64,000 nucleotides of DNA from Microbacterium mitrae (GTDB lineage Bacteria > Actinomycetota > Actinomycetes > Actinomycetales > Microbacteriaceae). Made by a program: the position numbers and the translations under genes. Below the pieces are notes generated by a model that was given only the letters and a program-made list of their open reading frames with translations, did no database searches and was not told the origin of the DNA. This document shows positions 1-64,000 of this stretch, one piece after another. Positions within the stretch are counted from its first letter, which is position 1. Each line of letters starts with the position of its first letter. The stretch lies in NCBI RefSeq assembly GCF_008017445.1, contig NZ_VRSW01000005.1:62001-126000 (forward strand), read 5' to 3'.

Positions 1-25
1 AAAACATATATCTAGGAGATAAACC

Positions 26-406
26 ATGGCTAAGCTCACCACTGAGGAGCTGCTCGAGCAGTTCGCCGGCCTGACGCTCGTTGAACTGAGCGAGTTCGTC
101 AAGGCTTTCGAAGAGAAGTTTGACGTTACCGCTGCAGCTCCGGTTGCTGTTGCAGGCGCTGCTGGCGCTGGCGCTGCTGAGGCTGAAGAAGAGAAGGACT
201 CGTTCGACGTCGTTCTCGAGGCAGCTGGCGACAAGAAGATCCAGGTCATCAAGGTCGTTCGCGAGCTCACCTCGCTCGGCCTCGGCGAGGCTAAGGCTGT
301 CGTCGACGGTGCACCCAAGGCTGTTCTTGAGGGCGCAAACAAGGAGACGGCCGAGAAGGCTAAGGCAGCTCTCGAAGAGGCTGGTGCAACGGTTTCCGTT
401 AAGTAA
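26..406 (+). CDS. rplL: 50S ribosomal protein L7/L12
   Basis: Stalk protein of the large ribosomal subunit; its dimers recruit and stimulate the translation GTPases. The 126-residue length fits the family. The N-terminal dimerisation helices (about residues 1-33) are followed by an Ala/Gly-rich hinge (about 36-54) and the compact C-terminal domain, with the characteristic stretches [20 protein letters not shown] and [11 protein letters not shown]. An AGGAG ribosome binding site lies at 14-18, 7 nt before the ATG. Codon use is strongly biased, as expected for a highly expressed gene. rplJ would normally lie just upstream, outside the window. A strong terminator follows, so this is the end of its operon. 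Confidence 0.98.
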
Positions 407-424
407 TTACGCTTTAGCGTTTCG

Positions 425-456
425 CACAGGGCTCCGGGTTTTCCCGGGGCCCTGTG
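425..456 (+). terminator. Terminator after rplL
   Basis: A 14-bp stem (425-438 with 443-456, one G-T wobble) and a TTTT loop, starting 18 nt after the rplL stop. It is followed by a weak T-rich stretch (TTCGTTTGTG). Typical intrinsic terminator closing the ribosomal operon. Confidence 0.85.
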
Positions 457-592
457 TTCGTTTGTGAGACGTTTCGCGCAGGCGACTGTTTCCGTGGATC
501 TGTGGTTCCGTGGTTCCGTCCCCGCGGTTCTGCAGGAGGCGCGCCTGTTGTGGCTCCACCGGCGCCGCGACCCGGTGCTTCGTGGTTCCGGT

Positions 593-677
593 CCCAAATG
601 TCGGACCGGCGCCGTGTGCTGAGCCCGTAGCGCCGCGGATTTCGGTGTGTCGGCGCGGACGCTCCGACATTTGGGAA
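593..677 (+). repeat. 85-bp inverted-repeat element, locus A copy 1
   Basis: Left arm CCCAAATGTCGGA (593-605) and right arm TCCGACATTTGGGAA (663-677) form a perfect 13-bp inverted repeat around a 57-bp interior. It is preceded by GTGGTTCCGGT. The same arms and the same 57-bp interior length recur in four other copies in the window. Confidence 0.85.
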
Positions 678-756
678 CCCCGCGACCGTACTTTGCGTGG
701 TTCGACGCTTTGCGTGGTTCCGCAGGCGGCGTGCCCCGGCCGATCGTGGTTCCGGT

Positions 757-841
757 CCCAAATGTCGGACCGGTGCCGTCGGCAATGCCCTGGGCGCTGT
801 GGTTGTCGGCGTGTCGTGCCGAGTGCTCCGACATTTGGGAA
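757..841 (+). repeat. 85-bp inverted-repeat element, locus A copy 2
   Basis: Left arm 757-769 and right arm 827-841 have the same sequences as copy 1, again with a 57-bp interior. It starts 164 bp after copy 1 and is also preceded by GTGGTTCCGGT. The interior differs from copy 1 but keeps a CGGCGTGTCG block at the matching place before the right arm. Confidence 0.85.
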
Positions 842-978
842 CGTCCGACACGCCCTGCGGACCCACGGAACCTCAGAACCTCAGAATCCCCGAACCACAA
901 AACCTCGGAACCACAGAGCTGCGGAACGCCGGAACGACGGAACCACGGAACCAGACCCACAGACCCACGGAACCAGGG

Positions 979-1998
979 TCAGAGGCGGGCGGGCTCGGGC
1001 GGTGGGGCAGTGGAGCTGCGGATGACCATTGTGGCGGGCGCCCACACGCGCTCGGGCGTGCTGCGCGGCTTGGCGATCAGGCGGGAGAGGAGTTCGACGG
1101 CCGTCTCGCCCTGCTCGCGCGGGCTTTGGCGCAGCGTTGTGAGGGAGAACATCTCGGCGTGCGTGTGGTCGTCAATGCCGATGACGCTGAGGTCGTTCGG
1201 CACCCCGATTCCCTGGCGGCGGGCCGCAATAATCGCGCCGATCGCGACCTCGTCACACACCGCGACGATGGCGGTCGGTCGGGCGTGGCTACCGCTGAGA
1301 AAATCGACCGCCACGGCGTAGCCGTCAGGCATGTCAACGTCGCAGGGTATGTGCTGTACAAATTCGGCGAGCCCCGCCTCGGTCATGGCGGTTCGATAAC
1401 CGCCCACGCGCCGGGCGTCACCAAAGCTGTGATCGGAGTCTTCTGGCGCGCCGCCGAGAAAGACGATGTTGGAGTGTCCGAGCGCAATGAGGTGCTGTGT
1501 TGCCCTGAGCGCGGCTTCAAAGTCGTCGATCGACACGGCGCTGGTGCCAGCGTCATAACTGCCAATGGTGACCAACGGCTTGCCGATCGTGGTGATGCGG
1601 TCCAGCTCGCGTGTTGATGGTTCCAGACCGACGGTGATGAGGCCGTCGAAGCGGCGACGCCCAAGGTAGGTGTCAAACATTCGTTGGCGGTTGGCGGAGC
1701 CGGGCTCGGCGGAGAACAGGGCGCAGTCCAGATCGCGGGCGATCAGCGCGTTTTGGATGCCGTCAACCACTTCGCCGAAGTACCAGCGGGTGACGTGTGG
1801 AACAATCACGCCGATCGTTTGGGTCTTGCCGGTTGCGAGAGAAACGGCGTGGGTTGATGGCACGTATCCCAGCGTGTTTGCGGCATCGCGCACGCGCTGC
1901 CGCGTGGCGTCAGACACGTATCCGCTGCCCGTGAGCGCGCGCGAGGCGGTGGACTTGGATACTCCGGCTCTCCGAGCAACGTCTGCAATTCCGCTCAT
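979..1998 (-). CDS. LacI-family transcriptional regulator (probable alpha-glucoside regulator)
   Basis: DNA-binding repressor or activator of 339 residues. The N-terminal LacI helix-turn-helix and hinge helix cover about residues 1-60 (GIADVARRAGVSKSTASRAL); a periplasmic-binding-protein-like sugar-sensing domain (about 63-330) follows. The start chosen is the ATG at 1998, preceded on the reverse strand by GAGAGGAGGAG, because a longer frame adds 32 residues with no family resemblance. It is transcribed away from the ABC importer at 2262-5988, and two palindromes with a central CG lie in the shared upstream region. Control of that importer in response to an alpha-glucoside is therefore inferred; the ligand is not known. 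Confidence 0.93.
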   Translation of the reverse strand: MSGIADVARRAGVSKSTASRALTGSGYVSDATRQRVRDAANTLGYVPSTHAVSLATGKTQTIGVIVPHVTRWYFGEVVDGIQNALIARDLDCALFSAEPGSANRQRMFDTYLGRRRFDGLITVGLEPSTRELDRITTIGKPLVTIGSYDAGTSAVSIDDFEAALRATQHLIALGHSNIVFLGGAPEDSDHSFGDARRVGGYRTAMTEAGLAEFVQHIPCDVDMPDGYAVAVDFLSGSHARPTAIVAVCDEVAIGAIIAARRQGIGVPNDLSVIGIDDHTHAEMFSLTTLRQSPREQGETAVELLSRLIAKPRSTPERVWAPATMVIRSSTAPPPEPARL

Positions 1999-2051
1999 TC
2001 CGGCTCCTCCTCTCGAACGTGATTTCCAGCATAGGTGAATCACAGCCGAAA

Positions 2052-2065
2052 TGGAACCGGTTCCA
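2052..2065. promoter_or_regulatory. Candidate LacI-type operator (palindrome 1)
   Basis: Perfect 14-bp palindrome TGGAACCGGTTCCA with a central CG, 54 nt upstream of the LacI start codon. Position and form suit an autoregulatory operator, but the half-site GGAACC is common throughout the window, so this is uncertain. Confidence 0.4.
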
Positions 2066-2102
2066 CATTGACGAGTCGGGGTCGGCTTGAGCATCCTGGT
2101 CG

Positions 2103-2116
2103 TGAGAGCGCTCCCA
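2103..2116. promoter_or_regulatory. Candidate LacI-type operator (palindrome 2)
   Basis: TGAGAGCGCTCCCA is a near-perfect palindrome with the AGCGCT core typical of MalR/CcpA-like LacI-family sites. It lies between the divergent lacI-type gene and the ABC importer operon. Confidence 0.5.
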
Positions 2117-2261
2117 AACGCGTTTCACAGAGGTTATCGAGTCGTAATACACCAAAGTCTTGTGCTCAAGCCGAAGTATCAATAGATTCTGCTGGAAGCG
2201 GTTCCTCATTCGGAACCGGGAGCGCAAGGAAGGGCTCCTCGCGCTAGAAAGGAGTGTCGAC

Positions 2262-3602
2262 ATGGGTGTTCCACGCCGACGTCGTGTGCTGGTTGGCTTT
2301 GCTGTCGCTGGCATCGCTGCATTAACTCTCGCCGGATGCGCCGAGTCGGAAGACGGTGGCGCTGCACCGGGCGATGGCTCCTCGCTCGAGGGCGAGACGG
2401 TCAAGATCTCCGGCGGCATCACCGGAACCGAAGCAGAAGCGCTGAATGACTCGTTCCTGCAGTTTGAAAAAGACACCGGCATCTCGGTGGAATACACCGG
2501 TGACAAGGGCTTCGAAGGCAACATCGTCACCAAGGTTGACGGTGGCTCCGCCCCCGACATCGCGATCGTTCCCCAGCCTGGTCTGATGAACACGCTCATC
2601 GCGACGGGTGAGGCAAAGCCCGCCCCCGAAGCCGTTGAGGCGCTCGTTGACGAGAACTGGTCAGCAGACTGGAAGGGCTACGGAACGGTCGACGGCACGT
2701 TCTACGCGGCACCGATGCTTGCGAACGTGAAGGGCTACGTTTTCTACTCGCCGAAGCAGTTCGAGGAGTGGGGTGTTGAAGTTCCCAAGACGTGGGATGA
2801 AATGCTCACGCTTACCAAGACGATCCAGGAGACCACGGGGGACGCACCGTGGTGTGCGGGCTTCGCCTCCGATGCCGCTTCAGGCTGGCCCGGAACCGAC
2901 TGGGTTGAAGACCTCGTTTTGCGTCAGTCTGGCGCCGATGTCTACGACCAGTGGATCGCCGGCGACGTCAAGTTCACCGACCCGGAGATCGAGAGTGCCT
3001 TCGACGCCGTTGGTGAGATTCTCTTGAACCCCGACTACGTCAACGCCGGTTTTGGTGATGTGAAGAGCATCAACACCACCGCGTTTGCAGACGTTGCAGC
3101 CAAGCTGGCAGACGGAACCTGTGCGCTGACGCACCAGGGATCGTTCCTTACGGCAAACCTGCTGACGACCAAGACCGCGGATGGCGAGACGCCCGAGATC
3201 GCACCGGACGGCGACGTCTACGCGTTCATCATGCCCGGCATGACCGAGGGCGAGCTGCAGGTTGAGGTTGGTGGCGAGTTCGTCGTTGGCTTCAGCGATG
3301 ACGCTGCCACGCAGGCTGTGCTGGAGTTCATGGCGAGCAAGGAGTTCGCTGACGCTCGCGTTGAGCTTGGTGGCGCCATGTCGGCCAACAAGAACGCCGA
3401 CCCGTCGCTGGCTTCGAGCGAGTTCTTGACCGAGGCAATGATGGTGCTGCAGGACGACACGACGGTTGTTCGTTTTGACGCCTCCGACCTCATGCCGACC
3501 ACGGTTGGTTCCGGATCATTCTGGAAGGGAATGGTCAGCTGGATCGACGGCAAGAGCACGCCGGACGTGCTTAGCGATATTCAGGCTGGTTACGAGAACT
3601 AG
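2262..3602 (+). CDS. aglE: Sugar ABC transporter substrate-binding lipoprotein (AglE-like)
   Basis: Extracytoplasmic solute receptor of a carbohydrate ABC importer, 446 residues. The N-terminus has an Arg-rich n-region, a hydrophobic stretch and a lipobox LAGC with the lipidated Cys at residue 26. The rest is a family 1 solute-binding fold; the opening of the mature part (GTEAEALNDSFLQFEKDTGI) resembles alpha-glucoside binding proteins of the AglE type. The start ATG follows a GAAAGGAG site; an upstream in-frame start would bury the signal peptide. It is the first gene of aglE-aglF-aglG. A GC-rich hairpin between it and the permeases may let the receptor be made in excess. The substrate is inferred from family resemblance only. 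Confidence 0.88.
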   Translation: MGVPRRRRVLVGFAVAGIAALTLAGCAESEDGGAAPGDGSSLEGETVKISGGITGTEAEALNDSFLQFEKDTGISVEYTGDKGFEGNIVTKVDGGSAPDIAIVPQPGLMNTLIATGEAKPAPEAVEALVDENWSADWKGYGTVDGTFYAAPMLANVKGYVFYSPKQFEEWGVEVPKTWDEMLTLTKTIQETTGDAPWCAGFASDAASGWPGTDWVEDLVLRQSGADVYDQWIAGDVKFTDPEIESAFDAVGEILLNPDYVNAGFGDVKSINTTAFADVAAKLADGTCALTHQGSFLTANLLTTKTADGETPEIAPDGDVYAFIMPGMTEGELQVEVGGEFVVGFSDDAATQAVLEFMASKEFADARVELGGAMSANKNADPSLASSEFLTEAMMVLQDDTTVVRFDASDLMPTTVGSGSFWKGMVSWIDGKSTPDVLSDIQAGYEN

Positions 3603-3620
3603 TCTGGTCTCGTCAGACAA

Positions 3621-3657
3621 CGTGAGGGGTCGAGGCCCAGCGCCCCGGCCCCTCACG
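3621..3657 (+). terminator. Intra-operon hairpin after aglE
   Basis: Perfect 9-bp stem CGTGAGGGG/CCCCTCACG around a GC-rich 19-nt loop, 18 nt after the receptor stop codon and 50 nt before the permease gene. There is no T-run, so attenuation or mRNA 3'-end protection is more likely than full termination. Confidence 0.55.
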
Positions 3658-3706
3658 TGACCCTGGCGGACTTTGAGTTCACTGTCGCACTCAGAAGGAG
3701 GTCTTC

Positions 3707-5020
3707 ATGTCCCATAGCGTTGCTACCGAAGCACAAGCGAAATCTGGTGGGTACAACCCCAAGGTGACGACGCTCGGCGTGGTCGGTGGGATCATTCTCA
3801 TCGTCGGCTTGATCGTCGCGCTCGTCTTCAGCACCCCGAACCCGGATGCCAATCCGCGGTCGCTGGGTTTCTCGCTCAACTCGTTCTTCCAGTGGCTGGG
3901 CAATCTCGGCCCGCTCGTGCAGATCCCCATTGTGGTCTTGGTCTTCGCGGCGGTCGTTGGTCTGATCCTGCTGTTGGTGGAGTACGCGCCTCGCCGCGGT
4001 CCGGTGTACTTCTGGATCCGCCTCATCGCGTGCTTCGTGATTCCGCTGATCGCCTTCATGTTGCTGCGTCCGTATGCGAACGCGCTGCTGTACGTCGTCG
4101 CGATCGCACTCGCCAGCGGTGGCTTGCTGTTCTTCGCAGACCTTCGCGCTCGCGAAGGTTCCGGCTACCTGTTCCAGCTGGTGCTCTTCATGGCCCCAGC
4201 GACCATTCTTCTGGCCCTCGGCCTGATCTACCCAGCGATCTCCACGGTCGTGCAGTCATTCTTCGACAAGACGGGTGACAACTTCGTCGGGCTCGAGAAT
4301 TACCACTGGGTGCTTACCAACCCAGAGGGCACCTGGTCGATCATCAACACGTTGATTTGGGCGCTGCTGGCACCAACGATTTCTACCGCGATTGGTCTCG
4401 CGTACGCGGTCTTTATTGACCGCGCTCGTGGCGAGAAGGTGCTCAAGGTTCTCGTCTTCATGCCGGTCGCCATCTCGTTCGTGGGCGCCGGTATCATCTG
4501 GAAGTTCATGTACGACGTTCGCGAGGGCGAGCAGATCGGTCTGTTGAACGCGATCGTGACTGCCTTCGGCGGCGACCCGGTCAGCTGGCTCGATGCACGC
4601 CCCATTTGGAACACGCTGTTCCTGCTGATCGTGTTCATCTGGACCCAAACCGGCTTCGCGATGGTGATTCTGTCGGCCGCCATCAAGGCGGTTCCCACCG
4701 AGCAAACCGAGGCCGCTGGTCTCGACGGCGCAAACTCGTGGCAGCGCTTCGTCAATGTCACCGTGCCAGGCATTCGCGGCTCGCTGATCGTCGTGCTCAC
4801 CACCATCACCATCATGTCGCTCAAGGTTTACGACATCGTCGCGGTGATGACCGGTGGCCGCGCAGACACCACCGTGTTGGGCTTTGAGATGGTGAACCAG
4901 CAGCAACGATTCCAGAGCTACGGCCACTCGTCGGCGCTTGCGGTCGTGCTGTTCATATTCGTGCTGCCGTTGATCATCTTCAACGCCAGACAGCTTGCGA
5001 AGCAGAGGGAGATCCGCTGA
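3707..5020 (+). CDS. aglF: Sugar ABC transporter permease (AglF-like), extended N-terminus
   Basis: Inner-membrane permease of the importer, 437 residues. The C-terminal 300 residues are a MalF-type permease with an EAA loop (EAAGLDGANSWQRFVNVTVP) for docking the ATPase. About 140 extra N-terminal residues add some four predicted membrane helices (for example VTTLGVVGGIILIVGLIVAL), making it longer than the roughly 300-residue norm. The ATG follows a strong AAGGAGG at 3695-3701. Its stop overlaps the next start by one base (TGATG), so translation is probably coupled. No ATPase gene is in the operon; a shared MsiK-type ATPase elsewhere is likely. Confidence 0.9.
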   Translation: MSHSVATEAQAKSGGYNPKVTTLGVVGGIILIVGLIVALVFSTPNPDANPRSLGFSLNSFFQWLGNLGPLVQIPIVVLVFAAVVGLILLLVEYAPRRGPVYFWIRLIACFVIPLIAFMLLRPYANALLYVVAIALASGGLLFFADLRAREGSGYLFQLVLFMAPATILLALGLIYPAISTVVQSFFDKTGDNFVGLENYHWVLTNPEGTWSIINTLIWALLAPTISTAIGLAYAVFIDRARGEKVLKVLVFMPVAISFVGAGIIWKFMYDVREGEQIGLLNAIVTAFGGDPVSWLDARPIWNTLFLLIVFIWTQTGFAMVILSAAIKAVPTEQTEAAGLDGANSWQRFVNVTVPGIRGSLIVVLTTITIMSLKVYDIVAVMTGGRADTTVLGFEMVNQQQRFQSYGHSSALAVVLFIFVLPLIIFNARQLAKQREIR

Positions 5021-5988
5021 TGAGCGAAACAACGGCCATCGTCATGGATCAGCGCAATGCGCGCCAGATTGAGCGTGAAACGCGCCGCAACGAGAAGACC
5101 GCTCACAAGCGGTTGACCTCGAAGGGTGCCACGATTGCGGCAGCAATTATCGCAATCTTCTGGAGCATCCCCACCTTCGGACTGTTGGTGACCTCGTTCC
5201 GTCCGGGTGCTGATTCGTCGAGCACGGGTTGGTGGACAGTCTTCGTCAACCCGTCGTTCACGCTGGACAACTACTTCCAGGCGCTGACGGCAGGCGGAAC
5301 CTCGTTGACGTTGGGGGAGTCGTTCATCAACTCCCTCGCGATCTCGATTCCGGCGACCATCATTCCGATCGTTGTCGCATCGCTTGCGGCATACGCCTTC
5401 GCGTGGATTCCGTTCAAGGGTCGCAACGGCCTGTTCATCTTTGTCTTCGCGCTGCAAATCGTGCCGATTCAGATGGCCCTGGTTCCGTTGCTGTCGATGT
5501 TCTCTCGCGGACTCACGATCAACGACGTGACGATCTTCCCGGGTCTAGCGCTTCGCGATGCTGATCACAGCTTCGCGACGGTGTGGATCGCTCACGCGAT
5601 TTTCGCACTGCCGCTGGCCATCTTCATGCTCCACAACTTCATTTCGGAAATTCCGAACGAGGTTATTGAGGCAGCACGTGTGGATGGTGCCGGCCACGGC
5701 CAGGTGTTCTTCCGCATCATCCTGCCGCTGGCGATGCCGGCTATCGCATCGTTCGGTATTTTCCAGTTCTTGTGGGTCTGGAACGACCTGCTGGTCGCGA
5801 CAATATTCGCGCCAGATACGTCGCTACCACTAACGCAGACGTTGAACTCGCTCTCCGGCAGTTGGGGCGACCAATGGTTCCTGCAGTCGGCGGGTGCGTT
5901 CATCGCGATCATCGTTCCGCTGATTGTGTTCTTCGCTCTGCAACGCTTCTTCGTTCGCGGCCTGCTCGCAGGCGCGACGAAGGGGTAG
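5020..5988 (+). CDS. aglG: Sugar ABC transporter permease (AglG-like)
   Basis: Second permease of the importer, 322 residues, MalG type. It has a charged N-terminus (ERETRRNEKTAHKR), a first helix around residues 42-65, a large extracytoplasmic loop, and an EAA motif near residues 222-240 (EVIEAARVDGAGHGQVFFRI). The ATG overlaps the aglF stop by one base. A strong terminator follows 16 nt after the stop, so the operon ends here without an ATPase or glycosidase gene. Confidence 0.92.
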   Translation: MSETTAIVMDQRNARQIERETRRNEKTAHKRLTSKGATIAAAIIAIFWSIPTFGLLVTSFRPGADSSSTGWWTVFVNPSFTLDNYFQALTAGGTSLTLGESFINSLAISIPATIIPIVVASLAAYAFAWIPFKGRNGLFIFVFALQIVPIQMALVPLLSMFSRGLTINDVTIFPGLALRDADHSFATVWIAHAIFALPLAIFMLHNFISEIPNEVIEAARVDGAGHGQVFFRIILPLAMPAIASFGIFQFLWVWNDLLVATIFAPDTSLPLTQTLNSLSGSWGDQWFLQSAGAFIAIIVPLIVFFALQRFFVRGLLAGATKG

Positions 5989-6004
5989 GGGGAAAACGGG
6001 GGAA

Positions 6005-6042
6005 GGGGGCTCGTGACATTGTCACGGGCCCCCTGAATTTTT
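6005..6042 (+). terminator. Terminator of the aglEFG operon
   Basis: A 13-bp stem (GGGGGCTCGTGAC with GTCACGGGCCCCC, one wobble) and a 3-nt loop, followed by TGAATTTTT. It lies between the convergent aglG and DUF305 genes. Confidence 0.85.
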
Positions 6043-6053
6043 GGCGGGCGGCT

Positions 6054-6752
6054 TTAGCCGGAGCAGCCAAACCGACTCTGCAGCGACTGCATGGCAGAAA
6101 TCTCGCTGGTCTGGGTGGCCGCCATTTTTCCGGCCAGATCCAGCACGTTTGCGTTGGAGCCGAGCTCTTCAATCGCATCAACCATGTCGATCGCACCCTC
6201 GTGGTGGCGGATCATCAGCTCAAGAAACTGGCAGTCGGCGGCCGTTCCGCTTGCTGCAGCGAGTTGCTTCAGCTGCTCGTCGGTCGCCATGCCCATCTGG
6301 GCGTTGAGCTCCTCCGGGGTGAGTGCCGGGTCGCCGTGGCCGCTGTGCTCACTGCTGCTTGCCATCCACCGCATCGCGGGGGCGGAACCATACGCCGGCA
6401 GGTTCCAGTCGATGAGCCACTGCTGCATCTGGCCCAGCTGCGCCGACTGCGCCGTCGCGATGTCGTACGCGATCGCACGCAGGTCTGCATCTTGCGTCTT
6501 CGGGTAGATGATCATCGCCATCTCCACCGCCTGCTGGTGGTGGCTCTGCATGTCGCGGGCGAAGCCGGCTTCTGCCGAAGAGTCAAGCGGAACCTGGGCT
6601 GCGGGTGTCGAGTCAAAGGCACTGAAGCGGCCGATAGCGAAGGCCGCCGCCGCGATCGTCGCCACAGCGACCGTGACCGCGAGCACCTTTTGCCAGCGCG
6701 GCATCGGAGGTTCCGCGGGCAGGGTCGACGAATCGATTGCGTCAGCCGACAT
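6054..6752 (-). CDS. DUF305 family membrane-anchored protein
   Basis: A 232-residue protein with one N-terminal membrane helix (about residues 23-45, VLAVTVAVATIAAAAFAIGR) and an exported helical DUF305 domain. The domain shows the family's paired histidine motifs, ARDMQSHHQQAVEMA near residue 65 and ELMIRHHEGAIDM near residue 175, which suggest metal binding. The function is not established. Its ATG overlaps the stop of the upstream DUF3105 gene (TAATG), so the two are probably coupled. An earlier in-frame start would add 45 Arg-rich residues before the membrane helix and is rejected. Confidence 0.9.
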   Translation of the reverse strand: MSADAIDSSTLPAEPPMPRWQKVLAVTVAVATIAAAAFAIGRFSAFDSTPAAQVPLDSSAEAGFARDMQSHHQQAVEMAMIIYPKTQDADLRAIAYDIATAQSAQLGQMQQWLIDWNLPAYGSAPAMRWMASSSEHSGHGDPALTPEELNAQMGMATDEQLKQLAAASGTAADCQFLELMIRHHEGAIDMVDAIEELGSNANVLDLAGKMAATQTSEISAMQSLQSRFGCSG

Positions 6753-7453
6753 TATTCGGGCCAACCGCCATTCGGTTCTACGCACAGGGCGCCGGGCTCC
6801 GGCACCTGGTTGCTGCGCCAGTAGTTTGTGAAGAAGTCGGTGACGCGCTCGTCGTCGACCGAGTCCAGCTTGAGCTGCGCGTTCCAAGCGCTCATCGTGA
6901 TGGGAGTATCCATGCCCTCGTAGGGGCTGAGAATCGCGTAGGTGTCGGGCGTCATGCTCTTAAGCTTCTGCACGTCTTCATCGGTCACCTGTGCGGGGTC
7001 ATAGGTCACCCAGACGGCGCCGTGCTCCATGCTGTGCACGGCGTTCTCGTCACGCACGGGCTCTTCGTACACGGCACAGGTCAACCACCGGTAAGAGTGC
7101 GGACCGCCAGCCGGCGGGGATTGTTCGTAGTCCACCGGATCTTCGGTGTGCAGGGTCTGGTGCTCGAAGGTCTCGACGCCCTCGATGGTCATCGAGCCGT
7201 TGGCCGATTCATAGCTCACCGGGCGCGGCGTCATAATGTACGAAGCCACCACGAGGCCAACGACCGCGATCACGCCGACGCCGCTGAGCACCCAGGCGAG
7301 CGTCTTATTGCGCTTGCGGCGGGCGATGTTGCGCTGATACTCGGCGAGCTTCGCCTGTCGTTCTTCCTGGCGCTGCTGCTTCTGCGAGGCGGCATTCATC
7401 GTGCCGTTGTTCTTAGCGGGGTTTCCGCTTTTTCGAGGAGGCGTCGAGCTCAT
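6752..7453 (-). CDS. DUF3105 family membrane protein
   Basis: A 233-residue protein with a positively charged, coiled N-terminus (QKQQRQEERQAKLAEYQRNI), one membrane helix (about residues 52-73) and an exported DUF3105 domain. The domain includes QSPPAGGPHSYRWLTCAVYE and MEHGAVWVTYDP, typical of the family. Biochemical function is unknown. It forms a two-gene unit with the DUF305 gene, an arrangement I recall from other actinobacteria, so a shared envelope role is inferred. No clear ribosome binding site precedes the ATG. Confidence 0.88.
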   Translation of the reverse strand: MSSTPPRKSGNPAKNNGTMNAASQKQQRQEERQAKLAEYQRNIARRKRNKTLAWVLSGVGVIAVVGLVVASYIMTPRPVSYESANGSMTIEGVETFEHQTLHTEDPVDYEQSPPAGGPHSYRWLTCAVYEEPVRDENAVHSMEHGAVWVTYDPAQVTDEDVQKLKSMTPDTYAILSPYEGMDTPITMSAWNAQLKLDSVDDERVTDFFTNYWRSNQVPEPGALCVEPNGGWPE

Positions 7454-7681
7454 GTCGTCATCGTATGCGAGTGGATGAAAACATCACTGTGAAAAGGCAC
7501 AGACCTGGCCGCGGCAGAGCCCGCGGTAACGGGCTGTGGTATTGCTCTCGACCGCACGGGATGTGGCGATCGATCCGACGCCCACCCGCCAGCGCCAGGC
7601 GTTTCGCTCGGCTGCCCGCAGGAGTAACATAGTACCGCCCAGCGCCGAATCGTTTCGAAACTAGATAAGCCGAAAGCCATC

Positions 7682-9151
7682 GTGAGCACCCCCACCTCTG
7701 CCGCATTCCCAGAAGACCCAAGACACCCAGTTAACCCAGACCACCGCGATACCCGCGACGCCTCCGGCAACCCGGTTTCAGGTTCCGCCGCACGGCAGGC
7801 CGACGAACCCTTTGACGCCGCCACCCGCGCTGGCGCGGCAACGCACACCGGGTCAATTGTGGTTCCCACCAGCACGGGCGCCATCCGCTCGCTCGGCGCA
7901 AACCCCGCCACGGCGCCGATCATGTTGCACCCCGGCGACGCGCTGTCGTCGCGGCGCCGCGTGCTCTACGTGATTCTGCTCGGTGCGCTCACCGCTCTCG
8001 GGCCGTTCACCGTTGACCTGTACTTGCCGGCCTTCCCGGTGCTCGAAGAGTACTTTGCGACCTCGCCGTCGGCGATCCAGTTGACCCTGACCGGAACCAT
8101 GCTGGGCTTCGGGCTCGGGCAGATCATTGTCGGGCCGCTGACCGACAAGATCGGCCGGCGCATTCCGCTCCTGGTCGCAACGTCGCTCCATATTCTCGCG
8201 AGTTTGGTCGCCGCTATCGCACCGACGCTGGAGATTCTGGCTGGCGCCCGCGTGGTGCAGGGCATGGGCGCGGCGGCCGGCAGCGTGGTCGCGATGGCGA
8301 TTGTGCGCGACCTCTTTGGCGGCAAACGCCTTGTTGTGATGCTGTCACGCCTGGCGCTGGTGATGGGTGTGGCACCCGTCGTGGCGCCGCTGATCGGCTC
8401 GTGGTTGCTCGAACACATGGACTGGCGCGGCATCTTCTGGGTGCTGATGGGCTACGGCCTCTTCATGGTCATCTGCTCAATCTTCTTCCTGCCAGAGACC
8501 CTGCCGAAGGAACGTCGCCACGACAAGGGCAACGAGACCGTGTGGCGCCGATACCGCAATGTGCTCAGCGACCGCGTCTATGTCGGCGTGCTCATTATCG
8601 GCGGCATGACCTTCTCCGGACTGTTCAGCTATCTCAGCGCATCGAGCTTCCTCTTTCAGGTGACCTACGACTTCACCGCGGTGCAGTATGGTCTGCTGTT
8701 CGCCGCGAACTCGATCGGCCTCATCACCGGCAACCAGGTCTCCGCGCGGCTTGCGGCGCGCTTCGGCCCGCAGTGGGTGCTGGCCTGGTCGACGGTAGCG
8801 CTACTGCTGGCTGGCGTCGCCATTCTCATCACCGACGCGCTGGATCTCGGGCTCTGGGGCACCGTGGTTCCGCTCTTCGTCTTCATGACGGCGTGCGGCT
8901 TTACCTTCCCCTGCGTTCAGGTGCTGGCACTTGACCGTCACGGCAGCGCCGCCGGAACCGCGGCCTCCCTGCTCGGTGCCAGCAACAACGCGGTCGCCGC
9001 CCTGATTTCACCCCTCGTTGGCCTGATTTCGGCGGGCTCCGGTATCACGGCGACCACCATGGCTGTCGTGATGGTGGGGTGTGCGGCCATCGGCATCATT
9101 TCGCTGTGGACCCTGGTGCGCCCCCGCACCGTCGGGCTACTCAACCCTTAA
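7682..9151 (+). CDS. MFS drug exporter, Bcr/CflA subfamily
   Basis: Major facilitator efflux protein of 489 residues with 12 predicted membrane helices. The DHA1 Bcr/CflA type is shown by ALGPFTVDLYLPAFPVLEEY in the first helix and GQIIVGPLTDKIGRRIPLL in the loop 2-3 signature. About 80 N-terminal residues before the first helix are Pro/Ala/Thr-rich and look unstructured. The GTG start has no ribosome binding site, so the true start may be internal (for example the Met of MLHPGDALSS). A 10-bp palindrome GTTTCGAAAC lies at 7652-7661, 20 nt upstream. Substrate unknown. Confidence 0.9.
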   Translation: MSTPTSAAFPEDPRHPVNPDHRDTRDASGNPVSGSAARQADEPFDAATRAGAATHTGSIVVPTSTGAIRSLGANPATAPIMLHPGDALSSRRRVLYVILLGALTALGPFTVDLYLPAFPVLEEYFATSPSAIQLTLTGTMLGFGLGQIIVGPLTDKIGRRIPLLVATSLHILASLVAAIAPTLEILAGARVVQGMGAAAGSVVAMAIVRDLFGGKRLVVMLSRLALVMGVAPVVAPLIGSWLLEHMDWRGIFWVLMGYGLFMVICSIFFLPETLPKERRHDKGNETVWRRYRNVLSDRVYVGVLIIGGMTFSGLFSYLSASSFLFQVTYDFTAVQYGLLFAANSIGLITGNQVSARLAARFGPQWVLAWSTVALLLAGVAILITDALDLGLWGTVVPLFVFMTACGFTFPCVQVLALDRHGSAAGTAASLLGASNNAVAALISPLVGLISAGSGITATTMAVVMVGCAAIGIISLWTLVRPRTVGLLNP

Positions 9152-9545
9152 GACGCGGCTGCGCCGAGCGGAACCACGGGGCGCGGGTCGCCGGAGGCGC
9201 CGCGGGGTGCCGGCGGATGGGGTGCGGGCGACCGCGGAAGAACGGACCGCGGAACAACGCCGCGGTGGGGTGCCAGCGGCCGCGGAACAACGCCGCGCGG
9301 CGGTTCTGCAGGATCGCTCGCGAATTTTGGGCCGAAAAGTGCCTCACCTGTCACTTCAGTAACACCAGCCCCAACGGATCCTGCAGAACCATGACGAGCG
9401 TCGCGGAAACTCGTGTAAGCAAGGAGAGCGCGCGTACCGCAAATTCCGGCGAATGCAGGGGGAAGAGTCGGAGAAGGTCGGGCGGAACCACGGGTTTCGT
9501 TGCGCGGCGGCGTGCGAATCGGGGCGCTCGCGGCACAATGGTCGA
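9152..9545. other. GC-rich repetitive spacer, no credible gene
   Basis: About 390 bp between the MFS gene and the PAP2 gene. The first 150 bp contain imperfect tandem repeats built on ACCGCGGAACAACGCCGCG. A 14-bp inverted repeat with a 61-nt interval follows (9302-9390). Small frames on both strands are repeat translations. Confidence 0.6.
9302..9390. repeat. 14-bp inverted repeat with 61-nt interval
   Basis: GGTTCTGCAGGATC at 9302-9315 and its exact reverse complement at 9377-9390. The interval is less GC-rich than the flanks. It may be the terminator region of the MFS gene or a small structured RNA. Confidence 0.6.
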
Positions 9546-10181
9546 ATGAAACGGACGCGGGCACTGACCATCTCACTGTGGGGCGTCGCGCTGATTCTGG
9601 TGGGCGTGCTGATTGGCGTTGTGGTCACCGCAATTGGCCCGGTCAACGCGCTGGATCGCGGGTGGATGGCGCTCATGGTCGAGGCGCGCGTTGATCCGAT
9701 GGTGGCGGTGGGTCGCTTCTTCGACTGGCTGGGCGGCGGATGGCGCGCAACGCTGCTGGTTCCGGGAATTGTCGTTGCGGCGCTGGCGCTGCTCCGCCGG
9801 CCGTGGGGGATCGCTTTCTTCGCGTCGTCGGCGCTGCTCTCCGTGATTCTCGTGCAACTTCTCAAATCGATATTTGCGCGGGCTCGGCCAGAAGACATGC
9901 TCGTGGTGAGTGACTTCGGCTCGTTTCCCTCCGGGCACGCAGCAAATGCCGCCACCGTCATGGTGGTGCTGATTGTGCTGCTGCGAAACCCGGTCATGAC
10001 GATCATCGGCGTGGTGTGGATCATCGCGATGGCCTGGTCGCGCACGTATCTGGGCGCGCACTGGCTCACCGATACGATTGCAGGAATTGCGATCGGAACC
10101 GGTGCCGCGTTGGTGATGCTTGGTGTGTTTTCTGCGCAGCTGGAAAAGGAGAATGATGCCCGCCACCCTGCGACGGTATGA
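9546..10181 (+). CDS. PAP2-superfamily phosphatase
   Basis: Integral membrane lipid phosphatase of 211 residues. All three catalytic motifs of the phosphatidic acid phosphatase type 2 family are present: LLKSIFARARPED (KX6RP), FPSGHAANA (PSGH) and SRTYLGAHWLTD (SRX5HX3D). It probably removes phosphate from undecaprenyl pyrophosphate or another lipid on the outer membrane face; the substrate is not shown by sequence. The ATG at 9546 gives a normal first helix; a longer frame from 9453 starts in the repeat spacer. The acetyltransferase gene overlaps its 3' end. Confidence 0.9.
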   Translation: MKRTRALTISLWGVALILVGVLIGVVVTAIGPVNALDRGWMALMVEARVDPMVAVGRFFDWLGGGWRATLLVPGIVVAALALLRRPWGIAFFASSALLSVILVQLLKSIFARARPEDMLVVSDFGSFPSGHAANAATVMVVLIVLLRNPVMTIIGVVWIIAMAWSRTYLGAHWLTDTIAGIAIGTGAALVMLGVFSAQLEKENDARHPATV

Positions 10182-10746
10182 GCCCCACGACGCCGATGCC
10201 CTCACGCGCATCTGCCTGCTGACGGGCTCCTCTGGCCTCGATGCGACCGGCCGGTACAGCGACGATCGCGTGTTGGGTGACATTTACGCGGTGCCGTACG
10301 CGGTGCGCGATCCGCACTGGGCGTGGGTTGTTGACGATGGCGAGGGCGCCAAGGGATATCTGGTGGCGACCCCCGACACCACGGCATTTGAGGAGTGGTT
10401 TATCACCTCATGGTGGCCCGAGCGCGACGCGGCCTATCGTGCCGACGCGAATGCTGAGACGCTCGCCCTCATCGACGGGGTGGCGCGCCGCCGCGAAGAT
10501 GCCGCCCGCTATGCCGATACCTACCCCGCGCACCTGCACATCAACCTGCTGGACGATCTGCGTGGCGGCGGGTGGGGGCGCACCCTGATCGAAACCCTCA
10601 CCGCGCAGCTGCGCGAGCACGGCGTGCCCGGCGTTCACCTGGTGGCATCACTCGACAATGAGAACGCCCAACGGTTCTACGAGAAGCTGGGCTTCGAGCG
10701 CCTTGACGCGGGCGACGCGGCCGCCTACGGCATGCGACTCGACTAG
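10156..10746 (+). CDS. GNAT-family N-acetyltransferase
   Basis: Predicted acetyl-CoA-dependent acetyltransferase of 196 residues. The pattern HLHINLLDDLRGGGWGRTLI forms the acetyl-CoA-binding region and is followed by a typical C-terminal GNAT strand (ASLDNENAQRFYEKLGFERL). It resembles the GNAT domain found beside bacterial O-GlcNAcase-like enzymes; acceptor unknown. AAAAGGAG at 10144-10151 precedes two adjacent ATGs (10153 and 10156); the second has better spacing. The gene overlaps the PAP2 gene by 26 bp and is probably co-transcribed with it. Confidence 0.85.
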   Translation: MPATLRRYEPHDADALTRICLLTGSSGLDATGRYSDDRVLGDIYAVPYAVRDPHWAWVVDDGEGAKGYLVATPDTTAFEEWFITSWWPERDAAYRADANAETLALIDGVARRREDAARYADTYPAHLHINLLDDLRGGGWGRTLIETLTAQLREHGVPGVHLVASLDNENAQRFYEKLGFERLDAGDAAAYGMRLD

Positions 10747-10864
10747 CGCCAGTTCTGGTTCCGGCGCACGCTACCGCGGCACTGGTTCCGCCGCCCCAAT
10801 CACCTCACTCGTTCCGCCGCCGCCCCAGCAGGCATCCCACACCTGCCCGCCGCAGGCTCCCCGC

Positions 10865-12514
10865 TCACACGACGAGCTTGCCGTCCCGCAGGCGCAGGGT
10901 GCGGTCAACGAGCCCCGCGGGAGGGGCGACGTGGGAGATGAGCACCACGGTGCGGCCATCGACACCGGCCGCCGTGAGCAGGTCGGTGAGGAGGGCGTCG
11001 GAGGTGTCACCGTCGACGCCCGCGGTGGGCTCATCCAGAATCAGCACGTCGAACCCGCGCAGCAGCGCCCGCGCGAGCGCAATGCGCTGCGCTTGTCCGC
11101 CAGACACCAGCGCGCCGCGTTCGCCCACGCGGGCATCCAAGCCGCCGCGCTCTCGCGCCCACGCGGCCAGGCCCACACGATCGAGCACGGCGAACAGCTC
11201 GGCGTCGGTGGCATCATCTTTCGCGAACAGCAGGTTCTGGCGAAGGTCTTCGTCAAACAGGTAGGGGCGCTGCTCGCACAGTCCGATGCGAGTGCGCACC
11301 GCCACCGGCGATAGGTCAGACGCCGCATCGCCACCAATCGTGAAGGTGCCCCGCACCGCCAAGAACCGCGTCAGCGCATATGCCAACGTCGACTTGCCCG
11401 TTCCGCTTGAGCCGGTGATCAGCACGCGCTCACCGGGGGCGATATCAAAGTTTGCGCCGTGCAATACGTCGGGCCCACCTGGCCAGGAGATATTGACCTC
11501 CCGCATGTGGATGGCCGTTCCGGAGGGCGCGGCGCCATCGGTATCAACGACGACGCCCGCGGGAATCTGCTCGGGCACCACCGTGGCGATGCGCTCGGCA
11601 CTTGCCCGCACGATTCGCCAGGCGCTGGCGGCTGCCGGAACCGTTGCAAACACATCAAAGACGGCCATCGGCACGAGCACGGTGACGGCAAACCACGCCG
11701 GATCGAGCGTTCCGGCAATCACGGCGGGGGAGCCAACGGCCAGCGCCAGAATCGATGCCAGCCCGGCGGCGAGTGACACCATGGCCGATGACAACCCTTG
11801 CGCGCTCGTCGCCCGCGTGAGGGCTGAGCGGAGCGCCGCGTCGGCGGCGAACACATCGTTTCGCACCTGTGGCTCGGTGCCGTAGGCGGTGAGCACATCG
11901 AAGCCCTGCACGTACGCCGTCACCGTTTGCGACAGGTGTGCGCGGGCACCGGCGATGGCACGTTCCGACCGCCCGCCGGCCAGCCAGCCGAGCGTGACCG
12001 CGGCGACCGTGGCTACGGCCAACGAAACAAACAGCGTGAGGCCTGCTAGCGGCCAAATGATCGTCACCACGACGACCGCACCCAGTGACACGCTGGCACC
12101 AACGACCAGGGGCTGCACGACGCGCAATGAGAGATTCTGCAGCTCATCCACATCGTCGACGAGCGTCGCGAGAACGCCGGATTGATCGGTACGCCCCAAC
12201 CCGGCGGGGGAGAGCGGGGTGAGCCGTCGCACAATATCGGCGCGGCTCTTCGCGAGCTGCCCGAAGGCGGCGTCATGCCCGGACAGACGCTCCAAATAAC
12301 GGAACACCGCACGCGAAGTGGCAAAAAAACGCACGCCAACGATCGCCACATTGAGATACACGAGCGAATTGACGATCGCGGCCGACACGATCAGCCAGCC
12401 GCTCACCGTCAGCAGGGCAACGGCGGCCGATGCCGAAAGGAAGCCCCAAAACAGGGCGAGGGCAAACTTCTTGCGACTCGGCATCGCTGCGCGCAGCACC
12501 TCGCGAGTGGTCAT
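10865..12514 (-). CDS. cydC: Thiol reductant ABC exporter subunit CydC
   Basis: One half of the heterodimeric CydDC exporter (cysteine/glutathione or related low-molecular thiols in studied bacteria), needed for cytochrome bd assembly. 549 residues: an N-terminal six-helix membrane domain (about 1-300) and a C-terminal ATPase domain with Walker A GSSGTGKST near residue 370 and ABC signature LVSGGQAQRIALARAL. The ATG overlaps the cydD stop (ATGA). It is the last gene of the operon cydA-cydB-cydD-cydC, read on the reverse strand. Confidence 0.95.
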   Translation of the reverse strand: MTTREVLRAAMPSRKKFALALFWGFLSASAAVALLTVSGWLIVSAAIVNSLVYLNVAIVGVRFFATSRAVFRYLERLSGHDAAFGQLAKSRADIVRRLTPLSPAGLGRTDQSGVLATLVDDVDELQNLSLRVVQPLVVGASVSLGAVVVVTIIWPLAGLTLFVSLAVATVAAVTLGWLAGGRSERAIAGARAHLSQTVTAYVQGFDVLTAYGTEPQVRNDVFAADAALRSALTRATSAQGLSSAMVSLAAGLASILALAVGSPAVIAGTLDPAWFAVTVLVPMAVFDVFATVPAAASAWRIVRASAERIATVVPEQIPAGVVVDTDGAAPSGTAIHMREVNISWPGGPDVLHGANFDIAPGERVLITGSSGTGKSTLAYALTRFLAVRGTFTIGGDAASDLSPVAVRTRIGLCEQRPYLFDEDLRQNLLFAKDDATDAELFAVLDRVGLAAWARERGGLDARVGERGALVSGGQAQRIALARALLRGFDVLILDEPTAGVDGDTSDALLTDLLTAAGVDGRTVVLISHVAPPAGLVDRTLRLRDGKLVV

Positions 12515-14046
12515 GCGGGCACCTCCGCCATCACAACGACCGCGTCGGCAAGCTCAAACGCCGACGGGCGGTGCGAGATCAGCAGCACCGCGGCACCCTC
12601 ATCGGCGACCTGGCGAAGCCCTGCCCACAGCGCGGCTTCGGCCTCGGCATCGAGTGCGCTCGAGGGCTCATCCAGCGCGATGACCGACGCAGCACCCACT
12701 CGCCACCGATACAGCGCGCGGGCCACGGCGACGCGCTGCGCTTGGCCGCCGGAGAGGCCGGAACCATCGGCTGCGATGGGCGTACTCGTCGCGATCTCCG
12801 CGGCTCCTGCCGTACGCAACGCCCACGCCGTGAGCGCATCGTCCGGCGACGAACCAAGCGTCACATTGGAACCAACGGTGCCGGCAAACAGCATCGGCGA
12901 CTGCCCGGCCCACGCGAGCCAAGATGACGGGTCAAGCTCTGCCGTAGAAACCCCACCAAACACGCTCGTACCGGTGAAGGGCGCAGCACCGCGGAGCGCG
13001 GCGAAAACACTGGACTTACCTGCCCCGCTCGGCCCGCCCAACGCGGTGATGGTTCCGGGCGTCGCCACCAAAGACACCGGCGCAAGCTCCCGCTCGCCGC
13101 GGATCACCCGCACGTCTCGCAGCACCAATTCGCCGCCGGGCAGGGCGACCCTGCGCGGCGGGGCAGACTCGTCGTCATCGAGCAGATCGAGCACATCACG
13201 CGTCGCCTGAACGCCCTCGGTCGCGGCGTGAAACTGGGCTCCCACTTGTCGCAGCGGCAAGAAGGCGTCGGGAGCGAGCAAGAGCACGAACAGGCCGACG
13301 CTGAGGTCAAGGTCTCCGGTGAGCAGTCGCAGACCGACGGAGACGGCGATCAGCGCGACGGCAAGAGACGACAGCAATTCAAGGGCAAAGCCGGAGAGAA
13401 ACGTCACCCGCAGGACCTTCATTGTCGCCACGCGGTATTCGTCGCTCGAGCGCTCAACGGAGGTCGCCGCGCGTTCGGCACGACCGAAAATTCGCAGCGT
13501 CGCCAGGCCCTGCACGGTATCGGAGAACCGCACGGCCAGACGCTGCAGCGTGCTCCACTGCTTCTCTTGCACGGTGCGGGTCGCCAGGCCGATCAAGATC
13601 ATGAACACCGGAATGAGTGGCAACGTCACAATCAGCGTGATGCCGGTGGGGAGATCGCTCGCCCACATCACCGCCACCAGGGTGGGCGTGGTCACAACGG
13701 TCGCGAAGAGTTGGGGCAGAAACCGGCCAAAGTACGCGTCGAGAGCGCCAAGACCGCGCGTGGCGGTGAGGGTGAGTTTCGCCGAGTTTTGTGAGGCGAG
13801 CCACGCGGAACCACGTGCTGAGATCGCGGTGATCAGTGCAGTGCGCAGTTGGGAGCCGACTCCCGCCGCGGCTCGCGCGCTTACCCGCTCAGTTGCCCAC
13901 ACCATTGCGGCCCGCACCACGACGACAACCACGAGCTGCCACAGCACCAAGCCGATGGTTCCGGTGCCGTCTACCGCGTCCACGATGCCGTCGGTGATGA
14001 GCCACGCGAAGGCAATGATGGCGACGGTGTTGATGAAGGAGATCAC
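12511..14046 (-). CDS. cydD: Thiol reductant ABC exporter subunit CydD (N-terminus uncertain)
   Basis: Partner of CydC in the thiol exporter. The frame shown codes 511 residues: a membrane domain, then an ATPase domain with Walker A GPSGAGKSS near residue 342 and signature GLSGGQAQRVAVARAL. The first standard start codon in frame is the GTG at 14046, but the same frame stays open upstream to a TGA at 14143-14145. It reads ...ARSGPVDPRLLRHARSVRGF, which matches the usual CydD N-terminus just before helix 1. That stretch contains no ATG, GTG or TTG; a GAGG sits just before two ATC codons at 14131-14136. The real start may be non-standard, or a base error may be present. Confidence 0.9.
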   Translation of the reverse strand: MISFINTVAIIAFAWLITDGIVDAVDGTGTIGLVLWQLVVVVVVRAAMVWATERVSARAAAGVGSQLRTALITAISARGSAWLASQNSAKLTLTATRGLGALDAYFGRFLPQLFATVVTTPTLVAVMWASDLPTGITLIVTLPLIPVFMILIGLATRTVQEKQWSTLQRLAVRFSDTVQGLATLRIFGRAERAATSVERSSDEYRVATMKVLRVTFLSGFALELLSSLAVALIAVSVGLRLLTGDLDLSVGLFVLLLAPDAFLPLRQVGAQFHAATEGVQATRDVLDLLDDDESAPPRRVALPGGELVLRDVRVIRGERELAPVSLVATPGTITALGGPSGAGKSSVFAALRGAAPFTGTSVFGGVSTAELDPSSWLAWAGQSPMLFAGTVGSNVTLGSSPDDALTAWALRTAGAAEIATSTPIAADGSGLSGGQAQRVAVARALYRWRVGAASVIALDEPSSALDAEAEAALWAGLRQVADEGAAVLLISHRPSAFELADAVVVMAEVPA

Positions 14047-14165
14047 GGCCTGAGCGGCGAAGAACCCGCGGACGCTGCGTGCGTGGCGCAGCAGCCGCGG
14101 GTCAACGGGCCCGGAGCGGGCTTTCGTGCTGATGATGAAACCTCAGTGCGGGTGGCGCACTCCGC

Positions 14166-15209
14166 CTATGCGGTGACCTTCTCGTCGGGGGTGGTGTCGC
14201 TGGCCTGGTGGGGCGCCGCCTCAATCGAGGCACGCGTGACGCGCTTGCGGAAGACCCAGTACGTCCAGCCCTGGTACAGCAGCACGAGCGGCAGGGCGAT
14301 GAGGGCAAGCCAACTCATGATGCCCAGCGTGTAGTCAGAGCTCGATGCGTTGTAAATGTTGAGGCTGAACGCCGGGTCAGTGGTGGAGGGCATGACGTTC
14401 GGGAAGAGCGAAGCGAACAGCGCGATCACGGCGAACGCGACCGTGAGTGCGCCACCGGTGAAGGCCCACCCTTCGCGGCCGCGCCAGTTGGCCACGACCG
14501 AGCCGATGAGCGATACCGCGGCGAGAGCGGCGAAGATCAGGCCAGCGACCGAGAAGTTCGCGACGATCGTCCACACCAAGAAGGTTGCGGCCACGACCAC
14601 GGTGACAAGCCCGGCCTTCAGCGCCAGCTTGCGAGCGTTTTCACGCAGTTCGCCGTCGGTCTTGAGTGCGACAAAGGTGACGCCGTGTACGAAGAACAAC
14701 AGCAGGGTGGTGAGACCGCCGAGCAGGCCGTACGGGTTCAGCAGCGTGAACAGGGTGCCCGTGAAGTGGTGGTTTTCATCCAGCGGAACACCCTGCACGA
14801 TGTTTGCGAAGGCCACGCCCCACAGCAGCGCGGGCACGGCAGAGCCGATGATGATCATCCAGTCGAAGCGGTTGCGCCATGCCGAATCGGGCCGCTGGTG
14901 CCGGTACTCAAACGACACGCCACGCAGAATGAGCGCCAGCAGAATCAACAGCAACGGCAGGTAGAAGCCACTGAAGAGGGTGGCGTACCACTCGGGGAAC
15001 GACGCAAACAGGCAGGCGCCGGCAACGATCACCCACGTCTCGTTGAGGTCCCATACCGGGCCGATGGTGTTGATGATCTGTCGACGTGAGACATCGTCTT
15101 TGCCCAGGAAGGGCAACGACATGCCGACGCCGAAGTCGAAACCGTCCAGAACGAAGTAGCCAACGAAGAGGAAGGCGACGATCCAGAACCACAGGGTGTT
15201 GAGATCCAT
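14166..15209 (-). CDS. cydB: Cytochrome bd ubiquinol oxidase subunit II
   Basis: Membrane subunit of the quinol-oxidising, oxygen-reducing cytochrome bd terminal oxidase, 347 residues with about eight to nine helices. Family marks include FVGYFVLDGFDFGVG near the N-terminus, GPVWDLNETWVIVAGACLFA and FPEWYATLFSGFYLPL. The ATG follows GAGAGGGAC, 12 nt after the cydA stop. cydD follows downstream. The oxidase supports respiration at low oxygen and under stress. Confidence 0.97.
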   Translation of the reverse strand: MDLNTLWFWIVAFLFVGYFVLDGFDFGVGMSLPFLGKDDVSRRQIINTIGPVWDLNETWVIVAGACLFASFPEWYATLFSGFYLPLLLILLALILRGVSFEYRHQRPDSAWRNRFDWMIIIGSAVPALLWGVAFANIVQGVPLDENHHFTGTLFTLLNPYGLLGGLTTLLLFFVHGVTFVALKTDGELRENARKLALKAGLVTVVVAATFLVWTIVANFSVAGLIFAALAAVSLIGSVVANWRGREGWAFTGGALTVAFAVIALFASLFPNVMPSTTDPAFSLNIYNASSSDYTLGIMSWLALIALPLVLLYQGWTYWVFRKRVTRASIEAAPHQASDTTPDEKVTA

Positions 15210-15221
15210 GATGTCCCTCTC

Positions 15222-16634
15222 TTAGTAGACGACCGAGGCAGGCTTGTCGTCGACGCCCACCTGTTCCGTGTCGTCGGGGCCCTTTTGTGCCGTGCGGATG
15301 ATGAGACGGAACTCGACGAAGGCGAGTGCCGCGTAGATGGCGGTGAAGGCGATCAGCGAGGTGAGCACCTCACCGCCGGAGACGTCGGGGCTGACTCCGT
15401 CACGCGTGGTCATGAGACCAAACACGATCCACGGTTGGCGGCCCATCTCGGTGAAGATCCACCCGACGATGGAGGCCAGCAGGCTCAGCGGGTACGACCA
15501 GATCGCAATCTTCCACATCCACTTCGCGACCGGCTTCTTCGCCTTCTTACGCGTAACCCACAGGCCGGCAACGGCGATGAGGCAGTGCACCAGACCCAGG
15601 CCGATCATCCAGCGAAACGCCCAGTAGGTGATCCACAGGGTCGGGGTGAAGTCATCGATTCCCATTCCGGCATATGTCACCGCGTACTCCGCGTTTAGAT
15701 CATTGATGCCGTGCACGCAGCCGTCGAAAGTGTGATTTGACAGCAGGGAGAGCAGGTACGGCACGCGAATGGAGAACAGCTCGGTCTTGCCGTCGGGCGT
15801 TCCGAGCGTGAACAACGAGAACGAGGCGTCGGGCCCGCACACCGTATTGAAGGTCGCTTCTGCCGCCGCCATCTTCATGGGCTGCGTGGCGTACATGGCG
15901 AGGCTCAGCTGGTCACCGGTGATGACCACGCCGATCGTCGAAGCGATCATGAACCACAGGCCAAACCGCAATGCCGTGCGCATGGAGTCGAGGTGCTGGC
16001 CACGTGAGACGTGCCATGCCGCGACGGAGATGATGACGCCGGCGGCAAACATGAAGGCCGCGAAGATGGTGTGCGGGAAGGCGGCGAGTGCGACCGGGTT
16101 GGTCATCAGCGCGCCGAAGTCGACGAGCTCAGCGCGCCCCTTGTCGGCGTTGAGCTCGAAGCCGACGGGATTTTGCATGAAGGCGTTCGCGGCGATGATG
16201 AAGTACGCCGAGATGATCGATCCGAACGCGGTTGCCCAGATGGTGAGGAGGTGAATCTTGGCCGGGAGTTTGTTCCAACCGAAAATCCACAGTCCGATGA
16301 ATGTCGCCTCGAAGAAGAAGGCGATCAGACCTTCAAAGGCCAGCGGAGCGCCGAAGATATCGCCCACAAAGCGCGAGTAGTCCGACCAGTTCATGCCGAA
16401 CTGAAACTCCTGCACGATGCCGGTGACGACGCCCATGGCGAAGTTGATCAAGAAGATCTTGCCGAAGAATCGCGTCAAGTGCAGGTAGTGAATCTTGCCG
16501 GTTCGTACCCACGCGGTTTGGAAGATGGCGACCGCCAAAACCATGCCGATGGTGAGGGGAACAAACAGGTAGTGATAGACGGTCGTCAACCCGAATTGCC
16601 ATCGGGCGAGAGCCAGTGGGTCAAGCAGATCCAT
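15222..16634 (-). CDS. cydA: Cytochrome bd ubiquinol oxidase subunit I
   Basis: Haem-carrying subunit of cytochrome bd, 470 residues. The N-terminus WQFGLTTVYHYLFVPLTIGM carries the haem b595 ligand histidine (residue 21). The GRQPW motif typical of CydA is present near residue 400. The total length fits the short Q-loop form. The start used is the ATG after GGAGGCCCCC; a longer frame adds 12 residues with no family match. It heads cydABDC and is preceded on the same strand by a cysteine-rich regulator. Confidence 0.97.
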   Translation of the reverse strand: MDLLDPLALARWQFGLTTVYHYLFVPLTIGMVLAVAIFQTAWVRTGKIHYLHLTRFFGKIFLINFAMGVVTGIVQEFQFGMNWSDYSRFVGDIFGAPLAFEGLIAFFFEATFIGLWIFGWNKLPAKIHLLTIWATAFGSIISAYFIIAANAFMQNPVGFELNADKGRAELVDFGALMTNPVALAAFPHTIFAAFMFAAGVIISVAAWHVSRGQHLDSMRTALRFGLWFMIASTIGVVITGDQLSLAMYATQPMKMAAAEATFNTVCGPDASFSLFTLGTPDGKTELFSIRVPYLLSLLSNHTFDGCVHGINDLNAEYAVTYAGMGIDDFTPTLWITYWAFRWMIGLGLVHCLIAVAGLWVTRKKAKKPVAKWMWKIAIWSYPLSLLASIVGWIFTEMGRQPWIVFGLMTTRDGVSPDVSGGEVLTSLIAFTAIYAALAFVEFRLIIRTAQKGPDDTEQVGVDDKPASVVY

Positions 16635-16732
16635 GGGGGCCTCCGAGAGCGCGTGGCATCGATCTGTCACGCATAGCTCAACCGTACGACGCGGGTTTCA
16701 AACCCGCACCCCCGATGGCCGTGAATAAAAAG

Positions 16733-17359
16733 CTACGTTGCGGCGGAACCACGGCGCAGCTGAATCACGCAGTCCTGCGGATTGCAGGCGGGGCGGAGGC
16801 CGTCAACGTTGAGGGGTCCGCCAGCCTGGGTGACGATGGCCTGCAATAGCGTGACGTGAACGGCGCACCGGGTTGTTGGCGCGTCATCGGCCTGCCCAAG
16901 GTGCGCGCACGGGGAGAGGTCGATGGTGAGGTCTGTCGGGTCGACGATCGGGTCAAAGCCGGAGTCGATGAGGTTTTCGACAAGCGCGTCGATCTGGTGC
17001 AACTCGTCGTCGTTGAGGTCGCCGTTGTCGGTGTCGGGCAAGACCCGTCGCATCAGGTCACCGCGCTCGGCAGCCTCCTGCACCTTGCGCTGGGCCACCG
17101 GGCTCATGGCCTCTTCGTCGCCGGTGGCGGCGCTGTACAGCGTGCGTGGCCGCCCCCGTGTTTCGCGACGCTCGGTTTGCGAGACGATATAGCCGTCATC
17201 GCTCAGTCGCTGCAAGTGTTCGCGCACCGTATTGGGGTGGAGCCCGGTGGACTCTACTAACTCGTCAATGGTGCGCAAGGGTCGGGTCTGAAGCAGGTGC
17301 AAAATCTGGACTCGCGACTCACTCGAGATCGCGCTGTAGCCAGGATGTGACGAGGCCAT
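16733..17359 (-). CDS. Winged-helix regulator with C-terminal cysteine cluster
   Basis: A 208-residue transcription factor. An ArsR/MarR-type winged helix spans about residues 10-75 (SRVQILHLLQTRPLRTIDEL, then STGLHPNTVREHLQRL). The C-terminal part has four cysteines spaced C-x13-C-x26-C-x4-C (CAHLGQ..., RCAVH, ACNPQDC), reminiscent of the Fe-S sensing SufR group. It lies directly upstream of, and in the same direction as, cydABDC, so control of cytochrome bd in response to redox state or oxygen is inferred. The ATG at 17359 follows a GATAAT box (17366-17371) by 6 nt, so the mRNA is probably leaderless. Confidence 0.82.
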   Translation of the reverse strand: MASSHPGYSAISSESRVQILHLLQTRPLRTIDELVESTGLHPNTVREHLQRLSDDGYIVSQTERRETRGRPRTLYSAATGDEEAMSPVAQRKVQEAAERGDLMRRVLPDTDNGDLNDDELHQIDALVENLIDSGFDPIVDPTDLTIDLSPCAHLGQADDAPTTRCAVHVTLLQAIVTQAGGPLNVDGLRPACNPQDCVIQLRRGSAAT

Positions 17360-17446
17360 ACTTCTATTATCGGCAATGTCTGAGAGCGCAGCCGAGTTTG
17401 GCACTATTCGCGGAACGCCCCGCGCACAATCCCGGAAGAGAGCGCA

Positions 17447-18079
17447 ATGCCCGTTGCACACCCCGAGTCGATCGGGATCATCGGCGCAGGCAAGCTCGGG
17501 CGAACCCTCGCGAGCCTCTCGCTCGCCGCCGGATTTTCAGTGCTGCTTCATGGTTCCGGCCCTCGTGCCCGCACTGCGCGAATCATTGAAACCTTCGCTC
17601 CCGGCGCGGTCGCGGCGACGCTCGACGAGGTGGTGGCCGCCGACATTGTGGTGCTCGCGATTGGGTTGAGCGATGCCGAAGAGCTCGACTCGGCGTTGTT
17701 CCACGGCGTTGTGGTGGATCCGATGAATTATTGGGAAGAGGCCGACGGGCCGCGCCCTGATTTTGATGATGCGGCAATGCCGACGAGCGTGCTGGTGAAG
17801 CGCTGGCTGCCCGGCGCGAGCGTTGTGAAGGCGTTCAACCACGTCGCATACAGAGACCTCGCGGGCGGATCTCGCCGTGCGGGTGACCCCCATCGGTGGG
17901 GCATTGCGGTCGTCGCCGACGATACCCGGTCCGCTGCCATTGTTGCCGCGTGGGTTGATGCGTTGGGGTTTGATCCTGTCGTTATCGAAGACTTGGCGTC
18001 GACGTATGCGCTGCAGCCAGGGCAGGCGCTGTTTGGGGCGACGCTGTCGAGTGCTGAGCTGCGCCGTCAGCTGGGCTGA
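17447..18079 (+). CDS. NADP/F420-dependent oxidoreductase-like protein
   Basis: A 210-residue Rossmann-fold protein with the N-terminal dinucleotide motif GIIGAGKLGRTLASLSLAAG and the layout of the NADP oxidoreductase, coenzyme F420-dependent family. Conserved-looking stretches include VVDPMNYWEEADGPRPDFDD and KAFNHVAYRDLAGG. It could reduce F420 or another acceptor with NADPH, but the cofactor cannot be told from sequence alone. A GGAAGAGAG site lies just before the ATG. It is divergent from the cysteine-rich regulator, with an 87-bp shared spacer. Confidence 0.85.
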   Translation: MPVAHPESIGIIGAGKLGRTLASLSLAAGFSVLLHGSGPRARTARIIETFAPGAVAATLDEVVAADIVVLAIGLSDAEELDSALFHGVVVDPMNYWEEADGPRPDFDDAAMPTSVLVKRWLPGASVVKAFNHVAYRDLAGGSRRAGDPHRWGIAVVADDTRSAAIVAAWVDALGFDPVVIEDLASTYALQPGQALFGATLSSAELRRQLG

Positions 18080-18147
18080 GCGGTCTGGCTCATGGGCTGC
18101 GCGGTTCGGCTCACCCCACCGCGCGCGATGCGTGCGACGATAGCCAC

Positions 18148-18555
18148 ATGTTCCGTTTCATTCTGAACCTTATTTGGCTGGTGCTCTCTGGATGGGTGCT
18201 GTTCGTCGGCTACATGGTGGCTGGCGCGCTGTTGTGCATCACGATCATTGGTATTCCGTGGGGTATCGCGTCGTTCCGCATCGCGCGGTTCGCGATTTGG
18301 CCATTCGGGCGCACCGTGATTCCCAAGCAAGACGCGGGCATTGCTTCGCTTCTCGGCAACGTGATTTGGCTGATTCTGGCCGGATGGTGGTTGGCGCTCG
18401 CACACGTGCTCTCGGGCATTGCGCTGTGCGTCACGATCATCGGAATTCCGATGGGCATCGCAGACTTCAAGATGATTCCGGTGTCGCTGATGCCGCTGGG
18501 CGCACGAATCGTGTCGACCCGCAAGAGCCCGTTCGGCGCGGAGGCGCAGCGGTAG
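18148..18555 (+). CDS. YccF domain membrane protein (DUF307)
   Basis: Small integral membrane protein of 135 residues made of two related halves. Each half has a hydrophobic helix followed by the YccF signature (LLCITIIGIPWGIASFRI and ALCVTIIGIPMGIADFKM). Function unknown in the family. No Shine-Dalgarno sequence is visible before the ATG. Confidence 0.9.
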   Translation: MFRFILNLIWLVLSGWVLFVGYMVAGALLCITIIGIPWGIASFRIARFAIWPFGRTVIPKQDAGIASLLGNVIWLILAGWWLALAHVLSGIALCVTIIGIPMGIADFKMIPVSLMPLGARIVSTRKSPFGAEAQR

Positions 18556-18597
18556 CTAGCCAGTTAGCTAGTTAGCGGCGGCGTTTGCGGGGTCGGG

Positions 18598-18948
18598 CTA
18601 AGCGTCGGCGGGCTCGGCGTCGGCCTCGAGAATGGTGAAACGGGTGACGCGGTCGCCCTCGACCTCGAACACACCGGACGATTCACCGTTGAACACTTCG
18701 CTCGCCCACGCGAACCGCATGGCTGTCGTCGCTCCGTGTGTCACCGCGGTCATTACCGTCATCGTGGCGTTGGCGCCGATCGCGTCGGTTCGTGCCCACT
18801 GACGCAATCCGCTCGCACCGGTGAGCAATCGTCCCCAGTCATCAATGGTTCCGGAGTCGGTGAATGCGGCGACAAACGCATCACTGTCGCCATCGTTGAT
18901 CGCATCGATTACCCGCTGCACGGCAGCCGGCAACTTCATTTCACTCAC
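18598..18948 (-). CDS. SnoaL/NTF2-like fold protein
   Basis: A 116-residue protein with an NTF2/SnoaL-like pattern: an N-terminal helix (QRVIDAINDGDSDAFVAAFT), the GTIDDWGR turn and a C-terminal beta sheet ending in VFEVEGDRVTRFTILEA. No catalytic function can be assigned. The GTG at 18948 follows GAGGAGAAAAC; the open frame continues upstream to 19446 but that extension is only translation of the hairpin repeats. Confidence 0.75.
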   Translation of the reverse strand: MSEMKLPAAVQRVIDAINDGDSDAFVAAFTDSGTIDDWGRLLTGASGLRQWARTDAIGANATMTVMTAVTHGATTAMRFAWASEVFNGESSGVFEVEGDRVTRFTILEADAEPADA

Positions 18949-19080
18949 GTTTTCTCCTCGCCGACCATCGTGCCCTCTGGGCGTTGATCCTCCCACACAA
19001 CCCCGCCGCGCGGGAGGGGGAATGTGGTCTGGCCCGGTGTGGGTAGGAAACCTGTGCGCCGTCCCTGCGACCCGGACTTC

Positions 19081-19178
19081 CGACGCGACAGCAGGAGATT
19101 CACGTGAGGGAAGGAGATTATTGCGGTTTTCTCCTTGTGCCAGGTGAATCTCCTGCTCTCCCGTGGGGTGTGGAACCA
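19081..19178 (+). repeat. 98-bp hairpin repeat, copy 1
   Basis: It contains AGCAGGAGATTCAC (19090-19103) and its reverse complement (19144-19157). Nested inside is AAGGAGA (19111-19117) with TCTCCTT (19130-19136). Together they form a long two-tier hairpin of 68 nt, followed by CTCCCGTGGGGTGTGGAACC. Confidence 0.85.
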
Positions 19179-19270
19179 CGGAGCAGGTTGAGGAGATCGC
19201 GGGGGCTCGCCCGCGATGTGGAGGCTTTTGCGCCGAACCCGCGCCGTGGCGGCCTGGTGCGCTGCACCTT

Positions 19271-19368
19271 CGACGCGACAGCAGGAGACTCACGTGAAAG
19301 AAGGAGATTATTGCGGTTTTCTCTTTGTGCCAGGTGAATCTCCTGCTCTCCCGTGGGGTGTGGAACCG
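19271..19368 (+). repeat. 98-bp hairpin repeat, copy 2
   Basis: Same sequence as copy 1, 190 bp downstream, with about four differences by eye. One change turns the outer stem's ATT into ACT, leaving an A-C mismatch. The inner TCTCCTT becomes TCTCTTT, a G-U pair if read as RNA. Confidence 0.85.
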
Positions 19369-19496
19369 CGGGCAAGTCGAGGGGGAGTGTGGAGGTGCAC
19401 CCGCGGTGACCGTGGAAGTCCGAGCTCGCCCGGGATGACCGTGCAAGTCGGAGTTCGCTCTGGCTGAAGGAGGAGGTAGCTCACTCTGGCGGAAGA

Positions 19497-19538
19497 AAAA
19501 GTTAACGCGCCAGCCCTGGGGGCGGCGCGTTAACTTTT
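19497..19538. terminator. Terminator after tRNA-Ser
   Basis: Perfect 15-bp inverted repeat, AAAAGTTAACGCGCC with GGCGCGTTAACTTTT, around a 12-nt loop, with A/T tails on both sides. Read on the reverse strand it starts at the last base of the tRNA CCA end. Confidence 0.9.
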
Positions 19539-19627
19539 GGCGGAGAATGGGGGATTCGAACCCCCGAGGGCTTTAACACCCAACACGCTTTCCAAGCGTG
19601 CGCCATAGGCCACTAGGCGAATTCTCC
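19538..19627 (-). tRNA. tRNA-Ser (anticodon GGA)
   Basis: Class II tRNA with a 7-bp acceptor stem GGAGAAT/ATTCTCC. The anticodon arm is CACGC-TTGGAAA-GCGTG, the variable arm is long as expected for serine, and the T arm GGGGG-TTCGAAT-CCCCC is present. The discriminator G (19541) is followed by a genomically encoded CCA (19540-19538). Reads UCC/UCU codons. Confidence 0.96.
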
Positions 19628-19643
19628 TCGGCGTAAGCCTCGA

Positions 19644-22070
19644 CTAGCCTACCCTGTCGCGGAGGGTGCGACGAACCACATCGACCGATTGTTGTGAATC
19701 GATCGATCGATCGCGCGCGGTTGCATCGCCTCGGGTGGCGAGGTTCATGAGCGGAACCGACACCAGCGAGAGCGGAGCGAAGAACGCGCCGATACGTCGC
19801 GGCGTCGTCGCCTTCGCTCGGAGGCCGCGGCGAACCTCCTGCACCGCCGCCCACATATCGCCGCCGCTATCGGCCTGCCACGTGGTTCCGGAACCATACG
19901 ATGCGCGCTCGATGGACGTCACGAGCGTCGTCACGGCGTCAGCCGGCGCGCCGCGGTCGATGAGGCGCACCCCCATTTCGCGGGCCGACATGGTGGGCGA
20001 TGGCGCGGTTCCGTAGTCGGCGGCCGTTGCCACCACCTCCCGCCATGCGGCGGCGGCGGAACCATCGCGAATGGTCGCCGCGCGGGAGGAACCGAGTACG
20101 GCGCGCGCGCCGGCAGGAATCAGCGCCACAACCAACACGGCAAGCGCCACCAGCAGCACGGGCATCCACGGGAACGCCGGCGTCTGCGTTGCCGGGGCAG
20201 CCGCCGTCGTAGGTGCGACCGTCGGGCGCGCTGTCGCCTCGGGAACCACCGGAGCCTCGGTTGGCGCGGCCGTGGCGCCCACCTCCGTTCCGCCAGCCTC
20301 GGCGGGCTGGTCTGCGGCAAATGCCGTCGGGGTGCCGAGCGACTGTGTTGGCTCAAAGGCCACCCACCCGATGCCCTCGAAATACACCTCGGGCCACGCG
20401 TGCAGTTGGCTGGAAGTCACCTTGTAGACGCGCTGATTGTCGGCGTCAACGTCGTTCGTCGAGGAGCCGGGCAGGAATCCGACGACGATGCGTGCGGGCA
20501 TGTCGAGGGAGCGCGCCATCAGCGTGAACGCGGCGGCAAAATGCGCGCAGTATCCGGCGCGCACCTCGAGAAAGCGGTCGATCGCCGCCATGCTGTCGCC
20601 GTCGAAACCATCCTCAACCGGCGCGTCGAGCGAGTATTCAAACTCTGATGAGCGGAACCAGGTTTGCAGCGCCACGAGGCGGTCATAGTCGTTCGTTGCC
20701 TCGGCTGTGACGGCCGCCGCCAGCTCACTGACTCTCGCGGGCGTTCCCGCCGGCAACTCGGCGAGGTCTGGATAGCGGGCACTGCCGGTTGCCGCGGCGC
20801 GAATTTGCTCGGCCGACGGGCGCACTTCGCGGCTGAGCACCGTGTAGCTCTGGCTGCCAGCACTCGTACTTTCGGCAGCTGACCTGGCCGTGCGCGTGTC
20901 AGAGCCCGTCTGCCATTCGCCCGTCAAACCAGAAATTTCTACCGCAGCGTAGGGCAACGGCAGCCACGCCATCGCCAGGTTTTTCACGTCGATCATCGAG
21001 GTGTATTCCGTTACGCGCATATCGGGCCCCACCTCGACCGTGGGCGATGCCGCCAGCGTTGCGAGTGAGCCGACCGCGCTGTCGGGGCTGGCGACCCACG
21101 TTTCGCCGTCGAAAATGCTGAGGGTGGAGATGCGCAAGTACGGCGGAGTAGTTCTGTCACCGGAGACGGTGAGCACGTCGGTTTCTCGCGGCTGGCGCAG
21201 GTCATTGCCGAGATTGAGAGAGGGGGAGATGCTCAGCGCGGGGCCAAACCCCGGAATGATCTGAGAACGCGGCCCCTCGACGAGCGGTGCAATCGCGCCG
21301 CCAACGACCAGCGCCGACACCACGATGATCGCTGCCGACGCCGCCGGGCCGCCGCGTTCGGCAGTGGCGCTCAGCCGGCGCTCCCCGAGCGCGGTGACGC
21401 GCCGCACCACCAAAAACATCAGCACCAGCATGAGGATCAGCGCATTGAGATTGACCGCGCCCGGAACGATGAGCGGCGCAATGAGTCCCACCACCAACAC
21501 AATCGCCCCACCCAAGACAGGCAGGCGTGCGCTCACGATGAGCGTGTCGAGCACGACGGCCAGCGCACCGGTAGCGGCGACGAGCAAGAAGGTCAGCGCG
21601 TCGGTGGCAACCATCGGCGCGATGCCGAACACAATGTCGTTCACGGCCCGCGACAACAACCGTTCCATGCCCTCGATCGCGCTCGCGGTCGGAACCACGC
21701 CTAGCGCCGCCGTCGACGGCACGAAGAACAGGGTGAGTGCGCCGATGACAAGTAGCGCCTGAATCAGCGGAACCACGGCAAGCGGAACCCGCAAGCGGCG
21801 CAGCAGGTAGCCGGCGGAAAAGACCAGAGCGATCATGACGATCGTCATCATCATCCACATGCCGACCACGATGGGGCCGAGCAGGGAGAATATTCCGGCT
21901 CCCAGCAGCGTCGCGGTGAGCGCGCTGAGGAGCAGGTCGGGGCGCGATCGCGGCGCGCGGCGCTTTGGGGCTGCCGCCTCTGACTCGAAACCGCCGCTCA
22001 TGGTTCCGCCCGTCGCGCCAGACGGGAGAGACTCGACGTACGCTTGCGGCTCGGCCTCACGAATCGACAC
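19644..22070 (-). CDS. Transglutaminase-like membrane protein (TgpA/DUF3488 type)
   Basis: Multi-domain membrane protein of 808 residues. About six N-terminal helices (residues 45-245) precede an extracytoplasmic transglutaminase-like domain. The catalytic Cys is in VRAGYCAHFAAAF near residue 508, and the His is in SSQLHAWPEVYFEGIGWVAF. A Thr/Pro/Ala-rich linker, another membrane helix (PVLLVALAVLVVALIPAGA) and a cytoplasmic tail follow. It is third in the moxR-DUF58-tgpA unit on the reverse strand. The GTG start overlaps the DUF58 stop by 14 bp; an ATG 23 codons downstream is an alternative. Substrate unknown; a cell-envelope role is usual for the family. Confidence 0.92.
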   Translation of the reverse strand: MSIREAEPQAYVESLPSGATGGTMSGGFESEAAAPKRRAPRSRPDLLLSALTATLLGAGIFSLLGPIVVGMWMMMTIVMIALVFSAGYLLRRLRVPLAVVPLIQALLVIGALTLFFVPSTAALGVVPTASAIEGMERLLSRAVNDIVFGIAPMVATDALTFLLVAATGALAVVLDTLIVSARLPVLGGAIVLVVGLIAPLIVPGAVNLNALILMLVLMFLVVRRVTALGERRLSATAERGGPAASAAIIVVSALVVGGAIAPLVEGPRSQIIPGFGPALSISPSLNLGNDLRQPRETDVLTVSGDRTTPPYLRISTLSIFDGETWVASPDSAVGSLATLAASPTVEVGPDMRVTEYTSMIDVKNLAMAWLPLPYAAVEISGLTGEWQTGSDTRTARSAAESTSAGSQSYTVLSREVRPSAEQIRAAATGSARYPDLAELPAGTPARVSELAAAVTAEATNDYDRLVALQTWFRSSEFEYSLDAPVEDGFDGDSMAAIDRFLEVRAGYCAHFAAAFTLMARSLDMPARIVVGFLPGSSTNDVDADNQRVYKVTSSQLHAWPEVYFEGIGWVAFEPTQSLGTPTAFAADQPAEAGGTEVGATAAPTEAPVVPEATARPTVAPTTAAAPATQTPAFPWMPVLLVALAVLVVALIPAGARAVLGSSRAATIRDGSAAAAWREVVATAADYGTAPSPTMSAREMGVRLIDRGAPADAVTTLVTSIERASYGSGTTWQADSGGDMWAAVQEVRRGLRAKATTPRRIGAFFAPLSLVSVPLMNLATRGDATARDRSIDSQQSVDVVRRTLRDRVG

Positions 22071-23316
22071 GCGACGCTCCCTGCTCCAGAGCGGTCAGCC
22101 AGGCTGAAATGACGGCGTCGTCGCGGCGACGAATATCGGCGGCGTCAACGGCGCTGGTGCGCCATCCGGCATGGTGGCACTCGTCAAGCACGGTGGCTTC
22201 GGTGTCTGCCGCGAACAGCACGGCGAAGGTCGATGAGTGCGCGAGCGGGGCGATGGCCGCGGTCTGCTGCGGCGTGACGCCGCGCGTCAGCAACACGAGC
22301 GGCCCAGCTCCGCCCTCGGGTGCCAGGGCGCGCAGTTGCTCCCAACGATCGCCGCCGTGCGTCGTGACGGTGGCGAATGCGGACAGCATGCCGGGAATGT
22401 CAGCGTCGTCGGTGAGCGGATCGCACAGCTCCACGCCGTCCTGGTCGCAGACGACGACCAGATACCCCTCAAACATCAGCCGAGCGGCCACCGAAACGCA
22501 CATCGACAGCATGGTTTCAAACGCCGCGTCTTTCGCCTCCGACTGTCCGGCAGCCGCGTGCCAACGCGTCACGGCGCGGTCCAAGACGATGATCGCGCGC
22601 GGCGTCGACTCCTTCTCCTCCTGGCGCACCATGAGCTGGTCGCGGTGTGCGGTGGCGCGCCAATGAATGCGGCGCATGGAGTCGCCCGGCGCGTAGGGCC
22701 GCGCGATGAGATTGTCGGCGCCCTCGCCGAGGTGCGATGTGCTTGAGTGCAGCGATCCGCCAGATTCGCCCGCGGAGATGGGGAGTGCGGCGATCGGAAC
22801 CAGGGCAGGTGCGATAGTGACGGGAGTGGCCTCGCCCAGTGAGGTGTGGCGACGCACGAGACCGAAAGGGTCGGTCGTCGTGATGCGAAACGGGCCGATC
22901 TTGTGCACACCGCGCCGTACGCCGGTGACGGGGTACCGCACCGTCAGAGTCTGCGCACCCCGTCGCAGCGACGAGCCGATCGTCGGCACCGTGCCGGTGG
23001 CATCGCCGCGGAGCGCGTCGGGCAGCGCATCGGTGCAGGAGCCGACGGGGGTGGGCATGAGCGATTGCGCGCGAAACCGCGCCTCAATGGTCGATTCGTG
23101 GCCGACGCTCAGGATCTCGGTTGAGACACTACGCGTGAGTTCACCGGCTTTGCGGCCGATGAACTGCCACAGCGCGGCAGCGACGAGTATCGCGAGAAAG
23201 ATGCATCCGATGTACGCGAGGTCAGGCAGCGCGATGAGCGTTGCGCCCCACAGCGCTGCCGCGCCGATGATGAGCAGACACCAACCGCGAATCGTCAGTA
23301 CGAGACGGGTTTGCAC
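22057..23316 (-). CDS. DUF58 domain-containing protein
   Basis: A 419-residue protein with two membrane helices near the N-terminus (about residues 9-55) and a cytoplasmic DUF58/von Willebrand A-like domain. It has the family block PGDSMRRIHWRATAHRDQL and VRQEEKES. It works with a MoxR ATPase in an envelope or complex-assembly role that is not defined here. The GTG start lies one base after the moxR TAG (TAGTGTG). The longer open frame runs inside moxR in another phase and is not coding. Confidence 0.9.
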   Translation of the reverse strand: MQTRLVLTIRGWCLLIIGAAALWGATLIALPDLAYIGCIFLAILVAAALWQFIGRKAGELTRSVSTEILSVGHESTIEARFRAQSLMPTPVGSCTDALPDALRGDATGTVPTIGSSLRRGAQTLTVRYPVTGVRRGVHKIGPFRITTTDPFGLVRRHTSLGEATPVTIAPALVPIAALPISAGESGGSLHSSTSHLGEGADNLIARPYAPGDSMRRIHWRATAHRDQLMVRQEEKESTPRAIIVLDRAVTRWHAAAGQSEAKDAAFETMLSMCVSVAARLMFEGYLVVVCDQDGVELCDPLTDDADIPGMLSAFATVTTHGGDRWEQLRALAPEGGAGPLVLLTRGVTPQQTAAIAPLAHSSTFAVLFAADTEATVLDECHHAGWRTSAVDAADIRRRDDAVISAWLTALEQGASRVDS

Positions 23317-23317
23317 A

Positions 23318-24313
23318 CTAGCCTCGGGTTGCGATCGGAACCGGAGTGCTCCGGGCGATCGACGCCAGAATGTCGGCGACTGCATCCGTCGTTGACCGAG
23401 ACCGCGATCCTGACACGGCGCGCGTCGGAATGAGTCGGTGCGCCAGCACTGGTTCCAACAGGTCGGTGATGTCATCGGGAATGACAAATTCGCGGTCACT
23501 CAACGCTGCCCACACTTTTGCCGCCCGCACGAGCTGAAGTGTGGCGCGGGGGCTGGCGCCGAGGCGAACTTCTGGGTGGGAGCGCGTCGCGTGAATCAGT
23601 TGCACCGCGTACGACTCGATCACAGGGGAGACATGAATATTGCGCGCGAACCAGATGAGACGGCGAACGGTCGTGGCGTCAACGACGGGAGCAATACCCT
23701 CCAGCGGGTTGCGAACATCGCGCTGACGAAGCATCGCCATCTCGGCCGCGGCATCGGGATATCCCATGGAGAGCCGCATCATGAAACGGTCGCGCTGCGC
23801 CTCGGGCAGCGCGTAGGTTCCCTCCATCTCCAACGGGTTTTGCGTCGCGACCACCAGGAACGGAGCGGGAAGCAGGTGTGTCTCGCCATCGACAGTGACC
23901 TGGTGCTCTTCCATCGCCTCAAGCAATGCGGACTGCGTTTTGGGGGAGGCTCGGTTGATCTCGTCGGCAATGACGATGTTGGCAAACACCGCGCCGGGCT
24001 TGAACTCAAACTCCCGAGACACCGGGTTAAACACCGACACGCCCGTGACGTCACCGGGGAGCAAATCGGGGGTGAACTGAATACGGCGCACGACGGCATC
24101 CATTGACGACGCCAGTGCGCGCGCAAGCATAGTCTTTCCGACACCCGGAACGTCTTCGATAAGCAAATGCCCCTCGGCAAGAAGACACACCAGAGCGGCG
24201 TTCAGAGCACCGGGCTTGCCGTCGATCACGGTTCCGACAGAGTCGGTGATGGCCGTGGTGAGAGCACGAAACTCGGTGGGCGACATCAGCTCGGGAGTAT
24301 CGGAGTCTTGCAT
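23318..24313 (-). CDS. MoxR-family AAA+ ATPase
   Basis: AAA+ chaperone-like ATPase of 331 residues: Walker A EDVPGVGKTMLARAL (about residue 60), Walker B IVIADEINRASPKTQSALLE, the sensor region VATQNPLEMEGTYALPEAQ with arginine finger DRF, and the C-terminal lid. First gene of the moxR-DUF58-tgpA unit. Start uncertain: the ATG at 24313 (MQDSDTPEL) is used, but an ATG four codons upstream has a similar weak context. The longer frame to 24448 would run into the SRP RNA gene. Confidence 0.92.
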   Translation of the reverse strand: MQDSDTPELMSPTEFRALTTAITDSVGTVIDGKPGALNAALVCLLAEGHLLIEDVPGVGKTMLARALASSMDAVVRRIQFTPDLLPGDVTGVSVFNPVSREFEFKPGAVFANIVIADEINRASPKTQSALLEAMEEHQVTVDGETHLLPAPFLVVATQNPLEMEGTYALPEAQRDRFMMRLSMGYPDAAAEMAMLRQRDVRNPLEGIAPVVDATTVRRLIWFARNIHVSPVIESYAVQLIHATRSHPEVRLGASPRATLQLVRAAKVWAALSDREFVIPDDITDLLEPVLAHRLIPTRAVSGSRSRSTTDAVADILASIARSTPVPIATRG

Positions 24314-24416
24314 TGGGCCACCCATCCGGATCAACAACATCGTTGGCTTGATGGTAGTCCCAACGCCATCGGGGCGGCCCGCGAACGAGAGCACTCCCAT
24401 GAGCCTGTAAGATAGA

Positions 24417-24507
24417 AACAGCTCTCCGCGCGGCGGCATCCAGGCCAACTCCCCCAGGACGGAAACGTAGCAAGGGTAACCAGGCTCTGCCGGGTGCGCG
24501 GAGGGTC
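24417..24507 (+). ncRNA. ffs: Signal recognition particle RNA, small bacterial type
   Basis: The core GGCCAACTCCCCCAGGACGG, then GGAAACGTAGCAAGGGTAACC, forms the SRP54-binding domain IV with its asymmetric loop. The 5' CTCCGCGC pairs with the 3' GCGCGGAG to close the stem. TCTTTATTTTTC after the stem acts as terminator. It lies between moxR (divergent) and the GC-rich repeat island. Ends are approximate. Confidence 0.9.
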
Positions 24508-24659
24508 TTTATTTTTCCCGCGCGCTTCGCCGCGCGCGTGGTTCCCCCCGCGCGTGGTGGGCGCCCCGGCGCCCTTCTTCATTTCCGCCCGCGCCCGCGC
24601 CCGCCCCTGGCCCGCGCCCTCCCCGCACGGCCCGACGCCTCGCGCCCCCGCCCATTCCG

Positions 24660-24728
24660 GCGAAACGCACTCTGGTCGGCGAAACACCGCCGCGCCGCAT
24701 GTTTCTCGCCGACCAAAATGTGTTTCGC
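24660..24728. repeat. 69-bp GGTCGGCGA hairpin element, copy 1
   Basis: Near-perfect arms of about 27 bp: GCGAAACGCACTCTGGTCGG with GCGAAACA on the left, TGTTTCTCGCCGACC with AAAATGTGTTTCGC on the right. The loop is CCGCCGCGCCGCA. It begins the 113-bp direct repeat. Confidence 0.85.
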
Positions 24729-24877
24729 AGGGGAAACGCGCGCGCGGGGACAGCTGCGTCCGCGGAGTGCGGGACGGCCGGGTGCTCGGAGAGCCTCATT
24801 TGCCCGGGCGCCCTTCTTCATTTCCGCGCCCCGCGCCCCTCGCACCCGCGCTTCGCACCCGCGTTTCGCGCCCCGCC

Positions 24878-24946
24878 GCGAAACGCACTCTGGTCGGCGA
24901 AACACCGCCGCGCCGCATGTTTCTCGCCGACCAAAATGTGTTTCGC
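24878..24946. repeat. 69-bp GGTCGGCGA hairpin element, copy 2
   Basis: Identical to copy 1, 218 bp downstream, as part of the second 113-bp direct repeat. Confidence 0.85.
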
Positions 24947-24993
24947 AGGGGAAACGCGCGCGCGGGGACAGCTGCGTCCGCGGAGTGCGGGGA

Positions 24994-25053
24994 CAGGTGC
25001 GGCCCGCGGCGTGCAGGTGCGGCCCGCGGCGTGCAGGTACGGCCCGCGGCGTG
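24994..25053 (+). repeat. Three tandem copies of a 20-bp unit
   Basis: CAGGTGCGGCCCGCGGCGTG three times in a row, with one base change in the third copy. It lies just upstream of the pta promoter region. Confidence 0.8.
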
Positions 25054-25087
25054 CGACGCGGACCTGCGGAGAGCCTTATTTTCCCGG

Positions 25088-25108
25088 GCGCCCCATATCG
25101 TGGGGCGC
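25088..25108. promoter_or_regulatory. Hairpin upstream of pta
   Basis: 8-bp perfect stem GCGCCCCA/TGGGGCGC with a 5-nt loop, ending 13 nt before the pta start and directly before its -10-like box. It could be a protein site or a weak terminator. Confidence 0.4.
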
Positions 25109-25109
25109 G

Positions 25110-25115
25110 TAGGGT
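25110..25115 (+). promoter_or_regulatory. -10 box of leaderless pta-ackA
   Basis: TAGGGT lies 6 nt before the pta GTG, placing transcription start at or next to the start codon. No Shine-Dalgarno sequence is present. Confidence 0.5.
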
Positions 25116-25121
25116 TAGAGC

Positions 25122-27239
25122 GTGGCTAAGAGCATCTATATTTCGTCTGCCGAAGGGCACTCCGGAAAGTCAACGATTGCGCTCGGTGTGCTTCGCACCC
25201 TGGCTCGATCTGCGCCGCGCGTAGGCGTGTTCCGCGCCATCGCCCGCTCCACTGTTGAGCGTGACTACGTGCTCGAAATGTTGCTCGCGCACGATGGAGC
25301 CGACCTCAGCTACGACGACTGCATTGGCGCGACCTACGACGATGTGCGGGCCAACCCCGAGGCCGCGCTCGCGACGATCGTTGCCCGCTTCAAGGCGGTA
25401 GAAGCACAGTGCGACGCCGTCGTCATTCTCGGTAGCGACTACACCGACGTGGCAAGCCCGGCCGAGCTCAGCTTCAACGCGCGCATTGCCGCCAACCTCG
25501 GCGCGCCCGTGCTGCTGGTGCTGGGTGGGCGGGATCAGCAGGCGCAAGCGGAGAGACTCGGAACCACGACAGCGCGCAGCGCATTGCAGGTTGCGCAGGC
25601 GGCAGATCTCGCGGTCACCGAGCTGGTATCCAACCGCGCCGATCTGCTCGCCATCGTGGTCAACCGTGCCGACCCCGATGCCCTCGTCGACATTGCCGGT
25701 GCCGTCGCTCACGCGGTCGAGGTTGACCTTGGCCGCCAGGTTCCGGTGTGGGCCGTGCCAGAAGACCGCACCCTGGTCGCACCGTCGGTTCGCGATGTGA
25801 TTCGGGCCGTTGACGGCACGCTCATCCGCGGCGATCGCGAACTGCTCACCCGCGAGGTGCTCAGCGTTGTTGTCGCAGGCATGTCGATGGTCAACGTGTT
25901 GCCGCGCCTCACCGCCGACGCGGTCGTGGTGATCGCGGCCGACCGCACCGATGTGCTGCTCGCGACGCTCCTCGCACACAAGTCGGGCACCTTCCCTGCG
26001 CTCAGCGCCGTGATCCTCAACGGCCCCTTCGAGCTGCCCGCCGAGGTCACCCGACTGCTCGAAGGCCTATCGTCGCCGCTGCCGATCATCGCCACCGACC
26101 TCGGCACGTTCGACACCGCCGTGCGAGTCATGAACGCCCGCGCTCGCATGGAACTTGATGCCCAGCGGCGCTACGACACTGCGCTGGCGCTGTTTGCCAC
26201 CCACGTCGACGAAGAGGCGCTCGCGGCGGCGGTGGGCTTGGCGAAACCGGCCGTTGTCACACCGCTGATGTTCGAGTACGCGCTCGTCGAGCGTGCCCGC
26301 GCTGACCGCAAACGTATCGTGTTGCCTGAGGGCGACGACGATCGCATCCTTCGCGCCGCAGCAACCGTGCTGGCTCGCAACATTGCCGATCTGACGATTC
26401 TCGGCGATGCCGAAACCATTCATGCACGTGCCGCCGAGCTCGGCATTTCGCTCGATGGCGCGCACATCATCAGCCCGTTTGACCCCGAGTATGTCGCGCG
26501 ATTCGCCGCAGAATACGCCGCATTGCGTGCGCACAAGGGCGTCACGCTCGCGCAGGCGGCCGACACCGTCACCGACGTGTCGTACTTCGGAACCATGATG
26601 GTGCACCTGGGGTTGGCTGACGGCATGGTGTCGGGAGCTGCCCACACCACCGCGCACACCATTCGCCCGGCGTTCGAGATCATCAAAACCAAGCCGCTGA
26701 CCTCCGTTGTCTCCAGCGTCTTCCTGATGGCACTGGCCGATCGGGTGCTGGTATACGGCGACTGCGCCGTGATTCCCGACCCGACGGCCGACCAGCTTGC
26801 CGATATCGCGGTCTCCTCCGCCGCTACCGCCATCCAGTTCGGCATCAGCCCGCGCATTGCCATGCTTTCGTACTCAACGGGAGACTCTGGTTCCGGTGCC
26901 GATGTCGACAAGGTGCGCGAAGCCACGGAGCTGGTGCGCGAGCGCGCCCCGCACCTGCTCGTCGAGGGTCCCATCCAGTACGACGCAGCCGCCGACGCCG
27001 CCGTTGCCGCGAAGAAGATGCCGGGCTCGGCGGTCGCCGGCCAAGCCACCGTGTTTGTGTTTCCCGACCTCAACACCGGAAACAACACCTACAAGGCCGT
27101 GCAGCGGTCGGCGGGAGCGCTAGCGATCGGGCCGGTGCTTCAGGGGCTCAACAAGCCCATCAATGACCTGTCGCGTGGTGCGCTGGTCGCCGACATCGTC
27201 AATACCGTCGCGATTACCGCGATTCAGGCGCAGGGTTAG
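25122..27239 (+). CDS. pta: Phosphate acetyltransferase (long, BioD/DRTGG-type N-terminus)
   Basis: Converts acetyl-CoA and phosphate to acetyl phosphate and CoA. 705 residues. The N-terminal P-loop/BioD-like domain (about 1-200; YISSAEGHSGKSTIALGVLR) is followed by a DRTGG-like domain (about 210-330). The C-terminal catalytic PTA domain (about 380-700) has RIVLPEGDDDRILRAA and GSAVAGQATVFVFPDLNTGN. GTG start with no ribosome binding site and a -10-like box 6 nt away. It is followed 8 nt later by ackA, the usual pair for acetate overflow and ATP formation. Confidence 0.96.
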   Translation: MAKSIYISSAEGHSGKSTIALGVLRTLARSAPRVGVFRAIARSTVERDYVLEMLLAHDGADLSYDDCIGATYDDVRANPEAALATIVARFKAVEAQCDAVVILGSDYTDVASPAELSFNARIAANLGAPVLLVLGGRDQQAQAERLGTTTARSALQVAQAADLAVTELVSNRADLLAIVVNRADPDALVDIAGAVAHAVEVDLGRQVPVWAVPEDRTLVAPSVRDVIRAVDGTLIRGDRELLTREVLSVVVAGMSMVNVLPRLTADAVVVIAADRTDVLLATLLAHKSGTFPALSAVILNGPFELPAEVTRLLEGLSSPLPIIATDLGTFDTAVRVMNARARMELDAQRRYDTALALFATHVDEEALAAAVGLAKPAVVTPLMFEYALVERARADRKRIVLPEGDDDRILRAAATVLARNIADLTILGDAETIHARAAELGISLDGAHIISPFDPEYVARFAAEYAALRAHKGVTLAQAADTVTDVSYFGTMMVHLGLADGMVSGAAHTTAHTIRPAFEIIKTKPLTSVVSSVFLMALADRVLVYGDCAVIPDPTADQLADIAVSSAATAIQFGISPRIAMLSYSTGDSGSGADVDKVREATELVRERAPHLLVEGPIQYDAAADAAVAAKKMPGSAVAGQATVFVFPDLNTGNNTYKAVQRSAGALAIGPVLQGLNKPINDLSRGALVADIVNTVAITAIQAQG

Positions 27240-27247
27240 GGAGAAAC

Positions 27248-28474
27248 GTGAGCACCGTCCTCGTCGTTAACAGCGGATCGAGCTCGTTCAAATACCAGCT
27301 TCTCGACATGACCAACGAGCGCGTTCTTGCCGCTGGCCTCGTCGAGCGCATTGGTGAGCCCCTGGGAATCACCACCCACACGCGGTACTTTTGGGCCGAA
27401 CCCGGTGAGCCCGTGCCGGCCATCGAGAAGCAGACGACCCAGCGCGAGCAGCCGATTGCCGATCACACCGTTGGCTTTCAGGCCATGCTCGATGCGTTCG
27501 CTCTCGATGGTCCCTCGCTCACCGAAAACGCCCCCATCGCCGTCGGTCATCGCGTTGTTCACGGCGGCGCTCGCTTCTTCGAGCCGACGATCATCACACC
27601 TCTGGTCGAGATCAACATTGAAGATCTCTCGATGCTCGCGCCTCTTCACAACCCGGGCGCGCTGGAAGGCATCATCGCCGCCCGCAAAGCCTTTGGTTCC
27701 GTGCCACACGTCGCCGTCTTCGATACCGCGTTTCACCAAACCCTCGCGCCGGCCGCATACACCTATGCCATTGACGCGCAACTCGCGCGGCAGCACCGCA
27801 TTCGCAAGTACGGATTTCACGGAACCAGTCACAAGTACGTTTCGCAGGCTGCCGCCGACTATCTGGGGCGCGAGAACGAGACGCTCAAGCAGATCGTGCT
27901 GCACTTGGGAAATGGCGCGTCAATGTGTGCCATTAACGGTGGCATCTCCATCGATACCTCCATGGGTTTCACTCCGCTGGAGGGCCTGGTGATGGGAACG
28001 CGTTCGGGCGACATCGACCCCGCGCTGCTGTTTCAGCTGCACCGTCGCGCCGAAATGTCAGTCGATCAGCTTGATCACCTGCTCAACAAGAGCAGCGGCC
28101 TGCTGGGGATGACGGGCAAGGCGGACATGCGCGACGTGTTGACCGGGCGTGCGGCGGGGGATCAGGCGGCGACGCTCGCGTTTGATGTGTACGTTCATCG
28201 CCTGCGCGCCTACATTGGCGCCTACTTGGCTCAACTCGGCGGCGTCGACGTGATTTCGTTCACGGCTGGCGTCGGTGAAAACGCCGCGCCGGTGCGCGCG
28301 GAGGCGCTCGCCAATATGGAGTGGGCGGGCATCGTGATGGACGAGGCACGCAATGAGGAGCGCGGATCTGGCATCCGCGTCATCTCCACCGAGGACTCAC
28401 CCGTCACCGTGCTCGTGGTTCCGACCAATGAAGAACTGGAGATCGCGCGGCAGACGCTACAAGCCATCTCCTGA
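27248..28474 (+). CDS. ackA: Acetate kinase
   Basis: Interconverts acetyl phosphate plus ADP and acetate plus ATP. 408 residues with the ASKHA-fold signatures VLVVNSGSSSFKYQLLD at the N-terminus, HRVVHGGARFFEP, FDTAFHQTLAP and RKYGFHGTSHKYVS. Active-site-type GDIDPALLF and TAGVGENAAPVR are also present. GTG start after GGGAGAAAC, 8 nt after pta, forming one operon. With acs in this window the organism can both excrete and take up acetate. Confidence 0.97.
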   Translation: MSTVLVVNSGSSSFKYQLLDMTNERVLAAGLVERIGEPLGITTHTRYFWAEPGEPVPAIEKQTTQREQPIADHTVGFQAMLDAFALDGPSLTENAPIAVGHRVVHGGARFFEPTIITPLVEINIEDLSMLAPLHNPGALEGIIAARKAFGSVPHVAVFDTAFHQTLAPAAYTYAIDAQLARQHRIRKYGFHGTSHKYVSQAAADYLGRENETLKQIVLHLGNGASMCAINGGISIDTSMGFTPLEGLVMGTRSGDIDPALLFQLHRRAEMSVDQLDHLLNKSSGLLGMTGKADMRDVLTGRAAGDQAATLAFDVYVHRLRAYIGAYLAQLGGVDVISFTAGVGENAAPVRAEALANMEWAGIVMDEARNEERGSGIRVISTEDSPVTVLVVPTNEELEIARQTLQAIS

Positions 28475-28537
28475 GTGCTGACCTGGAACGTTCCACAGAG
28501 TTACGCTGGATCGTCCCACAAACGAATCGGAGGTGTT

Positions 28538-29284
28538 GTGTCTCAGTTGCCAGATCTCACATCATTCGATGCCTTTCTGTTTGACCTCGATGGGGTGCTC
28601 ACCCCCACCGCCGAGGTGCACATGAGGGCATGGAAGGCGATGTTCGACGAACTCTTTGAAGCGTGGGATATTCAGCCGCCGTATACCGACAGCGACTATT
28701 TCCAGTACGTCGACGGCAAGAAGCGCTACGACGGCGTTGCCTCGCTGCTGCGCTCGCGCGATGTCGAAATTCCGTGGGGCCACCCCAGTGATCCGATCAC
28801 CGCAGACACCATTTGTGGCATCGGAAACCGCAAGAACGAGGTCTTCACGCGCGTGCTGAACGAGCAGGGGATCGCGCCGTACCCCGGCTCCCTCGCACTG
28901 CTTGATCAGCTTCAGGGCTACCCGCTCGGTGTCGTCTCCAGCTCCAAGAACGCGCGCGACGTGCTGGCCGCGGCCGGCATCGCCAACCGCTTCGTCACGA
29001 TTGTTGACGGCATTGTTGCCGAAGACGACGACCTGGCCTCAAAACCCGCCGCCGATATGTTCGCGCGCGGAGCGCACGATCTCGGCATCTCACCCTCGCG
29101 CATCGCGGCGTTTGAAGACGCGCACAGCGGGGTTGCCTCGGCCGCCGCCGCCGACATCGCCCTCGTGGTCGGTGTTGATCGCGGCGCTGGCGCGGAGGCC
29201 CTCCTGAGCCACGGCGCAACGCTCGTGGTGTCTGATCTCGCAGAATTTGTTCCGGCATTGTCGACAAGGAATCACAACGCATGA
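28538..29284 (+). CDS. HAD hydrolase, beta-phosphoglucomutase-like
   Basis: A 248-residue HAD-superfamily protein of the beta-phosphoglucomutase group. The nucleophile motif is FDLDGVLTPTAEVH, motif II is GVVSSSKNARDVL, and the C-terminal motif is AFEDAHSGVASAAAAD. It is coupled to the GH65 gene (ATGATG overlap), which in known cases releases beta-glucose 1-phosphate that this enzyme would convert to glucose 6-phosphate. The GTG at 28538 follows ATCGGAGG; an upstream start inside the ackA spacer is rejected. Confidence 0.9.
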   Translation: MSQLPDLTSFDAFLFDLDGVLTPTAEVHMRAWKAMFDELFEAWDIQPPYTDSDYFQYVDGKKRYDGVASLLRSRDVEIPWGHPSDPITADTICGIGNRKNEVFTRVLNEQGIAPYPGSLALLDQLQGYPLGVVSSSKNARDVLAAAGIANRFVTIVDGIVAEDDDLASKPAADMFARGAHDLGISPSRIAAFEDAHSGVASAAAADIALVVGVDRGAGAEALLSHGATLVVSDLAEFVPALSTRNHNA

Positions 29285-31812
29285 TGATGGATCGCGACCG
29301 CTTTCCGGTTGACCCGTGGCGCCTCGTAGAGACCGAATTTTCCAGCACCGATGAGGGCGTAACCGAGACCCTCTTTGCCATCGGAAATGGGTACCTCGGA
29401 ATGCGCGGCAATCACCCCGAGGGGCGAAACGCGCACGAGCACGGAACCTTTATCAACGGCTTGCACGAGACGTTTGCGATTCGGCACGCCGAGCAGGCGT
29501 ACGGCTTCGCCGAGGTCGGACAGACCATCGTTAACGCGCCCGACGGCAAGATCATGCGGGTGTACGTCGACGACGAGCCGCTTACCCTCGATGTTGCCGA
29601 AATGCGCGAATACGAGCGTTCGCTAGACATGCGTGAGGGGGTGCTTCACCGACACATTCTGTGGCGTACGCCTTCGGGCAAGAATGTGGTGATCGACATG
29701 GATCGCCTCGTCTCGTTTGATGAGCGCCACCTCGCCCTTGAGCAGATCAGCGTGACCGTGCTTGACGCGGATGCCTCCATCGTTATCAGCAGCCAGCTCG
29801 TGAACCGTCAGGACGGCGGCGACGTATACGGCACGGCCAAGGCGGCCGGCGCTGCGGGCTTTGACCCGCGCAAGGCGGAGCGTGTCGGCGGGCGAGTGCT
29901 GCTGCCGCAGGAGCACCACAGCGAGGGCACACAGATGTCGCTGTCGTACCGAGTCGCGCACTCCGGTATGACGCTCGCGGTTGCCGCCGATCACGTTGTC
30001 GAGACGGCAAACGACGTTGATGTGGTGGATGGCTTCGCCGACGGCGACACCGCCAAGGTGGTGTTCCACGTCAACGCCACCGCGGGTGTTCCGACGACCG
30101 TCACCAAGTTCTTGGCGTACCACACCTCACGATCCGTGCCGACGCGTGAGCTCATCGACCGCGCCCGTCGCACGCTGCATCGCGCGCTGGCTCAGGGCGC
30201 CGACGCCATCTTCCGCGCGCAGGCCGTGTGGATGAGCGCGTTTTGGGAGCGCTCTGACGTGCAGATCGTTGGCAAAGACGAGTTGCAGCAAGCCGTGCGA
30301 TGGAACCTGTTGCAATTGGCGCAGGCTGCGGCACGTGCCGACTCGCAGGGCATTGCAGCGAAGGGCGTAACGGGCAGCGGCTACTCCGGGCACTACTTCT
30401 GGGACACCGAGGTATATGTGCTGCCGTTCATGGCCTACACCACGCCGTTGTGGGCACGAAACGCGCTGCGCATGCGCTCGCTCATGCTGCCGTCCGCGCG
30501 TAAGCGCGCGCGTCAACTCAACGAAGCGGGAGCCCTGTTTCCGTGGCGCACGATCAACGGCGAAGAGGCCTCCGCCTACTATGCGGCGGGAACCGCGCAG
30601 TACCATATCAACGCCGACGTGACGTATGCGCTGGCGAAGTACGTTCGGGCATCGGGTGACACCGACTTCTTGTTCAACGAGGGCATCGACATTGCCGTCG
30701 AGACGGCTCGGTTGTGGGCGACGCTCGGCTTCTGGCGCTCCATGAATGGCGAAGACTCCTTCCACATTCACGGAGTCACCGGTCCCGACGAGTACACCAC
30801 CGTCGTGAACGACAACCTCTTCACCAACGTGATGGCACGGTTCAACCTGCGGTACGCGGCCGAAAGCGTTCGCGCGCTCGCGGCGGCTGACCCTGAGGGC
30901 TACATCCGTATGGCGGATCGTCTCAAGCTCGACCCCACCGAGGCCGACGCGTGGGATGTGGCGGCCGATGCGATGTCGATTCCGTATAGCGACGCGCTGG
31001 GCATTCACCCGCAAGATTCCGCCTTCTTGGAAAAAGAGGTGTGGGATCTAGAAAACACGCCGAAAGACAAGCGGCCGCTGCTTCTGCACTTTCACCCACT
31101 GGTCATCTACCGGTTCCAGGTGCTCAAGCAGGCCGATGTGGTGCTTGGCCTGTTCTTGCAAGGCGACCAGTTCACGCCTGAGCAAAAGCGCGCCGACTTT
31201 GACTACTACGACGCGCTGACGACGGGGGATTCCACCCTCTCCGCGGTGGTGCAGTCCATTCTGGCTGCCGAGGTGGGCTATCGGGATCTGGCGATGGAGT
31301 ACTTCACCGCCGCCCTGTTCGTTGACCTCGCCGATCTGCACCACAACGCCTCCGATGGTGTGCACGTGGCGTCTGCCGGCGGTGTGTGGACGGCGCTCGT
31401 CAGTGGTTTCGGCGGTATGCGCGATCACCGCGGCGCCCTCACCTTCGACCCGCGCCTGCCGAGCTCCTGGCCGGAACTGCGCTACCCGCTGCGCTGGGGG
31501 TCGAGCGTGCTTGACATTTCGATCACGGCTGATGCGCTGACGGCGACCGTGACAGAAGGCGAAGATGTGGTCTTCCACGTGCGCGGCGAACGATACCTCG
31601 CTCCCGCCGGCGGCAGCGTCGTGGTTCCGCTCAAGGGGCAGGGGCCCGATCTGCAGGGCCGGCCCTCAGTGCGTCAGATCGAAGACCAGCGGTTGGAGGA
31701 TGGCTCGCTGATTTCGGTGTCGGTTCCGACGTCGACGGCGCCGATAACGTTGCTGGACGCGATCAACGATGAGGGGCATCACCACACGCCCGTTGAGCCG
31801 TACGCGGAGTGA
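29281..31812 (+). CDS. Glycoside hydrolase family 65 protein (disaccharide phosphorylase)
   Basis: Probable maltose, trehalose or kojibiose phosphorylase, 843 residues. The N-terminal beta-sandwich covers about residues 10-270, the (alpha/alpha)6 catalytic domain about 320-690, and a small C-terminal beta domain follows. The general-acid Glu lies in HGVTGPDEYTTVVNDN near residue 504; the phosphate-binding region includes HLHHNASDGVHVASAGG-like residues near 690. A phosphorylase rather than a hydrolase is inferred from the coupled phosphoglucomutase gene. Which disaccharide is cleaved cannot be read from sequence. The start overlaps the preceding stop by 4 bp. Confidence 0.92.
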   Translation: MMMDRDRFPVDPWRLVETEFSSTDEGVTETLFAIGNGYLGMRGNHPEGRNAHEHGTFINGLHETFAIRHAEQAYGFAEVGQTIVNAPDGKIMRVYVDDEPLTLDVAEMREYERSLDMREGVLHRHILWRTPSGKNVVIDMDRLVSFDERHLALEQISVTVLDADASIVISSQLVNRQDGGDVYGTAKAAGAAGFDPRKAERVGGRVLLPQEHHSEGTQMSLSYRVAHSGMTLAVAADHVVETANDVDVVDGFADGDTAKVVFHVNATAGVPTTVTKFLAYHTSRSVPTRELIDRARRTLHRALAQGADAIFRAQAVWMSAFWERSDVQIVGKDELQQAVRWNLLQLAQAAARADSQGIAAKGVTGSGYSGHYFWDTEVYVLPFMAYTTPLWARNALRMRSLMLPSARKRARQLNEAGALFPWRTINGEEASAYYAAGTAQYHINADVTYALAKYVRASGDTDFLFNEGIDIAVETARLWATLGFWRSMNGEDSFHIHGVTGPDEYTTVVNDNLFTNVMARFNLRYAAESVRALAAADPEGYIRMADRLKLDPTEADAWDVAADAMSIPYSDALGIHPQDSAFLEKEVWDLENTPKDKRPLLLHFHPLVIYRFQVLKQADVVLGLFLQGDQFTPEQKRADFDYYDALTTGDSTLSAVVQSILAAEVGYRDLAMEYFTAALFVDLADLHHNASDGVHVASAGGVWTALVSGFGGMRDHRGALTFDPRLPSSWPELRYPLRWGSSVLDISITADALTATVTEGEDVVFHVRGERYLAPAGGSVVVPLKGQGPDLQGRPSVRQIEDQRLEDGSLISVSVPTSTAPITLLDAINDEGHHHTPVEPYAE

Positions 31813-31849
31813 TTTACGACAGCGCGAAGCCAACGTCGGTGGCACCCCG

Positions 31850-31855
31850 TAGGCT
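31850..31855 (+). promoter_or_regulatory. -10 box of leaderless dnaX-recR
   Basis: TAGGCT exactly 6 nt before the dnaX GTG; no ribosome binding site is present. Confidence 0.5.
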
Positions 31856-31861
31856 GGTTCG

Positions 31862-34135
31862 GTGACCACCGCTCTATACCGCCGCTACCGTCCCGAGACG
31901 TTCGCGGAGATGATCGGTCAATCCCAAGTGACCGATCCGCTGATGACTGCCCTGCGCGCAGATCGCGTTGGCCACGCCTACCTTTTTTCAGGCCCGCGCG
32001 GGTGTGGCAAGACGACGTCTGCTCGCATTCTCGCGCGCTGCTTGAACTGCGCTGAGGGGCCCACCGATACGCCGTGTGGCGTATGCGATAGCTGTGTCGA
32101 GCTGGCACGCGGCGGCAGCGGCTCGCTCGATGTGGTGGAGATTGACGCGGCCAGCCACAACGGTGTTGATGACGCTCGTGATTTGCGTGAGCGCGCCGTT
32201 TTTGCGCCAGCACGCGACCGCTTCAAGATCTTCATCCTCGATGAGGCGCACATGGTCACCCAGCAGGGATTCAACGCCCTGCTCAAGCTCGTCGAAGAGC
32301 CGCCGCCCCACGTCAAGTTCATTTTCGCGACGACCGAGCCCGAGAAGGTACTCGGCACCATTCGCTCCCGCACGCACCACTATCCGTTCCGGCTGGTTCC
32401 GCCCGCCGCGATGCTCGCCTACATTGAAGAGCTGTGCGCGCAAGAGGGCGTGACCGTGCAAACCGGTGTGCTGCCGCTTGTGGTGCGCGCCGGTGGCGGG
32501 TCGCCCCGTGACACGCTGTCGCTTCTTGACCAGCTCATCGCGGGCTCAGAGAACAATACGGTGGAGTACGAGCGCGCCGTTGCGCTGCTCGGATACACGC
32601 ACACCGCCCTGCTCGACGATGTGATCAGTGCGTTCTCGACGGGCGACGCCGCGATGGCGTTCGCCGCCGTTGACCGCGTAATCCAGACCGGGCAAGATCC
32701 GCGACGGTTTGTTGATGACCTGCTCGAGCGGCTCCGCGACCTCATCATTATTTCTGCCACGGGCGCCGAGGCGAGCGCGGTGCTTCGCGGTATCGCCGAA
32801 GACGAACTCGCTCGCATGACGCAGCAGGCAATGGGCTACGGAACCATCCGACTGTCGCAGACGGCCGATGTGGTTTCGAAGGCGCTGGATGACATGTCTG
32901 GCGCAACGTCGCCGCGACTGCACCTTGAGCTTCTGGTCGCCCGCGTGCTGTCGGCCGATGCCCGCCACCGCAATGCTGGTGCGGGTACGCAGCAGGCTCC
33001 CACGGCTGCTGCTGCTCCCGCGGTGGCGGCTGCTGCTCCCGCGCCGGAACCTCGGAATGTGCCGGTGGAGCTGGCTTTGGCGGAGTCTGTGCCGGAGCCC
33101 GACCCTGCACCGGAGGCGGAGGCGGAGGCGGAGGCGGAGTCTGCACCTGAGTCGGAGGCTGCGCCTGCTTTGGTAGAGCCCGAACCCGAGTCTGTGCCGG
33201 AACCAGAGCCGCAATCGGCACCTGCCGAGCCCGAGCCCGAGCCCGAGCTTGAGGCGCGGTCAGAAACGGAGCCCGCGGCGGCTGCTTCACCCGCTTCGGC
33301 ACCCGCTGTTGAGTCGGCACCGGAGACGGTAGAAGCAAGTTCTGCCGACGAGCCGGTCACGCAGGCTGTGATCGAGGCCAACTGGTCTGGCATCGTTCAG
33401 CGCCTGCAGGAGACGAGCCGCGCCGCATTCATGGTCGTCTCGAACGCGCGCGTGGTGCAGTTCGATAACGAGGTGCTGACTCTCGCGTTTTCCAACCACC
33501 CAGACATCGCGAAGTTCAAAGAGCTGAAGGCTGGCGCGGGCGTCAGCGAAGACCTTCGGCAGGTGATTGTCGATGTGCTCGGTGTGCGCGTGAAGTACAT
33601 TGCAAAGCACGAGAGCGCGTTCGCACCGCAGCATCCTCCGCGTGAGTCGCCGTCGGAGCCTTCTCCATCGGGTGACGGCTGGCACGACGACGAACCACCG
33701 TACGACCCCGAGTCGCTGCCGCCCGATGACGGCTGGCAGCGCCCACCATCACCACGGCCATCGACTCCGCAGCCGGTCACGGCGCCGCCGCGGGCGCCGC
33801 AACCGACTCGTGTGGCACCCGTCACGGAGTGGGCCGTTGTTGCGATTCCCGGTGGCGCCTCCGCGCCTCTGCCTGTCGACGACGAGCCGGAGGAAGCCCT
33901 CGCCAAGCCGGTCGCCCCGCCCCATGACGGCGACCAGACGCCGATCGACGCGGATGGCCCCGACGGCGACGACGAAGACCTCGCCATTCAGCAGCGCGGC
34001 CCGGCGCCCACCGTGCGGTCACGCCCGCTCATGACCGGAGGTGCCCAGCGCTACGGCGAGGCCGTGGTGCGACAAGTGCTCGGTGCCACCTTTGTGCGCG
34101 AAGACACGTACAACCCACCAACGAGGTTTAACTGA
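31862..34135 (+). CDS. dnaX: DNA polymerase III subunit gamma/tau
   Basis: Clamp-loader ATPase of the replisome, 757 residues. The AAA+ module (about 1-370) has Walker [19 protein letters not shown], the zinc-binding cysteines [19 protein letters not shown], Walker B FILDEAHM and sensor ATTEPEKV. A long acidic Pro/Glu/Ala-rich linker (about 375-500) follows, then a C-terminal domain (about 505-585), and a Pro-rich tail with a short conserved end ([19 protein letters not shown]). The stop overlaps the recR start by one base. GTG start, likely leaderless. Confidence 0.96.
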
Positions 34136-34731
34136 TGTACGACGGCATTGTTCAAGAACTCATCGATGAATTCGGGCGTCTACCCGGCGTCGGCCCGAAG
34201 TCTGCACAGCGCATCACGTTTCACATTCTGCAGACGCCGTCTTTTGACGTCTCCCGTCTGGCAGAACTCCTCGCCGAGGTGCGAAACCGAGTGCGATTCT
34301 GTGAAATCTGCGGCAACGTCTCGGAACAAGAGCGGTGCGCGATTTGCCGCGATGCCCGACGCAACCAAACCATCATTTGTGTCGTCGAAGACGCCAAAGA
34401 TGTTGCGGCAATTGAACGCACACGGGAATTCCGTGGCCTCTATCACGTGCTCGGTGGTTCCATTAGCCCCATCGCAAACCGTGGCCCTGACGACCTTCGC
34501 ATCACCGAGCTGATGGGGCGTCTTGCCGACGGCACGGTGCAAGAAGTCATTCTGGCAACCAACCCCAACCTCGAAGGAGAGGCGACGGCGACCTACCTGA
34601 GCCGACTCCTCACTTCGATGAGCATTCAGGTCACACGCCTCGCCTCGGGTCTGCCCGTCGGCGGCGACCTCGAATACGCCGACGAGGTGACCCTCGGCCG
34701 CGCATTCGAGGGCCGCCGGTCTGCGATCTAA
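34135..34731 (+). CDS. recR: Recombination mediator protein RecR
   Basis: Works with RecO and RecF in loading RecA at gaps and breaks. 198 residues: N-terminal helix-hairpin-helix ([17 protein letters not shown]), C4 zinc finger ([18 protein letters not shown]), Toprim domain ([30 protein letters not shown]) and a C-terminal Walker B-like strand ([20 protein letters not shown]). Translationally coupled to dnaX, the usual arrangement. Confidence 0.97.
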
Positions 34732-34732
34732 C

Positions 34733-35650
34733 GTGTCGCGCTCATTCACCAAGCGTGGATGGCTGCTGTTCTTCGCAATGGCGGCGATCTGGGGCATTCC
34801 CTATTTGCTCATCAAGATCTCGGTCGAGTCGTACTCGCCCGCCGCGATTGTGGCCGGGCGCACCCTCATCGGGGCCGCGATCCTGTTGCCCTTTGCGATC
34901 CGCAGCGGTGCACTTCGCGGCGCCCTCAATCACTGGCGCTGGGTGCTGGCGTTTGGTCTCGTTGAGATGGCTGGGCCCTTCTTCCTTCTCGGCCACGCCG
35001 AGCAGAGCCTGCCCTCCGGTCTTACCGGATTGCTCGTGGCCACCGTTCCGCTCTGGGCCACCATCATCGCCCTGTTCGGCGGGGAGCGGGGAGCATTGCG
35101 GCCCACCCGCGTCGCCGGGCTTGTGCTCGGGTTCATCGGTGTCGCGGTGATTGTCTTGGTGCCGGGGCTCGGTGTCGGCGGCAACGGATGGTTGCTGGCG
35201 GCCGGCGAGGTCTTGCTCGTCGCCGTGATGTACGCCATCGCGCCGTTCATCGTCGCACGCAAGCTCAACGATGTTCCGGCCCTCGGCTCGATCACCCTCT
35301 CTCTACTGATGATCGGCGTCGGCTACCTGCCCTTCGCGTTGCTCACCCAACACGAGGTTCCGACTCTCGATGCCACCGTCGCGCTCATCCTTCTAGGCGT
35401 CGTGTGCACCGCCGTCGCGTTCATTCTGTTCTTCGCTCTCATTCGCGAAGTTGGCCCGGTGAACGCGCCGCTGTTCACCTACATCAACCCCATCGTTGCC
35501 CTGGTGGCGGGCGTGCTCATTCTCAACGAGCACCTCGGCGTTGAGCTGCTGATCGGTGCACCGATTGTGCTGCTCGGGTGCTGGCTTGCGGCCATGGGAG
35601 GCAAGAAAAAGGACGCAATCCTGCCTGAGCCTGACCCAACGCGCGCATAG
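34733..35650 (+). CDS. EamA-family (DMT) transporter
   Basis: Membrane protein of 305 residues with ten predicted helices in two EamA repeats (about 5-140 and 150-285). The N-terminal signature is AAIWGIPYLLIKISVE, and the repeat ends show SLPSGLTGLLVATVPLWATI and YINPIVALVAGVLILNEHL. Probable metabolite exporter; substrate unknown. The GTG starts one base after the recR stop, so it may be translated from the dnaX-recR transcript. Confidence 0.9.
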   Translation: MSRSFTKRGWLLFFAMAAIWGIPYLLIKISVESYSPAAIVAGRTLIGAAILLPFAIRSGALRGALNHWRWVLAFGLVEMAGPFFLLGHAEQSLPSGLTGLLVATVPLWATIIALFGGERGALRPTRVAGLVLGFIGVAVIVLVPGLGVGGNGWLLAAGEVLLVAVMYAIAPFIVARKLNDVPALGSITLSLLMIGVGYLPFALLTQHEVPTLDATVALILLGVVCTAVAFILFFALIREVGPVNAPLFTYINPIVALVAGVLILNEHLGVELLIGAPIVLLGCWLAAMGGKKKDAILPEPDPTRA

Positions 35651-35710
35651 CGGGCGGCGGTGCCCCCGACCGTCACATGGCAGTTCGAGCATGTGAGCGG
35701 TCGTAAACTG

Positions 35711-35734
35711 GTGAGAACTGAGCACAGTGCTCAC
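35711..35734 (+). promoter_or_regulatory. Hairpin in the lysC leader
   Basis: GTGAGAACTG with CAGTGCTCAC, a 10-bp stem with one A-G mismatch and a 4-nt loop, between a TAAACT box (35704-35709) and the lysC ribosome binding site. It could affect lysC translation or mRNA stability; no known riboswitch pattern is seen. Confidence 0.35.
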
Positions 35735-35753
35735 CAAACTCAGGAGTGACATA

Positions 35754-37040
35754 GTGGCGTTGATCGTGCAGAAGTACGGTGGCTCATCCGTTGCGGATGC
35801 CGCGAGCATCAAGCGCGTCGCCAAGCGCATCGTTGACACCCGCCGTGCCGGTCACGATGTTGTAGTCGCCGTCAGCGCGATGGGCGACACCACCGACGAA
35901 CTGCTTGACCTTGCGCACCAGGTTGCACCGATTCCGGCGCCGCGCGAGCTCGACATGCTGCTCTCCAGCGGCGAGCGCATTTCGATGGCACTGCTTGCCA
36001 TGACGATTCACTCGATGGGTTTTGAAGCGCGCTCCTTCACCGGCAGCCAAGCCGGCATGATCACCGACTCGCACCATGGTTCCGCTCGCATCGTCGATGT
36101 CACCCCGGTGCGCGTGCGCGAAGCGCTCGACGAGGGCGCGATCGTTATCGTCGCCGGATTCCAAGGTTTCAACCGCGACACCCGTGACATCACCACTCTC
36201 GGCCGCGGCGGCTCTGACACGACGGCTGTCGCCCTCGCGGCGGCGCTGAACGCCGATGTTTGTGAAATCTACAGCGATGTTGACGGCATTTTCACCGCTG
36301 ACCCGCGCGTGGTTCCGAACGCGCGCAAGCTGTCGACGATCTCCAGCGAGGAGATGTTGGAACTTGCCGCCAACGGCGCCAAGGTGCTGTACATTCGCGC
36401 GGTTGAGTTTGCTCGCCGCCACAACGTTCTGATCCACGCTCGCTCGACGTTCTCGTCGAACGAGGGCACATATGTTCTGGGGGAGGGCCAAACCCTGCCC
36501 CACAATCTCGAGGGAGCTGCCATGGAAGAGCCCATCGTCGCCGGAGTTGCCACCGATCTCGGCCAAGCCAAGATCACGGTTGCCGGTGTGCCAGACGTGC
36601 CTGGCAAGGCCGCCGAGATCTTCAAGATTGTCGCCAAATCGGGCGCAAACGTCGACATGATCGTGCAGAACGTGTCGGCGGCGGCGACCAACCGCACCGA
36701 TATTTCTTTCACGGTTCCGAAGTCCGACGCGGCTGTTGCATTGCGCGCGCTTGCCGCCGATCAGGCCGAGGTCGGATTCGAAAACCTGGTGCACGACGAC
36801 CAGATCGGCAAGCTCTCCGTGGTTGGCGCGGGCATGCGGGTGCACTCCGGTGTGTCGGCGACGCTCTTTGAGGCGCTGAGCACCGCGGGCATCAACATCG
36901 AGATGATCTCCACCTCAGAGATCCGCATCTCGGTGGTGCTGCGCGCCGACGACATCATGGTGGCGGCCAAGGCGGTTCACACGGCGTACGGTCTCGACTC
37001 GGAGACCGAAGCCATCGTTCACGCAGGCACCGGCCGCTAA
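35754..37040 (+). CDS. lysC: Aspartokinase
   Basis: Phosphorylates aspartate, first step to lysine, threonine, methionine and diaminopimelate. 428 residues: amino-acid kinase domain (about 1-245; [20 protein letters not shown], then [20 protein letters not shown]) and two ACT domains for feedback control (about 265-425). The GTG at 35754 follows CAGGAG; the nine-codon longer frame has no site. An internal ATG with its own ribosome binding site marks a possible beta subunit. asd, normally adjacent, lies 6.4 kb away behind galactose genes. Confidence 0.96.
36522..37040 (+). other. Internal start: aspartokinase beta subunit
   Basis: In-frame ATG at 36522 preceded by AGGGAG (36511-36516) would yield the C-terminal 172 residues, made of the two ACT domains. 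An alpha2beta2 aspartokinase with a beta chain from an internal start is known in Corynebacterium and Bacillus; here it is inferred from the site. Confidence 0.6.
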
Positions 37041-37068
37041 CAGGCGAGACGAACTCCTGCCCTGCGCC

Positions 37069-37968
37069 TCACGGTGTGGGGCAGGTTTGTAGCACCTGGT
37101 GGGCGGAGTAGCGATCGAAGTCGTTAATGGTGAGCTTGTAGTCAACGACGACTGAAACCCACTCCATCACGAACCGGCATTGCAGCTCTGGCGCGGGCGG
37201 AAGCCATTTCGACGGCCCAGAATCACTCTTTGCCTGATTCGTTACCTCGCCTGACGCCCGGAGGTTTCGGGGATCGTTGGCGAAGGCTTCTCGCTGCTCG
37301 GGGGTCCATTCGTGTGCGCCCTGGCGCCACGCCCAAGCGAGCGCAACGACGTGGTCGATTTGTACGTGCGGTGACGTATCAGGGCCATTCACAAACGCGA
37401 TCGATGCTCCCGAATAGGGGTCGGTGAGCGTGCCGGAGAGAACCTTGCAGTCGCGCGTTCCCGGCTTAAATGTCGGCGTGACCAGGTCTCGCGCGAGCAC
37501 ATCGTTGCGGGTATCGCAGCCGTTGCGGTCAACGTCTGCCCAGCGCTGCCCGAAGAGGTCACGATCGTAGTCGGGTGCTGAGTAGCCGTCGTTGGACGGC
37601 ACCATCGCGAGGGCCGCGATGGCCCCTGCGGGGTCGGCAACGGAACCAGAGGCGATGGTTGCCGGAGCAGCGGGCGCGGGCGCGGGTGTGGGTGCGGGTG
37701 CGGGTTGGGTGGCCGACGATGCGCTCGGGGTGTGCACACCGGTTGGGGCGGAAGCCCCGGGGGCGAGCAGGGAGGAAATGACGAGCGCGACAACGGCGAT
37801 CACGAAAATGAGGGCTGCCGTGACCCCCCAGTGCGTTTGACGCCGCCGTCGTCGCCGCGGGGTTGGCCTGCGATACTGCGGTGGGCGGCTCGGCAGGGAT
37901 CGCGCGGCGCGCACTCGCTCATCACGCGTTATTGACACGGTTGCGACACTATCGGCTGCCGACGACAT
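37069..37968 (-). CDS. HNH-family nuclease (DUF1524-like), membrane-anchored or secreted
   Basis: A 299-residue protein with a basic N-terminus (residues 30-44, rich in Arg), one membrane helix or signal anchor (about 48-72, VTAALIFVIAVVALVISSLL) and a Pro/Ala-rich linker (about 85-110). An extracytoplasmic HNH-like domain with core SPHVQIDHVVALAWAWRQGA and ANDPRNLRASGEVTNQAKSD follows. The pattern matches the HNH nucleases of the GmrSD C-terminal/DUF1524 group. An exported nuclease for extracellular DNA is inferred. It is convergent with lysC, 28 bp apart. No clear ribosome binding site at the ATG. Confidence 0.85.
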   Translation of the reverse strand: MSSAADSVATVSITRDERVRAARSLPSRPPQYRRPTPRRRRRRQTHWGVTAALIFVIAVVALVISSLLAPGASAPTGVHTPSASSATQPAPAPTPAPAPAAPATIASGSVADPAGAIAALAMVPSNDGYSAPDYDRDLFGQRWADVDRNGCDTRNDVLARDLVTPTFKPGTRDCKVLSGTLTDPYSGASIAFVNGPDTSPHVQIDHVVALAWAWRQGAHEWTPEQREAFANDPRNLRASGEVTNQAKSDSGPSKWLPPAPELQCRFVMEWVSVVVDYKLTINDFDRYSAHQVLQTCPTP

Positions 37969-37999
37969 CCGCGATTCGCGGCGGGTGGGCGCCGAGGCG

Positions 38000-39028
38000 T
38001 CACCGAGTGCTGTCGCGGTCGATCAGCGTGGTGGGAATGACGGTCGTCGACCACGTGGTGCTGGTGCCCTCGATATCAGCCACCAGCGCCTGGACCGCGC
38101 GGTGCGCGAGTGCCGTGAAATCCTGACGAATGGTGGTGAGGGGTGGTTGGTAGTTTGCTGCGTCGGGAACATCGTCGAAGCCAACAACTCCCACCTGTTC
38201 AGGCACGCGGCGGCCCTGATTCGCGAACGAACGCAACAACCCCAGCGCCATCTGATCGTTGGCGCAGAAGACGGCGGGTGCGCCGCTTAGCAAGGCGCCG
38301 GCGCTGTACCCAGACTCGGCGCTCCAATTGCCGCGCACTGGTTCCGGGGCCCCGATACCCGCCTGCAGCAGTGCCTCACGCCAGCCGCGCTCGCGCTCGT
38401 TCGCGGCGAAGGAGTCGGCGGGGCCCGCCAAGTGGTGAACGACGTGGTAGCCGCGCTGCAGCAAATGCGTGGTGGCCGTGAAGGCTCCGCGCGCGTGATC
38501 GCTGTGCACAGACGTGGAGTTGGCGGCCTTGGGGGCGTCGACGATCACCAACCTGAGGTCGGGTGGGAGGGTGGCGGCGGCAACCTGCGCCGAGGCTTCG
38601 TTGAGCACGATCGCGCCATCGACCTCCTGTGCGATGAGCGAATCGAAGGCGGCGGCGATGCCGTGTGCCGCGGTGACCAGGGTGAGGGCGTAGCCCCGCT
38701 CGGCGGCAGCTTCGGCCGTGGCCTGAAGCATGCGTGAGTTGCCGATGGTGGTGAGGGTGGTCACGATGAGGCCGATGGTCTGCGAGCGGCCGGTGCGCAG
38801 GGTGCGTGCGGCCCGATGCGGGCGGTAGCCGAGCGCCGCCATGGCGTCTTCAATCCGCGCTCGTGTGGCTGGATCAACGCGGGGGCTGCCGTTGACTACG
38901 CGCGAGACCGTCTGGCCGGAGACGCCGGCGCGTGCGGCAACCATCGCCATTGAAACGCGCCCGGTGGCACCCGGTGCGGGATGCGTTGGCTGCGCTGGGC
39001 TGGGCTCTGGTTCGAGCGGTTGGCTCAT
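38000..39028 (-). CDS. LacI-family transcriptional regulator of the gal genes
   Basis: A 342-residue repressor-type protein. A Pro-rich N-terminal tail of about 25 residues precedes the LacI helix-turn-helix (MAMVAARAGVSGQTVSRVVN) and the sugar-sensing domain (GRSQTIGLIVTTLTTIG onward, ending near GVVGFDDVPDAANYQPPLTT). Two adjacent ATGs follow GGGAGCACG; the second (39028) has the better 7-nt spacing. It is divergent from galT-galK with only 67 bp between, which argues for control of those genes. The inducer is presumably galactose or a derivative (inference). Confidence 0.92.
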   Translation of the reverse strand: MSQPLEPEPSPAQPTHPAPGATGRVSMAMVAARAGVSGQTVSRVVNGSPRVDPATRARIEDAMAALGYRPHRAARTLRTGRSQTIGLIVTTLTTIGNSRMLQATAEAAAERGYALTLVTAAHGIAAAFDSLIAQEVDGAIVLNEASAQVAAATLPPDLRLVIVDAPKAANSTSVHSDHARGAFTATTHLLQRGYHVVHHLAGPADSFAANERERGWREALLQAGIGAPEPVRGNWSAESGYSAGALLSGAPAVFCANDQMALGLLRSFANQGRRVPEQVGVVGFDDVPDAANYQPPLTTIRQDFTALAHRAVQALVADIEGTSTTWSTTVIPTTLIDRDSTR

Positions 39029-39088
39029 CATCGTGCTCCCTCGACATGATCGATGCATGTTGACGTTATCACGGCGGGTGTGGAACCA

Positions 39089-39102
39089 TGTTTACGTGAA
39101 CA
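39089..39102. promoter_or_regulatory. Candidate LacI-type operator at the galT start
   Basis: TGTTTACGTGAACA, a palindrome with one mismatch pair and a central CG, overlaps the galT GTG start codon at 39096. The half-sites TGTT/AACA resemble GalR/LacI-class operators. Confidence 0.5.
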
Positions 39103-40259
39103 CGTATCAGGATGTCACCGCACTTTCCGCGGGTGTCGTGCGGCGCTCCACGGTGCTCGCCGATGGCCGCGACCTCATCTACTACGACGACCCAGATACC
39201 TCGCTGGGTGGCGAACGTGCGATCGACGCGCGCGAGCTCGACCCGCGTCCGGCGACCTCATCGATGCGTCAAGACATCCTCACCGGCGACTGGATCACGG
39301 TCGCGGCCAACCGGCAGAACCGCGTCATGATGCCGGGTGCCGAAGCCGACCCGCTCGCGCCGCAGTCACCAACCAACCCGTCCGAGGTTCCGTCGCGCTA
39401 CGACGTCGCGGTGTTTGAGAACAAGTCGCCAGCGTTCGGCCCGGCGCTCAACGAGGCGATCGGGGGAGCGCCGGAGGCGATCAACCCCACGCGCGGGCTT
39501 GATGACCTCGCCGCTTTGGGGCTTGGACGTTCGCGCTCCGCGGTGGGGCGATGCGAAGTGGTGTGCTTCAGCCCGGAACCATCGGGATCGTTTGGAACCC
39601 AGAGCGTCACACGCGCGCGAACCGTGATCGAGGCCTGGGCCGATCGCACCGCCGCGCTTTCGGCGCTGCCCGGGGTGGAACAGGTCTTTCCGTTCGAAAA
39701 TCGTGGCGAGGCCATTGGCGTGACGCTGCCGCACCCGCATGGCCAGATTTACGCCTACCCGTACATCACCCCGCGAACGACGCGTGTGTTGGAGAGCATT
39801 GACCGCACGGCGCCCGACATGTTTCAACGCATTCTCGAATTCGAACAGCGCTCTGAGCGTGTCGTGCTCGCCGGAGAACACTGGAGTGCATTCGTTCCGT
39901 TTGCCGCGCGATGGCCCATCGAGGTGCACCTCATGCCGCACCGCCACGTTGCAGATTTTGCCGAGACCAGTGCGGCCGAGCGCGATGAGCTCGCGCACCT
40001 GTACCTGCGCCTGTTGCGTGGCGTTGATGCGCTCTACGAGACTCCGACGCCCTACATTGCCGCATGGCACCAGGCACCCGTTCATGTTGGCCGTGACACC
40101 GTGCGCCTTCACCTGCAGTTGACCAGTCCGCGGCGAGCCGCCGACAAGATGAAGTTCTTGGCGGGGTCGGAGGCTGCGATGTGGGCGTGGGCAACCGAAG
40201 TCACGCCGGAACAGGGTGCCGCGCGCCTCCGCGACGCGCTGCAAACCGTAGAACTCTGA
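39096..40259 (+). CDS. galT: Galactose-1-phosphate uridylyltransferase
   Basis: Leloir enzyme exchanging UDP-glucose and galactose 1-phosphate. 387 residues of the HIT-like GalT fold. The N-terminal part contains RQDILTGDWITVAANRQNR, and the active-site histidine triad lies in GVTLPHPHGQIYAYPYITPR. The C-terminal half has WPIEVHLMPHRHVADFAETS and TPYIAAWHQAPVH. The GTG at 39096 is the first start after a short divergent spacer; a much longer frame runs back through the lacI gene and is rejected. galK follows 59 bp downstream. Confidence 0.95.
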   Translation: MNTYQDVTALSAGVVRRSTVLADGRDLIYYDDPDTSLGGERAIDARELDPRPATSSMRQDILTGDWITVAANRQNRVMMPGAEADPLAPQSPTNPSEVPSRYDVAVFENKSPAFGPALNEAIGGAPEAINPTRGLDDLAALGLGRSRSAVGRCEVVCFSPEPSGSFGTQSVTRARTVIEAWADRTAALSALPGVEQVFPFENRGEAIGVTLPHPHGQIYAYPYITPRTTRVLESIDRTAPDMFQRILEFEQRSERVVLAGEHWSAFVPFAARWPIEVHLMPHRHVADFAETSAAERDELAHLYLRLLRGVDALYETPTPYIAAWHQAPVHVGRDTVRLHLQLTSPRRAADKMKFLAGSEAAMWAWATEVTPEQGAARLRDALQTVEL

Positions 40260-40318
40260 GCCGCGCATACAACTCTGAGGCGCGCGTCGCCCGACCCGAC
40301 TCAACACGAAAGAACAAC

Positions 40319-41581
40319 GTGACTGAACCGACATCTTCGGCCGCCGATGCCCCCGTGTCCGGCGCTGCTGAGGCAACGCACGACGCGGCGGCGAAGCTGT
40401 TCGTGGCGATGACTGGCCGCTTGCCCGGCGGCTTTTGGTCGGCGCCCGGCCGCGTCAACCTGATCGGCGAGCACACCGACTACAACGAGGGGTTCGTACT
40501 GCCGTTTGCCATCGCGCAGCGCACGGTGGCCGCCGTTGACGTTCGCGCCGACCGCATGATTCGGGTGGCGTCGGCATTTTCAGAAGAAGCGGTAGAGGTC
40601 GCACTCGACGATTTGGCCACCATCTTCCCGACCCCGGTGGGTGAACATCCGGCCGTTCCAGAATGGGCGGCGTACCCGCTCGGTGTTGCGTGGGCGGTCA
40701 TGCAACTGGCGCAGCGCGCTCACGAACACGGCGTTCGGGTAGCACCCGATGAGTTTGTTGGCGTGGACATTGCCATCGCCTCCGATGTTCCGGTCGGCGC
40801 GGGGCTGTCGTCATCGGCGGCCATCGAGGGCGCCGTTGCGTTGGCGCTGAGCGATGTGTGGAACCTCGAATTGCGTGGCGCGGAGCTGGCGTCGATCGGG
40901 CGCATGGCTGAGAACGAGGCGGTCGGTGCCCCCACCGGCATCATGGATCAGATGGCGTCGACGCTGGGGGAGCCCGATGCTGCCGTCTTTCTCGATTGCC
41001 GCACTCTTGCCGCAGAACTGGTTCCGCTCGGCCTCACGGACGCCGAGCTCAGCATTGTGGTCATCGACACCCGCGTCAAGCACGCGCACTCGACGGGCGG
41101 CTACGGCGAACGTCGCGCGGCGTGCGAGCGTGGCGCCGCCATCATGGGCGTGCCAGCACTCCGAGACCTGACTGTGGCAGACCTCGAGCGCGCTCAAGCG
41201 CTGATGGACGATGTGACTTTTCGCCGCGTGCGCCACGTCGTGACAGAGAACCAGCGCGTGCTCGACACCGTGCGGGTGCTGCGAAGCGAGGGGGTTCGCG
41301 GCATCGGCGCGCTACTCACCGCCTCGCACGCGTCGATGCGCGATGACTTTGAAATCTCGGTGCCCGAGCTCGACACGGCGGTCGAGTCTGCGCTCGCAGT
41401 CGGCGCGCTCGGCGCGCGCATGACGGGCGGCGGCTTTGGCGGCGCCGCCATCGCTCTCGTTGAAGATCACGCGGTCGGCGCGGTCTCGGATGCGGTTCGA
41501 GCGGCATTTGCTGCCGCCGGCTTCACGGAGCCCCACATTTTCACGGTCACCGCGTCAGCCGGAGCGCACCGCGATCGGTGA
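40319..41581 (+). CDS. galK: Galactokinase
   Basis: Phosphorylates galactose at C1 in the Leloir pathway. 420 residues of the GHMP kinase family with the galactokinase signature GRVNLIGEHTDYNEGFVLP near residue 47. The ATP-binding motif DVPVGAGLSSSAAIEGAVAL and the C-terminal motif RMTGGGFGGAAIALV are also present. GTG start after a weak GAAAGA; an upstream start would run through the galT-galK spacer. Operon with galT; galE lies separately at 47249. A repeat island and a terminator follow. Confidence 0.96.
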   Translation: MTEPTSSAADAPVSGAAEATHDAAAKLFVAMTGRLPGGFWSAPGRVNLIGEHTDYNEGFVLPFAIAQRTVAAVDVRADRMIRVASAFSEEAVEVALDDLATIFPTPVGEHPAVPEWAAYPLGVAWAVMQLAQRAHEHGVRVAPDEFVGVDIAIASDVPVGAGLSSSAAIEGAVALALSDVWNLELRGAELASIGRMAENEAVGAPTGIMDQMASTLGEPDAAVFLDCRTLAAELVPLGLTDAELSIVVIDTRVKHAHSTGGYGERRAACERGAAIMGVPALRDLTVADLERAQALMDDVTFRRVRHVVTENQRVLDTVRVLRSEGVRGIGALLTASHASMRDDFEISVPELDTAVESALAVGALGARMTGGGFGGAAIALVEDHAVGAVSDAVRAAFAAAGFTEPHIFTVTASAGAHRDR

Positions 41582-41667
41582 CCGCACCGTGGTGCGCGCA
41601 CCGTGGTCGGCGGGCGCACCGCTATCTGCCCGCACTGTTCTCTGCCCGCACCGTGGTTCCGCTTCTT

Positions 41668-41752
41668 CCCAAATGTCGGAGCCGATGGTGCCGAGGGGTC
41701 CAAGCGGGCAGCTCTACCGGCGTGTCGCGTCAAGTGGTTCGACATTTGGGAA
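41668..41752 (+). repeat. 85-bp inverted-repeat element, locus B copy 1
   Basis: Left arm CCCAAATGTCGGA (41668-41680), 57-bp interior, right arm TTCGACATTTGGGAA (41738-41752). Compared with locus A the right arm has T for C, which would still pair as G-U in RNA. Confidence 0.85.
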
Positions 41753-41830
41753 CGCCGCGGTGGGCGTTCCGGCGGGCTGCTTCGTCTGCGGCCCGCACCG
41801 TTCTCTGCCCGTTCCGTGGTTCCGGTTCTT

Positions 41831-41915
41831 CCCAAATGTCGGAGCCGATGGTGCTGAGGGGGCCTGATGGGCGGCCCTAGCGGCGTGTTGCGTCAAGTCG
41901 TTCGACATTTGGGAA
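41831..41915 (+). repeat. 85-bp inverted-repeat element, locus B copy 2
   Basis: Left arm 41831-41843, 57-bp interior, right arm 41901-41915, 163 bp after copy 1. The interior closely resembles copies 1 and 3. Confidence 0.85.
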
Positions 41916-41992
41916 CGCCGCGCGGCGCGTTCCGGTGGGCTGCTTCGTCTGCGCCCACACCGTTCTGTGCCCGCACCGCGGTTCCGGTTCTT

Positions 41993-42077
41993 CCCAAATG
42001 TCGGAACCGATGGTGCCGAGGGGGCCCGACGGGCAGCTCTAGCGGCGTGTTGCGTCGAGTCGTTCGACATTTGGGAA
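41993..42077 (+). repeat. 85-bp inverted-repeat element, locus B copy 3
   Basis: Left arm 41993-42005, 57-bp interior, right arm 42063-42077, 162 bp after copy 2, followed by GCCGCGGGGCGCC. Confidence 0.85.
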
Positions 42078-42124
42078 CGCCGCGGGGCGCCAGAGTGCCG
42101 CCGGGTGGGACCACGGAGCGCACG

Positions 42125-42164
42125 AAGGGCGGGGTCGGAACCACATGGTTCCGACCCCGCCCTT
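42125..42164. terminator. Bidirectional terminator between galK and the LLM gene
   Basis: Perfect inverted repeat of 19 bp, AAGGGCGGGGTCGGAACCA with TGGTTCCGACCCCGCCCTT, separated by CA. The tip GGAACCACATGGTTCC recurs almost unchanged in the terminator at 58532. Confidence 0.85.
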
Positions 42165-42189
42165 GCGCCAGTCAGGTGGCGGTATGACG

Positions 42190-43221
42190 TTAGCGCCAGC
42201 CGAGGGCCGGGGCGACGTGCTTGATGATGTTCTCCATCACGTGGGTGTTGTACTCAACGCCCAACTGGTTGGGGACTGTCAGCAGAAGGGTGTCTGCGGC
42301 GGCAATGGCCTCGTCACCGCGCAGTTGCTCGATCAGAGCCTCGGGCTCGGCGGCAAACGAGCGGCCGAAAATGGCGCGTCCGATGGGGTCCCCACCGATG
42401 GTGCCGATCTGGTCGTCGGTGTCGCGGTCAAAGCCGAAGTAGCGGTAGTCCTCGTCCGTGGTCAGCGCGAAAATGGAGCGGCTTACCGATACGCGAGCCT
42501 CGCGCTCGTGCCCTGCTTCTTTCCATGCGTCGCGGAACAGGTCGATCTGCTCACGCTGCTGAACGTGAAACGGCTTGCCGCTCTCGTCAGCCTTCAGCGT
42601 GGAGCTCATCAGGTTCATGCCTGCCTCTGCTGCCCACACGGCGGTCGCGTTGGAGGCTGCGCCCCACCAAATGCGGTCGCGAAGGCCGGGGGACTGCGGC
42701 TCGATGCCCAACGCGCCGGGGTAGGGGTTGGGGAACATCGGTCGGGGGTTCGGCTCGGCAAAGCGTGCCCCGTCGATGACCTGCAAGAAGGTCTCGGTGT
42801 TGTTGCGAGCGACATCAGCCATGGTCATGCCCTCGGGAGCGTCATAACCGAAATGCTTGTAACCGTCGATGACCTGCTCGGGTGAACCGCGGCTCACGCC
42901 GAGCTGCAGTCGGCCGTCGGAGATGAGGTCTGCGGCGCCCGCGTCTTCTGCCATGTACAGCGGGTTTTCGTAACGCATGTCGATGACGCCGGTGCCGATC
43001 TCGATTTTCGAGGTCTTCGCGCCGATGGCGGCGAGCAACGGAAACGGCGAGGCGAGCTGGCGTGCGTAGTGATGCACGCGGAAGTACGCGCCGTCGGCGC
43101 CGATCTCTTCAGCAGCCACCGCCAGGTCAATCGACTGGTGCAGCACGTCGCGTGCTGAACGAGTCTGGGAGTCGGGATGTGGAGTCCAGTGCCCGAAGGA
43201 AAGGAAGCCGATTTTCTTCAT
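42190..43221 (-). CDS. LLM-class flavin-dependent oxidoreductase
   Basis: Luciferase-like monooxygenase fold, 343 residues, expected to bind FMN or F420. The N-terminus KKIGFLSFGHWTPHP is followed by GADGAYFRVHHYARQL, LLAAIGAKTSKIEIGTGVID and GRLQLGVSRGSPEQVIDGYK, all typical of the family. The substrate is not recognisable. The ATG has no obvious Shine-Dalgarno site. It is a single gene flanked by the repeat island and by asd, which is divergent. Confidence 0.93.
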   Translation of the reverse strand: MKKIGFLSFGHWTPHPDSQTRSARDVLHQSIDLAVAAEEIGADGAYFRVHHYARQLASPFPLLAAIGAKTSKIEIGTGVIDMRYENPLYMAEDAGAADLISDGRLQLGVSRGSPEQVIDGYKHFGYDAPEGMTMADVARNNTETFLQVIDGARFAEPNPRPMFPNPYPGALGIEPQSPGLRDRIWWGAASNATAVWAAEAGMNLMSSTLKADESGKPFHVQQREQIDLFRDAWKEAGHEREARVSVSRSIFALTTDEDYRYFGFDRDTDDQIGTIGGDPIGRAIFGRSFAAEPEALIEQLRGDEAIAAADTLLLTVPNQLGVEYNTHVMENIIKHVAPALGWR

Positions 43222-43362
43222 GCTCTATGAAACCACGGAACCATGATTTCCATTCCCATGAATATTCTTCGTCGCGCGGGTGGCGCGGCAAGGACGCGCA
43301 CCCGCACCCTCACACGCACCCGCAACGTCACAAAATGCATGCCACCCAGCGCGCGGCGGTAA

Positions 43363-44505
<1,143 letters not shown>

Positions 44506-44517
44506 CGCCAATACTGC

Positions 44518-44539
44518 CGAAAGAAGGTGACTTCTTTCG
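44518..44539 (+). terminator. Hairpin after asd
   Basis: Perfect 9-bp stem CGAAAGAAG/CTTCTTTCG with loop GTGA, 13 nt after the asd stop. No T-run, so termination is uncertain. Confidence 0.5.
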
Positions 44540-44601
44540 CGTCAGCTCAATTGGGCACAGGGAGAACCTCGCTACGGGCAAGGGTCACGCGCCAAGCGCC
44601 G

Positions 44602-44607
44602 TAAACT
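44602..44607 (+). promoter_or_regulatory. -10 box of leaderless mqo
   Basis: TAAACT exactly 6 nt before the mqo GTG; no ribosome binding site. Confidence 0.5.
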
Positions 44608-44613
44608 AGTCGG

Positions 44614-46071
44614 GTGAGTGAAACTGTAGACGTCGTTCTTATTGGTGGCGGAGTGATGAGTGCCACCCTCGGCACCCTTATCTCAGAACTGCAGCCGGAC
44701 TGGAAGATCGTCGTCTTTGAACGACTCTCTGACGTCGCGCAGGAGTCGTCCAACGCGTGGAACAACGCTGGCACGGGCCACGCGGCACTGTGCGAGCTGA
44801 ACTACATGCCGGCAGCCCCCGATGGTTCCGTCGACCCCGCCAAGGCGATCTCGATCAACGAGCAGTTTCAGCAGAGCCGCCAGCTGTGGACCACGCTGAT
44901 GGAGGAGGGCGTGCTGCACGCGCCCGATACCTTCATCAACCCGACCCCGCACATGACGTTTGTGCAGGGCGAAAAAGACGTGAAGTACCTGCGCAAGCGC
45001 TACGAGGCGCTGAAAGACCAGCCGCTGTTCGCCGGTATCGAGTACAGCGAAGACAGCCGCGTCATCAACCAGTGGGCGCCGCTGCTGATGCAGAAGCGTG
45101 TCGCTGGCGAGCCGTTCGCCGCCACCCGCGTTCCTGCCGGAACCGACGTTGACTTTGGTTCCGTCACCCGCCAGCTTTTTGACAACCTGACGGCCAAGGG
45201 CGCGACGCTCTACACCAACCGTGAGGTGCGCAAGCTCAAGCGTCAGAAAGACGGAACCTGGAAGCTCAACTTCCGCGACATGCTGGGCAAGACCCCGGGA
45301 TCGATGAACGCACGATTCGTGTTCGTTGGTGCTGGTGGTTGGGCGCTCAAGTTGCTGCAGGCCTCTGGCATTCCTGAGATCAAGGGTTACGGTTGCTTCC
45401 CGATTGGTGGGCAGTGGCTCAAGACCTCGAACCCCGCGATCGTCGCGCAGCACCACGCCAAGGTGTACTCGCAGGCGGCCGTTGGTGCCCCGCCGATGTC
45501 GGTGCCGCACCTTGACACCCGCGTGGTTGACGGCGAGACCTCCATTCTGTTCGGCCCGTTTGCGACGTTCACGCCGAAGTTCCTCAAGCACGGACACATG
45601 CTTGACCTCGTAACCCAGGTGCGGTTTCACAACGTCTTCAGCATGCTGAAGGTCGCCTTCACCAACTTCAACCTGATCAAGTACCTGGTGAGCGAGCTCG
45701 CCAAGACCCACAAGGGCAAGGTCGAGTCGCTGCGCGAGTTTGTGCCGACCGCGAAGGACGAAGACTGGGTGCTGCTCAACGCCGGCCAGCGCGCACAGGT
45801 GATGAAGGGCGGCAAGCTGCAGTTCGGAACCGAGGTCATCGCCCACGCAGACGGCTCGATTGCCGGATTGCTGGGTGCATCGCCGGGAGCATCGACCGCC
45901 GTGTCGATCATGCTCGACCTGCTGAACTCGTGCTTCCCCGACCGCATCGCCGAGTGGGAGCCGCGCCTCAAGCAGCTCATTCCGAGCTACGGCGAGACGC
46001 TGAACGACAAGCCGGCCGAGGCAGACAAGATCGTCACCGAGACCGCCGAGGCTCTCCACATCAACCGCTAA
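44614..46071 (+). CDS. mqo: Malate:quinone oxidoreductase
   Basis: Membrane-associated FAD enzyme oxidising malate to oxaloacetate and feeding electrons to quinone, linking the TCA cycle to the respiratory chain. 485 residues: N-terminal FAD motif VVLIGGGVMSATLGTLISEL, then ESSNAWNNAGTGHAALCELN and RFVFVGAGGWALKLLQASGI. A C-terminal FAD-binding region contains GLLGASPGASTAVSIMLDLL. GTG start, likely leaderless. Its stop overlaps the next ATG (TAATG). Confidence 0.96.
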   Translation: MSETVDVVLIGGGVMSATLGTLISELQPDWKIVVFERLSDVAQESSNAWNNAGTGHAALCELNYMPAAPDGSVDPAKAISINEQFQQSRQLWTTLMEEGVLHAPDTFINPTPHMTFVQGEKDVKYLRKRYEALKDQPLFAGIEYSEDSRVINQWAPLLMQKRVAGEPFAATRVPAGTDVDFGSVTRQLFDNLTAKGATLYTNREVRKLKRQKDGTWKLNFRDMLGKTPGSMNARFVFVGAGGWALKLLQASGIPEIKGYGCFPIGGQWLKTSNPAIVAQHHAKVYSQAAVGAPPMSVPHLDTRVVDGETSILFGPFATFTPKFLKHGHMLDLVTQVRFHNVFSMLKVAFTNFNLIKYLVSELAKTHKGKVESLREFVPTAKDEDWVLLNAGQRAQVMKGGKLQFGTEVIAHADGSIAGLLGASPGASTAVSIMLDLLNSCFPDRIAEWEPRLKQLIPSYGETLNDKPAEADKIVTETAEALHINR

Positions 46072-46505
46072 TGCGGCTGTGGTCGCTCGAGCCCGCCCTG
46101 CTTGACAGGGCGGCGCTCGTCGCTTGTTGGCGCGAAGCTTTGCTCGCGCAAAAGGTGCTGGCGGGCAACACGCGCGGATACACACGCCACCCGCAATTGG
46201 AGCGCTTTCGTGAGTGCGCCGACCCTCTCGATGCGATTGGGTACTTTCTCGCCGATCTACAGCGGGAGGCGACCGCTCGTGGCTATCGCTTTGACATCAC
46301 GCGCATCTTGCGGCCCAGCGCGGCCAACCCGCATATCGCCGTCGCGACAGGTCAGCTCGCGTACGAGCGTGACTGGCTGCGCGCCAAGGTGAGTGTGCGC
46401 GACCCCGCCTGGTTAGACCGGCTGGCCGGCGAGCCGAGGTGCGGAACCACGTTCGTGTTGGTTGAGGGGCCGATTGCGGCGTGGGAGCGCGTCACACCTT
46501 TGTAG
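46071..46505 (+). CDS. Pyrimidine dimer DNA glycosylase-like protein
   Basis: A 144-residue protein of the pyrimidine-dimer glycosylase/endonuclease V-like group (Pyr_excise). It begins MRLWSLEPALLDRAALVACW and continues REALLAQKVLAGNTRGYTRH with PQLERFRECADP, a pattern I recognise from many short actinobacterial members. Repair of UV-induced dimers is the family role but activity is not shown here. It is translationally coupled to mqo (TAATG). The stop TAG is part of the -10 box of tdk. Confidence 0.82.
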   Translation: MRLWSLEPALLDRAALVACWREALLAQKVLAGNTRGYTRHPQLERFRECADPLDAIGYFLADLQREATARGYRFDITRILRPSAANPHIAVATGQLAYERDWLRAKVSVRDPAWLDRLAGEPRCGTTFVLVEGPIAAWERVTPL

Positions 46506-46508
46506 ACT
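46503..46508 (+). promoter_or_regulatory. -10 box of leaderless tdk
   Basis: TAGACT exactly 6 nt before the tdk GTG; its first three bases are the stop codon of the preceding gene. Confidence 0.5.
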
Positions 46509-46514
46509 CTTCTG

Positions 46515-47180
46515 GTGGCCAAACTGTACTTCCGCTACGGCGCGATGAACTCCGGCAAGTCGACTGCCCTGTTGCAGGCGGCCTACAACTACGAAGAGCG
46601 CGGTCAACACGTGCTGCTGGTGAAGCCGGCGATCGATACCAAGGGCGCCAGTCAGGTCGAATCACGCCTCGGCATGACGCGTGAGGTCGACATTCTGCTG
46701 GCCCCAGACGACGACGCTCGTCAGGTGATCGCCGCCGAGTGCGCGCGCCTGGTGCGCGACGCCGCGGAGGCCCTGGTTCCGGGCGAGCACCGCGTGGCCT
46801 GTCTGCTGGTCGACGAGGCGCAGTTCTTGACACCGCAGCAGATTGACGATCTGTTTCGCATCGCCGTTCTCGATGGCATTCCGGTGCTCGCTTACGGCAT
46901 CCGCACGGACTTTCGCACCCAGGCCTTTCCTGGTTCCCGCCGCCTGTTGGAGATCGCGCATTCGCTTGAAGAGCTTAAGACGATCTGCCGTTGCGGGCGC
47001 AAGGCCGTCTTTAACGGCCGCGTGATTGGCGGTCGGTTCATCTTCGACGGTGACCAGGTCGCCATTGATGCCGCCACCGCCACCGTGCGCGACGAGCACT
47101 TCGTCACGTATGAGTCGCTGTGCGGTGCGTGCTATCTGGAGGAGTCTGGCGGCGTGCTGCTGCCGGCAGCCGCCGAATAG
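46515..47180 (+). CDS. tdk: Thymidine kinase
   Basis: Type II thymidine kinase of the salvage pathway, 221 residues. P-loop GAMNSGKSTALLQAAYNYEE, Walker B-like CLLVDEAQFLTPQQID, nucleoside lasso region YGIRTDFRTQAFPGSRRLLE. A zinc site comes from CRCGRKAVF and LCGACYLE. GTG start with a -10 box 6 nt upstream and no Shine-Dalgarno site, so it can be transcribed independently of mqo. Confidence 0.95.
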   Translation: MAKLYFRYGAMNSGKSTALLQAAYNYEERGQHVLLVKPAIDTKGASQVESRLGMTREVDILLAPDDDARQVIAAECARLVRDAAEALVPGEHRVACLLVDEAQFLTPQQIDDLFRIAVLDGIPVLAYGIRTDFRTQAFPGSRRLLEIAHSLEELKTICRCGRKAVFNGRVIGGRFIFDGDQVAIDAATATVRDEHFVTYESLCGACYLEESGGVLLPAAAE

Positions 47181-47236
47181 CCTGGCTGTCGCGCCAGAGA
47201 GCGCGCAATCGCCTCGGCTCGCGCGCCTCGGCAAAC

Positions 47237-47242
47237 TAAGCT
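47237..47242 (+). promoter_or_regulatory. -10 box of leaderless galE
   Basis: TAAGCT exactly 6 nt before the galE ATG; no ribosome binding site. Confidence 0.45.
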
Positions 47243-47248
47243 GGGTGC

Positions 47249-48265
47249 ATGCGCGTTCTTCTTGCCGGCGGAGCCGGTTACATTGGCACTCACACGGCCG
47301 TTGCCCTGCTCGATGCCGGGCACGAGGTTGTTCTGCTTGACGATCTGTCGGCGACGTCTGCGATCGCGGCCGAGCGGGTTCAAGAAATCACCGGCAAGCC
47401 GGCACCCCTCGTCATCGGCGATGCGAAAGACGATGCCACCGTTGCCCGGGTTTTTGACGAGTATGGTCCGTTCGATTCGATCATCCACCTCGCCGCACAC
47501 AAGGCTGTTGGCGAGTCAACGCAGCTGCCGCTGAAGTACTACGCCAACAACCTCGACAGCACCTTCGCGCTGCTGCGCGTGGGGCTCGAGCGCGGGCTCA
47601 AGTCGTTTGTGTTCTCCAGCACCGGAACCGTGTATTCCGACCCTGCGGATCTGCCGTTTACCGAGGAGTCAACGACGAGCGTTGACCTCTCCAACCCGTA
47701 CTCGAAGTCCAAGCGCATGAACGAGAAGGTGCTCGAAGATGTGGCGGCCGTGACGCCCGATTTGGCCGTCACGGTGCTGCGATACTTCAACCCGGTGGGT
47801 GCGCACGCCTCGGGCCTCATCGGTGAAGACCCGGCCGGAATCCCCAACAACCTGATGCCGTTTGTTTCGCGCGTTGCCATCGGAACGCTCAGCGAAGTTG
47901 GCATCTTCGGTGACGACTACGACACTCCGGACGGCACGGGACTGCGTGACTACATTCACGTCGTTGACCTCGCGGCCGGCCATGTGGTGGCGCTGGAGCA
48001 GGCCCAGCCCGGGTACGCGGTCTACAACCTCGGAACCGGCGAGCCGGTCAGCGTGAAGGGCGTCGTTGCGGCGTTCGAGCGTGCCATCGGGCGCGAACTT
48101 CCCGTCAACATCAAGCCGCGCCGCCCCGGCGATGTTGCGGCCACGTACTGCGACCCGGCAAAGGCCGCACGCGAGCTTGGCTGGAAGGCACAACTCACGA
48201 TTGACGATGCCTGCCGCGACTACTGGACGTGGCAGACCAAGAACCCGCAGGGCTACAACGTCTGA
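47249..48265 (+). CDS. galE: UDP-glucose 4-epimerase
   Basis: Interconverts UDP-glucose and UDP-galactose, 338 residues, short-chain dehydrogenase fold. NAD motif VLLAGGAGYIGTHTAVALLD, substrate region FDSIIHLAAHKAVGES, catalytic SSTGTVYSDP and the YxxxK motif in NPYSKSKRMNEKVLED, then LRYFNPVGAHASGLIGEDP. It completes the Leloir set with galT and galK 6-8 kb upstream but has its own promoter. The initiating ATG has a leaderless arrangement. A 21-bp perfect-stem hairpin follows. Confidence 0.96.
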   Translation: MRVLLAGGAGYIGTHTAVALLDAGHEVVLLDDLSATSAIAAERVQEITGKPAPLVIGDAKDDATVARVFDEYGPFDSIIHLAAHKAVGESTQLPLKYYANNLDSTFALLRVGLERGLKSFVFSSTGTVYSDPADLPFTEESTTSVDLSNPYSKSKRMNEKVLEDVAAVTPDLAVTVLRYFNPVGAHASGLIGEDPAGIPNNLMPFVSRVAIGTLSEVGIFGDDYDTPDGTGLRDYIHVVDLAAGHVVALEQAQPGYAVYNLGTGEPVSVKGVVAAFERAIGRELPVNIKPRRPGDVAATYCDPAKAARELGWKAQLTIDDACRDYWTWQTKNPQGYNV

Positions 48266-48280
48266 TCGGGTAGCACCCAG

Positions 48281-48326
48281 ATACGGCAATGGCGGCCAGG
48301 AGTGATCCTGGCCGCCATTGCCGTAT
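48281..48326. terminator. Bidirectional hairpin between galE and the HAD gene
   Basis: Perfect 21-bp stem (48281-48301 with 48306-48326) and GTGA loop, lying between two convergent genes. It lacks a T-run on either side but is by far the longest uninterrupted stem seen here. Confidence 0.8.
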
Positions 48327-48329
48327 GCG

Positions 48330-49082
48330 TTAGGAAAGCTCGGGAATGAGCGCGTCAAGGAAGTCGGCGGTGTGCGCCGGGCCTTCAACGCTCACGCAGG
48401 CGACGCCCATGTCGAGCACGGGGCGATCGTTGCCACCCTCATCGAGTCGATCGCCGTAGAACAGCATGTCGGCCAGGGCAATGCCGGTGGCAGCAGCCAG
48501 CTTGTTCATGCCGTAGGCCTTGTCGATGCCCTTACGGGTGATGTCGATTGAGGTGGAACCGCCGGAGCGCACCTCAAGCTCGGGCAGGTGCACGGCGACG
48601 GCATCGCGCAGCGTAGCCTTCTTGGTTCCGTCCGGGTCCCACGCCTTCTTCGCGTCAAGCGGCGCCTGCTGGCCGAGGGCCGAGAAGGTGATTTGCGAGC
48701 CGCGATCTTCGAGAATGTTGCCCCATGGTTCCGCCTCCCACAGATCCAGCTCGCGAGCCTCGGCCTCCACAATGCGCAGGGCGTCAGCCTTTTGCTGCTC
48801 GGTGAGGTTTTCTGCGTACAGCGGCGCGAAGGTGGAACCATCGTGGCGCCAGTACTGTGTGCCGCACGTGGGCAGCAGGTGAATGCGCGTGAGGTTGGTG
48901 TCGGCCGGCAGGTTGGCGACGAGCTGGCTGTTGAATTGCTCCCACTGGCCACCCGAAATAATGGCCACCTCAACGCGCTGGCTGAGGGCTGCGAGCAGCG
49001 CACCCATGCGCGCGTCAATCGCGGTCTTCGAAGGGGCAAGGGTGTCGTCGAGGTCAAAGGCGACCAGCAGTGGCGTCGTCAT
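48330..49082 (-). CDS. HAD-IIB family phosphatase (phosphomannomutase-like)
   Basis: A 250-residue HAD-superfamily protein with a type IIB cap. Motif I is LLVAFDLDDTLAPSKTAI, motif II AIISGGQWEQFNSQL, and motif IV is in DMLFYGDRLDEGGNDRPVLD. The lengths and the SGGSTSIDITRKGIDKAYGM stretch resemble the eukaryote-type phosphomannomutase or sucrose-phosphatase branch. The exact sugar phosphate is unknown. The ATG follows GGAAGAG. Its operon status is uncertain because the DeoR gene lies 82 bp upstream on the same strand. Confidence 0.88.
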   Translation of the reverse strand: MTTPLLVAFDLDDTLAPSKTAIDARMGALLAALSQRVEVAIISGGQWEQFNSQLVANLPADTNLTRIHLLPTCGTQYWRHDGSTFAPLYAENLTEQQKADALRIVEAEARELDLWEAEPWGNILEDRGSQITFSALGQQAPLDAKKAWDPDGTKKATLRDAVAVHLPELEVRSGGSTSIDITRKGIDKAYGMNKLAAATGIALADMLFYGDRLDEGGNDRPVLDMGVACVSVEGPAHTADFLDALIPELS

Positions 49083-49164
49083 AACTCTTCCGGGTCAGGG
49101 GGCAGAACCGCTCCATCTTAGCGGCGGCACCTGGAGGGTTGCCGTCACCCGCGACGAGGTTCGC

Positions 49165-49944
49165 TCATTCGGCGATGAAGACGTCGTAGCCCGCGCCACG
49201 CAGTGCTGCAACGACGCCGTCATCGGCGTCAGCGTCGGTGAGGACGCCCGCGAACAGTTCTGCGCCGCCGACGTGCGCGAATGCGGTTGATCCCAGCTTG
49301 GTGCTGTCGGTGACGACAAAGGCGCGACTGGCTTGTTCGGCCATGATGCGGTTGACGGCGGCTTCGCGCTCGTCTTGCGTGGTGGCTCCGGCCGCGGCGT
49401 CGATGCCGTTAACGCCGATGAAGGCCAGATCGAGGTGCACGCCGCGCAACAGTTGCTCGACAAACGGGCCGACCAGCTCGTAGCTACGCGAATGAATCAC
49501 CCCTCCGGTCACCACAACCTTGATGTCGGGGCGCGTCGCCAGCTGCGCGGCAATGTTCACGGCATTGGTGACGACGGTGATGCCGCCACGCTCGGCAAGG
49601 TCTTCGCGCGCAGCGAGAGCCGCGGCAATCGCTGTTGTCGTGGTTCCGCCCGACAAGCCGACGACGGAACCCGGCAGCACGCGTGCTGCGGCAGCCGCGG
49701 CAATGCGCTCCTTGGCGTGCGTACGCAGGTGGCTTTTGTAGCGGATGGGCAGCTCGTACGCGACGGTCTGCGCCACGGCGCCACCATGCGTGCGGGTGAG
49801 GAGGCGCTGCTCGGCGAGCGAGTCGAGATCACGCCGGATCGTCGCGGGCGACGTTTCGAATCGTTCGACGAGGTCATCGACCGTGACCTCACCGAACGCG
49901 GCGAGAAGGTCAAGAATCGTGTTGAGTCGTGCGGCCCGCTTCAC
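49165..49944 (-). CDS. DeoR-family transcriptional regulator
   Basis: Sugar-phosphate-responsive repressor type, 259 residues. The N-terminal DeoR helix-turn-helix covers residues 6-58 (VDDLVERFETSPATIRRDL, then LTRTHGGAV). The C-terminal sensor domain has GLSGGTTTTAIAAALAAR, VVTNAVNIAAQLATRPDI and FVVTDSTKLGSTAFAHVG. It is the last gene of a five-gene unit (SIS, ROK kinase, PfkB kinase, aldolase, regulator), and its GTG overlaps the aldolase stop (GTGA). It probably represses the unit until a sugar phosphate accumulates (inference). Confidence 0.92.
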   Translation of the reverse strand: MKRAARLNTILDLLAAFGEVTVDDLVERFETSPATIRRDLDSLAEQRLLTRTHGGAVAQTVAYELPIRYKSHLRTHAKERIAAAAAARVLPGSVVGLSGGTTTTAIAAALAAREDLAERGGITVVTNAVNIAAQLATRPDIKVVVTGGVIHSRSYELVGPFVEQLLRGVHLDLAFIGVNGIDAAAGATTQDEREAAVNRIMAEQASRAFVVTDSTKLGSTAFAHVGGAELFAGVLTDADADDGVVAALRGAGYDVFIAE

Positions 49945-50785
49945 GATTGCGAGTCTAGGGCGAACAGCCGGAGCATGCGCGCCGCTTCGTCTGCGAGGGC
50001 ATCGCGCGCGGGCGCCAGGTACTTTCGAGAGTCGACGAGATGAGGGTCGGCTGCCAGCTTCTCGCGCACCGCCCGCGTGAAGAAGCCATTGAGGTGAGTG
50101 GAGACGTTGATCTTCGTCATTCCGGCGCGCACCGCCGCGGCGATAACGTCATCGGCCACCCCCGACGAGCCGTGCAGCACGAGCGGAACATCGAGAGCGT
50201 TGTGCAGGCGTGCGATCAGGTCAAGATCAAGCGACGCAGTGCGGTCGGTCATGGCGTGCGAGGAGCCAACGGCAACAGCCAGGGCGTCGACCCCAGTTGC
50301 CTCGACAAACGCTCGGGCCTCATCCGGGTCGGTGCGAACGCCGGGCGCGTGGGCGCCGTCTTTGCCACCGACCTCGCCCAACTCGCCCTCAACATAAACG
50401 CCAGCGGCATGCGCATTCTGGGTGACAGCGGCCGTGATGGCGACGTTTTCTTCGTAGGGGAGGGCGCCGCCGTCAAACATGACGGAGCCGAAGCCGAGCG
50501 CAACAGCCTCGCCTACGAGTTCCGGGCGCTCGGCGTGGTCGAGGTGCACCGCCACCGGCGTTTGCGCCCGACGAGCGATCGCGAGCGTTGCCAACGCGAT
50601 GGGTTCGAGGCCGCCGTGGTAGTCGGCGCAGTCTGCGAGATTTGCAGAATCACCGGCAGCTGGGCCTGGGCAGATGCGCGCACAAGAGCTTCGGCGGTTT
50701 CCAGGTGGATGACGTTGAACGCGCCAACGCCGGTGCCTGCGGTTGCGGCTGCGGCGACGAGTTCACGGGCGGTCACGAGGGTCAT
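49941..50785 (-). pseudogene. Class II tagatose/fructose-bisphosphate aldolase, frameshifted
   Basis: KbaY/GatY-type aldolase in two reading frames. The first frame (start ATG 50785 after GAGAGGAC) reads MTLVTARELV...LPVILQIS as in the family. Near 50632 the coding phase shifts and the second frame goes on with CADYHGGLEPIALATLAIAR, VHLDHAERPE, VEGELGEVGGKDG, VLHGSSGVADD and TKINVSTHLN. Adding one base (CAGACTGC to CAGAACTGC) restores an uninterrupted 281-residue protein, the normal length. All zinc- and substrate-binding blocks are otherwise intact. Either a recent inactivating deletion or a sequence error. Upstream and downstream genes are intact and tightly coupled. Confidence 0.88.
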
Positions 50786-50787
50786 GA

Positions 50788-51711
50788 CTAGTCCTCTCGG
50801 GGATACGGTGAAATGGTGAGTCGGCTTTCCAGCTCCGGCCACGACTCGTGGATATCGCCAGCCAACGGCATCAAGACAGCGGCCGCAGACCACGAGGTCG
50901 CACGGCGCAGTACCTGCTCGATATCGCGCTCGCCGGCTTCGTAGAGCACAGCGCACGCGGCCACGGCGGAGTCGCCGGCGCCCGTCGGATTGCCCGAAAG
51001 TGCCGAGTCGAGGCTGGCGTGGTGCGCCTCGGTGGCGGTCACGGCGAGCATGCCATCGGCGCCAAGTGAAAGCAGCACCAGCTCGACGCCGCGCGCGATG
51101 AGGGCGCGTGCCCCCTCCAGCGGGTCTGTGAGGCCGGTCGCGTCGGCGAGTTCGGCGGCGTTGGGCTTGAGCACGGTCGCACTGGCTTCAGCCGCCACCA
51201 GGAGCGCGGCGCCAGAGGTGTCGACAATCACCGGAACGCCAGCATCTCGGCCGATCGTGATAAGAACCGGCAGCAGGGAAGGCGGCGCGCCCGGCGGCAA
51301 GCTTCCCGAAACCACGAGCACGCTCGCACCCGGCATAGCTTCGACGACCTCGGCAATAAGCGCGCCCCACTCCGTGTCGCTGGGGTTGCTGCCGCGCTCG
51401 TTGATGATCGTGGTGTCGCCCGCAGCACGATCAACGATGGCGATGCTGCGGCGTGTGGGTGCGAGCACCGGAACCAGGCGGTGCGGCACGCCGCTGGCCG
51501 CGAGGTCTGCGGCGAACTCTGCGCCCGTGGTTCCGCCCGCCGTCGTCAGGGCCAAAACTGGCGCGTGCGCTGCGGCGACGCGCGCCACGTTGAGGCCCTT
51601 GCCGCCGGCGCGGGAGACTCCGGCGTCGGCGCGATGGGTTTCACCGGTCTCGAGCCGGTCGACGTGCCAGGTGAGATCAAGTGCCGGGTTGGGCGTGACG
51701 GTGACGATCAT
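50788..51711 (-). CDS. PfkB-family hexose-phosphate kinase (tagatose-6-P kinase or 1-phosphofructokinase)
   Basis: Ribokinase-fold kinase of 307 residues of the LacC/FruK group. N-terminus IVTVTPNPALDLTWHVDRLE, glycine-rich SRAGGKGLNVARVAAAH, and C-terminal catalytic SGNPTGAGDSAVAACAVLYE. In this context it would phosphorylate tagatose 6-phosphate to the bisphosphate used by the aldolase encoded next; 1-phosphofructokinase activity is the alternative. The ATG overlaps the ROK stop by 4 bp; the aldolase ATG starts 2 bp after its own stop. Confidence 0.92.
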   Translation of the reverse strand: MIVTVTPNPALDLTWHVDRLETGETHRADAGVSRAGGKGLNVARVAAAHAPVLALTTAGGTTGAEFAADLAASGVPHRLVPVLAPTRRSIAIVDRAAGDTTIINERGSNPSDTEWGALIAEVVEAMPGASVLVVSGSLPPGAPPSLLPVLITIGRDAGVPVIVDTSGAALLVAAEASATVLKPNAAELADATGLTDPLEGARALIARGVELVLLSLGADGMLAVTATEAHHASLDSALSGNPTGAGDSAVAACAVLYEAGERDIEQVLRRATSWSAAAVLMPLAGDIHESWPELESRLTISPYPRED

Positions 51712-52706
51712 GCGAGCTCACGCCCGCGTAGCGCGGCACCGAGGAGCCCGGCGTTGCCCGACAGCTCGGCCGCGACCAGCTTGGGGATACGGTGAAAACT
51801 CAGCCGCTCACGCAGGCGAGTGCGAAGCTCGTCGAACAGCGCTCCGCCAGCGCGGGAGAGCCCGCCGCCAATCACGATCGCCTGCGGTGCGAAAACCGCA
51901 GTGAGCTGCGCCAGCGACAGAGTGAGTGCGTCAAGCGCTGAGTTCCAGATCTCCGCGGCGGCCGCATCGCCAGTCATGGCGCGGGCGATGACGTCTTTGG
52001 CGCCCTGCGGCTCGATACCCGTCGCCTCGAAGTAGCGACGCGCGATGGCTCCGGCGGAGGCAACCGCCTCCAGGCAGCCGCGGGCGCCACACACGCACAG
52101 CGGCCCGTCGGCGATGGGTGAGTGGCCGATCTCGCCGGCGTAGCCGGCGGCTGTGTAGGGCACCCCGCCGATCAGAAGCGCGCCAGCGATGCCGGTTCCG
52201 ATGACGAGCACGACGGCGTCATCATATCCACGCGCGCCGCCCAGCATGCGTTCTGCCCAGCTTGCGGCGCTGACATCATGTTCAAACGCGACGGGCAGCC
52301 CGAGTCGCGCGGCGGCGAGATCGCGCAGCGGCGCGTTTCGCCAACCCATGTTGGTGGCGATAACGCCGACGCCCGCGGTCGCGTCAACGATGCCGGGAAC
52401 AACGAGGCCGACCGACTGCGGAACCACGTCTGCGTAGGTCGCGCGGAGGTTATCGGCAAGCGCCTCGAGCGCATCGATCACGGCCGCCGTGCGGTCGCCC
52501 GCGACCACCGGCGTGGGTGTGCGCCGCAACCCCAGTGCAGTGCCCTCGGCGGTAAATAGGGCGGATTTGATATCGGTGCCGCCGACGTCAAAGGCGAGTA
52601 CGGGCGCGCCGGGGCCGATGGCGGCAACGCGCGATGGTTCCGCGCCGGAAGGCTCAAAAGGCGGCGCGGAACCAGCCGCAGGATCGTGACGGTTCATACC
52701 ATTCAT
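51708..52706 (-). CDS. ROK-family sugar kinase
   Basis: Sugar kinase of 332 residues with an N-terminal extension of about 35 residues (Pro/Ala-rich) before the ATP motif VLAFDVGGTDIKSALFTAEG. The ROK zinc site CVCGARGCLEAVAS and GTGIAGALLIGGVPY are present. The substrate may be N-acetylgalactosamine, galactosamine or another hexose, judged from the neighbours. The ATG overlaps the SIS-gene stop (ATGA); a second Met three codons later is possible. Confidence 0.9.
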   Translation of the reverse strand: MNGMNRHDPAAGSAPPFEPSGAEPSRVAAIGPGAPVLAFDVGGTDIKSALFTAEGTALGLRRTPTPVVAGDRTAAVIDALEALADNLRATYADVVPQSVGLVVPGIVDATAGVGVIATNMGWRNAPLRDLAAARLGLPVAFEHDVSAASWAERMLGGARGYDDAVVLVIGTGIAGALLIGGVPYTAAGYAGEIGHSPIADGPLCVCGARGCLEAVASAGAIARRYFEATGIEPQGAKDVIARAMTGDAAAAEIWNSALDALTLSLAQLTAVFAPQAIVIGGGLSRAGGALFDELRTRLRERLSFHRIPKLVAAELSGNAGLLGAALRGRELA

Positions 52707-53599
52707 GCATCCAGGATGACGGAACGGCTGAGGTTGCGTGGTTGATCCGGGTCGAGTCCGCGCACCACGGCACGGTCGAGGGCGACGCGGTGCAGGCGCA
52801 CGAGGTCGGCCATCGGGTCAATCGGGTGCTGCACAAAGCGGGCGCCGGTGCGGCCCACTTCGGTGGAGAGCCCGGTTGGCGCCTCGCCAAACTGCCAGAC
52901 CACGCGGCCCGGTGCGGCAATCGCCATCGGGCCGTGGCGGTACTCCATCGACGGGTACGACTCGGTCCATGACTGGGATGACTCGCGCATCTTGAGTGCG
53001 GCCTCGTGTGCCAGGCCGATCGCCCAACCGCGACCAAGGAAGGTGTACTGCTCGGCATCACGCAGGGCGTCGTCGTCTGTGCCAGCCAGAACGGCGGCAG
53101 CGTCGTTGATCGCGCCGGTCAGGTCTTCACCGAGCGAAGCGCGAAACAGCGCGAGGGCGGTGGTTGCGAAGCGCGTCTGCACGACCGACTGCTCATCAGC
53201 GAAGGGGAGAAGCGCTGCATCATCGACCAAGGAGACCAGGGGAGAGGTGGGGTCACCGATCACGCCGATCGTGCGCACCTTGCCCTTCACTCGCTCCACG
53301 AGTTCCAGCACCTCGGTCGTGGTTCCGGAGCGCGTCAACGCCACGATGGCGTCGTAACCGCGGTCAACGAAGGCCTCCGACGCAGCAAATGCGTCCGTCT
53401 CGCCGTGCCCCGCACGCTCTCGGAGGGTGGCGTACGACTGCGCCATGAACCACGAGGTTCCGCAGCCGACAACGGCGACGCGAGCGCCGGCAGCCGGAAG
53501 GAGCGCCTGAGTATCACGCAGCGCCTCGGCCTGAGCCCAGGTGTCGGGCTGAGAGTTGAGCTCAGCGCGCATGTGTGCGCCAGCAAGCGGTTCGGTCAT
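52703..53599 (-). CDS. SIS-domain sugar isomerase (AgaS-like)
   Basis: A 298-residue protein with two sugar isomerase domains. The first has RVAVVGCGTSWFMAQSYATL and DAIVALTRSGTTTEVLELVE; the second has YTFLGRGWAIGLAHEAALKM and YRHGPMAIAAPGRVVW. The order matches GlmS C-terminal-type ketose/aldose isomerases and deaminases such as AgaS, which converts galactosamine 6-phosphate to tagatose 6-phosphate. First gene of the operon, with ATG after AAGGGAG and an AT-rich promoter region. The precise amino sugar is inferred, not shown. Confidence 0.88.
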   Translation of the reverse strand: MTEPLAGAHMRAELNSQPDTWAQAEALRDTQALLPAAGARVAVVGCGTSWFMAQSYATLRERAGHGETDAFAASEAFVDRGYDAIVALTRSGTTTEVLELVERVKGKVRTIGVIGDPTSPLVSLVDDAALLPFADEQSVVQTRFATTALALFRASLGEDLTGAINDAAAVLAGTDDDALRDAEQYTFLGRGWAIGLAHEAALKMRESSQSWTESYPSMEYRHGPMAIAAPGRVVWQFGEAPTGLSTEVGRTGARFVQHPIDPMADLVRLHRVALDRAVVRGLDPDQPRNLSRSVILDA

Positions 53600-53605
53600 C
53601 GTCGA

Positions 53606-53680
53606 CTCCCTTGAAGATCACTGTGATGATTTTTGATCGTTAATGCGCTTATTCAATCATAAAACACCACAATCGCGCAC
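53606..53680 (-). promoter_or_regulatory. AT-rich promoter/operator region of the SIS-ROK-PfkB-aldolase operon
   Basis: Markedly AT-rich stretch in a GC-rich genome, with repeated GATCA/TGATT-like half-sites (GATCACTGTGATGATTTTTG, GATCGTTAATG, CAATCAT). A DeoR-type site and the promoter are likely here; exact boxes cannot be fixed by eye. Confidence 0.45.
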
Positions 53681-53710
53681 CATCTCGCCCGGCTTGCGCG
53701 CACCTCACGC

Positions 53711-53779
53711 GCGAAACACATTCTGGTCGGCGAGACACATGCGGCGCGGCGGTGTTTCGCCGACCAGAGTGTGTCTCGC
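53711..53779. repeat. 69-bp GGTCGGCGA hairpin element, copy 3 (inverted)
   Basis: Reverse complement closely matches the two copies at 24660 and 24878, with the same length, the same arms and the same GC-rich loop. It lies between the SIS gene promoter and tRNA-Pro, 29 kb from the other copies. Confidence 0.85.
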
Positions 53780-53852
53780 CGAAAAAGGGTGGGAGGTGCG
53801 GGTGGAACCAGGCCGGGTGTGGGGGTGGAACCAGGCCGGGTGCGGGAACGAC

Positions 53853-53882
53853 AAAGGGCCGGATCTTTCGATCCGGCCCTTT
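53853..53882. terminator. Terminator after tRNA-Pro
   Basis: Perfect 13-bp stem AAAGGGCCGGATC/GATCCGGCCCTTT with loop TTTC, immediately downstream of the tRNA on the reverse strand and flanked by A/T tails. Confidence 0.9.
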
Positions 53883-53890
53883 GACTATTG

Positions 53891-53964
<74 letters not shown>

Positions 53965-54105
53965 TGACAACTGTTCTAGTCTAGCCCATGTTCGCGCTGA
54001 CCTTTGACCACGCGGAGCGGCTGGCTCACGAAAAACTAGGCGGAACCGGGTGAAAACCGGCGCGCAAGTTTCTGCCGCGCCTCTCATGGTTCCGGCGCCC
54101 GCGGC

Positions 54106-55032
54106 TTAGGCGGAACGCGGAACCAGGGTGATGAGTGACGCTTCTGGGCGGCAGGCGAAGCGCACCGGGGCGTAGATCGAGTGCCCAACACCGGCGCTCA
54201 CATTGAGCGGGATGGCGCGGCTGTTGTCGTGCCACGTGGAGAGGCCTCGCGCCTGGTGTAGCGGAATGTCGCAGTTGGCAACCAGCGCACCGAAGCCGGG
54301 CACGCGCACCTGGCCGCCGTGGGTGTGACCGGCAAACAGTGCGTCGGCACCGCCGGCCATCAGCCCGTCGAGCACGCGGCGGTAGGGGGCATGAGCGACG
54401 CCGAGTTTCAGGTCGGCGTCGGCGACGCTCGCCGCAAGTTCCGGAACCATGTCCATGCGGTCGCGGCCGACGTGCGGGTCATCGACTCCGTACGCGCCAA
54501 CCCGGTGACCGCGAACCTCAAGGGTCGTGGCTGCGTTGTTGAGCGGGCGCCAGCCCAGCACCTCGGTGAAGTACTCATCGAGCGCGCCGGTGTCGAGTAG
54601 CTCTACCGAGCCGCCCGACGGCTCGCTCGGCCCGGCGAAGTAGCGCAGCCAGTTGCGCGGGCGGGGAGCGACGAGGTCATTGGAACCATGCACGTAGAGC
54701 CCGGGAACGCCCGCGAGGCCCGCGAATGCGGCTTTGATACCGCGCAGCGCATCTTCATGACCGAGGTTGTCGCCGGTGTTGATGACGAGGTCGGGCCGAA
54801 GCGATGCGAGCGACGCCAGCCACGCCTGCTTGCGCCCCTGCCACGGCGCCATGTGCACGTCAGACAGGTGCAGAATGCGGATCGGATCAGTGCGCGGCGG
54901 CAGGATCGCTACGGTGTGCTGGCGCAGCGTGTAAAGGTGCCGCTCAATACCAAAGCCCCAGGTTGCTGCGGCGGCACCGGCGATGCCGGCCGCAGTAACC
55001 AAACGGCGTGCGGTGTGTCGTGCTGAACTCAC
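54106..55032 (-). CDS. Metallophosphoesterase (YkuE-like)
   Basis: Calcineurin-like phosphoesterase of 308 residues with an N-terminal membrane or export segment (about residues 8-28). Metal-binding motifs in order: ILHLSDVHMAPWQ (DxH), LVINTGDNLGHED (GDxxxxE-like), YVHGSNDL (GN(D/H)-type), GVAHAPYRR and FAGHTHGGQVRVPGFGA (GHTH). Substrate unknown; family members act on phosphodiesters or membrane lipids. The GTG at 55032 overlaps the PBP stop (GTGA); a second GTG two codons upstream is less likely. Co-transcribed with the PBP gene. Confidence 0.9.
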   Translation of the reverse strand: MSSARHTARRLVTAAGIAGAAAATWGFGIERHLYTLRQHTVAILPPRTDPIRILHLSDVHMAPWQGRKQAWLASLASLRPDLVINTGDNLGHEDALRGIKAAFAGLAGVPGLYVHGSNDLVAPRPRNWLRYFAGPSEPSGGSVELLDTGALDEYFTEVLGWRPLNNAATTLEVRGHRVGAYGVDDPHVGRDRMDMVPELAASVADADLKLGVAHAPYRRVLDGLMAGGADALFAGHTHGGQVRVPGFGALVANCDIPLHQARGLSTWHDNSRAIPLNVSAGVGHSIYAPVRFACRPEASLITLVPRSA

Positions 55033-57773
55033 TTGCACTTATCTCGGTCGTAGCTGATGGTCACCGGCGATGTCTTCGGCGTGACGGTTCCGCCACCCGG
55101 AGACTGCGCAGTGATGACGCCTTCCTTGGGGGCATCGGCCTTCTCGCTACACGACTCCTGGATGAGGGTGAAGCCTTCGTTGATCAGCGCGGTTTTCGCA
55201 TCCTTCAGCGACATGCCCATGACATCGGGCACCGCACCACCCTGGCCATTGCTTGGCGAGATGGTGACCGTAGATCCGGCGACGACGGAACCAGCACCCG
55301 GGTCTTGAGACTCGATCATGCCCGCGGGCTGGCTGCCGGGAATCTCCGGACCAACCGTGACGCTGAAGCCAGCGTCTTGGAGGGTGCGTTCGGCATCGGC
55401 GATGCTCATGCCAACGACGTTGGGGAGATCCTTGTAGACCTGACGCGAGAGGTTCGGGTCGGGCTCGGGGAAGGCCGTTCCGCCGTACACGGCGTTGGCG
55501 ACACCCTGCGATTCACGCGAGAGCTTGTAACGCAGGTCGGTGAGCTTACCGGCTTCCAACCAGATGCCGGTCATGTCGCTGTCACCTTCGGTGTTGCCAA
55601 CCCACGCCGCGGTCGCAACCCGGCTGCTGGACTGCACCATCCACGTCTGGAACTCTTCGTGCGTACCCGTCTTACCGAACACCGGAACGCCGTCCCAGTT
55701 GTTCGCCTGGCGGCCGGTTCCGTTGCCATCGTTCATGACGGCGCTGAGCGGCACGATCGCCGTCGATGCAACTCCAGAGTCAAGCGCCTTGTCGTTGCAG
55801 GTGGTGACCGGAACCAGGTCGGGGCGATCGGTTCCGTCTGCGTCGGTAACGCGGTCGATGAAGCGCGGCTCGCAGTACTTGCCGCCGGCAGCGATCGTCG
55901 CGTAGGCGTTTGCCATCGCGAGGGGGGCAACGTTGTGGGAGCCGAGCACCGAGAACGGGCCGGTGGTCATGTCGATCGGCGTCAGGGCATCGGGCTCAGT
56001 GAGCGCGAAACCCGACTCGTCGATGATGCGTTCGCCGTTCTCGTCCAAAACATAGTTCGGAGTGCCGTCGGCCTTCAGGAAGACGCGGTATTCGGTGCCC
56101 GCCGGCGTGGTTTCGGTGTCTTCTGTGGTCTTCTCGGTGCCAGTCCAATAGTTGCCGTTGTAGACGCCGAGGTCCATGGCGGTGTTGGCGATGCCACACA
56201 TATCCAGTTTTTCTGCCATCGCGAAGAAGCCAGAGTTCAGCGAGTCACGGGTGAACCGCACGACATCGCCGGTGTAACCCGGTGCGCCACCGTAGTTGCC
56301 AACCATTTTCTGCGGGTCAAACTTCGACTTGGCGCCTTCGCACCCAACCGTCCAGGCCTTACGGTTCTTACCGTTGAGTACCTCGCGGATGGAGTGGCCT
56401 TCTTTCAGCCACTCCAAGACGGTGAACACCTTGAACGTCGATCCGGCGGGGAAGCCGATACCGGTTCCGTAGCCATAGCGCTGGTCGGCGCCATAAACGA
56501 GGCTGGTGTAGCCGGGCGTCTCCGCATCGGCCGATGACTCGCTGAAGTGGGTGTTTTGCACCATGGAGAGCACGCGGCCGGTGCCGACCTCGACGTTGAC
56601 GATGGCCGCACCAAAGTCGCCGATGCCGTCAACGGTCGGGGGAGCGGTGGACTGCATCGTGCGCATGTTGTTCCACTGCAGATCCCAGTCCATCGTGGTG
56701 TAGATCTTGAGACCACCGCGGTCAAGCATCAACTTGCGCGCTTCGGCGGTGTCGCCGAATGCGGGGTCGTTGAGAACCTTGATCTTGATCATCTGGCAGA
56801 AGTATTCGGCGTCAACGGCCGTCACGCAGCCCGAGTTCTGCGGCTGAATGTTCGGCGCGATCGGCAACGCGAGCGCAGCGTCGTAGTCAGCCTTCGTGAT
56901 CTTCTTGTCTTCGTAAAGTCGCCACAGCACGTAGTCGCGGCGATCTTTGGTTTCGGCGTAGTTGGTCGCATCACCGTTCAGCTCCCACTCAGGGTGGTCG
57001 ATGCGGAACGAGTTCGGGTTCTGCACCATACCCGCGAGGATCGCTGCCTGGTCGATCGTCACGTTTGCGGCGGAGACTCCGAAGTAGCGCTGCGCTGCGG
57101 CCTCAATGCCGTAGGTCACGCCGCCGAAGTTGGCGATGTTGAGGTAGCCGAGCAGAATTTCCTCTTTCGAGAAGCGCTGCTCAAGGGCGATCGCGTAGCG
57201 CAGCTCCTGCACCTTACGCTTGTAGCCCTCAGCGCCCTCGGCGTTGGTGGCTTCAGTCCAGCACGCGTCCTTCTCCTCCTGCGTCTCCTTCTCGGCCTCA
57301 CAGCGTTGAATGAGAACGTTCTTGACGTACTGCTGGGTGATGGAGGAACCACCCTGCGTTTCGCCGCTGCTCGACGCGTTGGAGAGGAGCGCACGGGCGG
57401 TACCGATCATGTCGATGCCGCCATGCTCGAAGTAGCGCGGGTCTTCAGAAGAAAGCAGGGCATCGACGATATACGGCGATACCTGGTCGTAGGTCACGGG
57501 AATGCGGTTCTGCTCCCAGAACTGCGCCATGAGCTGTGGCTGGCCAGTCTGCTTGTTCGTCGCGTAGATCTCGGTCGGCAGCATGAGCTTGTCGATGGCG
57601 AGAAACCCGGGGATGTTGTTAAAAACGGAGATGGCACTGGACGTTGCCGTGCTCGTCAGGGCGATCGCGGGAGTGATCGTTGCGGTCAGCAAAAGACCGG
57701 CGAGGGCGCTCAGAGCGGTGAACCCGAGGATTCCTCCGAGCACGCCTTTAAACGTGCGATTCTTTCCAGGCAT
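55029..57773 (-). CDS. Class A penicillin-binding protein with PASTA domains
   Basis: Bifunctional peptidoglycan synthase, 914 residues. A membrane anchor (about 10-40) precedes the GT51 glycosyltransferase domain (about 75-260; SSEDPRYFEHGGIDMIGTAR, GGSSITQQYVKN). The transpeptidase domain (about 380-720) has SxxK in PAGSTFKVF, SxN in SLNSGFF and KTG in FGKTGTHEEF. Two C-terminal PASTA repeats (from LPNVVGMSIADAERTLQDAG and VPDVMGMSLKDAKTALINEG) suggest sensing of muropeptides or beta-lactams. Start ATG 7 nt after a TACGAT box, so the mRNA may be leaderless. Confidence 0.95.
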   Translation of the reverse strand: MPGKNRTFKGVLGGILGFTALSALAGLLLTATITPAIALTSTATSSAISVFNNIPGFLAIDKLMLPTEIYATNKQTGQPQLMAQFWEQNRIPVTYDQVSPYIVDALLSSEDPRYFEHGGIDMIGTARALLSNASSSGETQGGSSITQQYVKNVLIQRCEAEKETQEEKDACWTEATNAEGAEGYKRKVQELRYAIALEQRFSKEEILLGYLNIANFGGVTYGIEAAAQRYFGVSAANVTIDQAAILAGMVQNPNSFRIDHPEWELNGDATNYAETKDRRDYVLWRLYEDKKITKADYDAALALPIAPNIQPQNSGCVTAVDAEYFCQMIKIKVLNDPAFGDTAEARKLMLDRGGLKIYTTMDWDLQWNNMRTMQSTAPPTVDGIGDFGAAIVNVEVGTGRVLSMVQNTHFSESSADAETPGYTSLVYGADQRYGYGTGIGFPAGSTFKVFTVLEWLKEGHSIREVLNGKNRKAWTVGCEGAKSKFDPQKMVGNYGGAPGYTGDVVRFTRDSLNSGFFAMAEKLDMCGIANTAMDLGVYNGNYWTGTEKTTEDTETTPAGTEYRVFLKADGTPNYVLDENGERIIDESGFALTEPDALTPIDMTTGPFSVLGSHNVAPLAMANAYATIAAGGKYCEPRFIDRVTDADGTDRPDLVPVTTCNDKALDSGVASTAIVPLSAVMNDGNGTGRQANNWDGVPVFGKTGTHEEFQTWMVQSSSRVATAAWVGNTEGDSDMTGIWLEAGKLTDLRYKLSRESQGVANAVYGGTAFPEPDPNLSRQVYKDLPNVVGMSIADAERTLQDAGFSVTVGPEIPGSQPAGMIESQDPGAGSVVAGSTVTISPSNGQGGAVPDVMGMSLKDAKTALINEGFTLIQESCSEKADAPKEGVITAQSPGGGTVTPKTSPVTISYDRDKCK

Positions 57774-57780
57774 AGGCTAG

Positions 57781-57786
57781 ATCGTA
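57781..57786 (-). promoter_or_regulatory. -10 box upstream of the PBP gene
   Basis: TACGAT on the reverse strand, 7 nt before the PBP ATG; no ribosome binding site. Confidence 0.4.
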
Positions 57787-57836
57787 ATTGACAACCCTGG
57801 GGATCCGCCCACGGGTGAATGAGAGTCGGGAGATCT

Positions 57837-58052
57837 ATGACGACCTGGGAGTACTTCACCACGCCGCTACTGATTCACAACACCGCCGCGATCCTCAACA
57901 ACTGGGGCAAGCAGGGTTGGGAACTTGTGCAGGTAGTGACCGGCCCCGAAGGCGGCCTCGTGGCCTACTTCAAGCGCCCGGTTTCGGAGCAGGCGCCGCA
58001 AAACGCGGGTCTGGCGTCGGCAGCTGCCGCGGCAAAGCAGTTTGAGGAGTGA
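57837..58052 (+). CDS. DUF4177 family small protein
   Basis: A 71-residue protein with the DUF4177 pattern: TWEYFTTPLLIHNTAAILNN, WGKQGWELVQVVTGPEGGLV, then an Ala-rich tail. Function unknown. ATG after GGGAG; a slightly longer frame from 57819 lacks the site. Its stop overlaps the ribosome binding site of the RidA gene, so the two are coupled. Confidence 0.85.
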   Translation: MTTWEYFTTPLLIHNTAAILNNWGKQGWELVQVVTGPEGGLVAYFKRPVSEQAPQNAGLASAAAAAKQFEE

Positions 58053-58054
58053 TC

Positions 58055-58522
58055 ATGACGATTTCTGAACGCCTGGCCGAGCTCGGCATTGAGCTTCCCG
58101 CCGTCGCGGCTCCCGTCGCGGCCTACATTCCGGCGATCGCCGACGGCCACCTGATCTACACGTCTGGCCAGCTGCCGATGGTTTCTGGCGCCCTCCCCGC
58201 AACGGGCAAGGTCGGCGACGGTCACGGCCTGGTTCCGGCAGCTGACGCGAAGGCGTACGCGCGCCAGAGCGCGCTCAACGCGCTTGCCGCCGCGGCTGCC
58301 GTTGCCGGCGGCGTTGACAACGTGACGGGCGTGCTCAAGCTGACGGGTTTCGTTGCCTCAGTGTCGGAGTTCACCGGTCAGCCGGGCGTGATCAACGGTG
58401 CAAGCGATGTTCTTGGGGAGATCTTCGGCGAAGCCGGAACCCACGCGCGCTCCGCCGTTGGTGTTCCGGTGCTGCCGCTTGACTCGCCGGTTGAGGTTGA
58501 AGTCATCTTCACCACCAACTAG
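58055..58522 (+). CDS. RidA family protein
   Basis: A 155-residue member of the YjgF/YER057c/UK114 family, known for hydrolysing reactive enamine/imine intermediates. The N-terminal half has YIPAIADGHLIYTSGQLPMV, and the C-terminal part ARSAVGVPVLPLDSPVEVEV matches the family's closing signature. The longer insertion between them fits the actinobacterial subgroup. The ATG follows GAGGAG; the GTG two codons before it is in the site itself. Confidence 0.9.
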   Translation: MTISERLAELGIELPAVAAPVAAYIPAIADGHLIYTSGQLPMVSGALPATGKVGDGHGLVPAADAKAYARQSALNALAAAAAVAGGVDNVTGVLKLTGFVASVSEFTGQPGVINGASDVLGEIFGEAGTHARSAVGVPVLPLDSPVEVEVIFTTN

Positions 58523-58531
58523 GCGCACGCA

Positions 58532-58567
58532 AACGACCCGCGAAACCACATGGTTCCGCGGGTCGTT
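58532..58567. terminator. Bidirectional terminator between RidA and acs
   Basis: 11-bp stem AACGACCCGCG/CGCGGGTCGTT around GAAACCACATGGTTCC, whose own ends pair as well (AACCA/TGGTT). Lies between convergent genes; T-rich edges are short. Confidence 0.8.
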
Positions 58568-58580
58568 CTCGGTTATGCAC

Positions 58581-60554
58581 CTACTTGCCGGTGACCTGTC
58601 CCTTGATCGTGCTCATGACCATCGTGTCGGCGAGCGTTGTCGTGTCGCCGACTTCGCGGCCCTCGGCCACGTCGCGCAGCAGGCGGCGCATGATCTTGCC
58701 GGAGCGCGTCTTAGGCAGCTCACCCACGATGTAGATATCGCGCGGGCGCGCGATGGGGCCGATCTGTTCGCCGACCCACAGTCGCAAAAGCTGTGCGAGG
58801 CCGTCGGGCTGATGCGCCTTGAGGTAGCTCTCCTTGATGATGACGAAAGCGACAACCGCCTGGCCGGTCGTTTCATCAGAGGCGCCAACAACGGCGGCTT
58901 CGGCGACGGCCTCGTGGCCAACCAGCGATGATTCGATCTCTGCGGTCGACAGGCGGTGACCAGAGACATTCATCACGTCGTCAACGCGACCGAGTAACCA
59001 GACATCACCGTCGTCGTCAAGGCGCGCACCGTCGCCTGCGAAGTAGTACCCCTTGTCTTGGAACATCTTCCAATAGGTCTCCACAAAGCGATCCGGGTCT
59101 CCCCAAATTCCACGCAACATGCTGGGCCATGGTTCCGTGATGACAAGCAGGCCACCGTTGCCGTCGCCAACATCGACACCCTTGTCGTCGACAACGTCGA
59201 TCGAGATGCCGGGAAGTGCCACCTGCGCGGAACCAGGCTTGGTTTCGGTGACGCCGGGGAGCGCGGAGATCATGATGGCGCCCGTCTCGGTCTGCCACCA
59301 GGTGTCAACGATGGGTGCGGTGTCGCCGCCGATCACGTGGCGGTACCACATCCATGCCTCGGGGTTGATCGGCTCACCCACCGAGCCGAGCAGGCGCAGC
59401 GACGACAGGTCGAACTGCTCGGGCACCTGACGCCCCAGCTTCATGAACGAACGAATCGCGGTCGGCGCCGTGTAGAGCACGGTGACGCCGTACTTTTCGA
59501 CAAGCTCCCACCAGCGGCCCGGGTGCGGGCTGTCTGGTGTGCCCTCGTACAGCACCTGGGTGGCGCCGTTGGCGAGCGGGCCGTAGGTGACATAGGTGTG
59601 GCCGGTGATCCAGCCGATGTCGGCGGTGCACCAGTACACGTCGGTCTCGGGGTGGAGGTCGTGAACCGTGCGGTTGGTGAATGTTGCTTGGGTGAGGTAA
59701 CCGCCCGAGGTATGCAGAATGCCCTTGGGGTTGCCGGTGGTTCCGGAGGTGTAAAGGATGAACAGCGGGTTCTCCGCGTCAAAACCTTCGGCTTCGTGCT
59801 CGCCGGAGGCGGACGGAACCACGTCGTGCCACCACACGTCGCGGCCGGCTGTCCACTCCACGTCGTTGCCACCACGCTTGACGACCAACACCTTCTCAAC
59901 GGTTGCCTGGGTTCCGTTGCCACGGTCGGCGAGCGCCTGGTCAACCGCGGGCTTCAGGGGGGAGACACGGCCCTTGCGGTAGCCGCCGTCTGCGGTGATG
60001 ACGACCTTCGCGCCGGCGTCGTCAATGCGCGAGCGCAGGCTGTCAGCCGAGAAGCCACCGAACACCACGGAGTGAATCGCGCCGAGGCGCGCGACGGCGA
60101 GCATCGAGGCGATGGCCTCGGGAATCATCGGGAGGTAGATTGCAACGCGGTCGCCCTGGCCAACGCCGAGGTCGGTCAGCACATTGGCGAGGCGCTTAAC
60201 CTCATCGGTGAGCTCTGCGTACGTCACGGCGCGGGAGTCGCCAGGCTCGCCCTCGAACAGCAAGGCAACGCGGTCGCCGTTGCCGGCTTCGACGTGGCGG
60301 TCAAGGCAGTTGTATGCGACGTTGAGCTTGCCATCGGCAAACCACTTTGCAAACGGCGGGTTGGTCCAATCCAGTACCTGCGTGAACGGGGTGCTCCAGG
60401 TCAACAGCTCACGAGCCTGATCTGCCCAAAACGCTTCCCGGTCGGCCTTGGCCGCTGCGTACATCTCCTGAGTGGCGATCGCGTTGTCGGCGAACTCGGG
60501 CGATGGTGCAAATTTGCGGGTCTCGTTCAACAGGTGATCGATCTGACTGCTCAT
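58581..60554 (-). CDS. acs: Acetyl-CoA synthetase
   Basis: AMP-forming acetate activation to acetyl-CoA, 657 residues. Motif I FILYTSGTTGNPKGILHTSG near residue 268, motif II WWQTETGAIMISALPG, motif III YFAGDGARLDDDGDVWLLGR, and the C-terminal acetylation-site motif LPKTRSGKIMRRLLRD near residue 620. The ATG follows AAAGGAGC. A single gene on the reverse strand, with Acs giving scavenging of acetate that pta-ackA excretes. Confidence 0.97.
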   Translation of the reverse strand: MSSQIDHLLNETRKFAPSPEFADNAIATQEMYAAAKADREAFWADQARELLTWSTPFTQVLDWTNPPFAKWFADGKLNVAYNCLDRHVEAGNGDRVALLFEGEPGDSRAVTYAELTDEVKRLANVLTDLGVGQGDRVAIYLPMIPEAIASMLAVARLGAIHSVVFGGFSADSLRSRIDDAGAKVVITADGGYRKGRVSPLKPAVDQALADRGNGTQATVEKVLVVKRGGNDVEWTAGRDVWWHDVVPSASGEHEAEGFDAENPLFILYTSGTTGNPKGILHTSGGYLTQATFTNRTVHDLHPETDVYWCTADIGWITGHTYVTYGPLANGATQVLYEGTPDSPHPGRWWELVEKYGVTVLYTAPTAIRSFMKLGRQVPEQFDLSSLRLLGSVGEPINPEAWMWYRHVIGGDTAPIVDTWWQTETGAIMISALPGVTETKPGSAQVALPGISIDVVDDKGVDVGDGNGGLLVITEPWPSMLRGIWGDPDRFVETYWKMFQDKGYYFAGDGARLDDDGDVWLLGRVDDVMNVSGHRLSTAEIESSLVGHEAVAEAAVVGASDETTGQAVVAFVIIKESYLKAHQPDGLAQLLRLWVGEQIGPIARPRDIYIVGELPKTRSGKIMRRLLRDVAEGREVGDTTTLADTMVMSTIKGQVTGK

Positions 60555-60976
60555 TCGCGTTTGCTCCTTTGCGAAAATGACGAACGCCGCTTCTTCGCGG
60601 CATGGGGTGAACCTATCGGTGGCGCCCGCGGATGACTACTGCCGAAAGTTAGTCATCAGGGTGCGTGAGCGGCTATTGACCGTGCGCATCTGCGCGCAAC
60701 ACGGCGATATCTGACTTCGGTGGTACGACCAGTGTTCAGTTGGCCCTATAGTCGAAGAGCCGAACGATCTGATTTTGGCATCGCAATGGCCCTCACGGTT
60801 CCCCCAAGCCGGGGTCATTGCTGCGGCGGCGCTCCACATCCCCCGGTTGGAGCGCCGCTCGTCTCATTTCCCGATGCTGCTGGCGGCTTCCTCCACAGCG
60901 CGCACTCGCGAGAATATTTTCCACGGAACCGTGGGTGGCGTCGTGCGGCCGGAGGTGCTTGCCTAGCGTCAAGGGC
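60555..60976. other. Spacer upstream of the Tad pilus locus
   Basis: About 420 bp. The left part holds the acs promoter region; a TATAGT box lies at 60747-60752 on the forward strand. A 63-codon frame (60775-60966, TTG start) ends in a TAG that forms part of the cpaF -10 box; it has no recognised domain and its coding status is doubtful. No ssd/cpaE gene is seen. Confidence 0.5.
60964..60969 (+). promoter_or_regulatory. -10 box upstream of cpaF/tadA
   Basis: TAGCGT 7 nt before the cpaF ATG, suggesting a leaderless or near-leaderless start; AAGGG at 60971-60975 is too close to the ATG for normal use. Confidence 0.4.
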
Positions 60977-62041
60977 ATGGTTGAAGCCTTCGTTATTCGA
61001 GCAGAGCGCTCCGCGGCGCCGCCGCAGCAGCGGGCGCGCGTGTTGCAACCGCTCGCCCGCTATCTCGATGACCCCGACGTTACTGACCTCTTTATCAATG
61101 GTTCCCGCGGCCTCTTTGTTGACCGTGGTCGTGGCAGCGAACGCGATGAATCGTGGGGAGCATCCGAACGCGAAGTGCGTGATCTTGCGGTCGCGCTGAT
61201 GGCGGCGGGAGATCGACACATCGACGACGCGCACCCCTGCGTCGATGTTCGGTTGGAAGGCGGCGTACGCGTGCACGCGGTTCTCGCCCCCATCGCCGTC
61301 GACGGAACCACCATCTCCATCCGCGTCGCGCGCATGACACAGCAGAGTCTGAACGAACTGGCGTCGGCGGGGATGCTCACTTCCGATCAGGTGCTGTGGC
61401 TACGGGAGGCGGTGCGCACGCGAGCCAATTTCTTGATTTCGGGCGCGGGTGGCAGCGGAAAAACCACCCTGCTCTCGGCGCTACTCAGCGAAGCGTCGCC
61501 AGCCGAGCGCGTGCTGACCATCGAAGATGTGGCTGAGTTGCGATTGCGGCATCCACATCATGTCGCGTTGGAGTCGCGTCAGGCCACCGTCGAAGGCGCG
61601 GGCGCCGTTTCGCTGGCGCAGCTCATTCGCGAGGCCCTCCGCATGCGGCCAGATCGGCTCGTCGTCGGAGAGTGTCGCGGGGCGGAGGTTCGCGAGCTGC
61701 TGAGCGCTCTCAACACGGGACATGACGGCGGCGCCGGAACCATCCACGCGAACAGCATGACTGACGTTCCGACCCGGCTTGAAGCGCTGGGGGCGCTCGC
61801 CGGGCTTGAAACCGGCGCCCTTGCTCGCCAAGTGGTGAGCGCGATGGACTTTGTCGTTCATCTGTCGCGAGGTTCCGACGGAACGCGGCGCGTCGACGCG
61901 ATCGGGTCTTTTGTGCTGGAAGACGGTCACCTGACTGTGACTCGCACCGATCTTGACCAGAGCTCGAACACCAAATTCGCGCAGACGGCGGCAGTCGCGA
62001 CGGAACCACTACGCAGAACGAGTGAGCACCATGCGGCATGA
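60977..62041 (+). CDS. Tad pilus assembly ATPase (TadA/CpaF family)
   Basis: Secretion ATPase that powers assembly of Flp-type pili, 354 residues. N-terminal region VTDLFINGSRGLFVDRG, Walker A ISGAGGSGKTTLLSALL near residue 158, Asp box TIEDVAELRLRHPHHVALES, Walker B-type RPDRLVVGECRGAEVRELLS, and His box GHDGGAGTIHANS. The Met chosen starts the family-like sequence; the longer frame is spacer. It is the first gene of a five-gene tad unit and overlaps the next by 11 bp. Confidence 0.94.
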   Translation: MVEAFVIRAERSAAPPQQRARVLQPLARYLDDPDVTDLFINGSRGLFVDRGRGSERDESWGASEREVRDLAVALMAAGDRHIDDAHPCVDVRLEGGVRVHAVLAPIAVDGTTISIRVARMTQQSLNELASAGMLTSDQVLWLREAVRTRANFLISGAGGSGKTTLLSALLSEASPAERVLTIEDVAELRLRHPHHVALESRQATVEGAGAVSLAQLIREALRMRPDRLVVGECRGAEVRELLSALNTGHDGGAGTIHANSMTDVPTRLEALGALAGLETGALARQVVSAMDFVVHLSRGSDGTRRVDAIGSFVLEDGHLTVTRTDLDQSSNTKFAQTAAVATEPLRRTSEHHAA

Positions 62042-62924
62042 GAGTGATGCGGCCGACGTGGCGGCGATAACGCTTCGAATCGCGGTCTTATTGGAGTCAG
62101 GCGCTATTCCCGAGCGCGTGTTTGGGTACCTCGCTGAGGCGAATGATGGCGACCACATCGGAGTGTGGGCGAGTCGAGTGCATACTCGCATTCAGGCTGG
62201 GGTCACGGTCGCCGATGCTGTGGAGGCAGAAGGCGGCTCATGGGTTTGGGTGGCTTGTGCGTGGCGAATCGCGGTCGCCGTTGGCGCGCCGGTGTCACCA
62301 GCGCTGCGCTCGATGGTCGGAGTCGCCAATGACTCGCGAGCAGCGTCCGACGACGTACGGATTGCGCTCGCCGAACCTGCCGCCACCGCGCGCCTGATGA
62401 TGTGGCTGCCGGCGGTTTCGGTCATCATGGGCGTCGCGCTGGGATTCAATTCCCTCGCGGTGCTCACCACCAATCCCATCGGAATCGGTTGTCTCGTTCT
62501 CGGCGTCGGCCTGATCATTCTTGCTCGATGGTGGACGCGCCGTATTGTCGCTGCCGCGAGCCCAGTATCCGTGGTTCCTGGATTGCGCGCCGAACTCATG
62601 GCGATCGCTTTGGCCGGAGGCTCCTCGCCCGCGCGAGCACGTCAGCTTGTTGATGACGTCGAACTCGGAAATGGCGACGATTCGGCTGAGATTGAGCAGA
62701 TCTTGCGCCTGTCGGTTATCGCGGGCGTGCCCGCGGTCGACCTGCTGCGCGCCAGCGCGACCGCGATGGTGGGGCAGGTGCGAGCTGCCGGGCGCCTCCG
62801 TGCCGCGCGCCTGGCGACCCGACTGCTGTTGCCGCTTGGCGTGTGCACGCTCCCCGCCTTTTTCCTGCTGGGTGTTGCGCCGATGATGCTCAGCGTGATC
62901 ACGAGCACCGAGGTGCCACTATGA
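62031..62924 (+). CDS. Tad pilus membrane platform protein (T2SSF/TadB family)
   Basis: Inner-membrane platform protein of 297 residues. The N-terminal cytoplasmic part (DVAAITLRIAVLLESGAIPE) holds a first T2SSF-like helical unit. A pair of central membrane helices (WLPAVSVIMGVALGFNSLAV, GCLVLGVGLIILARWW) follows, then a second unit (LRLSVIAGVPAVDLLRASAT) and a C-terminal helix (LLLPLGVCTLPAFFLLGVAP). Only one such gene is seen where many actinobacteria have TadB and TadC. ATG with GAGTGAG upstream; the GTG three codons earlier is an alternative. Confidence 0.88.
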   Translation: MRHESDAADVAAITLRIAVLLESGAIPERVFGYLAEANDGDHIGVWASRVHTRIQAGVTVADAVEAEGGSWVWVACAWRIAVAVGAPVSPALRSMVGVANDSRAASDDVRIALAEPAATARLMMWLPAVSVIMGVALGFNSLAVLTTNPIGIGCLVLGVGLIILARWWTRRIVAAASPVSVVPGLRAELMAIALAGGSSPARARQLVDDVELGNGDDSAEIEQILRLSVIAGVPAVDLLRASATAMVGQVRAAGRLRAARLATRLLLPLGVCTLPAFFLLGVAPMMLSVITSTEVPL

Positions 62925-62966
62925 CCGTGCCCGCCCGTTTTCGTGCCCACAACAGAAAGGAATGTC

Positions 62967-63224
62967 ATGACAGACATCACTGCGTCGCCGCACTTCGCGA
63001 CGGCGAAACCCGCCCGTCCGCTCACCTGGCGCGGCCGCGTTCGGGCGTGGACGAGGCGCGCCCACACGGTGGCGAACGATCAAACAGGCGCCGCGACGGC
63101 GGAGTACGCCATTGCCACGATGGCGGCGGTTGCTTTTGCCGGGCTACTGGTTGCGATCATGCGCTCCGACGAGATCAAGCAGGTGCTCACCGATCTAATC
63201 GAGCGCGCGCTGACTGTGCCGTAG
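62967..63224 (+). CDS. DUF4244 Flp-type pilin
   Basis: Small prepilin of 85 residues. A long basic leader (about 1-47) ends at the class III processing site DQTG|AATAEYAIATM, with Glu at mature position 5, followed by one hydrophobic helix (AAVAFAGLLVAIM) and a short tail. Actinobacterial DUF4244 proteins occur at this place in tad loci and are considered pilin subunits. ATG after AGAAAGGAA. It would be cut by a prepilin peptidase encoded elsewhere. Confidence 0.9.
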   Translation: MTDITASPHFATAKPARPLTWRGRVRAWTRRAHTVANDQTGAATAEYAIATMAAVAFAGLLVAIMRSDEIKQVLTDLIERALTVP

Positions 63225-63262
63225 CGGTTCGTGCCAAGCGCCCGCACCGTGCGTTTCGGAGT

Positions 63263-63601
63263 GTGCGTTCGGTCTTGACATCAGAGCGGGGGAGTGCGAC
63301 CGCAGAGTTTGCGATCGCACTCCCGGCGGTCATGCTGGTGCTGTTTCTCATGTCGGCGCTGATCTCGGCGCAGGGGCAACAGATCTTGCTGCAGGACGCC
63401 GCGGCCGATGCGGCACGGCTCATCGCGCGAAATGACGATATTGCGCGTGCCGAAGCATCGATTGACGCCGCGGTCGCCGGAGCGCAGATGAACATCGTGG
63501 CCGATGAAACCCTGGTGTGCGTTACCGCGTCGGCAACCGTCACGGTCATGGTTCCGCTCACCCTCAGTGCGCGATCATGCGCGCTCGCTGGAGGGCGCTG
63601 A
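63263..63601 (+). CDS. TadE-like pseudopilin
   Basis: A 112-residue protein with an N-terminal TadE signature: ERGSATAEFAIALPAVMLVL (processing-site-like G|SATAEFA with Glu at +5), then a hydrophobic helix, and an extracytoplasmic domain with one disulfide candidate (VCVTAS, SCALAGG). Start is uncertain: GTG at 63263 is used; a TTG at 63275 is possible. No strong ribosome binding site. Its stop overlaps the next ATG by one base. Confidence 0.82.
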   Translation: MRSVLTSERGSATAEFAIALPAVMLVLFLMSALISAQGQQILLQDAAADAARLIARNDDIARAEASIDAAVAGAQMNIVADETLVCVTASATVTVMVPLTLSARSCALAGGR

Positions 63602-64000
63602 TGAGCGCCGTGATGAGTATCGGAACCATGACCGTCGTCGGCATGCTGGCGTTTGGCGCGGTAGCGGCGGGTGGGGCGGCCGTGACGGCGCAGCGCATGA
63701 GCGCGGCAGCCGACGCGGCTGCCCTCGCAGGGGCCGACACAGCGGCGGGGTTTGCTTCTGGCGAGCCGTGCGATGCGGCGGCACACGTCGCGGCGGCGCA
63801 TGGGGCGACGGTTGCCGATTGCGGAGTGGTCGGAACCACGGTGTCGGTGCGGGTGTACGCCGTGTTCGCCGGGTTTGACGTGTCGGCTGCCGCGCGTGCT
63901 GGGGTGCCGGCCACTAGCTCAGGTGGGGCGCAGTCGGGGTGGAGCAAACCAAGCGACGGCGAGATCACCTCCGGGTTTGGGCCTCGTGAGGCGCAGTGTG
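63601..64000 (+). CDS. TadE/TadG-like secretion protein fused to an M23-type peptidase domain (partial)
   Basis: The frame is open from the ATG at 63601 to the window edge (133 codons). Residues 1-110 resemble the Rv3654c-type pilus protein that follows TadE in actinobacteria: one N-terminal helix (IGTMTVVGMLAFGAVAAGGA), then QRMSAAADAAALAGADTA with further Ala-rich sequence. From about residue 111 a different sequence begins (SGWSKPSDGEITSGFGPREA); GEITSGFGPR is the usual opening of M23/LytM endopeptidase domains. The catalytic H/D residues would lie beyond the edge. It starts at the TadE stop (TGATG). Confidence 0.7.
   Translation, partial: MSAVMSIGTMTVVGMLAFGAVAAGGAAVTAQRMSAAADAAALAGADTAAGFASGEPCDAAAHVAAAHGATVADCGVVGTTVSVRVYAVFAGFDVSAAARAGVPATSSGGAQSGWSKPSDGEITSGFGPREAQC

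Follow-up and report, generated by a model that had tools for sequence, protein, structure and literature searches.

An M23 peptidase domain fused to an Rv3654c/TadE-like protein at the distal end of a Tad locus in Microbacterium mitrae

The last gene of a Tad (Flp) pilus cluster in Microbacterium mitrae, located directly 3' of tadE, encodes a protein of 243 residues (P0001) that consists of an N-terminal hydrophobic segment, an Rv3654c/TadE-like domain, a short linker and a C-terminal M23 peptidase. The gene is a genuine fusion that has been maintained at the distal end of an actinobacterial Tad locus. Its product may be a Tad-locus membrane protein onto which a peptidoglycan peptidase has been grafted and which would open the wall for the pilus, a reading to which we give about an even chance. 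The window analysed is a stretch of 64,000 nucleotides (G000:C6:62001-126000) of the source genome (G000; 2.82 Mb, 99.8% complete). The contig extends 2,233 bases past the window, and positions in that extension are given as window equivalents.

The fusion gene and its Tad locus

The locus comprises the following features.

60977..62041, plus strand: TadA ATPase (TIGR03819, 397.3 bits, above the cut-off)
62031..62924, plus strand: TadB/TadC-like platform protein (T2SSF; PF00482, 35.5 bits)
62943..63224, plus strand: DUF4244 Flp-pilin-like gene with a TG↓AATAEYA site (PF14029, 73.5 bits)
63263..63601, plus strand: TadE (Rv3655c family) minor pilin with an RG↓SATAEF site (PF07811, 32.6 bits; NF041390, 49.5 bits)
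63546..63631, plus strand: putative RNA hairpin, formed by an inverted repeat that spans the stop codon of TadE and the start of the fusion and encloses a ribosome-binding-like site
63601..64000, continuing to window-equivalent 64332 (G000:C6:125601-126332), plus strand: fusion gene, 243 aa
63601..63903, plus strand: Rv3654c/TadE-like domain with the N-terminal hydrophobic segment (aa 1-101; TIGR03816 at aa 3-101)
63940..64000, plus strand: first part of the M23 region (GEITSGFGPR), from aa 114

The fusion frame is open from the ATG at 63601 to a stop codon at L009:4330-4332, which ends at window-equivalent 64332. A ribosome-binding-like GGAGGG ends 5 bases upstream of the ATG, and the ATG shares one base with the TadE stop (TGATG). 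The original prediction, which was made within the window, held that the Tad-locus protein runs on in frame into an M23 peptidase, and the 243-residue frame with its successive matches to TIGR03816 and PF01551 bears this out. Past the window edge there is no early stop codon or frame change. The HxxxD and HxH motifs of M23 are both present there (H143-QGV-D147 and H224-V-H226), with the catalytic residues at window-equivalents 64027 (H143), 64039 (D147), 64171 (H191), 64270 (H224) and 64276 (H226).

The components TadA, platform protein, Flp pilin and TadE are all present in G000, and the DUF4244 gene has an alternative start ATG at 62967. A prepilin peptidase is encoded elsewhere in the genome (Peptidase_A24 at G000:C3:401304-401630, 34.2 bits, above the cut-off), as are four other M23 genes. 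A second TadA-like ATPase, at G000:C1:533227-534123, scores 266 bits with TIGR03819, which falls short of the cut-off (373), and possibly marks a second Tad locus.

The hairpin has a fold z-score of -6.56 in G000, and of -3.38 and -1.25 in G338 and G277, the two other genomes of the genus that carry the fusion. Its arms are, by eye, mostly invariant across the three species, wobble positions included. The hairpin could couple translation of the fusion to that of TadE.

Domain organization and predicted structure

The profile of the Rv3654c family (TIGR03816; named tadF in PMC9531140) aligns to residues 3-101 of P0001 with 49.8 bits in hmmscan and 51.3 bits in a six-frame search, the cut-off being 50.95. 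The Tad profile PF13400 scores 21.4 bits, just below its cut-off of 22.3. The best 19-residue Kyte-Doolittle mean, 1.88, starts at residue 10, and this hydrophobic segment suggests an N-in, C-out topology. A linker of about residues 102-113 leads to the M23 region, which starts at residue 114 and matches PF01551 at residues 142-238 with 85.9 bits against a cut-off of 28.7. A 29-row M23 alignment, with the G338 orthologue as its lead row, shows no variation at H143, D147, H191, H224 or H226.

The AlphaFold2 model of the G338 orthologue, which is 70% identical to P0001, has block-mean pLDDT values of 94-98 over residues 141-240 and is poorly confident in its N-terminal part, with values below 50 at residues 1-37 and 87-103. 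A Foldseek search with this model retrieved the M23 structures 6muk and 9gy1 (probability 1.00, rmsd 2.0), and also LytM.

No class III signal peptide (G↓xxxxE or G/A-X4-F/E) was found in the fusion, whose N-terminus reads MSAVMSIGTM in G000. A Gly occupies the first profile position in 76 of the 77 unfused Rv3654c members of the genus and is missing there from the fusions of the genus (g1), and a Glu at +5 occurs in neither group. Because the prepilin site is missing, incorporation of the fusion into the pilus is unsupported, and the protein is not classed here as a modular pilin.

Orthologous fusions and selection

The M23 fusion is rare in the genus: among the matches listed for 366 genomes, it is full-length in three, namely G000, G338 and G277 (499, 345 and 321 bits). 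The remaining matches listed start at query residue 21 or later and reach at most 146 bits. The fusions of G338 and G277 are 70% and 65% identical to P0001 over their full length. A search for the same architecture beside DUF4244 genes, proposed with the original prediction, succeeded in these two genomes, where the order DUF4244, TadE, fusion is the same. Their TadA proteins are also the nearest to that of G000 (85% and 81% identity), followed by that of G141 (70%). A related-locus search with A1 recovered one full-length fusion, in record CANNEP010000004.1, among the best 80 of 426 matches; the same kind of search with P0001 found no loci.

Simple NG86 estimates among the three fusion species, which are affected by high dS, give dN/dS ranges of 0.08-0.14 (M23 part), 0.10-0.24 (Rv3654c part) and 0.36-3.5 (short linker). 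By this measure, both halves of the fusion are under purifying selection.

Recurrent fusions with VanY and with a second M23 domain

The Rv3654c carrier was also found joined to a peptidase of another family. In G141, the nearest other genome by TadA, an Rv3654c domain (67.5 bits) located after TadE is fused to VanY (52 bits, cut-off 25), an M15 domain of the D-Ala-D-Ala carboxypeptidase type. Among the matches listed, G141 is the single genome of the 366 in the genus with a stop-free VanY fusion. Matches in G115 and G215 cover portions of the two halves only across stop codons, and these candidates were rejected.

Four further fusions were found in the 68 family loci that were read: VanY in G504 and G442 (42.5 and 39.4 bits), which are both of the g78 genomes in the family sample, and a diverged M23 domain in G461 and G379 of g15 (43.6 and 33.5 bits, cut-off 28.7). 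With TIGR03816, the Rv3654c parts score 54.8 bits in G338, 46.0 in G277, 52.8 in G504, 49.4 in G442, 48.9 in G461 and 44.8 in G379, so that one of the four fusions from other genera, that of G504, exceeds the cut-off of 50.95. T2SSF lies upstream of all four, TadE upstream of those of G504 and G461, and DUF4244 upstream of that of G461; no TadE match came from the frames tested in G442 and G379. Among five g15 genomes searched, G461, G992 and G989 have the fusion, G990 has an unfused Rv3654c in a 126-aa frame, and G991 gave no match. Together with G379, the fusion is present in four of the six g15 genomes examined. A link between loss of the prepilin Gly and fusion was considered and dropped, as the g78 fusions retain a Gly-rich N-terminus.

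The fusion domains of g1 and of g15 each form one group in the M23 tree (support 100/100), and a long branch (100/99) splits the two groups, with other M23 proteins on its g1 side. This arrangement argues for two separate M23 grafts. In the VanY tree, the G141 domain groups with free-standing VanY proteins from the genus and is widely separated from the g78 pair, but with support of 58/51 a single origin of the VanY grafts and two origins are both compatible with the tree. Among those long frames that were scanned with Pfam, no other enzyme was seen on the Rv3654c carrier, apart from run-on into topA.

Unfused Rv3654c loci

The genus survey covered 83 loci, the three fusion loci and 80 further Tad loci. 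Rv3654c matches were found in 81 of them, and M23 matches in the three fusion loci only. In most unfused loci the Rv3654c frame ends within a few residues of 'RAGPP', and in all 77 no M23 or VanY match was found, fused or nearby; such an enzyme is therefore not generally required at the Tad locus. topA lies at most 2 kb downstream in 73 of the 77 (79-781 bases). In G338 and G277 it is about 3.7 kb past the end of the Rv3654c domain, and in G000 the contig ends first. Between the fusion and topA, G338 and G277 share two similar genes of unknown function, at L071:7772-9153 and in the corresponding part of L072; the 73 unfused loci with topA within 781 bases have no room for them.

In total, 179 loci were scanned, of which 177 have an Rv3654c match (L117 and L120 have none); four are second copies, leaving 173 distinct loci. 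The neighbouring genes of these loci were scanned for two hydrolase families, M23 and VanY, with profiles built for this analysis, and convincing matches occur only inside the fusions. An unfused M23 or VanY neighbour was thus rejected as the usual state, given that the two matches outside fusions are weak (g15 M23 profile, 14.5 and 12.8 bits) and are taken as noise.

The Rv3654c family is present in 145 of the 150 Microbacteriaceae genomes of the family sample. The 68 loci read from it, besides those of G000 and G034, are the 8 best-scoring ones and 60 with frames of at least 230 aa; the remaining family loci, with frames of up to 230 aa, lie outside this set. In the class sample, at least 213 of 246 genomes have an Rv3654c match, and the 24 distinct loci read there contain no fusion. 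When 398 family genomes were searched with the alignment of the g1 fusions, the matches listed included no other full-length one. The same search missed the g15 fusion of G379 at its threshold, and the absence of further fusions is therefore not proven.

Long frames following Rv3654c were not all accepted as fusions: ten contain no Pfam family except Tad, L112 contains none, and all of these are taken as GC-rich run-on. The long frames of L263, L264, L265, L268, L269 and L273 were assessed by eye only. The Rv3654c frame continues without a stop into topA in G027, G009, G436, G470 and G396 (L134, L148, L239, L249 and L252); these open frames were counted as missing stops, with a Pfam check of G027 only. 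A cysteine-containing mini-ORF upstream of topA was dropped as probably the N-terminus of TopA.

Possible role of the fusion protein

The Rv3654c/TadE-like N-terminus would anchor the fusion in the membrane beside the pilus assembly platform and TadE, and the C-terminal M23 domain, facing outward, would cut peptidoglycan cross-links. The thick wall would be loosened locally, allowing a pilus or pseudopilus to pass. With the endopeptidase positioned at the pilus base, the wall would be opened at the pilus exit point, and the fusion would do, as part of the pilus locus itself, what dedicated wall hydrolases do for other machines that span the envelope. We infer the topology, the enzymatic activity, the association with the pilus and the wall-opening role from sequence comparisons. 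The wall-opening idea, already part of the original prediction, is partly supported in that it fits the genetics, and it is strengthened by the recurrence of grafts from two peptidase families on one and the same carrier. That wall peptidases were chosen repeatedly is the strongest argument for a carrier that acts at the peptidoglycan. Counting against this reading are the missing prepilin site, the unfused loci of the genus and of G990, the altered first motif of the g15 grafts, and the presence in G000 of four further M23 genes and a second TadA-like gene.

By 'Rosetta stone' logic, a broader and more tentative reading may be drawn: Rv3654c proteins would be the peptidoglycan interface of Tad machines in actinobacteria, and unfused members would recruit a free wall peptidase for the crossing of the thick wall by the pilus. 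We regard this as possible, with the balance somewhat against it. The peptidase would then have been grafted repeatedly in a few Microbacteriaceae lineages, M23 probably twice and VanY/M15 once or twice. In Micrococcus luteus, distal tad ORFs of the PF13400 type are essential for transformation and are suggested to be pilus anchors, and TadE and TadF may build a structure that sits at the base or passes through the wall (PMC4322843).

Alternatively, the Rv3654c N-terminus may be a mere anchor or export signal for a general wall-remodelling peptidase that has no link to the pilus. In favour of this, the closest relatives of the M23 domain, among the matches listed, are larger M23 proteins of the genus (frames of about 460-590 aa). 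They include a G000 paralogue that is 55% identical to the fusion domain, and one aligned larger protein has cysteines in common with it. The missing prepilin site is also in keeping with a simple anchor. A mere anchor would not account well for the conservation of the Rv3654c half (dN/dS 0.10-0.24), for the position directly after TadE in all three species, or for the presence of two peptidase families on the same carrier in three genera. We consider this alternative unlikely, though it is the one that survives best.

The peptidase could instead be displayed at or near the pilus tip and act on the walls of other cells, in predation, competition or DNA release. Minor pilins with grafted domains that are likely tip-exposed have been described (PMC8179133, PMC12607857). 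In Myxococcus, contact killing depends on a Tad-like apparatus and involves a local loss of peptidoglycan in the prey, for which the authors hypothesise a secreted hydrolase (PMC8460266). Against display, the fusion lacks the prepilin cleavage site, and TadE and TadF were undetected in M. luteus pilus preparations (PMC4322843). Display at the tip is judged improbable.

Finally, the domain might fix the pilus base to the peptidoglycan with little or no cleavage, in the manner of degenerate LytM proteins. The Foldseek matches include the amidase activator EnvC through its LytM domain, which is not known to be active by itself. In addition, the g15 M23 grafts have an altered first motif, in which the first His and the Asp are two residues further apart, and this makes activity of the g15 enzymes doubtful. 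Against this, none of the three g1 fusions has lost any of the five M23 residues, and all three VanY grafts retain, by eye, the M15 metal-site residues. A role confined to wall binding seems improbable. The end of the contig 1.9 kb downstream of the gene might point to an assembly or pseudogene artefact, which is ruled out in practice by the same fusion, under purifying selection, in three separate genomes.

Comparison with known systems

The fusion resembles other members of the Rv3654c TadE-like family (TIGR03816) in its position after TadE (Rv3655c family), its N-terminal hydrophobic segment, its A-rich domain and its HMM match. By contrast, most of these proteins end near 'RAGPP', and the fusion has about 140 more residues that hold the M23 domain. 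With the M23/LytM endopeptidases (PF01551) it shares the full domain, the intact motifs and, for the G338 orthologue, the fold match to 9gy1, 6muk and LytM; it differs from them in that its M23 domain rides on a Tad-locus TadE/G-like protein.

A small pilin-like N-terminus, a grafted module and a short linker are also found in the modular type IV pilins PilB and PilC of Streptococcus sanguinis; the paper that describes them also mentions IPR012902 pilins with peptidase modules of the S74 and M26 families (PMC8179133). The present fusions differ in having a Tad-type carrier, M23 or M15 peptidases and, in G000, no class III signal site. Caulobacter CpaL/TadG, a minor pilin-like protein with a vWA domain, similarly combines a Tad machine, a pilin-like N-terminus and a C-terminal module; its vWA domain, however, is proposed for mechanosensing (PMC12607857, PMC13170226) and is no enzyme, and the host is diderm. 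In view of the modular pilins and CpaL, the fusion is not unprecedented in kind.

Dedicated wall hydrolases such as VirB1 and FlgJ provide a functional parallel, a proposed local gap in the peptidoglycan for an envelope-spanning machine. These enzymes mainly cleave glycan strands, whereas the fusion is a predicted peptide-bond peptidase on a membrane protein of a pilus locus.

The original prediction knew of no described example. In agreement with this, searches of the open-licence PMC literature found no description of a fusion between a TadE/Rv3654c-like protein and a peptidoglycan peptidase. A wall peptidase built genetically into a Tad locus would be new. According to a 2025 structural paper (PMC12307814), no peptidoglycan hydrolase or lytic transglycosylase had been reported with the Tad pilus, and in PMC6916266 a role of PilO in monoderms is speculation only. 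The fusion bears on the question of how Tad and type IV filaments pass through peptidoglycan, especially the thick monoderm wall. As one small gene joins both functions, this question can be tested with a single point mutation, and natural variants with two enzyme families, together with unfused sister species, are available for comparison.

The region downstream of the fusion

A minus-strand gene pair follows the fusion in G000 (L009:4649-5829, window-equivalent 64649-65829). One of its products is PIN-like, with a PIN_3 score of 18.8 bits that stays under the cut-off (27), and the other matches HTH_17 with 42.1 bits; the pair is toxin-antitoxin-like. The end of L009 (G000:C6:128233) shares a repeat with L076:1-1667, at the start of contig C3, that appears transposase-like by eye. 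Beyond this repeat, C3 has a short stretch that resembles DUF4244 (83% over 81 bases), and the genes past that stretch look similar, by eye, to those directly after the fusion in G338 and G277. The shared contig-end repeat and the gene content of C3 suggest an insertion or duplication at the fusion locus.
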